From Malus domestica (Eukaryota > Streptophyta > Magnoliopsida > Rosales > Rosaceae), in NCBI RefSeq assembly GCF_042453785.1, contig NC_091664.1:5630501-5694500 (forward strand): DNA of 64,000 nt. The letters run 5' to 3'. Positions 1-64,000 of the stretch are shown here, one piece after another; position 1 is the stretch's first letter; every line of letters begins with the position of its first letter. A program made the position numbers and the translations under genes. Below the pieces are notes generated by a model. That model did not search any database. It saw only the letters and a list, made by a program, of their open reading frames with translations, and had not been told where the DNA came from.

Positions 1-1100
1 TGCCCGAATTACCCCACTTATTACCTTGCTTTTTTTTTTTCGGTCGGACTTTTTACCTTGCTTTGTTTCTACATTTGAATAACCGATACAACAATACATT
101 TAGGGGTGTGCTATCCATACATCACTTTTTACTTCTTACACACCACTTTTTACTTCTCACACACCCCTTGTTGATTTTTGACCTTTGATCTTCTTTAATT
201 CATCTGATCCGATGATCGAAAATTAAAAAAGTGTGTAAGAAGTAAAAAGGAGTGTGTGAATATCACACCCCTACATTTATTCTACGAGGAGAAATTTGAG
301 CTAAGCGAGGAGAAATTTGAGCTAAGCGTAGGAGTGCAAATGAATGTGGTCAAAGTACAATGTCTAGATGTCAAACAAAACTCATAAGAATATGGTTTTG
401 TAAAATATTAAAAAAAAATATATATATATATATATATTTCTTTTTAATGAATACTATTTTTTAAGACTTCCCGACAAATTAAAGCATCACTAATAATCTT
501 GCTTGCAATCTTGTAATGGGAGAAAAGATAGGTGCATAAAATTTCTTATAAGATCTTAATCAAAGATCACACTCTCTTTTTTAATATTGATTGATAGGTA
601 TGTTTTTCCTGTTTGAGTAAGAAAATGAAAGCGGTGAACTGGCTTGGTATATAAATGCTTTTTTTTTAACCTACTTTGCTTCGGATTCAAATATTCTCTT
701 CTTTTCATAGGTTAGATAAATTTAGCGTAGATTATTAATTGTTTGTAGAAACACAAAAAACAAAAACAAAAAAAAAAAGAATGAATGGGTGGCTTAGGTT
801 GTTGGGTTGGGGAAAAGCTTGTACCGCCCTTTGACAATGATTTTGCACCATCAGCAAGCATTTTCAACTCAGCAACAGAAAAGAGATGTTGACCCTATCA
901 ACCTTTTGACATTGTTAACCAACCCCATTAAATTATGGGAATTCTTGTTCCTTCTCTGGTTTTATTTTTTTTATTTTTTTTATTTTTATTTTTTCTAAAT
1001 TAATTATTTCCAATAAAAAAATTGGGAATTGGCTCGTGAAGGCTTTGGCACTAATCAAATGCAAAATGAAGTTTTTAATATATTTTTTTTAATTTGAAAG
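1..1100. other. AT-rich intergenic sequence, no gene seen
   Basis: This stretch has homopolymer runs and an AT dinucleotide tract near 418-437. Short ORFs near 807-998 are low-complexity (Phe/Tyr-rich end) and carry no recognisable domain. I see no gene or complete mobile element. Confidence 0.5.
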
Positions 1101-1108
1101 GGTACCAT

Positions 1109-1536
1109 CGGGGCCGGCCCTGAGTATTGAGGGGCCCTGTATAAAACTTAGGTGGAGGTCCTTCATTTTTTTTAATGTTATATTTCTTTATTATTATTAT
1201 TTTTTCATTTATAAAACTAAAATATTACAAGTTACTGCAACAAAAATAAGTTGTTTGATCAGCCATGTGTTTTTCCTTACCTTCAAAGGTCTTGAGTTCG
1301 ATACAAATTTGCAAAAGCTTAAAATATAACAAAACAATATCATTGGGATTCGAACCTAGCACATGGGCTATAAGAAAAAAGAGATAAACCACTTGCGCTA
1401 GAACCACAAATAAGATTGTCTTTTACATCTAATTATTTTATATGCATCTATATACATGTAATGAAAATTTAGGGGCCTTTCCGAATCGGGGGCCCTGTGC
1501 GATGGCACCTGTTGCACACCCTCAGGGCCGGCTCTG
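1109..1536. mobile_element. hAT-type non-autonomous element (MITE) with 8-bp target duplication
   Basis: The ends form a terminal inverted repeat of about 16 bp: cggggccggccctgag at the left and the complement of ctcagggccggctctg at the right. The element is flanked by an identical 8-bp direct repeat, ggtaccat, at 1101-1108 and 1537-1544. An 8-bp target duplication and a CAGGGCCGGC-type terminus are typical of hAT elements. The interior is AT-rich and has no transposase. The 60-codon antisense ORF inside it is not convincing. Confidence 0.85.
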
Positions 1537-1544
1537 GGTACCAT

Positions 1545-2250
1545 GTAGCGTCCAGTCATTGTCCATAGAGGCATCTTGTCACAGATTAATGGAGTTTCTC
1601 ACCGAAATTTAATGGATGTTTCTCACTTTTCGTATGACACTACGATGAAAAAAATTTGATATATGAAAGTTTGAAAACTGCGATACTTTAGGATAGCAAA
1701 TTGAGAATTACCCAAAAAATGAAACATGGAAAGTGAAACATTTCCTTAAAAAAAAATTGGACTGGAAAGGAGAAATCAATGGTTGACATCAAATGCATAT
1801 AAGTATTGAGCCAGTTCCTAAATTTGCAAGTTGTTTAGACAAAATTAGATGCTCCACTTGTGTTTTGACCAAAATTTTGTGGTTTCTTTGGAGGAATAGG
1901 GTCTTTAAAGTTTCATGAACTGATAGATTTAATAAGAATGCACTTTAAATTGGCACTCAACACAACTAAGCAGCTACTAATTAGGTATCGAACTCAATAC
2001 AAACATATGCGAATTAACTTAAAAGTGAGTAATTAGCTTTGCCTCTTTAAAACCTTGTCTAACAAAGTTTATGTATAAAATTCGCTGACTAACCAAGTTT
2101 ATATATAAAATTAAGAGAATTGTTAAGGCGATTCTCTCAAAAGTGAAACTCTCCATGGACTCTCTGATACCTCATGTTTTTTGCACAATGTTTCATAACG
2201 TTGACACATGAATTAATGTCAAACTGTGAAATGGCAGAGAGTCCCACTTT
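1545..2250. other. AT-rich intergenic sequence with partial MITE
   Basis: No gene is seen. From about 2115 to 2250 the sequence resembles a small element at 40394-40553: both contain a tctcaaaagtg segment near one end and a gagagtcc segment near the other. It is therefore probably a diverged copy of that repeat. Confidence 0.4.
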
Positions 2251-2463
2251 AGGGCTGGTTGGCATTGCTGAAATTATTTTAAAAACAGTTTTTTTTTTTA
2301 AATGATGAGGCTAAAATTGTGTTTGGTAAATAAAATATATAAAAAAAATGTATTTTTGTCAAAATCATGAGTCCAAAATAGCAAAAAGTAGAAGCAGCTT
2401 TACATTTGCTTTTAAAAACATCGTTTTTTTTTTCACAGCACATCAATCTCAAACTAACCCTTA
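2251..2463. mobile_element. possible small TIR element
   Basis: The left end (agggctggttggcattgctg) and right end (cacatcaatctcaaactaaccctt) are imperfect inverted repeats of each other. The poly-T/A interior has no coding capacity. I could not fix a target-site duplication, so the boundaries and class are tentative. Confidence 0.35.
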
Positions 2464-2489
2464 AACAATCTCCTTCGCATTTCTCTAAA

Positions 2490-2680
2490 ATTAAACGCAT
2501 GAGCCATTGAAATTTGATTCATTGAAATTTGAGCCATTGAAATTTGATTCAACGGCTACAAACAGGGGGCCCTCTAAAGTTATAATTATTGTAATCGTTG
2601 GATCAAATTTCAATGGTTCATATGATCCAGTCAGGAGGATCCCCACCCTATGCTCAGGAAGGGATCCGGTTCCGCATGTA
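2490..2680. repeat. relic of the 42.2-kb MITE family
   Basis: This stretch holds the internal signature caacggctacaaacaggg, followed by a ctctaaagtt stretch and a cgttggat motif. The intact MITE at 42185-42380 has the same order. Here the right part keeps the gatcc-rich end but the matching left terminus is not recognisable, so it is a decayed copy. Confidence 0.55.
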
Positions 2681-3264
2681 CATGCATGCAGATACTGAAA
2701 ATTATAAACATGGAGGGACCAAAGATGCTTTGGGGAAGAGAAGTATATTTACCAATTTGCCATTTTAATGAAAAATGCAACATAATATTAAATTTGATTT
2801 CCGGATTTTGCTCGGAAATAGGAAAGCGCGGGGCCGACAATTATGGCTATCAATGAATCTCAGACTTTTTCTATATTTTGTGTCTTTTTCATCGCACGGG
2901 TATGTCCATGTTTTATGCCCCAATTCCCGGTGCCATTTTGGAGTCAAAAGTTTTGGGCCATGTATCTTGGGCAATGTTTTAGTCTCCCTCTAAAGTTGTC
3001 TTAGGTATCACTTAAGCATTAAGCAGCTTGCTATCACCAGGATATATTTTTAGAATTTAAAAAATAATGTAATTTTCTTTATTTGTAAATATGGGGTTTT
3101 ATGTTCAATTTCTGCTAAGGAAGAATTTGAATCATATTATTACTAGTTCATTATGAGACTAAGTCTACCCCCTTCCTTGGTGTAGATAATATCGTTTAGT
3201 AAAAAAAAAAAAAAATTGGTGCTAAAACTTGCCTAGACCCTCATCTTGTCCGCCTAGGTGTATG
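2681..3264. other. intergenic sequence, nothing recognised
   Basis: Several overlapping short ORFs occur on both strands (2631-2993) in the same bases. None has a recognisable domain, and opposed overlapping frames like these are expected by chance. Confidence 0.4.
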
Positions 3265-3870
3265 TAAGGTCATCTTCAACCGAAGGAGGGCCAAAGGGCT
3301 ATGTTTAGCCCTATATTCTTGCAAGAAATTATATTTTAATGAACAATGTTAGACCATATTTTATACCATTTCCAACCGAGGGGGCCAAGGGGCCAAGGCT
3401 AAACATAGTCATTTAACAAAAAACCATCTCCAACCGAGGGGGCCAAAGGGTCATAGGCCAAACATAATTTATTAATTTAATTGAATTAATATAGTTAATT
3501 AAATTAAATTACCATATCAAGAAGATTTTCGGACATATTGGAAGATTATTGAAAGAGGTGGTCATTTAAAAATTATTGAAAAAATTAAAGGAAAGATTAT
3601 TGGAAGAGAATATAATATGAAGAATTGAAAAAAAAAATGAGGTAAGATAGTATGAAATAGTTAAAAGTATGTGAGAAATGGTGTAGGAAAAAAAAATTCG
3701 TCCAAAAAAAAAAAGGCTGGGCTTATCGAGGTGGCTAGCTGGTTGGAAATGGACTAATTTGGTTGTTTTGGCTACGTGGAGCCCACAAGCCCTTTGGCCT
3801 AGCCTTCTGTTGGAGACAGTTTTCGTGTCATTTTGAGCTATTTTGGCCGGGTCAGTTGGAGATGGCCTAA
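3265..3870. mobile_element. PIF/Harbinger-like (Tourist-type) MITE
   Basis: The left terminus, taa then ggtcatcttcaaccga, mirrors the right terminus, cagttggagatggcc then taa. This gives inverted repeats bounded by a 3-bp TAA duplication, the hallmark of PIF/Harbinger-type elements. The left terminal motif recurs internally near 3365-3385 and 3423-3443 (catctccaaccgaggggg), which suggests internal tandem copying of the end. There is no transposase ORF. Confidence 0.7.
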
Positions 3871-4439
3871 GGGAGTTAAGCTCTGTGTCCAGGCAAGCTT
3901 GGTGTTTTATGACTTTTCTTATTTTTTTTATTTAAGAAAACGGCTTAGGATCACAACTCTTACTTAGACAGAAAATAAATAACTTTCGTTTTATATTTCC
4001 AATAATTTGTAAAAAGATTGTTAAGTGCTTGTTCATATTTTCAATATGATTTAGTATTTTATAATTTTATATATCATTTTATTTGCAATTTATGTTTTTC
4101 AATATAATTATATATGTATATTTTTATTTATAAGTTGACACATGTTTATATGTTACACAATAATTTAATTAAATAAAAAATCTAGGCCCCAGCTAGACCC
4201 CGCCTAGTCTCTTATACACTAAGCCCCTTGTCTATGAAAATAGTTCATGCTCAAGCAGTATGAGGTGATTAGGGATGGGCAACGGTTATGGCGGGCATGT
4301 GATGATCCATCCTTATTTTTCATTGTAATTTCTTTTCCGTTGGTGTGAGTTGATGATTTTACCCTTTTTGGACAAAAGTAGAATCTGACGTGGATGTGGT
4401 TTTCGGTTTTCAGTTTCTTTTTCCTAGTTTTATACTAAA
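3871..4439. other. intergenic AT-rich sequence, nothing recognised
   Basis: No gene, hairpin or terminal repeat could be defined. Part of it may belong to the retrotransposon LTR that ends at 6709, because the left end of that LTR could not be located. Confidence 0.3.
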
Positions 4440-4809
4440 TTAGTACTTGTTGCTACGAGCGCGTGTTAGACTCGAATCAGATCTGAACAAAAAAGTTACG
4501 CTCCGTTAAAGTACGTTAATCACAGGTAATTTTGTACACACGCGTACAAATTTACAGTGTAAAAAAAAAAAAACACTATCAAAGAGGCTAATTTTGTACA
4601 TTTAAAATTGTACAAAATCTGAAATTCAAAATCCATCAAATCCCTAAAAGTGATCCGGTCCCTTCACACTCAACCAATCAAATTATTCAATTTGATTTTT
4701 CCACCGTTCCTTTTTCCCTACTTTTCTCCTTCACCAATCAATTGTTTCCCTCATTTGAAAGCAACCAATCAGATCATCACCATCAAACCCATCACCCAAT
4801 CAGAGATCA

Positions 4810-4841
<32 letters not shown>

Positions 4842-6709
4842 ACATTTTCTTTGCAACTCTCTCTAACGACGTCCAAACCCTACAAATGTGACTTGTAACC
4901 CACACCTTTGAACTCCCCTCAACCCTATGATCACAACTGTGTAACCAGATATCGATTTAGTTAAGGTTTGACTCACCAACTCGGAAGCTCCGACTCGGTG
5001 AGTTCTGGATCGACGTTTTTAAGCCGAGTCGAGGAGTTTTGAAGGTCGGGGAAGCTTTCTTACAACTCCCCGAGGTCTTTAGTGAAGGTTTGGTGATGAA
5101 TTAACCTCGAAATACAAGGTTTCAAGATGTCCCAGTTTTAGTTGTACCTTTTGAGGCTTTTTCAGGCCACATCTGTCACTTTTTGGACTTCAAAAAGGTA
5201 TAACGCGATTCTACACTTCATAAGCTTCATTTCCATATAAATTTTGTGAAAAATGGTTGAGAAATGAAGGTTTGAAATTTTACCTATAAACCGATGAAAA
5301 TTTCCAGATTCCGGAGACCGGCGAGGACCACCGGATAAGATGATGGAATATTCCGTTAACTCTGATGGAATATTCTAACGACGTTAGGTAACGTCGTCAA
5401 CTTCTGTTACTTTTTAACGGAATATTCCTAACGGTCGTTAGGCCTCCGTCAGCTCTGCCTACGAGTGGTCGGCATGTGTGGTCATGCCATAGCTAGTGTA
5501 TGACGGCACGTCCGACGTCCAAAAATTATTCTAAAAATTTGTGTAGGTCTATGACGTCGAGTAGATCGATTTCGTATATTCAAACCCTATGTTTGAGCAA
5601 TCTACAGAGGTTTTATTTAAGTTTCCATTTATGTGTTATTAAACTAAGTTAATTAGTAATTTCACATATAGGGGAAATGTATCCCAAGGACGTACGGGGT
5701 CAAACAAGGCTCGAAGGATTTGTTTCAACTGCGTATCTGTGAGTGGACAGTTTGTTTTTATACCTATATATAATTATAGTTTCCATTAATGCGTATTTAC
5801 TTCACTTTTACACTTATATTGCCAAGTAGGGTTATTGGGATATTAATTATGATAAATGCTGCTATATGGTTGAGATATTACTGTCATGACATTCATACAT
5901 ATCTGTATATGCTCATCTTGCTGCACAGGTGTTAACACTCGCCCCAGGGCCAAGGCTAGTCCTTCACGTGTATGTTCACATTGCACCGTTTGTTCGCCTT
6001 GGATCCAAGTTAGGTGCCAGTTTTGTCGTACAGTTTGCATTAAGCAATTGCGACTCGTATGTGATGTACTTCTGCACCAGCATTCACGTGATCGTAGTAC
6101 TAGAGAGTATTGATTACCCCTAGTCTTGTTCGTGTCAGAAATTATATGTACGAACTCGTGTGTTAGCTTAGAGGGATGAACACTTAGTTATACTTGATTA
6201 TCACATGATTATATTACTGCGGCATTTGATATATCATGACTTGGCATATTTTTTGTTATATTGTTGTTGTACTTTTGTTACATACTTACGTAGTATGTTG
6301 TACAGAAACTATACTTGTTTTACAGCGATGGGTTACTATGTTCGAAAATAAAGGTTTTCTTACAAATGTTGTTTTGCTGGCCCACTCAACTTTGTTTTTT
6401 GCCTCTTCAGGTTTAGTAGTTGTGCTTACATGTAAACGAGGATTCTGGCAAATCTCAGGAGATGGTTATCATTAGTAGTATAACCCTCATCCTATTTACT
6501 ATAATGTCTCATGCTTTGACATCACGTGTGAAATGAGTTCAATCCCGCTCACCCACGCACTCTTTAGATTAGGCACTTTTAGGTTTAAATTTATTCACAT
6601 TCTTCTTCCATTACACTACACCTTATGGCTTCGTCACCCTCCAGGTGTCGGCCAACATAACTCGATTCGGAGACCAAGTGGACATTCCGGGTTGGGGTGT
6701 GTCAGTTTG
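4440..6709 (+). mobile_element. gypsy-type LTR region, left boundary not found
   Basis: The right end, gggttggggtgtgtca at about 6694-6709, closely resembles the end of the complete solo LTR at 31026-34023 read on its own strand. The preceding 200 bases also resemble that LTR. A primer binding site follows directly, so this is the 5' LTR of a plus-strand element. TC microsatellite occurs at 4810-4862. Small ORFs inside (5886-6733) are not conserved proteins to my eye. The left boundary is arbitrary. Confidence 0.5.
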
Positions 6710-6710
6710 G

Positions 6711-6724
6711 TATCAGAGCATAAG
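6711..6724 (+). promoter_or_regulatory. retrotransposon primer binding site (tRNA-iMet type)
   Basis: The sequence tggtatcagagc lies just downstream of the LTR end and is complementary to the 3' end of plant initiator methionine tRNA. It is the standard minus-strand priming site of gypsy and many other plant LTR elements. Position is good to within two bases. Confidence 0.85.
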
Positions 6725-7260
6725 TTTGGGTAGTATTGCGTTCATCACATGCGTGACGTAAGCATTCTTGGTTCTTGAACCTAATTCTTGAATCTTGCCA
6801 CCTCATTAAGCACGAAAAACATGTTAGTTTTTCGTAAGTTTTGGGTGCTTTAGACAACTTATCGTCATGTTAGAAAATTGTTTTGGCAATCGCCCCTAGA
6901 CTTAAAATGATGAACCTCCCTACCAAGGAATTTTCGTTTTGGGAAACAAGTTGCTAGCCCCGCAGCCGGGCTAATGTATCAAGAGTTGAGTTTCACCAAG
7001 GATTTACCGATCAATCCTATTGCTTTTCTTCCACCGTTTTTACCAACCGTTCGAGTTAGGAAACCAGAAATGGTTTTGTTTCTTTGGTAGCACCTATTAG
7101 TTTATCCTCTCTTAGAATCCCTACGAAGGTTACTTCATCAAGATTCTAGAAATGTCTGAAGCGACAACTTAGTGCTAAAGTGGTAGTATTTGACAGAAGA
7201 TCATCTGAAGGGCAATCATTTTTTATCCCTATTAGGATTAATATCTTCAAATGTACTGGT
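6725..7260 (+). mobile_element. 5' internal region of the gypsy element, decayed
   Basis: This is the start of the internal domain that follows the primer binding site. No open gag reading frame survives. At about 7260-7300 the sequence changes into copia reverse transcriptase/RNase H coding sequence, so the gypsy element stops inside this interval. Confidence 0.4.
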
Positions 7261-7299
7261 GTTCATGTTGGATCTTCAAGAGGAAGATCGACTCCCGAT

Positions 7300-8250
7300 A
7301 AAATCCTTTGAAAGACTCGATACTGTCTCGGTCTCGAGATAGAGCATTGTTCGGATGGAATCTTAGTACATCAATCGAACTACACCCAGAAGGTGTTGCG
7401 CCGTTTTAATGAGGATAAAGCGAAGTCTTCGAGTACTCCTATGGTCGTTCGTACGCTAGATGCAAAGCGAGATCCCTTCCGTCCGAAAGAAGATGATGAA
7501 GGGATTTTGGAGCCTGAAGTTCCTTATCTAAATGCGATAGGCGCTTTATTGTACTTAGCTCAATGCATTAGACCCGACATCTCCTTCGCTGTTAATCTTT
7601 TGGCAAGATACAGCAATGCACCAACACGCAGACATTGGACTGGCGTGAAAGACATCTTCCGTTACCTTAAGGGTACTACGGATTTGGGCTTATTCTATCC
7701 CTACGAATCTTCGAGTGATGCCGCACCCTATGCTCATCGGGTTGATTTTCGCCTTGTTGGTTATGCCGACGCTGGATACTTATCTGATCCGCACAAGGCG
7801 CGTTCTCAAACGGGTTATGTCTTTACCGTTGGAGGCACCGCAATATCTTGGAGGTCAACTAAACAGACCTTAGTTGCCACTTCGTCTAACCATGCTGAAA
7901 TTCTCGCCTTACATGAAGCAACTTGGGAATGCTTTTGGTTGAGAGCAGTAATGGGCCATATTCGAAGCTCCTGTGATCTTCATCCCGCCGTTAATACCCT
8001 GACGACGATTTTTGAAGACAACGCAGCTTGCATCGAACAGCTCAAGAAGGGTTACATCAAAGGAGACAACACCAAGCATATTGCGCCGAATTTCTTCTTT
8101 ACACATCAACAACAAGAGCATCAGAAGATTGAAGTCACGCAAATCCAATCACAAGACAATCTGGCTGACCTTTTCACCAAATCACTACCGAAGGCGAGGT
8201 TTCAGAAGCTTGTTCATGAAATTGGTATGCGTAAATTTTCTGAGTTGTAA
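7300..8250 (+). pseudogene. copia polyprotein 3' end: RT thumb and RNase H
   Basis: A 285-codon frame from 7393 to 8250 encodes the C-terminal end of a Ty1/copia pol. Visible blocks are the RT-connection motif (YLNAIGALLYLAQCIRPDIS), the RNase H motifs VGYADAGYLSDP and SQTGYVFTVGGTAISW, and the terminal KHIAPNFFF and DNLADLFTKSLP motifs. The same frame continues upstream to about 7315 (CLGLEIEHCSDG, then LVHQSNYTQKVLRR) but meets an in-frame TGA near 7308 where a Gly codon is expected. N-terminal RT, integrase and gag are absent. RNase H His/Asp positions look partly altered (KHIAP rather than KHIDI), so the enzyme is probably inactive. Confidence 0.85.
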
Positions 8251-8670
8251 CTTTGCTATTTCTCTTTGGAATTATGTCAAACTCAGGGGGAGTATCTTCT
8301 GGATACTTGCTTGATCTTAATGTACTCTTTTTCCCTACGATTAGGAGCATTTTTCTCACTGGGTTTTTGCTACCTAACTAGGTTTTAACGAGGCACCCAC
8401 CTTGGGCTGGTCATATCCCTGATGACATCCTGTAGACGTTTCTTTTGACTTTTCATTTCTCACGCATTTTTCCTTAGACTATGGATTTTGTCCCTACTTG
8501 GGTTTTTGCCATAGCCTTAGGGTTTTTTTTTAGTGAGACTTACTACTTATGCAAGTTCCTACCTTATTGAGAATAAGCGTTGTTCCTTGGAATCAGTGCC
8601 GACGAGTCGACTTCCTCAACTTCTGTATGATGCTGAATTTACCTTAAGTATTTGCACACTCAAGGGGGAG
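8251..8670 (+). mobile_element. copia 3' untranslated internal region with polypurine tract
   Basis: Non-coding sequence between the pol stop codon and the 3' LTR. A first purine-rich run (cagggggagta) lies at 8286-8296. The functional polypurine tract, caagggggag at 8661-8670, directly abuts the LTR. Confidence 0.7.
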
Positions 8671-8930
8671 TGTTGTAAACATTCCTAGAATAAGTATGAT
8701 TGTGTAAATCCTAGATTAGATTTGATTCTAGTTATCCTTTCCTATTACAACTTGTATTACTTGGAGGAGAAGGAATATCTTCTCTCCCTTTACTACTATA
8801 AATAAAGGCACAATGTAGGAGGGATAACAACACACACATTCCCCTACAATTCTACAAACACACATCTCTCTCATCTCTCTCCACTGCCGCCGACCCTCTC
8901 TATATTGTCAGATAAAAATAGACCACAACA
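8671..8930 (+). mobile_element. copia 3' LTR
   Basis: It starts with tgttgtaaac immediately after the polypurine tract and ends at gaccacaaca, giving TG...CA termini and about 260 bp. A TATA-like ctataaataaa lies at 8802-8812, with a pyrimidine-rich leader after it. No matching 5' LTR exists in the window, so the element is 5'-truncated. Confidence 0.65.
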
Positions 8931-9239
8931 ATTATATAGTAATCACTTAGTAGTACAATCTAATAATATTTTTATCTACTTGTAAGTGAACATTTTAAGT
9001 TTTAACCTCGTAAACATTCACATAATTAAAAAATAATTGTAACCATACATAATTATCATGATTAACATTTATCTTTTTAGTCGTCAATCAACTATCACCC
9101 TCTCAAAAACCAAAACCAAATCTAAAAGCAAAATCGGTTTGCCGGTTTCTTTTTTTTTTTTTTTTTAAGTTTTCAATTTTGGTTTTCTTCCGTTTTTTTG
9201 CCCACTCTTAGTTGTGATCTCTTCGGCCTTCTCAATACA
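8931..9239. other. AT-rich intergenic sequence
   Basis: Nothing is recognised here apart from a T homopolymer of about 20 bases near 9149-9168. Confidence 0.4.
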
Positions 9240-9485
9240 TTTCGCTTGCGCTGTATCGGCCTTTCTTGAATGCCTAATCTTAAAATTGATTATTCGGCCT
9301 CTCGACTTCAGCTAGTTCAGTCCGAAATGATTTTATGTAACTTCTCATGCTTTCGTCCCCAGTCTACTCTATGTTGAACAGAGCATCATGTCGCTTATGA
9401 ACATCGTGACGGAAGTTCTGCATACCATCTCATGGCACTCCCCTTGAGATTAGAAGGGAACATCTTGAACATGCATGAGGTTCAG
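9240..9485 (-). pseudogene. Ty3/gypsy gag fragment
   Basis: Read on the minus strand, about 9393-9477 encodes MFKMFPSNLKGSAMRWYAEL and then P, matching the retrotransposon gag domain pattern (F...LKGxAxxWYxxLP). A stop follows, and the next in-frame segment (about 9300-9370) reads SYIKSFRTELAEVE, matching the downstream part of the same domain. Stops and shifts show it is a relic. It is in the opposite orientation to the copia element on its left. Confidence 0.7.
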
Positions 9486-9565
9486 AAAAATACCAGCTTT
9501 TCCATTAGCCATCATCACTTCCATATTAGTGACACTAATAATGACATACTCAATATTAACTTTAG

Positions 9566-9738
9566 GGTAATGTTAGGGAGGCAAATTATTTTGACTAAAT
9601 TTTGTAAACCATATGACATGATTGTTGATGACTAAATTATTACTTAAGTGTTGATCAACGTGCTTATTTCTTATTGGTGACACCTCACATGGTTTCAAAT
9701 TTGGTCTTAACAATTGATCTACGTAACATTACTCTTAA
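9566..9738. mobile_element. MITE, family with copies at 35821 and 39675
   Basis: The element begins agggtaatgttagggagg and ends with the imperfect complement (taacattactcttaac). It shares a central ttacttaagtgttgat and an aacgtgcttatt-like core with the copies near 35.8 and 39.7 kb. No coding capacity. Confidence 0.55.
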
Positions 9739-11129
9739 CTCATGTTAACACTAAAAAATTGCTAGTTAACAAACTTAAAACAATGGCCCTCGGTGGGCTT
9801 GAATCGAAATTGAAATGAAATGGACTCAGGACTTAAGTTGTTCGCCGCTCAAAACTGGGTACATCCACGGTGTTACTCGAATTATATTGATTTCAAAGCT
9901 TACAAAAAGTGCCCGGCTAAAGGCTATATTTTTCTCTCTTCAGTCGTTCGACCATCTTACAAGAGGTTCCCACCCGTTCGACCATCTTACAAGAGGTTCC
10001 CACCCTTTATATAGGCTATCCATAAACCCAGAAAGCATCTCTCTCACCTTTCTAGCATTTGATGCATCACTTGCATTGTCTAACATACTAACAACTTTTT
10101 TAAGTATCAGTTAACATTGTGCGGTGAAGTGACGTTTGCTCAGTCGTGATTGCACGTCTATCTAGATCGATATGTGTGAAGCGACTTTCTCGGCCTTGAT
10201 TAGTCAACGATGTCATTATGAGCAGTGGTCCGACCATCTTTATGTCCCATCCTAGACTTCTGCTTTTGATTGGTGATTGGCACGTGACCTGATTGGTGTC
10301 TGATTAAGCATGCTCCTAAAGCCTTGTGCCATAAAGTTGTCAGTCTTCCCACGTGACCTTGGCGGTCCGAAAGTACTTAATGTTGCTTAGTCGAACTAGG
10401 CTAGTGAGCAGTCGGCTCTAGCGCTCAGGCATATCCTCTTTTAACTCTCTGGAGCATGGGGCTTTTCAATCTTTTTTGGGCTTTGACCTTAATTGGGCTT
10501 TTGTGGTCTCTTTCGCGGCTTGCACTATTTTATGGGATGAAAAGACCTTGCATTAACACCAAATCTCAATCATTTAGTAAAACCTACGGCAAAAGAAGAA
10601 ACTAAATTAATAGGCAAAATAAAATACACGCTCAATTGTAGCAACGGTTGCCAAACGATACCCCTAGTCTAATTTTAGTCTTTGAACACTTATATTAGTT
10701 TCTTTAGTCCTCGAACTTAACAATGTGTTGTACACTAGCCCTTTTTACTAATGCTGTCTATTTTTTTGGTTAAATTTAGGGGTATATTTGGAACTTCATC
10801 CCAGATCATTAAAAATAAATTTAAAAATGAAAAGAAAAAAAAAAGTGTATTTTTTTGTGTAAGAAAATTGGATACATAGGAAATTTTTCGTAGTTCAATA
10901 TGTGATTTGTTAGTTTTTTAAGTCCAACGACAGTTCTATCTTTTGTCGACTTTGAAATCACATTGCCTAATATTTACAAGTTGCTAAAGTCCTTCAATTT
11001 TTATTTTGTATTTATAGTACAAACTTCATTTTGTTTTAAGTTTTAGATTTTTATTTATAAATTTTTATTTGTTTTTTACCTTTTTCTATTTTTTTTAATT
11101 TTAAGTTAAAGTTCATAATATACCCATAG
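9739..11129. other. intergenic, probable decayed retrotransposon sequence
   Basis: No intact gene. A perfect tandem duplication of a 30-bp unit (starting cgttcgaccatcttacaag) lies at about 9945-10004. The 99-codon ORF across it is a by-product of this repeat. GC content is higher than in the flanks at 10120-10560, which may be old gypsy LTR sequence in line with the gag relic at 9.3 kb. That assignment is only an inference. Confidence 0.35.
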
Positions 11130-11295
11130 ATTTAAGAGAACTTTAACGAAAAACTCCTGATACTGTTCACTTCAACGAAAAACCACATTTTTCCACTAAA
11201 AAGTCAATTCTGGTAATATTCATTTTACCCTTTTATTTGTCGTTATCGTTAAAACTCAAAGTTTTCAAATCATTTTCATTAATTTTCCTTAGATT
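11130..11295. mobile_element. short MITE-like repeat, family with copies at 30.5 and 36.4 kb
   Basis: It contains the ordered blocks aactttaacgaaaaactc, acgaaaaaccacattttt, aaaaagtcaa and aaaactcaaagttttcaaa. The same order occurs at about 30525-30690, and in reverse orientation at about 36370-36570. Boundaries are approximate. Confidence 0.6.
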
Positions 11296-11381
11296 TAACT
11301 GGAAACAAAAAACGACGTTAGTGAAAATGACCAACATTGCAACACATTATTAAGTTTAAAGAGTAAAAAACATTGAGCTTA

Positions 11382-11710
11382 GGTACCGTTTGGTACATGG
11401 GACGGGACGGGACGGGATGGGACGAGACGAAACGGAACGAGCCGTTTCGTCCCATGTTTGGTGCGCCTAAAAACTATGAAACGGGTTGTCCCATGGAACG
11501 AAATTTGGCTGATTTTTCGTTCCACTTCTTCCCCTGGAACGACCCGTTCCACATTCGTGGAACACAAATTTATAACATTTTATGACAAAATTTCTCCTTA
11601 TCTTTTTCAATATTTACATCATCCATTCCACCCTGTTCCATCCTGTCCCGTCCCGTCCTGTTCCGTCCAGTCCCGTCCCGTTCCGTCCCATCTGCATACC
11701 AAACGGTACC
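11382..11710. mobile_element. PIF/Harbinger-like MITE with GGGAC repeats
   Basis: The terminal inverted repeat is ggtaccgtttggtac at the left and its complement gtaccaaacggtacc-type end at the right. It is flanked by TTA on both sides (11379-11381 and 11711-11713). Next to each terminus is a run of cgggac / gtcccgtcc units, so the whole element can fold back on itself. The short ORFs inside are made by these repeats. Confidence 0.75.
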
Positions 11711-11713
11711 TTA

Positions 11714-12180
11714 AAGCACAAGAACACCCAACTTTGCAAGAAATTTAGAGCCCATCATTTACTTAATAAAATTTAGAGCCCATTACTACAATTAAGTTTA
11801 TGGCTCTAAATTTTACTACTTAAAACAATTATGTTTAAATCAATAGTAAAATTTAGAGCCCATTGCTATAATTAAGTTTAAAATATATATTGATATATAT
11901 ATATATATATACATATAGCCAAAATGCTCAATCATTCAATCTTGTACAAAAAAAAAAAAAAAAAAAGGGGTCATTCAACCATGGTTAGAGGAATGACGTC
12001 AAGTTGGGGTTAAATCAACCACTTTTTTCTCCCTGTCTGTCCGGTTGTATATTAGCTGTCAAATAAACCTCAAAATTTTGAAATAACAAAAGTGCTTTTT
12101 GTTTTAATTTCCAAAAACAACTTTATATTAAAATATGATTACTTTATAAAATCACTTTCGAAGGCCTTGTCTTTTCTCTC
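11714..12180. other. intergenic sequence upstream of the bHLH gene
   Basis: There are three tandem-like copies of a segment containing aaatttagagccca (about 11742, 11771 and 11850). A TA microsatellite lies near 11888-11912 and a 20-base A run near 11949. Promoter elements of the downstream gene may lie here, but none could be fixed. Confidence 0.4.
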
Positions 12181-12701
12181 CCTCCCCCACCCCCACCCCA
12201 GTTTTCACTCTCACCTTCTCTGCACTACTCTCTCCTTCCTCTCTCTCTCTCTCTCTCTGCGTACTGACACTTGAGACAAATTGATCTTTTTGGGTCCGAA
12301 TTTCTGTAATTTCAGACAAGTCCCATGTTTGTGAATTGAGATAATTCACTGAAATTTTTCTTTTCCTGTGTTCTTCTTCAAGACTGTCATGGAACCACCA
12401 TGCTAGAAACGACGAAGGTTCATGTATTTGTTTCGAGACAACAAAAGAAAATAGGAAGGTTTTCTGTGGTTAGGATGTCAGTAGCTGTTAGCTCATTTCG
12501 CACCTAATTTATTCGTTTTGTTTCCTAGTGCCATGGAAGTAGTAGGCCATCTGTAGTGAGTATTATGAATTCCTGTTACATAGAAGCTGGGGTTAGCGTT
12601 TGATTATTGTGTGTTTCATTTCGTCGTTCTTCTACTTCTGCACGTAGTGATTTTTCTTTTGAATGATAAACTAGGCAGAAGAAGGGATAGATGTAAGAAA
12701 G

Positions 12702-14486
12702 ATGACAGAACACAAACGAAGCCCCTGCTCCGTTGACCAAAGCAGTATTACTTCTCTTCCATCGAAACGACATAAGACTGATTTATCCTTCTCCACAAAG
12801 GTACTTCCCCTTCTCTCTCCTTTGATTTTTTACATTCTTGGGGACCTCGTATATGCATGTGCTTGCCCGCTGGTGTGTGTGTTTGATAGTTTGCTTCTCT
12901 TAATTCGAAATGACAGTATACTGATTTATCCATCTGTGCAATGCCTCCAATTTTCTCTTCTTGGTGTGTCGACCCTCTTCTACTTGGTGTCGGGAAATTT
13001 ATGATGTGTAAAACATTGTTCTACATTAGTGTGACTTGATCTAGTTTCTGTTTCTGTGCGCTTGTGTTAATTGAGTATTTGGGAGCAAAATCGGACTCAC
13101 ACAATCATGTGCTTAAACCTTAAAATTTGAAGCTTTCACCTTGGATGTGTCAGAATTGTTTTCTAATTTCTATAATTATGCTTTCAAGTGACCATCGTTA
13201 CAAATTCCAAGTATATACTGTATCTATTAACCACCTTGATGTAAAACCGTAAGATGCTTAAAAATGGAGTGTTTTGTAAGTGCAAGAATGCAGAAAAGAG
13301 ATCAAACCTTCAGCAACTGTAGTGAGAAATTTTGAAGTGACTAGGTGAAGGCATATTTCAAATGCTCGTCTAAAATGCACTCTCATGTTATTAGTTTCAC
13401 ATGGCAGCGGTTTTATTGCTAATTCTACTAGGGCTTTCAATCCGATCTCTCTTAAATTTTGCCTTCTTGCTTGAGATATCTATCGTGTGCTACTTATATT
13501 TTATCACTTTAATTTCTCTTGTTCTACTTTTAGGAGAGGAAAGAGAAGCTTGGTGAACGGATTGTAGCTCTGCAACAGCTTGTTTCACCATTTGGAAAGG
13601 TGCACACAACAAGTTTGTTTAACTAAATTTGAAACTTTTGAAGCATATGATTTAGAACGTTGGCATTGCAACATTAGTTGTTCCCTATCAACTCATCTCA
13701 TGGAATTTGTGTCAGTCCGAGTTCTTGGGTCCAACCATCGTACACTTCAGCTTATGCTATGCTTATTTTGTTTCCAATACTAAAATTGTCTGTTCCTATA
13801 AAACGTAAGTTGTTTGTATGTCCTGTGTGTCTAATGTCCAAGTATTTTACTGCAGACAGATACGGCTTCTGTCCTTCTGGAGGCAATGGAGTACATACGC
13901 TTTCTTCATGAACAAGTTAAGGTTAGCCTTTCCGACTTATAAGTGAATGCCTACTGTAGTGGTAACCGATAATTCCCTTTTTTGTTATCAAGAAGGTCCT
14001 TCTTGCACATCATCAGAGATTGCCATTTTAATAGATTGCCTCAGATTGAAAATAAGAAGTATCAAGTCTTTGTCGATATTTGACTTTTGTGTTGGTTGGT
14101 GGATTTAGGTGTTGAGCGCTCCATACCTCCAAGGCACACCGACAGCTAACACTCAGGTGAGCTTGAGCTGGATGTAGAAATATAGTAAGAACGATATGTC
14201 AAAGTTTGTTTGGAGAACCCATGAATTACATTAATGAAGATACCGCAAATGACGGTATTGCAGAAAAACGCAATGCAGTGCGACATAATGTTTATGGTTA
14301 ATATACATATTGATGTATTGTTTAATATATCAGGAACTAAAGCCATACAGCTTGAGAAGCAGAGGTCTTTCTCTTGTTCCTGTCTCCTCTACCATTGGCG
14401 TTGCTCAAAGTAATGGCGCAGATATCTGGGCGCCCATTAAGACGACTTCCCCCAAGTTTGAGAACGACATCTCACATTTCCATTGA
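12702..14486 (+). CDS. bHLH153: atypical bHLH transcription factor, bHLH153-like (5 coding exons)
   Basis: Coding exons are 12702-12800, 13534-13599, 13856-13921, 14109-14156 and 14334-14486. All joins are phase 0 with GT-AG borders, giving 143 residues. The bHLH region spans about residues 27-82: the basic part and helix 1 lead into ERIVALQQLVSPFGKTDTAS, then EAMEYIRFLHEQVKVLSAPY, the loop and helix 2 of a group of short plant bHLH proteins. The basic region lacks the His and Glu that contact the E-box (Leu and Thr there by my alignment), so it is an atypical, probably dimerising or non-E-box regulator acting in the nucleus. The leader (about 12180-12700) is pyrimidine-rich and may hold a 5' UTR intron. 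The symbol rests on similarity and on the neighbouring SEP15-like gene, so treat it as '-like'. Confidence 0.85.
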
Positions 14487-14830
14487 TACGAATCAATGCT
14501 CCGGCTACCAGGAGTCTTGAAGTAACTAGATTGCAGAGCACAACAAAGTCCGTTGAGGCAGATTCGGATTTATAACTGAATTCTTAGCATGACGGCGTTC
14601 AATGTATTTATGTTATTGAATGTAGTCCTTGCCTGAACTCCATCTAGTGCAGTCAGCCCCCACCCCCAACCATTCTGGTTTTCTTTAACTGGTGGTGGGA
14701 TATATAATGTAGTCCTGCCAGAACTCCTTCTAGTACGCTACTTGTATTGTATACTACAAAAATGTATATTTATAAACTTGTGATGTATAATGTTTCTGAC
14801 TGGGAATTAATGAAATATATGGTGGGGAAT
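14487..14830 (+). other. bHLH gene 3' UTR, putative
   Basis: This follows the stop codon of the bHLH gene. An aatgaaatat sequence at about 14809-14818 could serve as a polyadenylation signal. No other feature is seen. Confidence 0.4.
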
Positions 14831-14957
14831 ATTATGGTCTTAGAAATTGATATGGCTCTTCAAAATTGCTTTTTAATGGTCTCTAAGATCTGCTCTGAGG
14901 GAAGTTTTCCTCTCGATTGATTCAATTTGTTATGTTAGTGTTAGTATTAAGTTACTA

Positions 14958-15817
14958 AGGGCATGTCTGGTAACGTATTGCAAAACTATTTCTGAATAAC
15001 TATTTTGTAAAATGAAAACAATAAATAGAATTTTGCATTTTTATGTTTTAAGAATGCGTCATGAAATTGAATCGGACAATGATTTTTTTGAATGAAAACA
15101 TTGGAAACGCTTATGATACTAATACTTAAAATGTCAATGTATATATGCATAAATTTATGTTGGAAATTAATGGTGACGGTGGTGGTAGATGAGAGGTTGG
15201 TACCAATGGTGGCTGGAGTGGTGTAGTAGCGCAGGTAATGTGGTGGAAATGGTGGAGGTGGTGGTGGCCATGGTGAGGGTAATGGGGTAGAGAATGTGGT
15301 GATGGTGGTGCGAGGTGGTGGCCACCGTTGAGACGGTGAAGGTGATGATGGCCATGGTAGGAAGGGTGATGTCAGTGGATGGAACGATAGTGGTGGTTAT
15401 GGTGAGACAGTGTCGATTGTGAGACGGTAGAAGTAGTGGTGGCCATGGAGGCGAGGGCTGGTGGCGATGGTGTCTATTGTGGCAAGGGTGATGGCAATGG
15501 AGGATAAGGTGGTGGCGACGATGGTGATGGGAGGTGGTGGTGTCAAACATGGAGGCGGTAGTGGTGATGATGGTGAGACGATGGAGAGTATTGTGGTGGT
15601 GGTGGTGGTGGTGATGGTGACGATCTGGTGGAATACATATTTTTATTTTCTATTAATGTTCTGCAGAAATTAGGCTAAATGTTTTTTATTTTATTTTTTG
15701 CATGTTTCCCTTTTTGAGTTTATTTTCACAAAACAGTCTGTCAAACACATTTTTTACCCATTTTTGTATTTGCAAAACAAAAAATAGTCATTGCAAAACG
15801 TCAGAAAACATGCCTAA
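14958..15817. mobile_element. probable TIR element carrying a GGT/GAT minisatellite
   Basis: The left end (agggcatgtctggtaacg, then tattgcaaaac) and the right end (ttgcaaaacgtcag, then aaaacatgcct) form an imperfect inverted repeat. Between 15170 and 15625 the sequence is almost entirely ggtggtgg / gatggtg-type units. No clear target duplication was found, so the class is uncertain (hAT-like by terminal sequence). Confidence 0.5.
15170..15625. repeat. GGT/GAT-rich trinucleotide minisatellite
   Basis: About 450 bases dominated by GGT, GAT and GGC triplets on the plus strand, with purine-rich strand asymmetry. It produces spurious His/Pro-rich ORFs on the minus strand and Val/Gly-rich ORFs on the plus strand. 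Confidence 0.85.
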
Positions 15818-16112
15818 CTACAAGTAAGATATGTTTGGTTGCACCCAATTCATGTTTCCTTGGACACCCACTTTAGAATTCTCTAGACGCCCTAAATAAC
15901 ATGCAACTCTTGTAAGACTGATGATCGACAACCAGCCAACATCAACAGGAGGAGTGTGGTTCGAGTGTCTCGTTGGTGGGCCGATGGACACTTTATTGTC
16001 TAAAATAGGTTAATACAACACTTCCTTCTTCTTCCAAGACTTATGTCTACCGTACTTTCATTTTGTGCTTTATTCTTGAACTCAAAACTCGTGAACTAGT
16101 GGTTCCTGAACT

Positions 16113-17050
16113 TAGGGGGTGGGTTCAAAATACCGAAAACCGAACCAAACTGAAACCGAAAAAACCAAACCAAACGAAAAAACCGAACCGAATTGAAAAA
16201 ACCGAACCAAACCGAATTCTTTTGGTTCGGTTCGATTTTAGTGATCTAGAAAACGAACCAAACCGAATTAATTAAATTAATTTTTTTATTTAATTATTTG
16301 TTTTGGGTATCATTTTCTAAACCCAATTTGTAAGTTAAAATGTGCTAAACCCAATGTGTTGCCAAACTTTAAGCTCAAAATATTAAAAAAGGCCTATAAA
16401 AACTTTAAACCCTAACCTATTATTTCTTCTCCATATAAGGTTCTGAAACCAAACCTCCTCCTGAAGTACCTACATCCATCTCCATAGCACTATCTACTTC
16501 TGCCCCAGCTTTCTTTTCCAAATCTACTCTCATATAATATGTAACAGAATCCATAAACATTTATTTCGGGTGATTACTTGTGTAATTTGTGATGGAAAAG
16601 AATCCAACACACACTAAATAAATCTACCACACATTACTTTTACTAATCAAGTTGTCAACATGCAATTACAAGCAAACAACCCTGATCTTTGAACAACATC
16701 ATACAATTTAACTTTTCTAAGTCATTTGTACGATTTTTGTGTTGTCAGGTTGTTAGTTAGGACTTTTGAAGACTTGATTGATGATTTTAGTTCAACTTTA
16801 AATGTTTATTTTCATTGTCTTTGATTCTAGTTAGAATGCTTATGTTATGATTGTGTTGGAGATGTTAAAACTTAAAATTTCAATGTTTTTCATTTTTTGA
16901 AAAAAACAAAACAAAAAACAAAAAACCAAAACCGAACCAGAAAAAACCAAACCAAAAAAAAACTGAACCGAAAAAAACCAAAAAAAAAAATGAACCGAAC
17001 CGAAATTTCGGTTTGGTTTTGATTTTGGCAAAAAACCAAACCCACCCCTA
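16113..17050. mobile_element. hAT-type element with AACCGAA-rich ends, copy 1
   Basis: It begins tagggggtgggttc and ends cccacccctA, an inverted repeat typical of a large plant hAT MITE family. It is flanked by near-matching 8-bp repeats, cctgaact (16105-16112) and cgtgaact (17051-17058). Subterminal zones at 16133-16270 and 16905-17040 are built of aaccgaa / aaaccaa units that oppose each other as inverted repeats. The AT-rich middle has no transposase. Confidence 0.75.
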
Positions 17051-17058
17051 CGTGAACT

Positions 17059-17571
17059 TATGAAAACGTGGAATACTGATCCTAATGGGTAATTCCGTTA
17101 TAACTTTTGTCTCTTATTTTACTCGGTGAACCTCCGTAAAACCCTTTATTTTGGAACCAGAACATCACTCCAAACTGTGACGGACTTCATTCGTAATTTT
17201 AGCTTCTTTAACTTGTCAGTTGGAGGTTAACTTAAGCAACTGGCTTACATACAAAACAAGGCTCCCTAAAACCTAACGTTAAAACCTGGAAAAAATACGC
17301 AAGATGAAAATTTCCATACGAATGGGTTACCCGTATTGCCTCTAAATCAAACTATGTTTAAGAGATTCAAGAATTCCCCATTAAGTTCAGCGCAGTTCAT
17401 GTCAGGTTTATTCCAGGTCCCCCGTGGGACCCACACGAACACCGAAAAGAAAAAACGACAGAATATTCAATTTTTCAGTATCACAGTTTAATATTTCTAA
17501 AAAGAGGATACGAAAGATACATGGTTGTTAAGATACAGATTGAGGCAGTGACAGAAGATAATAACAAGTAT
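17059..17571. other. intergenic sequence and putative 3' UTR of the SEP15-like gene
   Basis: The minus-strand SEP15-like gene ends at 17572, so its 3' UTR should extend leftwards here, possibly to about 17400. No other gene is seen. Confidence 0.4.
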
Positions 17572-20500
17572 TCAGATTGCAGAAGCAGGCTTTACCTTCC
17601 CTTGCAGGAACTGCAAGATATGTTCACGCTTCCAATTGTCGATTCTGTGATGGAGAATAAAAAATGTCATAAGTTCGTAGAAACGTGGTTTTTCCCATAA
17701 GGAATACAAATGAAGAAAAAATTTCTAAGCAAGAGATTATAGATGTATTGTGCATGGACAGGTTTAGGCAACATTCATTATTTAGGATAAATGTGATATC
17801 ATGACAAAAAAAAAACAAGAGTATGTATATCAAATGGGCCGTCCATACTTTGAGAAACATTGTGAAAGAAAATTAGAGGGATGTGTCCACTGTTTCAACG
17901 TGAATGATAAACGGATGCTCACCTTATTGTTTCCTTACGTTCGCCTGCATCATCTAGCAGGATCAACTTTGGTGGAGAATTGAAAATGTATTGAACTTTG
18001 ACCGAAGGGAACCGATCCTTCTCTTCTTCAATAAAGCCAACAATTTCCGGATAGAAAACCAGTTTCCTCATGCAGACTTCCAGTATGGCACCAGAATACG
18101 TGATCTGTAGTTATAAACTGTCATGTTAAGCATTTCCTTATCTATTAAATAAATGTTAAGACTTAAGAGAAGAAGCCTCAGATGGAAACTTGCAATTTGC
18201 AGAATTGGGTAACGTGTACTGATGGATAACATTTTTATAGCATACCCTTAGAATCAAAAATCTCAGAACATCTAAAGTTGCCCTAACATGTCTTGACATT
18301 AAACTAGCAAGTCTCATGCAACCAAAACAGGTGAAAATCAACAATCCTTAAAAATAGAAGGGGAGCTTCCAAGCCTTCCATCCTACACTTGTTTTTTCCT
18401 TTGAAAGGAACACTCAAATTTATTTAGTTGTTGTACTAGCACAAGAAGTTTGACCATTGGAATTTGCATGCGGTCCAGTATCCTAGTGGATAGGGTGTTG
18501 GGTTTCTACCCATGCATCTCGGGTTCGAAACTCCCTCTCCCCTAAATTAATGTAATAGTTTCGAACCCTCTCCCCTCCTCCCCTTAATAATAGTAAAATT
18601 AAAAATAAAATAAAAAGTTTGACTGTTGGAATTTATCAAACAAATTATACAGGAACGGTGCAGATCAGAGATGGGATATCTCATACCTGAACTAGTTATC
18701 ATTCACATACCTGATAAAGTACGTAAACATGCCCTAAGCATCATTAAGTTGTTGCAAGTAATTAGAATGTGCAATAGATAGGTTCTTACAAGCTGTTTGA
18801 TTGTTACTAACGACGTTTGGGAATCTGTCTAGTGGTTATTAATGTTCTATGCAAAGGTTTAAAGGGTTTGGCTATATAATGCTCTATCTAGGGACTAGTT
18901 ACTCTAGATTAATTTTATGTCAAGAGTTTTCAGTTTCTAAACTATCCTACAAGATTTCCCCTTGGAAATCTAGGCTCCAACGGTGATTGGAGTAATTCCA
19001 TTGAGACCCCCCTTAGGTGAATGTTACTTAAGTAACCGCCATCTGCCCAACAAAATGGGAGGGAAAAATAGAGTGAGGGTGGAAGACCAAACTCCTCATC
19101 ATCCAAGAACGTTTCACGGGGACACTATGGTTATCCATAGCCCAGCCACAACCCAAAGAACTGAAAACAGTATAAATCGCATGAAGGTCCCATCTAAAAG
19201 TAAGTGAATGCACATAAAAGTTTCTAAACGCTAACTTATGCATCAAATACTCTTTGGCTGACACCACACCAGTGCCCCATTCATCTTTATTTTTTTCATC
19301 TTGATTTCAGGTTGCTCAAGTCATTCAATCAACTCGGTGGAAATTTGTTGCCAAAAAACTTTAAGGACTTGTTATTGGGACTCCAAAATAGTCATCCACT
19401 CATCTCTTATCTATTTATTTATTTATTGTCACTAGTCAGGAGTGCAGGATGGCTTTTTTTGGAGTGCCAATAACAGCCTTAATGTAATAGTGTAAGACAT
19501 AAATTACTAATTTTTCCCTACACCTGTGGTTAGATTTATTTTGGAAAAACAAAGAAAAATAAATTTCAGACCGAACAGGATATCGGCAGATTAAAATATA
19601 ATTTCAACTTCCAGCAATCATCATGTGTATAACTTTACTTACCTTTGTTGTGGAATCATCGGAATCCTCGGTGCAACATTTCATACAGTTGGATACCAAT
19701 TCTGCAGTCAAAACTAGGACTTCAGTAAGCATTTTTGCATCTTTTTTGATAAAGAAACGATTATATTCAAAAAGGAAAGAAGCAAAAACAACAGAAAGAG
19801 TGGTCAAGCAAACCAGCCCAAACAGAAACTGGAAAGAGAAAGAGACAACTTCACAGAGCTGAAGAGCACCCAAACACAAAATCACAAACTAAAAGGAAGC
19901 TGCCTTCCAATCTACCCAAATTAAGGAGAGGGTAATTCCCCTGAACTCATAAGAAATAGAAACCCGGAGGGCTGACAAAAACCTCCGCAAAACCAGCTCC
20001 TGCATAATCTTCAAAAACCCTCCTATTTATCTCATCCAAACCACCCAAAACTCAGCGAAAATCATCCAACCCAACATTACCTTCACTTTATCACCCTTCC
20101 AAACCGAAGGTGAGCTTCACTAAGCAGAGAGAGGCAGTCCTCCCTTGGAATTACAATAATACCCATCTCCCTAACCAGCTTCAACCACAAACCCAATGTC
20201 ATCGGACAATGAAGAGAGATTGATCAATGGATTTCAAATCTAACTTATATAAGATACACCAATAAGGTGACAAGCAGTAAGGGGGGTGAGTTCTATGAAC
20301 CATGTCACAAGTGTTAACTTTGACATGGGCAATTATCCAACATCTTTACTTTAGATGGAGCTCTGGGTTTCCATATCGTCCAACAGGAAAGAGAGAGTTT
20401 CATTGTCGTGATTAGCAATGAAACTATAGTAAGATTTGTAAGAATACCGTCCATTGGGTCTAATTTCCTTGAATCCATCATTATAGGGTGGAAAATGATA

Positions 20501-21867
20501 TTTTCCAGCAATCTCAAAAGGGAAGAAGATTCTTCCACTTCCCTTTCGATTTCTCCTGAAGCAAAATTCCAGTTCATTAATCCACTGGAAAAATCCTCAA
20601 CACTAGAAATGGCCATATTACGATAAGCGATATAGTGTAGAGCTTGGAAACTGAGATTTCAAAGAAGAATTTCCCAACCACTCATATTACCAAAACTTGT
20701 TTCTATCAACGTTTTTGCGCAACAAAATGGCATTTTGTAATGAAAGAGTCGCATGAGATCTCTCCTTCCAAGGGCTCCGACTTCCATTCATGACACGTTG
20801 GAATCCCATCCATTAGACAAAATTCCATACTTGCTTTTGATCACAGAATGGCACAGAATCCTAATTTAAGGAAAACAAGCTCCATATTTGCTTCAGTATA
20901 CTTAACTATGCTGGAAGTAAGACAAACCACATCTTACAGTTACAGTCAAATAACTATGCTGGAAGTAAGACAAATCACATCTTACAGTTACAGTCAAAAT
21001 GTTGAGCAATCATATACCGTCCCCACATTTTAGGGTTCTCCAATTCCAATCCCTGACGGTTAAAAGATCCCTTACATTCACCTTATATTTAGCCTACAGG
21101 TCTTCCATCTTTTCGGCCATGTGATGAAGAAAACACTACTTCGATTCTATCATATCTCCAAAAAATGCAAGTGATAGTGATGTCTTATAATGCAAACAGC
21201 ATTGGGAACGGCCACTGATTACATCATCTACCCACTTATTTCCATGATTATAAGCTATGCAGTTGTGTTTGCATTATTCGGTACGGAATATCGATGGAAT
21301 TGAAGACTCAAACATTTGTTGTTGCTCCTAATATCTATGTCCTTAATTGCTACAAATGATAACTGCCAATGCCAAAGTCGCCAACCTAAAGAAATGGAGA
21401 TTCCTCCTCTTCGGATCTCAAATTCCTTCCCATAAAGTCAATAACTGCCAATGCTAAAACTCTCATACTTTGTTCTATGATTGCACCAATCAATGTTAAC
21501 TAACCTAAACACCTCCTAAACCCTCACTCTTGAATTCAAACACTTCAAACCCCATCAACAACAACAGCAATTCGCACAACAAAAAATACACCAAAAGGAA
21601 ATTGGGGGAATTTGAAAGATAGCTATAGAAATTAACACTGCAAAAAAAATTAAAAAAAAAAAAGAGAAAAAGGAAGGAGAATGGATTGGATGGGTAACCT
21701 TGATCCTTAACATACTCAGCCAAACTGTTACAATCAGAGCACAAAGCGAGACCTGTGAAGCCAAGATTCTCGCATTCCCTTGTGCTCAGCTGCTCTTTCG
21801 ATGTTGATGCACCGGAAGCTACTGCCACCGCGAGCACCACCAACATAGCCGCCACCAACGCTCCCAT
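17572..21867 (-). CDS. SEP15: selenoprotein F / SEP15-like ER protein, Cys/Arg form (4 exons)
   Basis: Minus-strand exons are 21867-21699, 19701-19643, 18104-17923 and 17644-17572. GT-AG joins in phases 1, 0 and 2 give 160 residues. Residues 1-20 form a signal peptide. The Cys-rich N-terminal part (ECENLGF, LCSDCNSL, then CMKCCTEDSDD) corresponds to the UGGT-binding domain of animal SEP15. The thioredoxin-like part starts at GAILEVCMRKLVFYPE and includes a KVQYIFNSPPKLILLDD strand region. In animals this family assists glycoprotein folding in the ER with UGGT. The animal CxU redox site aligns with C-M-R here, so Sec is replaced by Arg. I chose the ATG at 21867 because it begins the signal peptide. 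An in-frame upstream ATG at 21984 would bury that peptide. Intron 1 holds a LINE relic and intron 2 holds a SINE. Confidence 0.9.
18466..18614 (+). mobile_element. tRNA-derived SINE with 20-bp target-site duplication
   Basis: The 5' part is tRNA-like. A pol III A box-like tagtggatagg lies at 18485-18495 and a B box ggttcgaaact at 18531-18541. The element ends in an A-rich tail. It is flanked by aagtttgacYRttggaattt at 18446-18465 and 18615-18634 (18 of 20 identical), the target duplication of LINE-type retroposition. It sits in intron 2 of the minus-strand SEP15-like gene. Confidence 0.85.
19740..20640 (-). pseudogene. LINE (non-LTR retrotransposon) ORF2 3' remnant
   Basis: On the minus strand, about 20080-20235 reads SLHCPMTLGLWLKLVREMGI followed by PREDCLSLLSEAH, the pattern of the zinc-binding region at the C-terminus of plant LINE reverse transcriptases. 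Upstream frames (about 20314-20616) give ESSSLLRLLENI, LDPMDGI and WKPRAPSKVKML, also typical of this region. Stops and frameshifts break it into pieces. It lies in intron 1 of the SEP15-like gene, in the same orientation. The 5' truncation point is not determined. Confidence 0.7.
20904..20999. repeat. 48-bp tandem duplication
   Basis: Two adjacent copies of a 48-bp unit begin aactatgctggaagtaagac at 20904 and 20952, differing at about one position. It lies in intron 1 of the SEP15-like gene. Confidence 0.85.
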
Positions 21868-21984
21868 CTCTCTACCTTCGAGCTCACGAGTTTCAGTCTC
21901 TCCTCCCAAGACTCGATGCAAAAACAAAACGCTGGTCTTGCTCTTGGTCTGGGCCTTCGATTCGTTTCGGGCTTTAGGCACCAT

Positions 21985-22499
21985 AAACGAAATTTAATTT
22001 TTTTGGTTTTGTATTTCTTTTAATTTAAAAAAAAATCAGATTGAAGAAACCCATGAAGAAAAACATTTTTGACATCCAGCTCACATAACGGCTAATTCCG
22101 AGAAATAGTAAATTAAGAGCAATGCGAATGGTAACAGTTTTAACCACAATACTAAACGTTTCATCCCATTTCATTCTGCTTCGTCCCATCTATGTACCAA
22201 ACGCTTTCTAAAATAACAATGTAATGCAACACTCAAGAGAAACCAACTTACGGTCTCTCACACCATAACATGGCAAGTACTCCTTTCTAGAGACCATTTC
22301 AAATGTAAGTCATTCTTAGGCTTAAGTTGAATCAAGTGGGTTAAAAGTTATTAAGTAGGACCAAACATCAACAGACCTAAATTGATAAGATAAATCCATT
22401 GGAGTAAACCAAATAATTAGTTACACAATTGGTCTTATATCTAATTCTAATTATCTCTATATTTTATGCATTCGTGGATGTTTTTATCGTTTGTTCCAA
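21985..22499. other. intergenic sequence upstream of the SEP15-like gene
   Basis: The promoter of the minus-strand SEP15-like gene should lie just right of 21867. Bases 22140-22210 hold a fragment of the GGGAC-type MITE terminus (accaaacgctttc). Bases 22340-22490 are similar to 36600-36750 (both have attaagtaggaccaaa / tccaaa and ttatgcattc), so they are a dispersed repeat, possibly retrotransposon sequence. Confidence 0.4.
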
Positions 22500-23389
22500 A
22501 AAAAAGAAAATTGAATCAAGGGGGTTTGGGCCCAATGGGCGTAATGAATTTCGAAACTCTTTTTTTAAGCTCACTTGTTAATTTCAAGCTTCCCTGAGAT
22601 TATGAATAATTAACTTAAATTCATTTAGTTAATTATTCCATCTCCTTATTAATCATAATTAATTAGTTCAACACACTTTAGTAATCTTAGCTCCCGAATA
22701 AGGTGTGTGATCCATTAGGTATTAACCGACGAGGCAATAAGAGCGATTAATCTCCAATAATCCGTCTAGCAAACTTAAAATCCATTTAGTTTTACCCTCA
22801 TTGTGAAACAGATTATCCATTTCACAAGTCTTACTAACCATGAGTAACACCGAACAAACTGTACGTTATGGTGTCCAAGTCGATATGAAATAAACGACAT
22901 AGAGAACCTATATATTTTGGAATCACATTACAAGATACTACAATATTTTCAATTACATTTACAGTCGATGATTGATGTCAAACCCTTTTTGGTGCTGAAC
23001 ATAACACCAATGTAAACTATTTTGCTCGTATGATCCAATTTAAGGCAATGAGTTTTTGCATATGCAAACATAAGTGTGCACTGATCTTTTCGGAATTATC
23101 CATATCAACTCGATAGTTTCAACGCTCGGGAATAGTTTTAGGATAAACACATGAGATTGGTCTTATTAACTTAACTTATTAAGTTACTTGCTTCTTATGT
23201 ATAAATTATCGTTGAAGTTATCAATATACAATCTCATTGAAGTTATTCATGGACTCACCCAAAAGATTTTATTTGGTTTAGTTGATGTATGGTTATCTTG
23301 CCCGTGATTAGTTCATGAACTATTGTGGTATTGTCCGAAATAGTTTATCAACCCATTGATTGCTTTTAGGGCATACCTCTAACAACTAC
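22500..23389 (-). mobile_element. copia-type LTR remnant
   Basis: Read on the minus strand it starts tgttagaggtatgccctaaa at 23389 and runs through about 890 bases to a stretch containing cccattgggcccaaaccc. The opening resembles the LTR start of a common plant copia family. No polyprotein lies next to it, so it is a solo or truncated LTR. The inner end is approximate. Confidence 0.5.
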
Positions 23390-24890
23390 ATATTTCCCTT
23401 ATAAATATGAAGAGAAGAAAGATGAACTAAACTTACCCTTGAAGCTATTAGAAAAACCCTTACAAATTGCTCCACCAATCTTCTTGTTCTTTAAGTCTTC
23501 TCTTTAAACTCTCCACCTTTGGTTCTCCTTTAGTTGTCAAAGTAGACAACCTTTAGCATCTCCACACCACTTAAATCTTGAGTGGTTGGATGAAACATAG
23601 AAGGGAGAAATAGACTAATGAGTATCACTTAGTAGATTTGTGATTTATGTTTGAGCAGTCCCACAAATAATGAGTGACATTTAGCCATATGCAATGACTA
23701 ATCAAGTCAAAGGAAGATATATTCCATAACTTTTTTAGTTGAAACTAAAATGCAATACAATACTTCGCCTATTTATGAATACTAATTACATTATTATGGT
23801 CGTATTGTTTATCAAACCACTAATGATGAATACAAATAAAATCTTAAAAGCTAAGCAATTTAAAGTGAGTTTTGGTTTCTGGTTTTCAGTTTTCATTTTA
23901 TTTACCTTTCTTTATGCGTGTGTGTATTTATATATATTCCTACCTTAGCTTTCTCGCCATCCTTCCTCCCTTCTCTCGTACCCTATCATATATTATCCAA
24001 CTAGTGTAAAATAAGCTCTCATTATGCTCATAACATAAGATATGACATAAGGAGAGATTTTTCTGTGTAATCGAAACATAAGAGAGTACACTACATGTCA
24101 TAATATAAGTGAATGAACATTGAAAAATATATATTCTAAAGCTTTGTCATCCACTTGTATGGTAACACGCGGTATAATAGTTTGTATTTCAGATAGAACA
24201 ATATTTGGCTACTTAAGGATGAGTAGGAACTTCTACTCAAAATTCTTCACGTTCCAATTATTAGAGTTTTGTGTTTATAATCAAAACCGTTTATATTATA
24301 AATCACTTTGTAAGAATTATCTCTATAAAAATAAATTAAAACTAAAATTGTTTAGTCTATCTATTGTAGCAAATACATAGATAATCTGTAATACTTTTGT
24401 CAATTCCGTTCATATATTTTTATACAATTCGATGACTAAACGATCTTAGTTTTAATTGATTTCTTGCTTAGGCGATGAATAGAGTGATTTATAATATGAA
24501 CGGTTCCGATTATAAACACAAAGTTCTATAAATCGGCAACGAATTATTTTGAGTATGAACTCCTACGTCACTTAGTACTATGATCTAGTAATATTCCTCT
24601 TGACTTATAAGTGAAAGGTCTTAGATTCGATTATTGTCAAAGATGAACTTGAACCAAATTGTTGTTGATATCCCATTGTGATGCTTAACTCACCACCTTT
24701 TCTCACGTAGATAATATCGTTTTTTTTTTTTCTTCCAAGTTTTGCCCTTTCGGACATGAAAATAGTGAAAAATCTTTTGTTAAGAAATGCAAAAGGCAAA
24801 TGGCAGGCTTCCACGTGTTAACAAAAGCGGGAAAGCCTTAACTCTGTCTAGGAGTAAGAATAGGAAGAATTATTAGGAAATGAGAGGCCA
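23390..24890. other. AT-rich intergenic sequence, no gene seen
   Basis: Short ORFs at 23739-23948 and 24120-24380 are AT-rich and lack recognisable domains. An inverted pair near 24240-24310 and 24480-24540 (each containing a gttccaatt / ataatcaaaaccg-type segment) hints at another decayed TIR element. Confidence 0.4.
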
Positions 24891-25161
24891 TTGTGTAATT
24901 TGTGTTTAGGTTTTTATAACGTTACGCAGTCACCACTCCCTGCTTGCTTTCATCGGCCGCCACCACTCACCCGCCTTCTCTTCTCTTCAGCTCCTCCCTC
25001 ACTCCCACTCTCCGGTACCCCTCTCTCTCTTCGTATGCCAAATATGCATGTATGTTGTGGCAATGGTCTGTACTGTTGATATTCCAACATCAATTCCTCC
25101 TTGATATTATAAGGAAGCATTCGTAAATCGATGTTGTAAGAACAGAGCTCAGCTGGTGGCT

Positions 25162-28100
25162 ATGGCTCCTGCCCAACCAGACATGGAGGCTGACCAGCTC
25201 CAAGACTGCAAACCATTTGTCAACCCAAAAGTTGAACTTGTTGAGGATGATACAGATATCAGAAGGGCTTCCTTGCCAAACTCTGCTTCTGCTTCGGCTT
25301 CGGCATCGGAGGGAAAACACATCGCTCCAGTCGTCGACATTGATATAATTCAGTGCACAAGTAATCAGGACAGTACTCAGCCTGATCCCGATGCAACGGA
25401 TGAATATTCAACCTCATTCGCCGACACTACGTCCGACACTGACAATTTTTCTGGATTTTGTGAAGAAGGTGAAGTGCAGTCACACGAGCACAATGCTTTG
25501 ACATCTGCTTTTGATGCATTTGCGAGTACATTTCAAACCAGGTGTGTGTGCAGCTTTTTCCTTTCCCCCTCGTAATTTATTATTTCTAGTTTATATCAAG
25601 TTACTTGTGATTTCCGTTTGTACTTGGACTTCCCACATGATTAACTGCTACTACGCTCAAGCTTTGGAATGACACGATGAAACCCTTTGTATTATGCACA
25701 TCTTGATTTGAATTTTGGAACAATCTACATTCTAAACGTGAAACTTTACCACTAAAAACTTGTTAGTTTTTTCTTTTTTAAGTAACCCGCCGCTGGTCTG
25801 GAAGCCAGACTTATGGTCAGGAGGAGGCTGAAATGCCTCTGTGAGTCTTCTCGGCCCCCGAAAGGGGTGGATAACCGTGGTTTGCCACTAGTTGTCCCCC
25901 CTTTTTTCTAAAAAAAAATAGTAACTTGCTAAGTAAACTTAAGATTGTCAGTGCGAGTGCGACCGCCCTGTGCATATTTTTATGGGTGTTAATCATGAAA
26001 TAATGTTGTCTTTCTAGATGGTACAACAATTATCCAGTCTAAGGTTGTTTTTCCATCCAAAAACACTGGGCGAACATTCTCTGTCTCTCCAATTTTACAA
26101 GTATGTAAACATAGACATGGGTTTTTGATACTTCAGTGTCATCTTTTCGGCATGTACATCTGGGAAATAGTATAACCCCTCACGTGAATATCCCAACTGC
26201 CTTTGTTTCTAATTCAGGAAGAAGAAGTTGACAAATCACTGGAGGAGCTTTATACGTCCTGTAATGTGGCGCTGCAAATGGATGGAATTGAGAATCAAAG
26301 AAATTGAAGCACAAGCACTAAAGTATTCCAGAGACCTACGAGTAGCATATGATAAAAAAAGGCATACAGGATTCGACCAACGTACTTTGGATGAATTTGG
26401 TTCAAAGTCATTGCCATTTTGTAGTCAATTCCGCAGAAAGAAAGCTATGAAGAGGAGGAAACGCAAGAGAGTTGAAGACACAACTGATATAGCATCATAC
26501 ATCTCAAATCATAGTGTCTTTTCCTATCTTGGTGGGAACTTCTTCTTTATATTAAAATATACCATGAATTTGCTCATTCACTCCCCTTCTTAAAATACAC
26601 CTCCAGCCATGATATTTATCCTTGCATTATTATGTATTGCAGAAAATAAAAGATCCGATCCTGACAGCACATCCATTGCTGATGACTTTAATAATGCAGG
26701 TATAGTTCTTACCATTTGTTGTTTCTTCCTCGTGTTGAGCTGTAGGACTCTTCATTCTTGCCAATCTCAATAATTCAGCAACTTTTTGAATTGTGTTCTT
26801 AATTTTTTTTCTAGTTTTTTTCTTTATTCACTAGTCCAAGCATAATTTGTTTCCTTAAGATTGACTCCGAGACTTATTTGATTATTGTTGAGGGGATAGT
26901 AATCACAGAGCAGAGTGCGGATTACAATGATAAACTCAGTGCTGGTGATAACTGGGCATTCTTTGAGTACCGAGATGGTGACAAGTCTTTGGAGCATGTC
27001 CTTTGGAAAATTGAGACAGTGCACTCTCGGGTTCACAAGTTAAAGTATCAAATGGATGTGGTGATGTCAAAAAATGCTGCAAGGTTTTCTTCCAGCGAAA
27101 ATTTGAGCATTCTTGTACCCTGTGATGCACAGACCAGCTCTGCACATAGTCCAGCATTGTCTCCTGGCAATGGAGAAACAAACTCTGCGGGAGCTATATA
27201 TACTTCAGCTCAACATGTATCAGGCTACAATGTTGGGGATCTCGCAATGCCTGAAAGTGCAGTCTCAAGTTTTGTGGAGGGAGTCACTGTTCCTGATATA
27301 ATTGAAAGCACTGTGGGACTACCGTCTGCTGTTGACGTTACCTTCCATCAGCCACAGTTTGGAGACTCAAGCGAAGATGTAAGTCTTCCCTATGGAACAT
27401 AACTTTCATTCCACAACTTTCTTTTAACCTACAGCCAAAAATATTTCTACCATGTGATGATAGATGCATATCACATATCAACTACGGTAAAATTGACGTA
27501 GTGGATGTCATCTCTTCAACAAGTACCACATAAAAGGTCGTACCCAGTGCACAAGGCTCCCGCTTTACGCAGGGTCTGGGAGAGGTGAATGTCAACTACC
27601 ACATAAAATTTGACGTAGTGGATGTCATCTCTTCAACAACTACCACATGTGGACATTAATTTTGTTTCAACAAGGGGCCTAATTGGGAGTTAAAAAGTTA
27701 CGCCAAACCCAAAATTTGCCCATCATATAGTTGAGATAATTAATTGATATCGATAGCAGCTCAAAGTATTTTTGTTTGTGTATTTAGTAGCTAATATAAG
27801 ATACCTTTTTAGTTGCCCTTTGTTTCTCTGCATAACAGAACTGGATCATAGGGTTTTTATGTCATCTCTTACAGATTGTGGATAATGTCCTGATACATAA
27901 TGAGGCAGCTGAAGCAGAGAAGCGCGCTTTCCAAATGATCAACGACCAACCTAAAGAGGAACATCAGCAACCAGAGAAAGACTTACAAGAAGCCGCTTTT
28001 CCAACTCCACAATCAGAACCTGCTCCCTCGGCAGAAGCTGCTGTTCCTCAGGAACAATCAACTCTAGAGTCATGCTTGGCTTCCGATGTAAATTTTCATA

Positions 28101-28183
28101 GAAACAAGAGAAAGCGAGGGGAGCGGAAAGCAGGTTCGGTTGTTTGGAGCAAGAAATGCTCAGGCGAGCCCGATAGCCAATGA
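25162..28183 (+). CDS. uncharacterised plant protein with WRSFIRPVMWRCKW motif (5 coding exons)
   Basis: Exons are 25162-25541, 26218-26531, 26643-26699, 26909-27378 and 27875-28183. Junction phases 2, 1, 1 and 0 all agree, giving 509 residues. The N-terminal 126 residues are acidic and low-complexity with an SASASASASE run. The conserved core spans about residues 127-345: KKKLTNHWRSFIRPVMWRCK and WMELRIKEIEAQALKY, a basic KKAMKRRKRKR stretch that looks like a nuclear signal, then EDTTDIASYISNHSVFSYL, and finally SLEHVLWKIETVHSRVHKLK, a probable coiled coil. The C-terminus is Pro/Gln/Glu-rich and ends in a basic tail (HRNKRKRGERK). I recognise the pattern of a plant-specific nuclear-looking family but no established function. 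The ATG at 25162 is the first in frame. Intron 1 contains a candidate extra exon at 26018-26100. Confidence 0.85.
26018..26100 (+). other. candidate cassette (poison) exon
   Basis: An 83-base segment is bordered by ttgtctttctag and gtatgtaaac, a good acceptor and donor. One frame is fully open (VVFPSKNTGRTFSVSPILQ). Spliced after exon 1 in the phase set by the main protein, it would meet a stop within nine codons, so inclusion would truncate the product. This is inferred from splice-site quality only. Confidence 0.4.
27536..27590 (+). mobile_element. Au-type SINE fragment between 60-bp direct repeats
   Basis: The core contains gtacccagtgcacaaggctc, then a cccgctttacgcagggtctg segment, the most widespread signature of the plant Au SINE. 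It is flanked by direct repeats of about 60 bp (27476-27535 and 27591-27650, both with gacgtagtggatgtcatctc followed by ttcaacaa). It lies in intron 4 of the 509-residue protein gene. Repeats this long are unusual for a target duplication. Confidence 0.75.
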
Positions 28184-28310
28184 GCTTCATTTCCTTAAAT
28201 TATGCTGGTTCATGGAACTACAGAGACATTTCCTCTTCTTTTTTCACATGAGTGGATACACGAGCTTGTTACAGTTATTGTGAACTACCACTTGCTGTAT
28301 ATAGGGAAGC

Positions 28311-28360
28311 GGTTTCGGTTCCTAAGTTACGTCGCGGTTTCGGTTCCTAAGTTACGTCGC
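28311..28360. repeat. 25-bp tandem duplication
   Basis: Two perfect copies of a 25-bp unit beginning ggtttcggttcctaagttac lie in the 3' flank of the 509-residue protein gene, probably inside its 3' UTR. Confidence 0.9.
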
Positions 28361-28439
28361 GGTTTGCAGCATTGTCGCATACACATTGTGGCAAGAGCCA
28401 GTCTAGTGTAGTTTGACAGCCAATATGTGGAATAGTTGG

Positions 28440-30179
28440 TCTAATTACGTGTTCCATCAACAAAAAAAGGTCTGAAATCTTTAGGACCCGTTTGATAACT
28501 ATTAGATATCAATGGCTTCTCTTGCATTACCCGGCACGAGCGGTTTTGTTGATGAATTGTTAGTGTTTTATTTTTGGAATACTTGCTAGTCAATAACAGC
28601 TTTTAGTGACAAAAATGTTTTACTTTTGTAATGGCTATGGGAATGATATTAACTCCTATTTATTATCTATGTTATGCCAGATGTTCTATGGGTACAAGCT
28701 TACTAATGTAAAACCCAGTTTCGATTTATTCATGCGATATTTTTTTCTTGTCAACGGTGAGATTATGTGAATGATCTACTACTGAGTTTGCTTTAAAGTA
28801 AAAAAATAAAGTTGTTTTCTAATTTTAGTTTAGAGCGAAAAAAACAATTTAAAATAACACTATACTGTAATGTTAAGTGGTTAATAATCAATATAAACTT
28901 AATTAATCATAAACAGCTGCATACACTTACAGGCATTACCTCATTGATCTTTATTTTTTTATGTTGACATGGCTTGGAGAAGATGTATTAATTAGCTTAA
29001 TGAATCATTTACATAACCGTAACTGAAATCAAAATACGGAATTGAATTTTGATTACGGAATCACCCCGAAGTTTACTAAATATTGTGGAATAAAAAAATT
29101 GGTGGAACACACACGAATGAAATTGAACTCTCAACATTTAAGCGGTGTTCTAATTCTGGATTTTTGAGGGAATCGGAAATGGAGTTGGTCACACGCCAAT
29201 GGAATTGGGGTCCCTATTGTTCTTTAAGATCAGTTGCCGACCGTTCAGAAGTAAATCGGTTGATTTGCATGATGCCTATAGGAGAGATCATGCCATTAGG
29301 GTGCGGAAAACTACCAAGTTGGAAGGAGAACTTCTTAGAGAATCTCTAACAATTTTATTAAATTGTTCCTGGTTTAGCAGTTGAATAATGTCACGTCTCC
29401 AACAACACGTTATGTTTTAACAAACTTTGAATTTTTATTATCACTCATTTTAAGAAGAAAAAACTCAACTCACTCATTTTTTTAAACAAACATACATTCG
29501 ATCTCTTCCTTTTATCATTCGCTAGTGAATTCACACTTGGAATTTCATTAATTTTTTAATATCTAGCTCATGAATAGTTGCTCTATAAACTTAAATACTA
29601 ACCGTTCATTTTTCTATAACAAAAACTCTTTTATAGAGTCAAGCTTCTCTTGAAGATGAGTTTTTTCAAAATTTAAAACTCTTTAAAATAAAGTTTTAGG
29701 GGATTTACAGTTTTATGTGGAGATGCTTTAAATGAAGCTGGGAAGGAAATTCTTGTAAATGACCCAAACCATCTCTAGTGTTCATTATTATCTTCTCCCC
29801 AAAGTTCTTATTCTGAGCTTCCAATTTTGTGCAAGTTTTCTTGGGTAAAATTGATGACAAATGTCGAATTCATTGGAAACCTTGGGAGTTGATGTGTAGG
29901 CTAAATAGTGGAGAAATTTTGTATGCAAGACGTCTTTATATATCAAGTATTATAATACAATTAGTTGAATATTTTTTTTTTCAAGTTTTCAATAATTATA
30001 TTTTTATACTTGATGTATCAGATCGTATTTTCAACTAAAATATCCCACAACCACATATCATAATAAAAGTCAAGGGACATATATGGAAAAATCTCTCCCA
30101 ATCATGATGTCTTTTTCCAATGCAGCAGCTTTTAGGTTCTTAATATAACATCTCTCACAAATGAATTATGATGCCATCT
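28440..30179. other. AT-rich intergenic sequence, no gene seen
   Basis: ORFs at 29083-29384 and 29829-30038 overlap one another or are AT-driven, and no domain is recognised. The GC-richer patch at 29160-29340 could be an old transposon fragment, but I could not identify it. Confidence 0.4.
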
Positions 30180-30184
30180 ATTAT

Positions 30185-30400
30185 AAGTTCGATGGAAAGA
30201 GGTTCTCTCAGGATTCCTTCCTTTTAATTCATCAAGTTTGAGAATTTAGATCGTTGATTTTTGATTTAATGGTTAAAGTTGTTATAATTTTTAAAGTGAG
30301 TCCCTGTTTATAATCATTGGATTAAATTTTAACGGCTCAGATCCTTGTATTTGATGGATTAGGAGGAAGGGATCCATAGAGGATCCCTTTCCAAGTTCGA
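30185..30400. repeat. decayed copy of the gatcc-ended MITE family
   Basis: An imperfect palindrome: a ctctcaggattcc-type left end and a ggatccctttcc-type right end. Between them lie gttgatttttgatttaatgg and cattggattaaattttaacg as inner inverted arms. The layout resembles the intact MITE at 42185-42380. Confidence 0.5.
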
Positions 30401-30524
30401 TGACCCAAAGAGCAAGTTTTTTCTGATTTTAAGGATTCCGCTCTAGCAACAAAGAAGAAAGCAATTTCTATTGTTTAACTTGGCTAGTTTCGCATTTGAA
30501 TGAATTTTTGTAAGGATAATTTTT

Positions 30525-30690
30525 AGGGAGTTTTAACGAAAAGTTCACGGTACTGTTCACTTTAACGAAAAACCACATTTTTACACTAAAAAGTCAAACA
30601 TGGTACTATTTATTTTACCCTTTATTTTGTCCTTATCATTAAAACTCAAAGTTTTCAAACCCTTTTCATTAGTTTACTTAATTTTTAACG
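30525..30690. mobile_element. MITE-like repeat, same family as 11.1 kb
   Basis: It shares the ordered blocks ttttaacgaaaagttc, actttaacgaaaaaccac and aaaactcaaagttttcaaa with the copy at 11130-11295, in the same orientation. Confidence 0.65.
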
Positions 30691-31025
30691 AAAGAGCTAG
30701 ACGGTTGAGGTGATGGAAGTACACTGTTAAAGTAGGCTCTATACGGGTGTCAGTTAATATTATGAAAAAGGTTTTTGGGTAGGGTTGAGATATTAAACGC
30801 GAGGCATGAGGTATGATGCATGCCATGAGAGGTACAGGTTGATACCTATATGATAATGATATGATTCTTGTGTACAAAGGCCAGGCCAGGCAGGCAAGGC
30901 ATGTCTGAACACATTGGTGCTTTAGCTTTCCCCCATGCTAATAATCATAGACATTGGGAGGGAGGTAACCATGATTACAATCATTTGGGTAGCTTTTTAG
31001 CTTTATATATATATATATGATATAA

Positions 31026-34023
31026 TGACACATCCCGACCTGGAATGTCTAGTAGAACTCCAAATCGAGCTGTGCTGGTCGACATCTGAAAAGTGATGAA
31101 GCCATAAAATGTGATGATGTGGAAAAATTATGAATAAATTTAAACCTAAGAGTGCCTAAATACCAGAGTGCACTGGTGAACGGGAATAAACTCACTTCAC
31201 ACGTGATGTTAGAGCATAAGTAAGTACATAAGAGTGAATTAAGAATCGTACCCTCGAAATAATCTCCAATACTAAGAATCACCACGAATCTTCGACGATA
31301 AAAAAGCTCAGCTGATAAAACCTGGAGGGTGAAGACAAGACATGGGTGAGTGGCCTTGTAAGTAAGATTTTAATAGAAACCATATAAAACATTATAACCT
31401 CTCGCTGCAACCCCTGTATAATTTCCAGAAAATCATAATATACCACAACACAGCATCTCATCAGTAATATCAAATAATCATGCGATTAATAACTCATACT
31501 AGTACGCAAGTCGGAGTCACCTAGGGTGACATGTACGACTTACCCATATCTCATCACATATATTAGTTCATCATTTATTTCCTCACATATGCTAGTTCAT
31601 CACATATTTCATCACATATACTAGCTCATCACATATCTTATCACATATGCTAGCTCATAAGTTGGGAGTCACCTTTCACATATAGTGACCTATACGACAT
31701 ATTCATATCTCATCAATCAATCTAGCCGGAGTCACATATAGTGACCTATACGGCATTACGCCTGCACACGAGTCGGAACCACTGTAATGGTCTGTACGAC
31801 AAGACTGGGTGTAAATGAATACGCTCAAGTGATACGATCACGTGAAAAGTCACCTACGAGTCAGAATCACCTATAGTGGTCTGTACAACAAGCATGTGCA
31901 CTTACCTTGAATTCAAGGTGAGCGTATGGTGCAAGAGGTGAACATTACGTGAAAGATTGTGCCCTGGCCACGGACGGGAGTACTAACACCGAGGTGTAGG
32001 TTTATGAGCTTTAAATGCATATAATACAATATGTACGACTCATAAGCAACCTGTACGACAATGCCGGAGTTGCCTACTATTGCAACCTGTACGACAGTAT
32101 CGGAGTTACTTTCAAGAGTAATCATCGATGATAAGCCTAATTAGACACTAGCTAAATTAACTATCAATTAATTCCCTTTCCTTACTTCAATTTCTTGATT
32201 ATTCATGCAATGATTTATGATCGACATTTAACCACTAAAACATAGGGTCAAATCTTATAATCTTTCCACCAATGTCCCTCAAACTGCTCAATTTCCCAAA
32301 CTAGATTATTGTCTCGATTATTCATTCTCATTTATTATATGGTTGCATCTAACATCTTGTTAGACTGCATACGTACCCTAAACAGGGATCAAGCCATTCG
32401 TAGTTCGCAATAGTATTTCAAAGCATTCACAATAATCATAAGCAATAATCATTTCATAAACATTTATGGAATTGTCAATCATACATATATATAACCCACT
32501 CACCTGAGGTCCGCGCTACGACTCCCTAGTATGCATACCGAGACATCACGAACCATCGTCGCCTACGACCAATTATCAAATCACATCTCAGAATTCTGAC
32601 CAATACAAATACATAATTTACATAAAACACACCCTAAGATTTGATATGGAAGATCCGCATTACGGATCTCCGATCCGTAAATTCTTAAGATCCACATTAT
32701 GCTTCTAGAACAACATCCTAAACTTTCATTACGATGCAAAGGTCGGATTTCCGTCAATTGCCCAAAACTAAGTGACGGTTAACATTTATTTTATAAACTT
32801 ACAAATCCAATTCGGGAAGATCCGTACGTCGGATTCCTGATCCGTAAGTTCCTATGATCCTCAAATATTATGCACTATAATGTATTAAAGTTTGGTGACG
32901 GTCAAATGGTCGGATCGTCAATTCATATAACGACCTATTAACATAACGTAGAGAATTTAGATTCCAACAATCAACCTACGTCATATAACTACCAAAACTG
33001 AACTCAAGGCATCTAATTAGCCTAAGAATAACATTGACGGCACCTTGGCCACGCGCCGCCGCACCAGCCACCGCGGATGGCGGTCGGCCGTTCCGGCTCG
33101 CCGGAAAATTCAACTATTTCTAAAAATTCTCAAAAATTATAGAAATGAAGATCTCAAAGAGTAGAGCAAACTTTATACCTGCGGCCAAGACCAATTTGGC
33201 CGGGAAACACCTCAATTACACAAAAAACCGTCGGAAACCCTGTAAAAGGTGTGCCTTGATTCGTCCTCAATTCAAGTCCGACGCTCCAACCATTGATTGT
33301 CCATTGTTCTAGGCCTCAAGGGGAGTTGGTTGATGGTGGGAATTGACGGGAAGAGTTGTAGAAAATGGCGAATCACCGTTGGGTGTCCTCGGAGTTGCCA
33401 CCGTCATATCCCACAAAACAGGGCCAAATCCCGTCCAATTTGTGTAGGAAATCGAAGAAGAAGGACCAAGAAGTAGTTCCCCGGTGTTGGCCTGGTGCAA
33501 TTCGTCGAAATTTGACCGGAGAAAGCCCTGGATTTCATGTATTCCCGCCAGGTCCAGTTTTAAAGGAGAAACGGATCGAGGGGGACTCAGGTAGTCTACC
33601 CCTTTCCCTCCATCCTTTCCCTCTCGTCTCTCCCTCTTATTCGTCTCATCTCTCTTTCTCCTTTTCTCTGATTCGTCCCTTGTTCTTTCTCCTTCTCTCT
33701 GATTCGTCCCTTGTTCATCTTTTTCTCCCTCTCCACTTTGCTGCCATCAGGCAGCCTTCCTCTTCCTCTTTAAAATAATTAATTGATAAATAATATCAAC
33801 ATTATAAAATATATATAAAATATAATTAGTGACTAAGACAAAAGTACTTCTCGAGTTTACAGTTCTATAATGTCGAGTACTTTAGGAAAACACTAAAGAA
33901 TTAATTCGTACACCTCATTATACGCTGATCAATGAAAGTCAATACCCCCGCCTCTAAGGGCATTTTCGTAAAATCACGCTTTTAAAATTAATATAAATGT
34001 AAAATTTGGGACGGGTTGTCACA
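31026..34023 (-). mobile_element. complete gypsy-type solo LTR, 2998 bp
   Basis: The ends are tgacacatcccgacc on the left and gggacgggttgtcaca on the right, i.e. TG...CA termini. A perfect 5-bp target duplication, tataa, lies at 31021-31025 and 34024-34028. Read on the minus strand it starts tgtgacaacccgtccc and ends in sequence like the plus-strand LTR at 6709. No primer binding site, internal domain or second LTR adjoins it, so the element collapsed by LTR-LTR recombination. ORFs inside, such as 33365-33778, are incidental. There are repeated cacatat / agtcacatatagtgacct-type motifs at 31550-31900. Confidence 0.85.
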
Positions 34024-34028
34024 TATAA

Positions 34029-34725
34029 GATTTATTCGCATTTTTTTCTTTACTTTATGCATGCTATTGTTTATATGACATGAATTATCATATCATAACA
34101 ACCAAATCAAAGTGGTATATTGTCATTACTATACTATACTATACTAACCGAATAATTTGATATATCAAAATTTGGTGTATCAAAAGTTTGACACAGCAAT
34201 GTATTTTGAGATACCAAAAATTTAGTATGGTAATTGATATTAAAATTTTAGTATGATAACTGTACCAACCCAATCCTAATTTAAATACATCCAGTGGTTC
34301 TCATGTGATTTTTTTAATTCAAAAGTAAAAAATAAACACGAAGTATCAGGAAGAGAAAAAGAATTCGTGAAAAATCACAAACCAAAATGATTTTCTTTGA
34401 AAGTTATGAAGGGGAGCTTTAGTAGTTACATCATGATTCATAAAGCAAAGAGATTTTGAATTTTGAAACTCTCTCTCTCTCTCTGGAGGAGTCAGGCCTG
34501 CCAAGTTGCCAAGAAAAAGAGGTAATAAAGAAATGGAGTAAAGAAAAAGGAGCACATTGCCATCTCTATCTTCTCCATCTTTGGATCAGAAATTGGAGCA
34601 AAAGCAGCTGCAGGGTCCTCCACATTATTCTCATCAACCCAAATGAAACTTCTTCTTCCTCCTTCTCCTCCTCTTTCTTCCTTTCCCATCTCATTATTCT
34701 TCACCTGGACCTGCATTATCTGTTC
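34029..34725. other. upstream region and leader of the 255-residue protein gene
   Basis: A CT microsatellite (34471-34484) and a pyrimidine-rich stretch (34640-34690) precede the start codon at 34726, as is common in plant leaders. A tandem actatact run lies near 34127-34146. No promoter element could be assigned. Confidence 0.4.
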
Positions 34726-37700
34726 ATGCAAGATCCAAGTAACTCACAAGCAAGGTATGCCCATTGCCCGCCCCTCTCTCTCTCTCTCAACATGCACACC
34801 CTGCGCACATTGTAAGCTTGTAGGTACATAATCATATGGCCTAAATGGATTATTAGTATCTGGTGATATTGTAGTTGGAAGGTAATTCATGTGATTAAAA
34901 AATTAGAATTTAAGCTCATATAATAAAATTTGTTAGAATTTATGCCCAAATTTGAAATTTTTATCGACTTTCCGTTGATTATTAGCACATGAGCCATACA
35001 TATTAGGCTAAAACGAAACTCTCCATTAATTGTTAGCACGTGAGACTCATATGTGAGATTTAGTCTCACATGTAAGTCTCACGTGCTAACAATTAATGGA
35101 GAGTTAAGGAAAATTTCAATTTTGGTTTAAAATCTTAACAGATTTCACCACAAGGAGTTTAAATTCTTCTTATTATTATTATTTTTATCACAAAGGCTAT
35201 CTTCCAATTATTTTATCACCGCAAGAACTATTAATCTAATTAAGCCTAATCATATTTACATGAATGTTATGGCACAATTAATTTGAGTCCTGCATGCTTC
35301 TTCAATGTTGATTAAGTAATTGCTGCTTTTTATATAATTTTTATATATATTGAGTTTAATATTTACTATATACAAATGGTTAGAGTGTTATGCTAGTCTA
35401 CTAAAGAGAACGGAGAATATAATTTTGGAATGCTAATTCATGTCTATTGACAAAGTTAATCATATATTTCAGGGGTTTTATGGTTTTCGGTCCATTTCAT
35501 TAACATCACTTTGGGTCTTGTCCATCTAATCTACTTACAAAGATGCGGTCCAACTCAATTAAAAATTCTGCCACATAGACTATTTACATCCAACAGGATC
35601 TTCTCGGGATCCTTTTGGTGAGAATTCTGGAGATCAATGAATCGTGTCCGTTTATCGTACATAGTTTTTGTCAAATACTGTTTATATTTAATTTTAAATA
35701 AAAATATTTGAAATAATTTCTGACCGCATGATATACGATAAACGAACATGATTGACGAATCTCCGAGATTCTCACAAAGAGGATCCGGCGATGATTCAGA
35801 TTCAGCTATGATATTTTGAAAGGGTAATGCTAGGACTGTCAAAATTTTAAATCAAATGATGTGACTGTTAATGATTTGATTATTATTTAAGTGTTGATTA
35901 ACGTGCTTATTTTATATTGCTGACATATTATTTAATTTACAAATTTAGTTTAAAATTTTGATCTCCCTAACATTACTCATTTTGAAATACTACCCCATAA
36001 GCCACTGATTCTAAATGGTAGACTACTCGCTTCATCCTTAAATCCAAGCCACCTATCATTCCTATCTCCAACGTTATTATTACTTGATAAGTAATGTTAC
36101 GGAGACTGCATAAGTATACTATATTGATTAACCATATAATGTGATAAGAGATTCATACAGTTGATATTTAATCGGATAAACTCATTAATTGATACGATAT
36201 GCATACATTATTTGACGCATCAGATAATACATCAATATGGTACAAACATGTAGTATACCCGCATAAGTATACTATATTGATTAACCATCTAATGTGATAA
36301 AAAAATTATTGATATTTTGTGTAAAAATGTAGTTTTTCGTTAAAGTAAATAGCATCATAAGCTTTTCGTTAAAGTTCCTAATATCTTAGGGTATAAACGG
36401 CATCCAGGCTAAAAAATAAGGAAAACTAATGAAAATGGCTTAAAAACTTTGAGTTTTAACAATAAGGATAAAATAAAGGGTAAAATGAATAGTACTAGGA
36501 TTGACTTTTTAATGTAAAAATGTGGTTTTTCGTTAAAGTGAACAGTACCGAAAATTTTTCGTTAAAGTTCCTAAGAAATAAGCTGACTCATAATAAAAAA
36601 AAAGAAATTTATTAAGTAGGTCCAAAAGTGAATGGACTTAAATTAATAAGATAAATATGTAGGATTAAACCTAATTATTAACTACGTAATTGATCTTATG
36701 TCTAATTATCTCTATGTTTTATGCATTCATAGATGTTTTCATTGTCTTTATCTCGTACCTATTGACACAACTAACATAATCTTATAATTTGCACTTCATC
36801 TCTATTTGATACGTATTTTTTTTAGTACATTGATATTTTTACACTAAAATGAATGGAGTTCGGTTAAGCCACACAATGGACAGCCTAATTTGGTATTGAA
36901 TTCGCCATCCACAATATTCGAACCTAAGACCTCTAACTTCTAAATGAAGAGGAATATCACCAAACCGTAGTACTAAATGGCCTATCTTATACGTATTAAT
37001 CAGACAATATAAATTGAGACGCTTCCTTTCATATTGACAAGTTTTTTTATTTGGTACATGTGAGATAGTTATCTTGGGGATATTACAGTTAATATAATGC
37101 ATTTGTTTTTGAATATATAGGAATAAGCCTTGGTATCAAAGAGCAATGGAGATGGGCAGTTTGTGGAGAAGCATCAGCAATACTTCCAAGTCCACACAAG
37201 TTCCAGCATCAACTTCATCCACGCTATGGAAAACCATTGTTAATGTTAGGAGTGGGCACTTGGAACCGAAAACCGAAACCGAAACACGAAACAAACCAAG
37301 CACGCCTAATGTCCAAAGTGGTGGCAGTAGTACTGCTACTGGAACAAACAATCACACTTTTTCTGCAGCTTCCAGTTCGAGTTCGAGTTCGAGTTCCAGT
37401 AACAATAATATTAGACATGCCAACAAACTGCGAAAATGTACCTCTCTAAAGGTTGCCACTTCATTTACAAGGGTGTGCCTTTGTGCACCAATATCTTCCT
37501 ACAATGAGGTTTTCAGAGCCGAGCTTCCCCCAAGAAGAAGCAATAGTTACCCGAGAACGCGATCGTATTCCAAGCCACTTGGTACAACTAGTAGCAGTAC
37601 TACTGCACAAGCACCACAACAAGCAATGAGCGCAAGACGACTTAGTACCGACCAAGGAATCAGAAGAGTGTTTCGAGGAAAGTCATTGACCGACGACGTG

Positions 37701-37859
37701 TTGATGAGAAGGTTTGTTGTAGAAGAAGAGGCAATGATGCAAGTTAGAAGGAGAAATCAAATGGAAGTCATAAGGAGGAGAAGTGTGATGAGGAGGAAGA
37801 GGCTTGGCCCCAGTCCTCTTAGTAGAATGGTTATGGCTCAGGTTCAGGAGGAGGATTAA
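34726..37859 (+). CDS. uncharacterised basic plant protein, Ser-rich (2 exons)
   Basis: Exon 1 is only 29 nt (34726-34754, MQDPSNSQA plus two bases). A 2366-bp intron separates it from exon 2 (37121-37859), and the phase-2 join gives 255 residues. The spliced N-terminus reads MQDPSNSQARNKPWYQRAME, an invariant-looking motif that an exon-2-only model (starting at 37146) would miss. Residues 75-95 are a polyserine tract. The C-terminal 60 residues are rich in Arg and Met (RRFVVEEEAMMQVRRRNQME, then VIRRRSVMRRKRLGPSPLSR). The composition suggests a nuclear protein, but I do not recognise a function. The intron holds a hairpin and several MITEs. Confidence 0.75.
35018..35105. repeat. long near-perfect hairpin (41-bp arms, 5-nt loop)
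   Basis: The left arm (35018-35058) contains ccattaattgttagcacgtg. The right arm (35064-35105) contains cacgtgctaacaattaatgg. They pair with about two mismatches around a tttag loop. A diverged copy of the left arm precedes it at 34970-35012. It lies in the intron of the 255-residue protein gene. Confidence 0.85.
35595..35790. mobile_element. palindromic MITE with gatcc ends
   Basis: The arms pair imperfectly: ggatccttttggtgagaatt, then gtccgtttatcgtacat, on the left, and tacgataaacgaacatgat, then gattctcacaaagaggatcc, on the right. No coding capacity. The terminal sequence is related to, but distinct from, the 42.2-kb MITE. Confidence 0.6.
35821..35983. mobile_element. MITE copy, family of 9566
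   Basis: It begins agggtaatgctagg, contains atttaagtgttgattaacgtg, and ends with ctccctaacattactc, the complement of the start. It matches the copies at 9566-9738 and 39675-39831 and lies in the intron of the 255-residue protein gene. Confidence 0.6.
36310..36570. mobile_element. MITE-like repeat, reverse orientation, possibly nested
   Basis: From 36420 to 36570 it carries the blocks of the 11.1 and 30.5 kb repeats in reverse order (aaaactttgagttttaac to tttttcgttaaagttcct). A second partial copy of the right half (aaaatgtagtttttcgttaa) precedes it at 36328-36385. Confidence 0.6.
36590..37120. other. rest of the intron: dispersed repeat and AT-rich DNA
   Basis: Bases 36600-36750 resemble 22340-22490 and are a dispersed repeat. 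The remainder up to the splice acceptor (atatatag at 37120) shows nothing recognisable. Confidence 0.4.
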
Positions 37860-37895
37860 AACATTTTCAACTTTCCCCTCATTGTCTTTTTTCTC

Positions 37896-38292
37896 TTAAT
37901 TATTATTTGTGGTCAAAGGGAGAACTGCCACACTCTCTTTCTCTAACACATCTTTTTCAAGAATTATGATCTGAAGAACTTCAACTTGTTTGACCATTGG
38001 TCTGGAATTCGTCACCTTGAAATCTAGAATTTTTTCGAGAACGGACTTTTTGGAGCCTGCATCCTCCGTTTTGTATTTCTTCTCCAATGACAACCATAGT
38101 TCTTTGGATGTCTTGCAGGATGCATACACATTGTGAAGAGTATCATCTAGTCTTTTAAAAATGTAATTTTTGCACAAAAAATTCACTATGAGTCGAAGCA
38201 TCAATGGCACTTATAGTGTCATTGTCAGGGTTTTTTTTTGGTCAAAAATGAGACTCTTCCTTCACAACATGTGCAAGATTTAATGTTGTTAT
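37896..38292 (-). pseudogene. copia gag relic, distal part
   Basis: The minus strand reads YIFKRLDDTLHNVYASCKTS then KELWLSLEKKYKTEDAGSKK and VLEKILDFKVTN, the central part of the copia-type gag (UBN2) domain. An upstream piece in another frame reads TISAIDASTHSEF, showing a frameshift. The relic continues beyond a hAT insertion at 38293-39556. Confidence 0.75.
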
Positions 38293-39556
38293 TAGGGCTG
38301 GGTTCGGTTTGAAACGGTTCGGTTTTTTGCTAAAATCGAAACCAAACCGAAATTTCGGTTCGGTTCGGTCCGATTTTTTTTCGGTTCGGTTTCGGTTTTT
38401 TTTCGGTTTTTTCATGATTTTTTTTTTTAATATCTGGAGCTTGAAGCACATTTATTTTCGGCATTCGGCTGCAAATTTACCCTTTCTCTCCATTAACCCT
38501 CGTCGAAACAGTAACAATTTGAGGCATGCAACAACTGTTTCTTGTTCCTGTGATCTGAGGAGGAAAAGGATTTCATCCACCCAACTTCAGTGCCCACTGC
38601 AAAACGAAAAGATTAAAACTTTAGTCATAAAAAATTCACCGAAAAATATAAAGATTACAAAAATAATTGGAAACATTACCCAGAAAAAAATTGAACTTCA
38701 AACGGAATTTAAAAATCAACAATGACAAAAAAAAAATCATCAAAAACAAACAAAAAAGGTCAATTGAGAAAGGAGTATGCAAAAATGAAGAAAAGAATTG
38801 CGAAAAAAGGGGATAAGCAAATAATGATATCAAGGGAGAAAAAAAGAAAGGGAAAGAAATGGGTGAGACTCTCACAACACAAAAATCAAACAAATCTACA
38901 ATACAAAACAAAACAACAACCCATAAATTTACACCAAAATTTCAGATTCCCTCCATGGAATTTACTCTAAAAAAACCCATAAATCGACAAAATAAATAAG
39001 AGAGATCGGAGATCTTACCCTGGAGTGAGAAGATCGAGAAACGGAGAGAGAAGAATGGAGAAGAATGGAGAAATTGGAGGCATGGACAAGGAGGGAGTTT
39101 GGAGGCGCAGGGACGAGAGAGAGAAGAAGGGAATGAAAAAAGAAAAGGTATGGCTGCTACTACTAGTGGCTAGGGTTTTGTTGATTTCTAATTGCACAAA
39201 AGGCTATAGATTTATATATTTATAAATAGTTTAGTTATACAACTATAACAAAACAAAACCAGTTGCCATGTTGGTTTCGTTGAAACCTCTAAATTGGAGC
39301 GCACGGGTTCAAACCCACATGCCTTCAGAACTTTAGAGATTTTTTAATTTTTATAATTAAAATATTATAAAAAAAATAATTAAATATATATTCGATTCGG
39401 TTTGGTTCGGCTCGGTTTCCGAACCTTAAAAATCGAAACCGAACCAGCCATATTCGGTTCGGTTCGGTTTGACAGTTTTCGGTTCGGTTTTTTTCGATCT
39501 CGGTTCGGTTTGGTTCTCGATTTTTTTCGGTTTTCGGTTTTTTGAACCCACCCCTA
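38293..39556. mobile_element. hAT-type element with CGGTTCGG-rich ends, copy 2, perfect 8-bp TSD
   Basis: The left terminus is tagggctgggttcgg and the right terminus is gaacccacccctA. The target duplication gttgttat is perfect at 38285-38292 and 39557-39564. Opposed subterminal zones of cggttcggttt units (38310-38415 and 39395-39545) make a large inverted repeat. It is the same family as 16113-17050. ORFs inside are low-complexity or AT-rich, and no transposase is seen. It interrupts a copia gag relic. Confidence 0.85.
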
Positions 39557-39620
39557 GTTGTTATGTAGGACAACATCTTTTGCTTTGCCAACTTTAGAAG
39601 TCTCATCCCTTACAATTTTG
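39557..39620 (-). pseudogene. copia relic, proximal part beyond the hAT insertion
   Basis: The minus strand reads VRDETSKVGKAKDVVLHNN up to the hAT target site. On removing the hAT element and one 8-bp duplication, this would abut the gag relic at 38284. The frame does not stay open through the junction region. Confidence 0.4.
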
Positions 39621-39674
39621 CGGCTTTTTGGTACGAGGGTTCTTGGTGCTACTTGTTAGACATATTTTCAAAGA

Positions 39675-39831
39675 GTAATACTAGGGAGACTAAATTTGTA
39701 ACCTAAATGTTGGAAACTAAAAGACATGGAAGTTGATGATTGGTTTATTACTTAAGTGTTGATAAACGTGATCATTTTTATTAGTGACACATAATTTAGT
39801 TTGCAAATTTAGTCTTTCTAGCATTACCGAT
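39675..39831. mobile_element. MITE copy, family of 9566
   Basis: It starts gagtaatactagggagac, carries attacttaagtgttgataaa, and ends ctttctagcattaccgat. It matches the copies at 9566-9738 and 35821-35983. Confidence 0.6.
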
Positions 39832-40393
39832 TCTAAAATCACAAGAACAGACATTATGATCACTAATATAATGAATGAATCAATATAAAATAGAGATGAA
39901 CTAATTATATTGATCTTACCTGTAGAATACGGAAAACATGGCTCTTCCGGATGATAGAGGAATCGGCGTATGCATAAGAATGTCTTCTACCCTCTCCAAA
40001 CTATATGTTTTTGCTATGAATAGGGTTTAACACATAATGGAACAATTATTGTGAGAGCAAACACAATCTTTATATAGTTGCTAAGATATTTTTCAATCAT
40101 GTCTATTATTAAATGAGAAATACTCATATTCACAATTATATATTTTATATCCCACCATAATAAGCCTTTACTAAATAGGGATCACGTAATAGGTTAATCA
40201 GAAGTTAAGACTTTATTACTCTAACCATATTTGGCCATAAGATCACTTCGACAATCAAGTCACCTAAATATTAAGTTACTCGAGAATCAAGTGATTGATT
40301 TACAAAGATATTGACACTCATAATTATTCTTACACCACTCATAATGACTAACTGCTCCATAACATATTTTCTGTGTATAAGATTGTTGGAATG
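39832..40393. other. AT-rich intergenic sequence
   Basis: No gene or bounded repeat is recognised. Confidence 0.4.
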
Positions 40394-40553
40394 AGAAATG
40401 TTAAGAAGACTTTCTCAAAAGTGGACTCTCTTTGAACTCTCTACCACCTCATATTATTGACACAATTCTTGTCCCAACATTAAAAAATATTGTGCCAAAA
40501 TATGAAGTGTCGGAGAGTCCATAGTCCCGTTTTGAGACTCTTTATCATTTCTC
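40394..40553. mobile_element. MITE with gagaaatg termini
   Basis: The left end (gagaaatgttaagaagactt) and right end (gactctttatcatttctc) are inverted repeats. The internal tctcaaaagtggactctc and cggagagtcc blocks match a partial copy at 2115-2250. Confidence 0.6.
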
Positions 40554-42173
40554 TTGTTGGAACAGAGATATATACTTTTCTTGATAACAGTAATTAGAAT
40601 ACGAAAAAAAATATTAATAAGGACAAAACAAATAAATATAATATGAAAATAGAAAGAGAAATTCACTAGCAATTGCAAATAAATATAATATGAAATAGAA
40701 ACATAAATTTATTCTGGTGCGGGTTCGATTTCTACCAAGTCTTTTTCTCCTAACAGATAACTGTTTAACCCACTAACGTTATTGTTACCCTAAACCCCAT
40801 TTTTCCTATGGACACACTTCCTGTTAAGCCTTGTTATAACTCAACATTCAGCAAGATATTGCATGTTTTGAGCCCAGTTGGCCGGCATGATTTGTGTTTT
40901 GGGATTTTTAAACCCAAAATGCGTCATGGTGTGGTTACGCATAGCCTGCATATTCATGGCTCCAAGCGTCCAAGGTTTTTGTTTGAGACAACTCCGGTGT
41001 CTTCCTTGGTGGTACATAACACAAGACAACACTCTCACCTTTTTAAATTGATGAAGACGCATGACTTGTAATGATAAATTGATGAAGACAAAGCTCCATT
41101 TTGGACTCTGTCTTTTGTTTTTAGTAATGATAAATGTAATTGAATTACTTAGTGGGTTAGGATCGAGTATACATTTTTTTTAATAAACGATATTATCTAG
41201 CTAAATGGTGTGAAAGTGAGGTAAGTCTTACAATAGGCTAGCAATAATATGGTTTAAATTCGTCTTTGACAAAAATCGAACTTAAAACATTTCACTTACA
41301 AGTGAAGAATAACACCACTAGACCGTAGTACTAAGTGGCAGATCTGGTATACTAATTTTTTATACACATTTTGACATATATTTCATAATGTATCTTAACG
41401 ATCCGAACTGTTTATATTGTAGCATCATTAATAGATCATCTTTACAAAAAAATTAGAAAATTTTAAAATCATTAAGACATTTTTTTTTGTAATTTAAAAA
41501 CGGACACATATAGTCTACAAAGAAATACTAAAAAGAAAGGTTTTTTTTATCCAAAATTGTCAATGAGATTTGAAATCGAAATAAGTGGTCCCTGAGTTTG
41601 TCCACCATCAATCGTTTTGGTTCTTGTGTGAAAATATCTATTAAATAAGGACCAAAATGATAAAAATCACTCAATTTAATAAACAATTGGCCAAAATGAT
41701 TTGACAAAAAATTGAAGGTATTTTTGTTATTTTCTCCTTATTTAACGAAAATTTTTCATAGAATGATAAAAATGATTGATTGTTAACAAACTTAATGCTA
41801 ATTCTATCAATTTTAAATTTCAGAGACCAAAATAAGGAATTATGCCAATCTCTCTGATCATTTTGGCTAAAACCAAAAAGAAATACTATTTTTCTTTCTT
41901 GATCTTTTAGGTCGCCTAAGGTATCTAAAAGGTTAATTCCGAAAGAAAAAAAAAAGTATCTAAAAGGCGATAAGGTTTGGTTGAACAACGTAGTTGACCT
42001 AACAAAACTAATATCCATAATTAGGAAAATCTTTTGACTATTTATTATTTAAGAGGAATAAATTAATTAAACATTGTGGCATCTCTCTTGTCCGTGATAT
42101 GCATTATCATATTGTCACGCACGTTATGTGGACTAGTAGCATTTAATATTGTCACAAAGTAATATTTAGTATA
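40554..42173. other. AT-rich intergenic sequence, no gene supported
   Basis: Opposed ORFs at 40808-41071 (+) and 40841-41062 (-) cover the same bases, and neither has a domain I recognise. The frame at 41671-42018 (-) is Phe/Asn-rich. Nothing here is called a gene. Confidence 0.4.
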
Positions 42174-42184
42174 TATACCAACGA

Positions 42185-42380
42185 AATTGGATCCTCTCCG
42201 AGGCAACCCCTCGGGATCCTTCTGATCGGTGTTAGTGGACCGTTGAATTTTTATCCAACGGCTACAAACAGGGGATCATCTAAAAGTTAGAATAATTGTA
42301 TTCGTTGGATAAAAATCCAACGGCCCACTAACCCCTATCAGGAGGATCCCGAGGATTTGTCTCGGAGAGGATCCAATTCC
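42185..42380. mobile_element. Mutator-type MITE with perfect 11-bp target duplication
   Basis: The terminal inverted repeat aattggatcctctccgag (18 bp) is matched at the right end by ctcggagaggatccaatt. Direct repeats of tataccaacga flank it at 42174-42184 and 42381-42391. A target duplication of 9-11 bp points to the Mutator superfamily. The inner arms (gttggataaaaatccaacgg and counterpart) also pair, so the 196-bp element is nearly one long hairpin. Confidence 0.85.
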
Positions 42381-42391
42381 TATACCAACGA

Positions 42392-43752
42392 CCCCTTCCA
42401 TTCTTTTTTTGCCACTTAATTTTAATTATATGTATTGTCAATTCCATCCCATACTCCTTTTTTTATTTACCAAAGATAGCTCTAATGAGTTAAGACGGTC
42501 AGCTGGGAAATGTTTTTAATATGATTGAAATCGTTTTTGATAAAATTTTGAAACCAATTTTTAGTGAAAATTTAAGTGGATCTCGAAAAAACACTTTAAA
42601 TGTTTCTTGCAAGAATCAAATATTTGATGTTTCTTCCAAAAAACATCTAACATGTCTTTGGAAGCTAAAAATCAATTCAATCAAAAGAGTTTTTAATCAT
42701 TTTAAAAGTGCTTCAAAACGAGCTCTTAGTTGTTAGTAAGGAGGGGAATTAATGGGAGTCATACTTGCATCATGATGAATAGATATAATTGTTTTCTGTT
42801 ATTGTGATAAAACGTCATATGTATCACCGTATTCCATTATCATTAAAGACAAAAAATATTTGAAATTGAACAAAAATCTTTTTAATATAACCAACTTTCA
42901 ACACACGGGTCATCTTTGTAGCATAGTTTGGGAAGTGTGCGTGGAAATTTGGATCGTAGAGTAAAAGTAATGGAAAAGAGAAGATAATTGTGATGAAGGG
43001 TCGACTTTCATCTCCTATACTGCAACCCAATTTATGGCTACATTTTTTTTTGGTTTACTTGGGTTTGTTTGTTTGAATTAAGGGTTGCTATTCACACTTT
43101 TATTTTTACATTCCATATACTTTGTTAATTTTTGTTCATTAATTTTGTTCAATTCATTTGATGGGATATCTGAAAATTTATAATGATATGTGAAAAGTAA
43201 AATTGGATGTGTGGATATCACCACTCTTGAATTAAATAGTAAACTAGCCAAACTCTCTCACATCTATAGCTTTTATAGAAAAAGCAATTAGCAACGATAT
43301 TTGGATTTTAGCCCAATTTGAGGTTTAAGTGATGAACTAAAAATATGAGTATGGAGCAATGATCCTATTCAATAACATCATTAAATATTTCTTCCAAAGT
43401 AAAGGGTTTAACGAGGCAAAAAAAGTGATGAAAGTTCCAATGTTGTTACCAAAAGGATCACTGCTCCACATTGTAATAAATTCACGAACCAATGCTCATG
43501 AATTTTTAATTTAAGAACCAAAACTCTAAGTATGCTAAAGTTAGGAAGTCATTGCCCCAATTATCATATCAATTTTCGTTAATATGATAAGAATATTTTG
43601 CTCAAGTATTGAGTTTGACACTTATTTCCATTGAAATGTCAAGTTATCAAGAGCTTATATGTTAAAAATTTAAGAATTAATCAAGAAATGTAATTTTTTT
43701 TAAAAAAAATCACGAAACGACTTAATAAAATGCCTCTAAATTTTGTCAAATG
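42392..43752. other. AT-rich intergenic sequence, no gene seen
   Basis: ORFs at 42521-42736 and 42824-43030 have no recognisable domain. No bounded repeats were found. Confidence 0.4.
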
Positions 43753-43840
43753 ATAGGTGTAACATCCCACATCGCCCAGGGGAATAGATCTTGTAAGCCT
43801 TAAATGTATATTCTCATCTCTACCTAGTACGAGGCATTTT

Positions 43841-43949
43841 GGGAGCTCACTGGCTTCGGGTTCTGTCGGAACTTCGAAGTTAAGCGAGTTCGCGCAAGAG
43901 CAATCCCAAGATGGGTGACCCACTTTGAAGTTTTCATGTGAGTTCCCAA
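43841..43949 (+). repeat. 5S rRNA-like domain in Cassandra 5' LTR
   Basis: The stretch includes gaagttaagcg (box A-like), then gatgggtgacc (box C-like), in the order and spacing of plant 5S rRNA genes, from memory of the 5S sequence. It is a retrotransposon-borne derivative and not a member of a 5S array. Confidence 0.85.
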
Positions 43950-44205
43950 AAATAAAATCGTGAGGGCGTGGTCGGGGCCCAAAGCGGACAATATCGTGCT
44001 ACGGCAGAGTTGAGCCCGGGATGTGGTGGGGGCCTGGGTCGGGATGTGACAATTTGGTATCAGAGACAATCCCTGGCCAGAGGTGTGTCGACGAGGACGT
44101 CGGGCCCCTAAGGGGGGTGGATTGTAACATCCCACATTGCTCAGGGAAGTGAATCATGTAAGCCTTAAATGTATATTCCTATCTTTACCTAGCACGAGGC
44201 CTTTT

Positions 44206-44314
44206 GGGAGCTCACTAGCTTTGGGTTCCGTCGGAACTTCGAAGTTAAGCGGGTTCACGCGAGAGCAATCCCAGAATGGGTGAGTCATTGGGAAGTTCTC
44301 GTGTGAGTTCCCAT
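44206..44314 (+). repeat. 5S rRNA-like domain in Cassandra 3' LTR
   Basis: Same domain as in the 5' LTR, with gaagttaagcgggtt and gaatgggtgag followed by gggaagttctcgtgtg. The box C-like part is slightly more diverged than in the 5' LTR, while the 3' helix matches 5S better. Confidence 0.85.
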
Positions 44315-44481
44315 AAACAATACTATGAGGGCGTGGTCGGGGCCCAAAAAGGACAATACCGTGATACGGCAGAGTCGAGCTCAGAATGTGTGGGGGCTCG
44401 GGCCGGAATGTGACAATAGGCATTTAGATCACTTTTATTTGTTAACAATTTAAGAATTCAAGACGTAAATTACATGGAAGG

Positions 44482-44829
44482 TGTTTATACCATACTTAGG
44501 GCCTCCATATTTAGATCTCATACAAATATTCGGGGGACTTAAATGTAATTATGTAATAAAGAAATGGGTAAATATGTAATAAGTGAGGAGCCCCTATTCT
44601 ATAAAAGGACTCCTCACCCTCACAATTGGAAGATGCCAATTCCTAGGCCTTCTCACCCTCTCTCAAAGCTCTCACTCTCAAAGCTCTCACTCCCTCAGAA
44701 ATACAATATCAGTGTGAACGTAGCCCAAACCTTGGGGTGAACCACAATACACCTTGTGTTATTTACATTTCTTGCAAATTCACGGTCGGATTTACGTTGT
44801 TCCAAGACCTCCAGTTTTGTGCATCAATA
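44482..44829 (+). repeat. 5' LTR of the gene-carrying element
   Basis: 348 bp with a TATA-like ctataaaagg at 44598-44607 and a pyrimidine-rich leader after it. This provides a plausible pol II promoter for the enclosed ORF. Confidence 0.9.
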
Positions 44830-45092
44830 TTTGACGCTGTCTGTGGGAAACAACACAAAAAGCTATGTCGGTTTTCTCTCATTTTTCATCTCACCACTGT
44901 CCACCGTGGATCTGCAAAACCCAATAAACACCAACCCCCCTCTTCTTTCTTATCTGCTCTGTCTCAGAAGTGTCTAAGTCTCAATTGGCCCAAAACCAAG
45001 ACCCATCAACACCAAAACACACACTCTGTGTGTATGTGCGTGCACTGCTTTAACCTTATCTTTACTCTGCAGAAAGAGAAAAAGGAAGAGAG

Positions 45093-46097
45093 ATGGATGA
45101 ACTGCTAGCGTGGGTAGCAGACATAGTGAGAGGAGGTGGCGGGCAAGACAACAAATTGGTCGCATTTCAGCATTCAATCATGGCTCTCGATCTAACCGGT
45201 TCCACAAATTTCCCAAATACACCAAACATCAAAACCCTAATCGGCAAAAACTACGACCGCAAGCTAACCCAATCAATCCAAAACCTTTTATCCGAAATTC
45301 CCAAGCAAAGCCCCAAATGCTCCGACTTTGCTGAGGAATTCTACGAAAAGATGCAAGCTCGAGTCGACCCGCATCTCGAATCAACCTGGGTCTACGTGGC
45401 ATTGGCCTTTCGCAGCTGGAATCATCCGAAAGACGACCATTTGGACCGAGTATCGACTGCAGATGACTTGTTTCAGCTGTTGTCGATGTGCTCTGCTTCT
45501 TGCGATTCTTCCAAGAGTGTCGCGATGCTTGCTCCGGTGGTTCGCCAGGTGTACAATGTGGGTGTTGATTTGTTTAAGATGGACTTGTCATGGAAGAGAG
45601 AGAAGAAAGTGATGAGAAATGTTAGGGATTTTGTGGGAACGATTCTTGGCTATATAAATCTGTGTTCCTTCGAAGATTCGGGCAGTTTGATTACGCCTTT
45701 TTCGGGTTTAATTCGTGTTTGGATGAACTCAAATGAGGGGTTGGAGTCATTCTTGCCTTTAGTGAGTAGTGACATTTTTGGAGGGCTTAATGAGGGAGAA
45801 TGTGAATTACTTAGCTGGAGTTGTTATGGCGGAGGTGTTTTTGTTGAAACTCTGCTTGGATTTCAAATTCGGGACTTCGGGGTAGGAGTTGGAGAAAGAG
45901 TTAAGCACTTAGGCTATCGGTTCCATTACAACGTTTGGGAAGTGTTACCTTTTCGGATATTGCAGCAAATTGTTTGCTATGACAGTTCGAAGATGCTACC
46001 AGAAACTCTTCTGGGCAAGCCAATCTGTGAGCATAAACGAAAGCTGGGTTTTGAGTTAGCTTCTGAGCCAGAAGCTGAAGCCGACGCAGGAGCATAA
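45093..46097 (+). CDS. 334-residue intronless ORF captured within an LTR element
   Basis: An uninterrupted ORF, MDELLAWVADIVRGGGGQDN to an acidic Glu/Ala tail. It is not a retroelement protein: no gag CCHC, protease, RT, RNase H or integrase motif. Composition is that of an ordinary helical soluble protein (for example WVYVALAFRSWNHPKDDHLD and VMRNVRDFVGTILGYINLC). I see no signal peptide or membrane segment and do not recognise its function. The 263 bases before the ATG look like a plant leader, with a CT-rich end at 45057-45070. Enclosure by LTRs, lack of introns and the A-rich tract at 46458 suggest capture from an mRNA. With LTRs about 6-7% diverged, survival of an open frame of this length is notable. 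The C-terminal part (from about residue 270) may be altered compared with the donor gene. Confidence 0.7.
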   Translation: MDELLAWVADIVRGGGGQDNKLVAFQHSIMALDLTGSTNFPNTPNIKTLIGKNYDRKLTQSIQNLLSEIPKQSPKCSDFAEEFYEKMQARVDPHLESTWVYVALAFRSWNHPKDDHLDRVSTADDLFQLLSMCSASCDSSKSVAMLAPVVRQVYNVGVDLFKMDLSWKREKKVMRNVRDFVGTILGYINLCSFEDSGSLITPFSGLIRVWMNSNEGLESFLPLVSSDIFGGLNEGECELLSWSCYGGGVFVETLLGFQIRDFGVGVGERVKHLGYRFHYNVWEVLPFRILQQIVCYDSSKMLPETLLGKPICEHKRKLGFELASEPEAEADAGA

Positions 46098-46457
46098 CCC
46101 AATCCGAATATGCTACCAGAAGGCACGATACCAGCACAGCATCACCATCGTGGCCAACCTGCAGATTCAAGGGTGCACATGCATGACAACTCAGAGACAG
46201 AAATAGAGGGTCAAGAAACAGAAAGAAAATCAGAAAGAAAAGCAAAAAGCAGAAAAGGAAAAGCCGAAAAGAAGATGCTATACTATTCCACTACTCCACA
46301 ATCCCACGGGATAACATGATTAAAGATAAGAAGATGCCCACCAAGTTTTCCCGTCTCCACTTTCTGTTAGACCAGAAGATGCCCATCAACATGCTGAAAA
46401 CATGTAATTTATTTTTCTTATCTTTCGGAGACATCTGTATAAACCCAATCAGAGGGT

Positions 46458-46482
46458 AATAATAAAAAAATTAAAAAAAAAA
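46458..46482 (+). other. A-rich tract after the captured ORF
   Basis: The stretch aataataaaaaaattaaaaa and following A residues lies 360 bases beyond the stop codon, then ordinary retroelement-like sequence resumes. It fits the remains of a poly(A) tail at the 3' junction of a captured cDNA. Confidence 0.5.
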
Positions 46483-46544
46483 GTAAAGCCCAAAATAAAT
46501 AGGCTGGAATGTTGTGTGGAGAGTGAAGGCCCATAAGCCCAAAA

Positions 46545-46760
46545 TAACACCAACCAGGTGATCAAAAGTAAGCCCATTACTCCACAATTATTCGGCAATC
46601 TGCTGCTATTACCACCAACAAGGTGATGAAATGTACAACCCGTACTCTAATATCATTTGGCAACTAGCCATTCATGCCACCAACTAGGTGATGAAATGTA
46701 TAACCCGTACTCTCTTCATGCCACCAACCAGGTGATCAAAAGTATGCCCAGTACTCCAAA
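46545..46760. repeat. irregular tandem repeat, ccaaccaggtgat units
   Basis: Four spaced copies of a caccaaccaggtgat-type motif, each followed by gaaatgta or caaaagta and an acccgtactc-type end, lie in the internal region of the LTR element. Confidence 0.7.
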
Positions 46761-46764
46761 TTAT

Positions 46765-46975
46765 ACATGAGCATTACTCATGTCATTCATACATAAACAT
46801 TCATGAGCATCACTCATGACAATCATACGTAAACATTCATGACCATCATTCATGTCAACATTCATGACCATCACTCATGTTAACATTCATGAACATCACT
46901 CATGACAACATCCATGAACATCACTCATGTCAATCAACATAAATATTCATGAGCATCACTTATGTCAATCAGCTT
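46765..46975. repeat. catgagcatcactcatg minisatellite
   Basis: Seven or more copies of a 25-30-bp unit with core attcatgaccatcactcatg and a tcaatcatacataaac-type spacer. The core is itself palindromic (catgag...ctcatg). Confidence 0.8.
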
Positions 46976-47075
46976 CAAAAGCTTCATTTACAGAGCTCTA
47001 GCTTCAAAAGCTTTATTTACAAAGCTCTAGCTTCAAAGCTTCACTTGCAAAGCTTCACCTACAAAGCTTCAATGC
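46976..47075. repeat. cttcaaaagctt repeat block
   Basis: Short tandem units around agcttcaaaagctt and tttacaaagctcta. They generate a low-complexity ORF (repeating Leu-Gln-Ser) that is not a gene. Confidence 0.75.
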
Positions 47076-47250
47076 AGGATATACAAATACCGCCTTCGAA
47101 CAACCGCCACTTCGGCCCATACATGGATTCAATTTGAAGTCTCCAGCCAACGGACTCTATTGACCGAAGACTTGGGGGACTACATTATGTACCATATATT
47201 GGGCCTTAACTGGGCCTCATGAAAAATACTTGGGGGACTTAGCCCATTAT

Positions 47251-47545
47251 TTATGTATTAAGGAGCGAGCTCTTATTCTATAAAAGGGACCCCCTCACCA
47301 CCATTAGAGAGCAACGCCGCCAGTTGAGCAACCGCCTTGCCGCGAGCATCACTCCTAACCTATCACTTATGTATTGAAGAGCGAGCCCTTATTCTATAAA
47401 AGGGACTCTCTCACCACCATTAGAGAGCATCACCGCCTACTGAGCTATCACCTCGCCGCGAGCATCAACTCTAGCCCATCATTTATGTATTGAGGAGTGA
47501 GCCCTTATTTTATAAAAGGGACCCCCTCACCTTCAAGCGCCACAA
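47251..47545 (+). repeat. 116-bp tandem array of LTR-like TATA-bearing units
   Basis: Units start at 47251, 47367 and 47483 (ttatgtatt), exactly 116 bp apart. Each carries cttattctataaaaggga-type sequence, and the first two continue with ctcaccaccattagagagca. The same attctataaaagg and ctcctcaccctc context occurs in the element's own LTR, so the array is derived from an LTR U3/R segment. The third unit is cut short at about 47540. Confidence 0.85.
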
Positions 47546-47748
47546 GTCCAGCCAACCAAGGCAACATAAGCCACAAGCCGAGCAGCCTCGCAACATGTGC
47601 TACTTATAGTTGAGCATCATTTCACTTTGAGCACCGCCTCATATCAAGTATCAGTTCAAGACGACATCTAGTTACTTCGGCTCACACATGGACTGAATTT
47701 CAAGTCTCCAGCCAAAAGACTCTCTTGATTGAAGACTTATGGGACTAC

Positions 47749-48096
47749 TGTTTATACCATACTTAGGGTCTTCGTATTTAGATCTCGTACAAATACTCGG
47801 GGGACTTAAATGTAATTATGTAATAAAGGAAGGGGCAAATATGTAATAAGTGAGGAGCACTTATTCTATAAAAGGACTCCTCACCCTCACAATTGGAAAA
47901 TGCCAATTCCTGGGCCCTCTCACCCCTTCTCAAAGCTCTCACTCTCAAAACTCTCTCTCCCTCAGAAATACAATATCAGTGTGGACGTAACCTAAACCTT
48001 AGGGTGAACCACGATACACCTTGTGTTATTTACATTTCTTGCAAATTCACGGTCGGATTTACGTTGTTCCAAGACCTCCGGTTTTGTGCATCAATA
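47749..48096 (+). repeat. 3' LTR of the gene-carrying element
   Basis: 348 bp, the same length as the 5' LTR, with TATA-like ctataaaagg at 47867-47876. It is followed directly by the target duplication gaagg. Confidence 0.9.
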
Positions 48097-48101
48097 GAAG
48101 G

Positions 48102-49223
48102 GTAAGAAACAAATTAGTGAAACTCACTAATTAAAATGTGGAGATATTTAGTACAGATAATGTTGTTGGTACTAAAAATAATCTTATCGTTCACTCCTCA
48201 TTAATATATTTTTCTTTGTAAATATAAAAAAGTTTGGAACAATGAAAATTTTGGTAGAATATGCCTTGAAAGTTGCTTAATAGGTTTTGGAATACTTATG
48301 TTGTTAAATTCTTGTTTAGTGTAGGAAGGTTTAGCATGTGTTATGTCCACTCAATCATAAGTATGACTCGTCTCAAGTCATTAGTGTTAGACACTAAGAC
48401 GAACACATAGGTGTTCAAATTATTAAGTTCATTGAACTACGATCAACGAAGAGTTTTTATATACATGTCATATAAAAACTCATAACTTGCAATAATACAA
48501 AATTGTCATTTGATCTGAGACACCACAGTTGTTTTATGGGTAGGTTTTTGATCATTTGACAATGTAACAAAGATCATGCCCCATCTCAAAAGGCAGGCAG
48601 GACAAGGCGGCTACGATCAAACGACGTATTAGTAAGTGAGCTTTTGTTTTCAAACTACATATCATGTATATGGTTTTCATAATTGCTTTTATGAATGCTT
48701 GTATATCATGCCATGACTTTTGCTTAGAAAATGCAAATATTACATACATTGTTGATGTTGTGATTTATGAGTTTTGAAAATCCTATTATGTCATGATCAT
48801 ACATACAATTCTATCTTCTCAGCGCTCGACTGTGTACGGTCGGAAAGTAACCAGATCAAGCGCTTAATTTGACAGTACTTGGGTCCCACTGTAGATTTCC
48901 TTTCACATTGATGATCGACGAGTGGAATGCAATTGACGTTTGCACCTGTCTCTTGGAGCTCCATGGTAGAAAGTTGTTAGGTTTTTCATTTGGATGAAGC
49001 AGTCGGAAAGTACTTTAAGTGAAAGCTCGGTCCTCATGGTCGACATTGAGGATTGATAGTTTATTAGCTTGAGCTGTTGGTGCCAATGCTCATCAGCCAT
49101 CCTTGACGCACCACTCGGTAAATAAAAGCTCTTAGGCTGGTCTATGCGCTTAATAGCTTGATATGTCGACTTTGTAGGTATTAATGGGCTTCCTTTGCAA
49201 GACCTTGTGTCAACGATACCTAA
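48102..49223. other. intergenic sequence, unidentified
   Basis: A 114-codon minus-strand frame (48903-49247) is the longest ORF. Its composition is protein-like but I do not recognise it, and it may be retrotransposon-derived. The rest shows nothing definable. Confidence 0.35.
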
Positions 49224-49587
49224 GAGCATTTTCAAAGAAGATGTCAAATTTTAAATATCAAAATGATGTTTGATGGTTTATGTGGTAATTTAATATTTTG
49301 CACAATATTTTACTCTACCCGATATGTTAATAATTACGTTATTTAACAATTTTTTTTAATCTTTTTGTGGCGTCCAATATTGAGGCAACCAATCAAATAC
49401 TTGAAAAACATAACAACATTTATTATATTATATTAATCTATTAAAAAAGTATTTAATAAATTTGACATTTGCTTTCAAATTTGATAGCAAAAGGCTTTGC
49501 CTTCAATTGATTCAGCGCCACATAAGAAATTGAAGGTTCGATGTTGTACGTCTACATGGTAGTTTTGACATTTCTTTAAAAATGCTC
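49224..49587. mobile_element. PIF/Harbinger-type MITE
   Basis: The left end (gagcattttcaaagaagatgtca) is mirrored by the right end (tgacatttctttaaaaatgctc). TAA flanks both sides (49221-49223 and 49588-49590). It is 364 bp and has no coding capacity. Confidence 0.75.
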
Positions 49588-49590
49588 TAA

Positions 49591-51228
49591 GACTCCTAAT
49601 TTAGGAGTAAATAAAGAAGAATACTATTGTAGCGTAATATCAAGTAGAGAAATAGTGTAATAAATTAAGAGAATAAAAAAACATAGAGAGTGAAGGGAGG
49701 CCAAGTGTTGTAATAAGTGGGAATAGTCTGGTGTGGTGGCCAAAATAGTCTTCCCATTGAAGTAAAGTTAAGTTGAAGTTGGGCACATTGAGTGAGAAAG
49801 TGGCCAACCTCTATTTCTCTTTCTCTCACTTCCATCATCATGGCATCAGACACACAATGACACACACAGACACACAAATCTAAAGGCTTATAAATCCAGC
49901 AAAAGGCAGAGGGTGGGAAAGTTGAAAAGTAAAATCCATTCTTTCATACCAGCAAGAACCAGATTCAAAGTTGGAGAGAGAGAGAGAGAGAGTCATAATT
50001 CCATCATAAACAACTACCGCTAACCATTCATTTTGATTAATAATATATGTGAAAAAAAAAGAAAAAAGAAAAGCTTTTTGATGGGGAAAAGAAACAAAGG
50101 AGGGGGAGGCTGAGAGACTCTTCCGTCTTCTCGTTGCTTGCTCTTTCTGCGTGTCTGTCTGTCCTTCTGGTTGTAGCAGCAGCTGATTTGTAAAGGGATC
50201 CGGCCGAGTGCTGTCTTTGGAAGCTTGGTTGGTCGTCTTGGAGGTGGAGGAGGAGATATAAGGTACAGATGCCTTGCTTGAATCATTATCTTACTCTGTC
50301 TAATTATCTTTATTATTTTTTGTCTTGGAGGAGCAGCAGATGCATATAAAATGGTTCTCAATTTTAAATAATTTAATTTAATTATATATAAAAAAAGAGA
50401 ATTTAAAAAAAAGAAGGAGAAAAGAGTCTTGCTGTCAGAGCAATTGTTCTCTTCTGAGTTCTGAGTTCTGACTTGGGATTTGATTCTCCTGTGAGTCCTT
50501 TCTTCTTGGGATGTGATTTCATGTTTGTAAGAGTAAGAAAATTGTTTTTTTTTATTTTTATTTTTTTGGATAAATAAATAATATTATCTTGATATTCTGT
50601 TGTTGTTGTTGTTTGGTTTGTGTTTTGGTTGTCTGGTTTTCTTAATTTATTGAGTAAATTAAATAAGGAACGATAATGATGTCCTTAATTTCACTTTCAT
50701 GGGTGTTTGTACTTTTGTTAAATCATAGGATCTGGATTATCATCTGATTTGATTGTTCATCAATAATATGTGTTTTTTTCTTGTTGTCTGTCTGTCTGCC
50801 TTCCTGTACAAGGATTTCTTTCTTGCTTTCTTCTTCTTCCATGGAAGTTAACGATCTTCGATACAGCAATGTTGCGCTGCTGATCAATCTAGTAATTGTT
50901 TTGGTTTTGAATCATTTTTAATTTAACAAATTAATTGATGCCTGATGGTTGGTTTGTCTGTCAATGTCCCCTCCCCCTCCTCCCTCTGATTAGTGTATGT
51001 GGGTGGGGACATTAAGCTTAAACAATCAAAGGGGGACACATAATTCAAATTGATATATATGTACGTATATGCGTGTTTTGTTTAAGCCAGGCTTCTTTTG
51101 TTAGTGATCGAAACATCGATCCAAATTAGATGTTTTCATCACTATGCAAAAAGGTAACTTACTAGCACCTGTAAATTCTCAAGTGCTCTATCTTGTTCCT
51201 TTCAGGTAGGAACGGTAATGCTAGGAAC
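49591..51228 (+). other. upstream region and 5' leader of the IQD gene
   Basis: A GA microsatellite lies at 49975-49992 and a long purine/pyrimidine-rich leader follows. A donor-like ataaggtaca near 50258 and an acceptor ttcctttcag ending at 51205 suggest a 5' UTR intron of about 950 bp. Short ORFs here overlap and are not supported. Confidence 0.45.
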
Positions 51229-54200
51229 ATGGGAAAGAAAGGGAGTTGGTTTTCCGCCATAAGGAGGGTTTTCTCTCCTCATTCCAAGGACAAGGACAAG
51301 GACAAGGCAGTCAATGTAAGAGAATATGGCCTATTTCTTTTTCCAATGGAGTTTTCTTGATTTATATCACAACTTGTTTGAATGTCTCACATAGGCAGAC
51401 TAATCAAAGGTTGGCCTTTTGTAATTGTGGTTCTATTCGGACTACTTTTTCCCAAATTTCTAACTTTTAAATAAGTCTATTCGGGGGCTTGTCTCAGAAA
51501 CATGAGTCAGCTGCTAACTGTAATGAATGTGCTTGTAGCATTTGTACTAGCGAGAACTGTGTATAGATGGTGTTTAGTATTTACAATATGATTGTTTTTT
51601 TGGCGATAAAACAATCATAAATTCATACTGCAGTTTATACGTTCAATTCAGTTTATTGTATGTCTCCAACAAAAGACGGTTCAACTTTGATTAGAGTGGT
51701 GCACATTTTTCTTTTAAATTTGTGTAGTGCATAATCAGTTTTTTTTCTGCTTTTCGAGTGCAGAGGTAAAAAACGTGCAAAATATTCGCTAACTCAAACT
51801 AAATCTCTTTGTTAATCATATTGCAGGGTTCGGAGAGGAAAAACACAAAAGAAAAGAAGAAGGGGCTTGGGAAACTAAATCGTGGAGAGACCAATTCATT
51901 CATTCCGCTGTTCAGAGAACCAAGCAGCGTTGAGAAAATTTTTGGGGATTTTGAGAGGGAGCAACAAAGAGTAACTTTTAGGCCTCCTACACCTGATGAG
52001 CAACCAAAGACCCCACCATTTGTGCCTCCTAGAGTTGCTTCTCCGAGGGTTGGTTCACCAAGGGCTGCTTCTCCAAGGTCTTCTTCCCCAAGAGCTCCTT
52101 CTCCAAGGGCTCTTTCCCCAAGAGCTCCTTCTCCAAGGGCTCTTTCCCCAAGAGCTCCACCTCCAAGAGCTCCCCCTCCTCCAAGAGCTCCTCCTCCAAG
52201 AGCTCCTCCTCCAAGAGCTCAATCTCCTAGCACCTTTCATCAACATAAGGAGATTAGCTACAGACCTGAACCAACTCTAAGGAACCACCATGCCTCAGCT
52301 ACTAAAATTCAGGCAGTCTATAGAGGTTATATGGTAAGCTTACTTTTCACCCGTTAGCATTCAAGGGTGGGGTGGGATGTTACGTGTAATGTGAAAACTG
52401 GACTATACGAAGGTAGAATTCAATATAGGAAAACCTAATCCCTCTGTTCAGTTCATCTAATTGAAAGCTTTCTAGTGGTTCTACTCTTACTGTGGCCACA
52501 TAAGACAATGCATAGATATGCCCTGTCAAAATAAATAACTCAAATTCAGACATCACTTTTGGAGAACGTTTTAGGTAAAAGGTACTAGACTAACCAATTT
52601 TCCAAAAATGTAGCCATTAGTATAATATCACGTGCTATCTAGAATCTGGTGTTTTGTGTCCTGACTTTATATATAAAGTTGCAAATTTTATGTGCATAAT
52701 TAGTTTTTAGAAGCACAGCTGCAGTTCAAATGTAAGTGGTGGGCAAAGGGTTTGACCAGCGACCAGAGATAAGATTTTGTTTGGTCCGTATTTATTTTTC
52801 TGGTTTACACATTAAAACTTTATTTAAAAGGTACATTTTCTTCCCGTAGAGGTGTATTGTATAACTCTAGAGGTAGAGCGCACAGGAGAAAGATAAAAAA
52901 AGACTTCTGCATTACTGTGCAGTTGTCATTCTGTCCAAGATCATGCTACATCGTTCTTGGGAAGGTTTTGGTACCATGCGGAGTTGTCTTGAGCAAGCAT
53001 TTGATATGATCTGGATCAAGTCTAGGTTTTGTTAACTACAGGTTATGAACTTCCCGGGAGCCTGTAATGAACTTAGTCTACTTTTTATACAGGCAAGAAG
53101 AAGCTTTAGAGCTCTAAAGGGTCTAGTGAGGCTTCAAGGAGTAGTAAGAGGCCAGAACGTGAAGCGTCAGACGATGAATGCCATGAAATACATGCAACTC
53201 TCGGTGCGTGTTCAGTCTCAAATTCAGTCACGGAGGATTCAGATGTTAGAAAACCAAGCACGACATCAAGTCCAAAACAAGTATGACAAAGATGTGGAAA
53301 GCACCTTCGGCAAATGGAACTTGAGCCAGCAAGTATGTCTCCATTCATCTGTTTGTTATTCCATGCCTATCTGTTTCATTTGGTTCCAAACATTTAAGCT
53401 CATAGCTAGTGTAGGGGGCCCTAAAACAATTATAAGGTTGATCACTAACATTACACTCTGCACATCCACACACTAACACTTCTTCATTTGTACGTTAATT
53501 TGGTCAATAATTTGGGGGAAACATGGACCTTACGCATGTAAATAGAACATAAAATTAATAGAAGCTATGGTTCCGATGAACAACAGCTAAGCACTTAGCC
53601 GAGTTAATGGTTAATGGGCCTTGCAATATGTATCAAGCTGAACACAGCACGATGCTTATTGCATTTATGTCACTTCAAGGAAAGCTTAAGCTGGTGGAGA
53701 ATTGGCCGAAAATGTATAGTGATCTTATATTATGAAACAAGATCTTTTAGGCCGCATTAGTTCTCAAAACAGATTAGATGAACCATCTTTTGATATGGAA
53801 ACCTGTAGACTCACATGATTATAACAATCTAAAAGAAGATTACTCTACTTTTTGTGCTAAAAAATGAAAAATAAACATATAAAAACTCCGGTACTATGTC
53901 TGTAATGTGGTTAAGCACAACATATCTATAAAACAAAGTAGTGCTAACAATTTCAAGGATTGTGCTCTAGTCTGAGACGGCCAATAACGAGGAATGGGAT
54001 GATAGCTTGCTAACTAAGGAGGAAGTGGAGGCAAGGTTGCAGAAAAAGGTTGAGGCAGTCATGAAAAGAGAGAGAGCAATGGCTTACGCATACTCCAACC
54101 AGGTATTCTTTCTGCACTAGTAGTAGTAACCCAACTGAATCCACTTTCTAGTCTCATTTTCTTCAACTGTATGTTATTCTGCGTTCACTTTTCTGTCAAT

Positions 54201-55100
54201 CTTCACTTTTATGTTAAAGAAAAAAAAAAGAACATAGTGGCTTAAGGGGTTAATTGGTTTCTTTTGTGCAGTTTTTAATGCAATTGATAGTTATCATATT
54301 TCTTGATGTTGCCTTGTACTTTTGTGTACCAAAAACAGCTGTGGAAGGCTACTCCTAAATCAGGTCAAACACCTATAGCTGATATCCGGTCTGGGGGATT
54401 TCCGTGGTGGTGGAACTGGTTGGAACGTCAGATCCCTCCAGTAGACCCTCCTGTGCCAGCAACCAATGCATTGAAAACTTTTCAGTTTACTCCTCCAAGA
54501 CTAGGATCAGAGCGAAAGCCAAGCCCCCTGGCCCAGTCAAGCAATCAAGGGGAACATCCTTTTCCATTTGATAACAATTTTGACACACCAAAATCGTCAG
54601 CAACAACCATTAATCTGACAACAATAAAACCAGCACGAACCCCGCCTCCTACTAATATGAGTAGGACTCCACAAGCAAACAGGTCTGGGCTATCGAAGTA
54701 CAGAAGAACACCAGCTGATGGAGCTGAATCCCCTTTCGGTTTTCCACTCAAGGATGATGCCAGCCTCACAAGCTGCCCCCCATTTTCGGTTCCAAACTAC
54801 ATGGCTCCCACGGCATCAGCCAAAGCGAAAGCACGAGCTAGTAGCAATCCCAGGGATAGATTTGTGGGGACACCGACCAGTGAGTCCAAAAGGAGGCTTT
54901 CCTTCCCTTTGACACAAGGTATTGGGTCTTTCAAGTGGAACAAAGCTTCTTTTTTCTCTAACAACAAGGATTCCAGCTCTCCAATGAATTTAGATAAGAA
55001 CCGGTCTTTGCAATCTATCGGAAACACGAGCATAGATTCCACGGTTTCGATGCCTGCGGCTCCACGAGCTGGGAGGAAGCCGTTTAAACGATTTGTGTGA
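51229..55100 (+). CDS. IQD14: IQ-domain protein, IQD14-like calmodulin-binding scaffold (5 exons)
   Basis: Exons are 51229-51315, 51827-52333, 53093-53332, 53971-54102 and 54339-55100. All joins are phase 0, giving 575 residues. The N-terminus MGKKGSWFSAIRRVFSPHSK is the usual IQD start. Residues about 90-160 are a Pro-rich array of SPRA / PPRA units. The IQ motif begins ATKIQAVYRGYM at 187 and is split by intron 2 after Met198, the conserved IQD67 intron position, and continues ARRSFRALKGLVRLQGVVRG. WWWNWLERQ (about 345) and the C-terminal region starting VPNYMAP (473), followed by a Lys/Arg-rich stretch, match the rest of the family. IQD proteins bind calmodulin and associate with microtubules and the plasma membrane. 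The SPR array favours the IQD13/IQD14 group, but the exact number is uncertain. The gene is convergent with ATG11. Confidence 0.92.
52030..52225 (+). repeat. in-frame SPRA/PPRA coding minisatellite
   Basis: Units of 12-15 bases (gctccttctccaagg and variants). Two adjacent 30-bp higher-order copies (gctccttctccaagggctct followed by ttccccaaga) lie at about 52097-52156. The array lies inside IQD exon 2 and keeps the frame. Confidence 0.85.
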
Positions 55101-55746
55101 TTCATTTTCGTATATTTTTCGAACTTTTCTTGTACCTGTCATTCATTGCGGTGTTGATTTTGTTTTTGAGTGTACGGTAATAGACTTGAGAGTTGCAAAA
55201 CACTGATGTAAAATGATAAAAAGAAGGGAAATATGTGTGTCGTGTGTGTAATATATATGATGCTTTGGATTATTGGATGTAACACGATTTGAATTTTTAC
55301 AAGTTTCATGGACAATTTTATTCTACTTTTGCATTTCTTCTACGGCTTTTTTCGGTGCACATAACGTTCGATGTACATAACTGGTGCACAACGTTGCTCG
55401 CGTAGTATTCAATTCTCGGGTTTTACAAAGCAAAGCGAGAACAGAAAAACCAAAGCGAGCAACAGCAAACGGAACACGAAAACCCGAAGAGCGACCGAGC
55501 CTGTCCGGGATGACACTCACAGAAACTGAACAGAATTATTCACATTTTTGTACATGTTCGTAGGAAATAGCCAGATGTATACAGAAACAGGGAGAGGATT
55601 AAATTCTATTGGATCATCAGCTGTACAGAATGAAAGCAAATCAAAGTCCCAATCTCCCGCTAAAAGGATATATAAATGTTTAAAAGTAATGTTCACATGT
55701 ACAGTTGGGATTCTTCCATCACGTCGATCTGCCTACGCTGCAGGGA
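55101..55746. other. convergent 3' UTRs of the IQD and ATG11 genes
   Basis: The IQD gene (+) stops at 55100 and ATG11 (-) at 55747, leaving 646 bases for both 3' ends. An IQD polyadenylation region is plausible at about 55205-55300. No other gene is seen. Confidence 0.5.
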
Positions 55747-57767
55747 TCAGGAAGGAGGCGGGGTATGAATGGTGGTGGTACCAGGTAACATGGCTACTGT
55801 CACTACGAAGTATTCACAGCCAATAGGGAGACCATACGGGTTCAATCCTGAATTCAAGGCCAAACGGTCGGTTCCCGTGTCAGATGTTAGCTCGTGCTCA
55901 GACCGGGTTGAACTAGGAGCCATTGGCTTCACAGTCTGCCGTTCGATGTGCACAATTTGTCCAACAATGTAGTTAGGTTGATTTGGGAGATGATCGGTAA
56001 ACAAGGCTACAGATTCAGCAGACAGGTAGTAGTTGGAGCAATTCCGATTAATTGCCTCGTACTGCCCAAATGTGTTTAGAACAAATGCAGCAATCTCGTG
56101 GACTTCCAAGCGACCGAAAGATATCTTCTCTTTGTTTGCCTGCAGCAAAATTAACCACCTGTTAATTCATCATTTAGCCGGAACAGAATTCAGGTCACAG
56201 TTGATGCCTATGTCTCTACTCACTAAACCATGAGTAGAGAATATTACATTAAACCATTTTACTTTTTCTTGGTATCAAGTAACAAATATTTCTTTTCGGT
56301 TGAACAAAATATCCCTCTATTATCAATTACCCGATTCTCAAGTTAACCCACTAACGCCATCGTTTGTCCAAAAACAAAATCATAATACCTGCTTCTCGAG
56401 TTGATGCTTTGTGTACAATGTTTTAACCAGCTCCTTCTTCTCTTCCAATTCTTTTCTAAGTTGTTCATTTGCAGCTTCAACCTTTGGATACTTGTCAAGT
56501 AGCTCTTCACGGTGCCTTGACAAGAAGCCAACTCTATCTGCCAGGACCCGAATACATTTCCGAAATTCAACAGTACCATCATCTTCATTGTCGTTAATAG
56601 AACTGAAACAATTCAAAGCCCAAAATCAGAGTCACCTCCCAATGTCAATAACTGATCTAAAAGTATTCATTAAATTAAAGTACCCATGAAAACTCCCGGA
56701 AACATGGACATCTTTTCCTCCATTATAATGTTTTCTAGTGTGGGGGTTTCTCCCCAATGTACTTATTTCATTTCTTTTTCACATTAAAATGACCTGGTTA
56801 TGTACACTTTCAGAAGGAATGCTATCAAGGTTGCATGAGATATAGCGTCAGACCTCATTAGTGAGAATTTGAGATAATAAAATTTGTTTTAGTTCTTGTC
56901 AAAACGAATAACAGAATTTGTTCAAAACAGATCAAAGTAATTTTAGTGGTGTGGAAAACTTACTTGCCCAGAGATTGTGCTAAGGTGCGCAAAGATTCAT
57001 TAAAACTAGCCACCCCACCCTGGGCATATACACAGCTCCTAAGTCTTTCAAAAAGGCCACGCATTTTCACAGCAGATGCGCGCAGTGCACTATACTCCGA
57101 GGCCCTACGATCAGCCGCACAAAGATGGGTTTGAGCTTCCTCTCTTGCCTCATGCAAACAATTCTCCAAATGCGCACAATTCATCTGGCATGGGCAAAGC
57201 ATGAAAATATACAATCAAAATATAGAAGAGCTAAGAATTAATAAAACCAAATATTTATATCCATGGAATCAAATCAATCCCTCCTACACCCCCAAAAATT
57301 TTGAAAATTTTCAGAATAATCCATGGCCATAACAGTACTGTTGCTGTATCCCACAGTCAACAAATCAGAAAAGTCAATGATACTCCAACGAGTATCCAAT
57401 GTGTTGGACAGTATCGTAGGGGTGTGGTATCAAATACGCACGCTTCCCTAATTTTCAAGTATCTGTGCAACAAAGTATCTACCATGACAGCATAATCCAG
57501 CTTTTTTTAAGTATGTATTATGTATAGATAAAAAGGGAAGAACTCTAGGGAAATAAAGTCGACCATTCTTTGTAAGAATTGTTCTCAAGGAAACAAAAGC
57601 AGGCTAGGGATCATAATTTAGCCTTTTTAAATACCAACTTCTATTGAACAGTCATGTTGAAAAATATTCAAAAGAAAAATATAAATCAGGTGAATTAAGT
57701 TCACCGTGACTTCAACATAAGAGTCATCTAAGAAACCCCGACTAAAGAATATGTGCCACCCACTCGA

Positions 57768-57845
<78 letters not shown>

Positions 57846-60800
57846 AGAGAGAGAATGCATTTATAAAAGAAACAAAGAACAGAACAGCCGGATGCATGAG
57901 TTAAAAATTGCTGAGAAATGATCTCTTGAAAAGAAAACATTAAAAAAGGGTTGAGTCAGACCTGAGATTCATCAAGGAGTTTCCGATTTGTGTCCAATTC
58001 CCTCTTAAGCATAGAAACATCCTCCATAGCAGCTTTAAGCTTAATTTCTGTTTCACTCAACTGGTTTGACTTCTCTGAAAGTGCAGTTTGCAATTCCAGT
58101 AACAGCTCCGCACTGACTTTGGTGTCCAAGCCTGGGTCAACTGCTGTTTCACATGGTATAACATTAAGAGGTTCAGGCATGCTTTCAGCAGTAGAACTGT
58201 TTGTCAGTGACATGCCCAGCTGCCCCTCCATCTTATCTTTCCCATCTTTACCACTGGCTAGCAGTTCTTCACGCTGTAGCTCTTGCATGGATGAATCCAT
58301 TAGATGATTTCGTACTGCAGAAGAATCCATCATATTTTCATCTACCCCATCTCTCATTTTCCCAGGTTGCACATTGAACAGACCCAGTTTTGCATCAAAA
58401 ACACTAGAGACGCAGGAAACCTCATCCATGGGATCAGTATGAGATGAGCAAGGCATATGGACTCCCCTACCACCTTCTTGCTTGCAGATATCAACCTTAT
58501 CAGACAAAATTCCAAATTCAGAGGCATCCTTATCATTTGAAATCTTCTGGCTTTGTGAATACTGATCAGACAATCTCTGTTCAAGTTCTTGAATGCGTTT
58601 CTCATATGAAAGACACTGCATCTGCTTCTCCCTGAGCATAGATTTTAGATGCTTTCCATATTCATCTTTCAGGTGCAAGGCTTCAGCTGTCTTCTCTGCG
58701 GCATCCTTCAATAAATGATCCACTTTACTATCATCCAATGATTCAAAGTCTACTTCAGGCCAGAATGAACAAATCACAGCTATAGCAGACGCCAGTTCTG
58801 CTTTCAGTTTTGCATTCTCAACTTCCAACTTACCAGTTCCAGCAATCTCTACCAACTCACAGCCTTCAAGTAGCTCCTCAGAGTTGCAATTCTCAAAGTT
58901 ATCCAATGTACTCTCATCAGCATCAACCGAATGACTTTCATTAGACATAGAATTTGAACCTCTAAACGCACTCTTTGAAGACAGTGCAGTCAAGTACTCA
59001 GGTGCATAACGGTCAATGTCTGAAATCTCAATATCAAGCAAGCTAGTATCAAAAGGAGCTATGTTGACATCACACTGATTAGGCGTATCATATAGTCCCA
59101 TGGATGCTAATACATCCCTGGGTATGTATAAACTGTGAGCTCTCAAAAACTCCTCCCGTCTCCTGACTTCAGTCTCCCTCTTTGTCGCAAGTCTTTCAGC
59201 CAACTGTCCAGCCATCCCCATGTAAAGCTTCAATGAAGCCTTTCGTCTGACTATTTCTGCTAAGCAGGCTCTATATGCAGGGCCGATCCCACGGACCAAC
59301 TTTAAGTCCAAAAATAGATCCTCCTGACGGACCATTGCCTCTCTAAAAACAGGAAACTGTAATTTTGCATCTTTGATGATGTAAGAAATATATGTTATCT
59401 TTTGCATAAATCTATGGAGAAATACATTCATTTCATTCTTTTTATCCTTGCAGAAGTTGAGGAGCTTGGAAATTACGCGATCACAAGCCTGCATCCTAGG
59501 CAGGTGATTTTTGTCATGGACATCATACATAGGGCCCAAGGCTGAAACTGCATCATGAGGACGAAGTGAGGAAGACAATTGGCAAGACAAGCAATCATCC
59601 ACGAGTTTCTTGACAGTATTTACATCTTTGCTGCATGAATTATAACTGGTTAGTATATTTAAAAATATTTTAACTAATTTAGTATTTCACAGCAGACAAT
59701 TGTGCATCTAAGTGCAGTAGTGAAATTGAGAGTCGTGATCCCAAAGACCATAATATTCAGAAAGCTTTAGTAGTCCTGGAGGTTTATGATCTGGTAAGCT
59801 TCGTATCTATTATGATATGCTTCCACTCTAACGGGTGTACGAGTACATCAAATGGGTAAAATCATTCAACAAAATACAAGTTCGTGCATATACAAACTTC
59901 GTATCTATTATGATATGCTTCCACTCTAACGGGTGTACGAGTACATCAAATGGGTAAAATCATTCAACAAAATACAAGTTCGTGCATATACAAATAAAGA
60001 GAATAGCCACTTCCTGAATGTTACCATACTCGAACAAAAGGACAGCCACAAACAATAAAAATTGAGTTCTGCTATTCCCTTCACTTGTCCTATTTTCCCA
60101 ACCACATTAAAATACAAACATATTTGCAAATTTTTATCACCTGCAAAATTTCCATTCATATAATGCTTTCCCCAACCTCCACAAGAACAAATTGAGCAGA
60201 AAGACCTCTTCATTGAAAAGAGTCTTTTGCTCAACCCTTTCTTATCATTTCATAAGATAAACTAGTCATTAATCGTTAGAAGGTTTTGAGCTTTGAAGCT
60301 AATGCATAGCATTATATGAGGAAAATTGATCTAGTGAAAATATGAGGTAACTTCTGATGAAAACTCAACCACCTTATGGCTTCGGATTTTGATACCTAAT
60401 TGATGGAGAACAGGATTGGGAATTGCTGACAAGGATGTTTAATCTTTTATTCTAGAGTTGCTGACAAGGATTTTGATACCTAAATGATAGAGAACAGGAT
60501 TCGATTAAGGTCTTTATATTACATCCTTGTAACTCTTTGGAGACAGTTTTGGACGATTGAATTAAAAATTGTTGGAGCTTTGCTTCTCTCTAGGTTTTGT
60601 CATGCAACCTAACCCTCGGTGTGATGCCTTAGGCCTGTTGGAGTGATTCCTACAAACCCTACTGGTGTGATGCTAGTAGTTTCCATCCTTTTCTCATAAT
60701 TTTCATTTATTTCTTTATGATTCCCGCTGTACCTTCTTTCTACAATTCATAAAGTCAACAACACTCAAATTAGACAGACATCCTCCCTTAATTGAGGTTG

Positions 60801-62442
60801 TCCTGCATCACTAACTCATCTACTTCTACTTCATTAGGTTAAGCACTTATCTAGTGGTACTTGTTTGCTTTAAGAGAAAAATACAAATGTGAGTAATTTT
60901 ATTTGCCCCCATATTTTGCCCCTGGCATGAGTATCTACACAAACTCCATTCATTTCCTTTCCATCTCTCCTTAACAGCATCTCAGTATACCCAAAAGATG
61001 GGCATTTGAACTAACCATATTATCTAATGATGATAATAAAGGCAACAGACAACTTTAAAAGCACCAGAAGTCAAAAAACAACAGGATGAATTTGTATCTC
61101 CGTACAATTCAGTCGAGGAACACTGAAGAGCTTAAGGGTAGCAGACCAGGAGAGTAAACTAAAACAAAGCCTACAACGAACATATGATGCATACGTGAAC
61201 ATGAAAGCACACATACAAACCTCTAAATTATATCTGGAATCCTGTCTACAAAATGTTCTTAACATGAAATATGCTGCAATACTACTCATGCAACGTAATT
61301 GCTAACAAAATGATAAATTCTAAAAACCGATGTGGTTTTCAGCTACAACAAAGTTTTAAAATGATAAATGAGCATTCCTAAGTGATCTCCAAATGATCCA
61401 AAAGAAACTTGACAGAGGAAGTTGGAAAGACAAATAGACGAAAACCATATATCTGATACTGCATAACTATGACCGGAAAAAAAGAAAAGAAAACCAACCT
61501 CAATGATTGCATGATACTCCTTTGCTCATGAATATATCTTTGGTGCTCCTTAATCGTGATTTCCAAATTCCTAATAGGCAACGAAGCCCTATTAGAAAAC
61601 AATTCTTCGACTTTCCGCTTTACCTCACTAAACATCTGTTTAAACTGTGAAACCTTATTCTCAAACTGCCTGTGGGAACTACTACAAATTTCTCCCGCTT
61701 TCCTCAAGTTCTCTTCCTTCACAAAATCCAATAAGCACTTCCGAGTGGCAGTCTCTAATGCAGGGTGAAGCTTGATAGATCTCAGTTTTTCTACATCCCT
61801 CCCAAGATTGGTCAAAAGATCAGAATGACTTCGATGCTGTTGTGAATAACGCTTCATGAATTCTGTATAGTTTTGGTTTATCATTTTATAATATTGATCC
61901 AAATTGCCCCTAGCAACCTCCACTGCCCTTTCTTGAACCTTTTGCTCCCTCAAAAGCCTCTCACAGTTCTCATATTTTACTTGGGTGCAACTGTAAATTG
62001 CATGACCCTTGTGGTAGTGGTACCTAAATTGCCTTTCATAAGAAGGCAAGGCCTTCAAAGCAGGGTCTGAAACATCATCCAAAGGGTGAGGGTCATGTGA
62101 AGCTGAAGGTGATTGGGGGTCAGCAATGTCAAGAATTTCAACTTGCTCGGGCTGAGGGAGTGGAGAATTAGTCTGCAGTCTTGCTTTATTGAATATAAAC
62201 ACTTCCAGACCATCAGCTGGAAGCTTATATGCCGAAAGCGGCCTCTGTGGCTCAAGCTTCATATCCAAACACAAAACAAGCTGGTCATTGAGATTAATCC
62301 CAGCCATGGATTCAATATACAGCATAACTGCCTCCACCGGTGTGCTGTCTTCACAATCGAGCTCAAATGAATGCCCATTCTCAGCAACATGAACCAAAAG
62401 CTTGCCCTGATGAACCAAACCTTCAGCGATACTCGAACTCAT
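55747..62442 (-). CDS. ATG11: autophagy-related protein 11 (ATG11), 5 exons
   Basis: Minus-strand exons are 62442-61499, 59630-57962, 57184-56964, 56602-56389 and 56139-55747. Junction phases 2, 0, 2 and 0 all agree, giving 1146 residues, about the length of Arabidopsis ATG11. The N-terminus (LVHQGKLLVHVAENGHSFEL) is the ubiquitin-like fold. The region from SYERQFRYHYHKGHAIYSCT through exon 2 corresponds to the ATG17-like part. Residues about 550-950 hold Leu/Glu-rich coiled coils. The last exon is the ATG11 C-terminal domain (FGRLEVHEIAAFVLNTFGQY to GCEYFVVTVAMLPGTTT). ATG11 is a cytosolic scaffold that links the ATG1/ATG13 kinase complex to forming phagophores and supports selective autophagy. 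Intron 1 (1.87 kb) has a 98-bp tandem duplication and intron 2 a long GA repeat. The promoter is to the right of 62442. Confidence 0.95.
57771..57852. repeat. long (GA)n microsatellite in ATG11 intron 2
   Basis: An almost pure GA run of about 70 bases, then gtagagagaga. On the ATG11 sense strand this is a CT tract. It creates the false poly-Ser-Leu ORFs seen in this segment. Confidence 0.95.
59799..59994. repeat. perfect 98-bp tandem duplication in ATG11 intron 1
   Basis: Copies at 59799-59896 and 59897-59994 appear identical base for base (start cttcgtatctattatgatat, end gtgcatatacaaa). Identity implies a very recent event or an assembly artefact. Confidence 0.95.
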
Positions 62443-63200
62443 CTTATCTCAAACCAAACAACGATGCTCGACCACAAAGTCCAAAGCAAACAGAATCAAA
62501 TTTCCAGTACCACCTTATACATACAAGTACATGCTAAGTTCCGAACCCAAAAGGTTAAATCCGATACCGCTGACCTCCAAGCAATTGAATTGAGCGAGCA
62601 AACCACTTTTGTAGAATAACCTGCAATCAACTGGAAAATTCCCGATTTATAGATCTTCAGCCTCGACAAAAACCCCAAATTATCACAGACCCACCTCCAA
62701 ATCTATAAAATTTAACCCAATTCTCAACAACCCACAAAAGATTATCGAAGAAAAAAGGGAAGAAGAGCATGACGTACCACCAATTCTTGAAAAGCAGCCA
62801 AAATCACATCAGAAATTTGTCGAGGGGGGCTCGATTTCTTCGCGATTATCAACCCTCAAGCAAACATCAACAAATATAATCGAGGACAAAGACCTTCACA
62901 ACTGAGGAGGAAGAGGAGGAAGCGGAAGAGAGGTAATCGAAAGAGATTGGTTACGTGAAAAAAAGAGGCTCACAACAAGGAAAAGGTTTTCACGAAATCC
63001 CTTTCCCTTTCACACACATATATATATATATATATATATTATATACCATAGCCACCACTGCACCGTCTACGACTCTTTCTTCTTCAGCAACCTTTTATCT
63101 TTTTATCTTTTACTTTTTCTTTGGTTTTTTTCCAAATTGTAAACAAACGCGGAGAAGAGAACCGTTGTGCTGGGAGCGTTAGCTCACAAAAGTAAAATGG
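62443..63200 (-). promoter_or_regulatory. ATG11 5' leader and promoter region
   Basis: The sequence upstream of the ATG11 start has the mixed composition of a leader to about 62940, and may contain a 5' UTR intron. A TA microsatellite at 63018-63046 (tatatata) is in position to act as a TATA region on the minus strand. No specific element can be proved. Confidence 0.45.
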
Positions 63201-63618
63201 TAAAGTAAGAATGATTAATATTGGATTTTATTTAGCAACTTGTTATTAACATTCTTAAAAATCTTAATCTATGTTCTATCTATATTTTTAATTTATTTAT
63301 TTTACTTCTTTTAATATGATTTCAAATTTTACCACTATATTACTTTTAATGTTTACAATCTTGAAAACCTCATTAAGTATGATGACATAAATATGGGTAA
63401 ATATTTATAGGGAGTTGTAAAGACCTTTTGTGCTCTAGAAGCAAGTAATCTTTTACTCTTTAAGTTTGATCATATATGCAAAAGACTTTAGCTCCATATA
63501 GAATCGATGGCTACTTTATCAAGTCAGCCATTCCTTTGTCCTCAGACTTTTTTCCTCTTAGTCTGAGCAAAATTCTTCCTATTTTTTTGGGTAATTCATG
63601 GATAAACAACCATATATG
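63201..63618. other. AT-rich intergenic sequence
   Basis: No gene is seen. This is the distal promoter side of ATG11, bounded on the right by a Cassandra element. Confidence 0.4.
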
Positions 63619-63623
63619 GACTC

Positions 63624-64000
63624 TATAACATCCCACATCGTCTAAGGGAGTGGATCCTCTAAGCCTTATATGTATATTCTCATCTCTACCTAGTACGAGG
63701 CCTTTTGGGAGCTCACTAGCTTCGGGTTCCGTAGAAACTCTGAAGTTAAGCGAGTTCGCGCGAGAGCATTTCTAGGATGGGTGACTCACTGGGAAGTTCT
63801 CGTGTAAGTTCCTAAAAACAAAACCGTGAGGGCGTGGTCAAGTCCCAAAGCGGATAATATCGTGCTACGGCAGAGTTGAGCCCGAGATGTGGTGGGGGCT
63901 TGGGCCGAAATGTGACAATTTGGTATCAGAGCCAATCCTTGGTCGGAAGTGTGCCGACAAGGACGTTGGGCCCCTAAGAGGGGTGGATTGTAACATCCCA
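63624..64000 (+). mobile_element. second Cassandra TRIM, truncated by the window end
   Basis: The 5' LTR spans 63624-63917 (294 bp). It starts tataacatcccacatcgtc, so the canonical TG is mutated to TA, and ends tgtgaca. It is followed by the primer binding site tggtatcagagcc. A 3' LTR starts at 63989 (tgtaacatccca) and is cut by the window edge. The same-strand copy at 43758 shows the family layout. Confidence 0.92.
63707..63815 (+). repeat. 5S rRNA-like domain in the second Cassandra LTR
   Basis: Contains gaagttaagcgag and ggatgggtgac followed by gggaagttctcgtgt, the closest match to plant 5S rRNA of the three copies in this window. Confidence 0.85.

Follow-up and report, generated by a model that had tools for sequence, protein, structure and literature searches.

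An LTR retrotransposon family of apple that very probably refills a cargo slot with exon pieces of host genes

Background

That LTR elements capture genes is already known from maize Bs1, soybean GmaRetroS15 and tomato Rider/SUN. According to the excerpts of the literature available to us, to which all comparisons in this section are confined, Bs1 is described as one element with pieces of three host genes (PMC13317346), the gene-bearing TRIMs of PMC4717578 are 30 elements of seven subfamilies with lengths of 1,172-1,449 bp, and 5'-transduction is stated in PMC13317346 not to have been reported in plants.

The element studied here lies in a stretch of 64,000 nucleotides from Malus domestica (hereafter the window), which corresponds to C4:5630501-5694500 of the searched assembly of 651 Mb and 19 contigs (C denotes contigs, L loci and P protein records). 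Like Bs1 (PMC13317346), it is an LTR element in which pieces of host genes are joined in a new ORF; unlike Bs1, different copies of the apple family carry different gene sets. The soybean TRIM GmaRetroS15 (PMC4717578) is likewise an LTR element that is small and non-autonomous and contains exon-only pieces from three genes, whereas the apple family measures ~3.6-4.9 kb and has cargo matching outside loci in all five copies searched. In tomato Rider/SUN (PMC13317346) an LTR element has likewise moved a host segment, but that segment was transduced from one locus, while in the apple family the mosaics combine exons from unlinked loci. For maize, rice and sorghum, too, pieces of host genes enclosed by LTRs are described (PMC2774510, PMC3726574). 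Pack-MULEs (PMC13317346, PMC4717578) share with the apple family the capture of many different host genes family-wide, although they are DNA transposons that take exons and introns, whereas the apple family has LTRs and mostly spliced pieces. No apple or pear family of such a kind appears in the excerpts of the literature searched (including PMC13317346, PMC4717578, PMC5659011, PMC2774510, PMC3726574, PMC7264820, PMC4668562 and PMC6409787). Copies with differing multi-gene cargo, rather than gene capture as such, are the larger finding.

Results

Boundaries and layout of the window element

The element is 3,615 bp long and is bounded by two LTRs of 348 bp each on the plus strand, the 5' LTR at 44482-44829, which belongs to a high-copy family, and the 3' LTR at 47749-48096, with the target site duplication GAAGG at 44477-44481 on the left and 48097-48101 on the right. 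A first-pass annotation, made from the letters alone, had proposed these boundaries together with an LTR divergence of about 23 in 348 sites (6-7%), and the alignment bears out both: the LTRs match at 325 of 348 positions (93.4% identity, no gaps), and the 23 substitutions consist of 20 transitions and 3 transversions, which gives a K2P divergence of 0.0703. If 1.3e-8 substitutions per site and year are assumed, a rate given in PMC5659011 and uncertain for apple, the insertion would be ~2.7 million years old. Both LTRs have TG..TA termini; most of the relatives that were read have TG..CA.

Directly 3' of the 5' LTR stands the PBS-like TTTGACGCTGTCTGTGGGAA, which belongs to a stretch of ~100 bp comprising the PBS-like motif and the family leader (44830-44930, plus strand). 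The relatives have mostly TTTGGCGCCGTCTGTGGGAA or near variants at this site, so that the PBS-like motif noted earlier is conserved in the family, whereas the polypurine sequence noted with it is represented only by the weak purine-rich stretch GAAGACTTATGGGACTAC upstream of the 3' LTR. The PBS motif may be Tat-like, which would place the family in the Gypsy lineage; a literature search with its letters gave no match. A tRNA scan, an RNA-family scan and a plasmid search gave no matches either. The weak polypurine stretch is part of the conserved 3' region of the family, which contains tandem repeats (46402-47748, plus strand). Three 116-bp tandem units occupy 47240-47587 within this region, and by eye each resembles the TATA-box part of the LTR, TATTCTATAAAAGG, giving the appearance of a promoter-like array. 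Outside the element, a repeat of ~300-375 bp is found twice in tandem adjoining the insertion (43758-44134 and 44123-44417) and a third time at the end of the window (63626-64000), the copies being 84-87% alike.

Host gene pieces and their joins

Judged by sequence matches, the window copy appears to hold pieces of four host genes, which we refer to as A, B, DUF604-type and RBOH-type. The start of gene A (45075-45149, plus strand), recognised as a gene by eye, matches C4:25717606-25717680 and C17:5645184-5645245 at 87% each, and C16:9795219-9795481 shares 44890-45149 at 88% and then continues into different sequence. By eye this different sequence looks like a MATE transporter; Pfam gave no family for it. 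Gene B contributes 30 nt upstream of its ATG and exon 1 up to the 5' splice site (45150-45955, plus strand; donor in the C2:5713461 region). It is followed by a piece of ~32 bp from the DUF604-type gene (45956-45987, plus strand; C17:7594937-7595010, assigned via copy L017) and by a 104-bp exon piece (46018-46121, plus strand) that matches an exon on C13 at 94% and whose translation resembles an RBOH oxidase by eye.

At the 5' join, the donor match starts 30 nt before the ATG of gene B, directly after the gene A start, and ~3 nt (AAC) are shared, by eye. At the 3' join, exon 1 of gene B ends exactly at its 5' splice site: with the join marked by a slash, the donor reads TTTTCG/GTTAGT and the window TTTTCG/GATATTGC, where relatives have GTCAG/GATATTGC. 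Written out further, the donor reads ..TTACCTTTTCG/GTTAGTATT and the window ..TTACCTTTTCG/GATATTGCAG, and the copies without gene B (L016, L017, L018) have TGTCAG/GATATTGCAG. The element side of this join thus begins just after an AG; since the joined stretch is internal to a DUF604-type exon on C17, the AG is acceptor-like rather than a normal acceptor. Since the AG is inside this exon, and since the letters GG are common to both sides, splicing of a fusion RNA is not proven by the join. A retained intron at this position is ruled out by the donor letters.

The first-pass annotation had read an intronless ORF in sense orientation, followed by an A-rich tract, as the marks of a captured cellular gene. 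The orientation is indeed sense, but the lack of introns is uninformative, because the captured piece is a single exon. The A-rich tract is no poly(A) tail of a captured mRNA: the gene B piece ends at exon 1, and the tract is family sequence that is also present in copies without gene B (L016 from 46207 onward, L017 from 45955 onward).

The chimeric open reading frame

The longest ORF of the element, of 334 aa (45093-46097, plus strand), is host-derived. It runs from the gene A start, which contains residues 1-19, through exon 1 of gene B into an element tail that consists partly of the DUF604-gene and RBOH-exon pieces. As had been noted, this sole long ORF has no retroelement motif: compared with Pfam it gave no family above the cut-off and no retroelement family, and compared with the PDB no convincing match. 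The protein search returned 40 matches, of which all with a named organism are from plants, the nearest being from Malus domestica and M. baccata, and the protein cluster of the ORF sits on 13 contigs in public data. The Pfam and protein searches together rule out a known retroelement protein, one of the outcomes that the first-pass annotation had named as fatal to its reading.

Donor residues 1 to ~211 are in frame within the ORF. A net 5-bp loss near 45798-45804 then shifts the frame of the gene B piece, which has a second deletion, a 9-bp loss near 45682, and the remainder of exon 1 contains two stops in the donor frame. The ORF is open, as had been stated, but only through the frameshift and by luck, and its product differs from the donor protein. 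Over 256 codons, including those that are stops in the element, the C4 copy and the C2 donor differ by 11 synonymous and 26 non-synonymous changes (dS 0.068, dN 0.045, ratio 0.66). This comparison, which the earlier annotation had proposed as a check, gives no sign that the protein encoded by the gene B remnant is under constraint, and the changes are compatible with neutrality. For the captured pieces as a whole we detected no protein function, and at the sequence level saw no evidence for a working protein.

In the Malus domestica protein P0002, gene B runs into the element tail with the 5 bp still present. Its sequence matches, by eye, neither the donor nor the C11 copy described below, and we rejected both as its origin; nor is it an exact match to either element copy, which suggests a further or polymorphic insertion, in a copy not seen in the searched genome. 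The P0002 tail, used as a protein-database query, returned P0002 alone. Two protein records, of 305 and 307 aa, appear to be retroelement cargo, which is a warning for annotation that some predicted genes may be of this nature.

The donor of gene B and a sister copy

A search of the genome with the ORF gave 12 matches, window included. On C11, residues 2-333 are matched at 77% with 15 stops in the matching frame, and there is a second C11 stretch; the remaining matches include two on C2 and two on C15 (residues 19-81 and 70-191), three that cover only residues 279-333 (two of them 280-333 and 284-332) and two that cover only residues 307-333. The DNA of the window agrees with C2 at 93.4% over 45150 to 45959 (810 bp), and the five blocks by which P0003, a relative of 532 aa, maps to C2 provide the multi-exon donor that the earlier annotation had expected. 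At the C15 place of gene B, P0003 residues 162-406 are missing. In the C15:16157790-16158307 region (L015), residues near 161 are joined to residues near 407 with the middle part gone, and P0026 looks like the product of this locus.

Further copies with the same ORF had been anticipated as well, and the C11 match is indeed a second LTR-bounded copy with the same cargo (L013) and its own target duplication, GGTAC. When the sites of the shared span are polarised with C15, 6 are common to both element copies, 13 are found only in C4 and 13 only in C11, with 3 donor-only, 2 conflicting, 3 other and 39 that separate C15 from the others; the C4 and C11 copies are thus sisters derived from the C2 gene. 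The second LTR-bounded copy shows that the cargo moved together with the element.

A fixed frame around variable cargo

From an LTR search, 40 of 4002 first-look candidates were scored (4002 is not a copy count). We read 13 other copies internally, eight full copies found by the LTR alone (L051-L058) and five that entered via the ORF search (L013, L016-L019), and added six 5' ends from LTR matches with 1.5 kb of flank (L030, L039, L040, L043, L044, L045). Apart from L039, all of these copies (18 of 19) match the leader. Similarity to the window ends near 44900-44934 in 17 of the 18 and continues only in the sister L013; in the eight LTR-chosen copies it returns near 46402, preceded in L052 by a single short match. 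The common parts of the family are thus the LTRs, the ~100-bp leader and the ~1.35-kb 3' region, and between them the LTR-chosen copies carry 1.4-2.3 kb of cargo that is largely unrelated from copy to copy, sharing stretches of at most 112 bp, most of them at the 3' margin. L013 and L016-L019 share longer tail parts, as expected from stepwise descent. The other copies are ~3.6-4.9 kb long, and among the 11 with both LTR ends read, target duplications are exact in nine and have one mismatch in two. In L039 (C1:24098305-24098652 plus flank), a family LTR is followed by a different leader and a stretch that is gag-like by eye, for which Pfam gave no family; this copy may be an autonomous partner.

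The cargo of five of the eight LTR-chosen full copies was searched in the genome, and all five match loci outside the element, 15 in total (one for L052, two each for L053 and L057, three for L056, seven for L058), so that four of the five match two to seven separate loci. Of the 15 loci, 11 recur in a less similar form on another contig; in our reading, which builds on the pairing of apple chromosomes, this would fit old duplicated genes rather than element copies. In L057, a linker-histone gene (C13, also C16) is accompanied by a C5 gene that resembles Mpv17 by eye, and the element version of each lacks an intron; L056 combines a cystatin (C7, also C2) with two further genes, from C16 and C5, and lacks two introns. 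L053 carries five consecutive exons of a C8 gene, whose layout recurs on C15, together with a second gene found on C17 and C9. The seven loci of L058 (C3, C13, C16, two on C8, C9, C17) are not all shown to be genes; among its pieces is an exon bounded by splice sites on either side. In L052 the sole locus found is a RING gene on C14, also on C6, which is contiguous and so offers no intron to test. Of the copies that entered via the ORF search, L019 has an RBOH-type exon piece, a C1 piece (macro domain by eye) and a third piece with many further matches at 86-94%, and L017 has a gene piece of C17 and C9 (Agenet-like by eye) next to the DUF604-type piece. Six of 20 typed cargo pieces are above the Pfam cut-off (linker histone, cystatin, RING, DUF604, ubiquitin, sulfate transporter), and the other 14 have no Pfam family above it.

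Intron removal and piece ends

At the letter level, seven of nine exon-to-exon steps are exact GT-AG removals (L062, L063, L071, L072 and three in L075) and two are inexact (one in L075, one in L076), which argues that capture was largely from spliced RNA. A donor GT follows four of 15 tallied piece ends (gene B, L062, L067, L070), against a background of 218 GT in 4245 exon letters (binomial P 0.006, with ends treated as independent); the other 11 are not at GT. Four later ends that stand outside this test (L075, L076, L077, L078) include one GT, that of L076. Some of the GT ends look like weak splice sites (L067 GTTCAT, L070 GTTCGA, L076 GTCGAT), and L073 ends a single letter away from a GTGAGAG. 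Three joins show an overlap between adjacent donors, of 14, 16 and 5 query letters.

In terms of known classes, the paired LTRs and short target duplication are those of an LTR retrotransposon, yet not of an autonomous one, the longest ORF being host-derived with no retroelement Pfam family in it. As in Bs1-like elements, intron-free host exons lie inside the LTRs (with the two inexact steps as exceptions), and more than one host gene is present in the window copy, L053, L056, L057 and L058, with only one in L052. The copies are too large for TRIMs, judged by the gene-bearing ones of PMC4717578. LARDs have a large conserved non-coding internal domain, whereas the internal region here largely differs between copies, and the direct LTRs, with no terminal inverted repeat among the five pairs listed, do not agree with a Pack-MULE.

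Discussion

Taken together, the window element is very probably a member of a high-copy, non-autonomous family whose cargo slot has been refilled with exon pieces, largely from spliced RNA. The earlier reading as an LTR element with cellular sequence in sense orientation stands, but what was taken for one captured gene is an exon 1 fused with pieces from three other genes. As a whole, the family has the look of a gene-shuffling device of nature, in which a slot for replaceable cargo, framed by a fixed leader and a fixed 3' region, would be filled and refilled with host exon pieces, largely via spliced RNA. Host mRNAs may enter element particles, an autonomous relative would supply the enzymes, and reverse transcriptase would switch from element RNA to host mRNA, or back, where the two templates have a short stretch in common; the joins with overlaps fit such switching during reverse transcription. 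In some cases, judging from few joins, a host exon may first be spliced onto an acceptor-like AG in the element RNA, which would leave the join at a splice site. The joins at host 5' splice sites fit a fusion RNA spliced into element sequence in this way, and such RNA could come, for instance, from an element that had inserted into a donor-gene intron.

Whether a single gene was taken once, by luck, in an otherwise ordinary family can be weighed directly. Gene B cargo is found in only two element copies of the searched genome, but other copies carry other host pieces and the window copy appears to hold pieces of four genes; this explanation is largely refuted, and we consider it very improbable. 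We regard as no more probable a capture of genomic DNA rather than RNA, through gap repair, gene conversion or nested insertion: while the pieces of gene B, gene A, RBOH and RING are each single-exon, with no splicing visible, and several piece ends lie away from splice sites, the five consecutive exons of one gene in L053 speak against it, and the exact GT-AG removal in seven of nine steps demonstrates that the multi-exon pieces tested took an RNA route.

Even less credence can be given to the 334-aa ORF as a functional captured gene under selection, in the manner of retroviral transduction, where the open frame and the cluster on 13 contigs are outweighed by the dN/dS of 0.66 to the donor, the frameshift and two stops in the donor frame, and the 15 stops in the C11 copy. 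Slightest of all is the chance that a resident gene came to be flanked by two LTRs that inserted independently, or by LTRs misplaced in the assembly; this analysis found no supporting point for either. A resident gene, an objection that the first-pass annotation had raised against itself, is ruled out by the identical 5-bp duplication outside both LTRs, the same arrangement on C11 with a duplication of its own, and the location of gene B with its other exons on C2.

Going further than serial refilling, the family may be anatomically specialised for the serial capture of spliced exons, in part through the joining of host 5' splice sites with acceptor-like sites of the element RNA. It might then be the equivalent of Pack-MULEs on the RNA route, having distributed many different multi-gene chimeras across an apple-type genome; we consider the chances of this proposal evenly balanced. 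A family whose copies differ in their multi-gene, mostly spliced chimeras would amount to exon shuffling repeated many times in nature, with donors, junctions and dates that are known, which would make splicing into element RNA versus template switching directly testable.

Elsewhere in the window, 7312-8250 holds an open stretch of 312 aa that by eye resembles a remnant of a Copia reverse transcriptase/RNase H. Also by eye, two genes are represented by exons, an IQ-domain-like one, which has 15-bp repeats, at 51803-55100 (plus strand) and an ATG11-like one at 57956-62448 (minus strand); a 98-bp unit is duplicated almost perfectly at 59796-59994.
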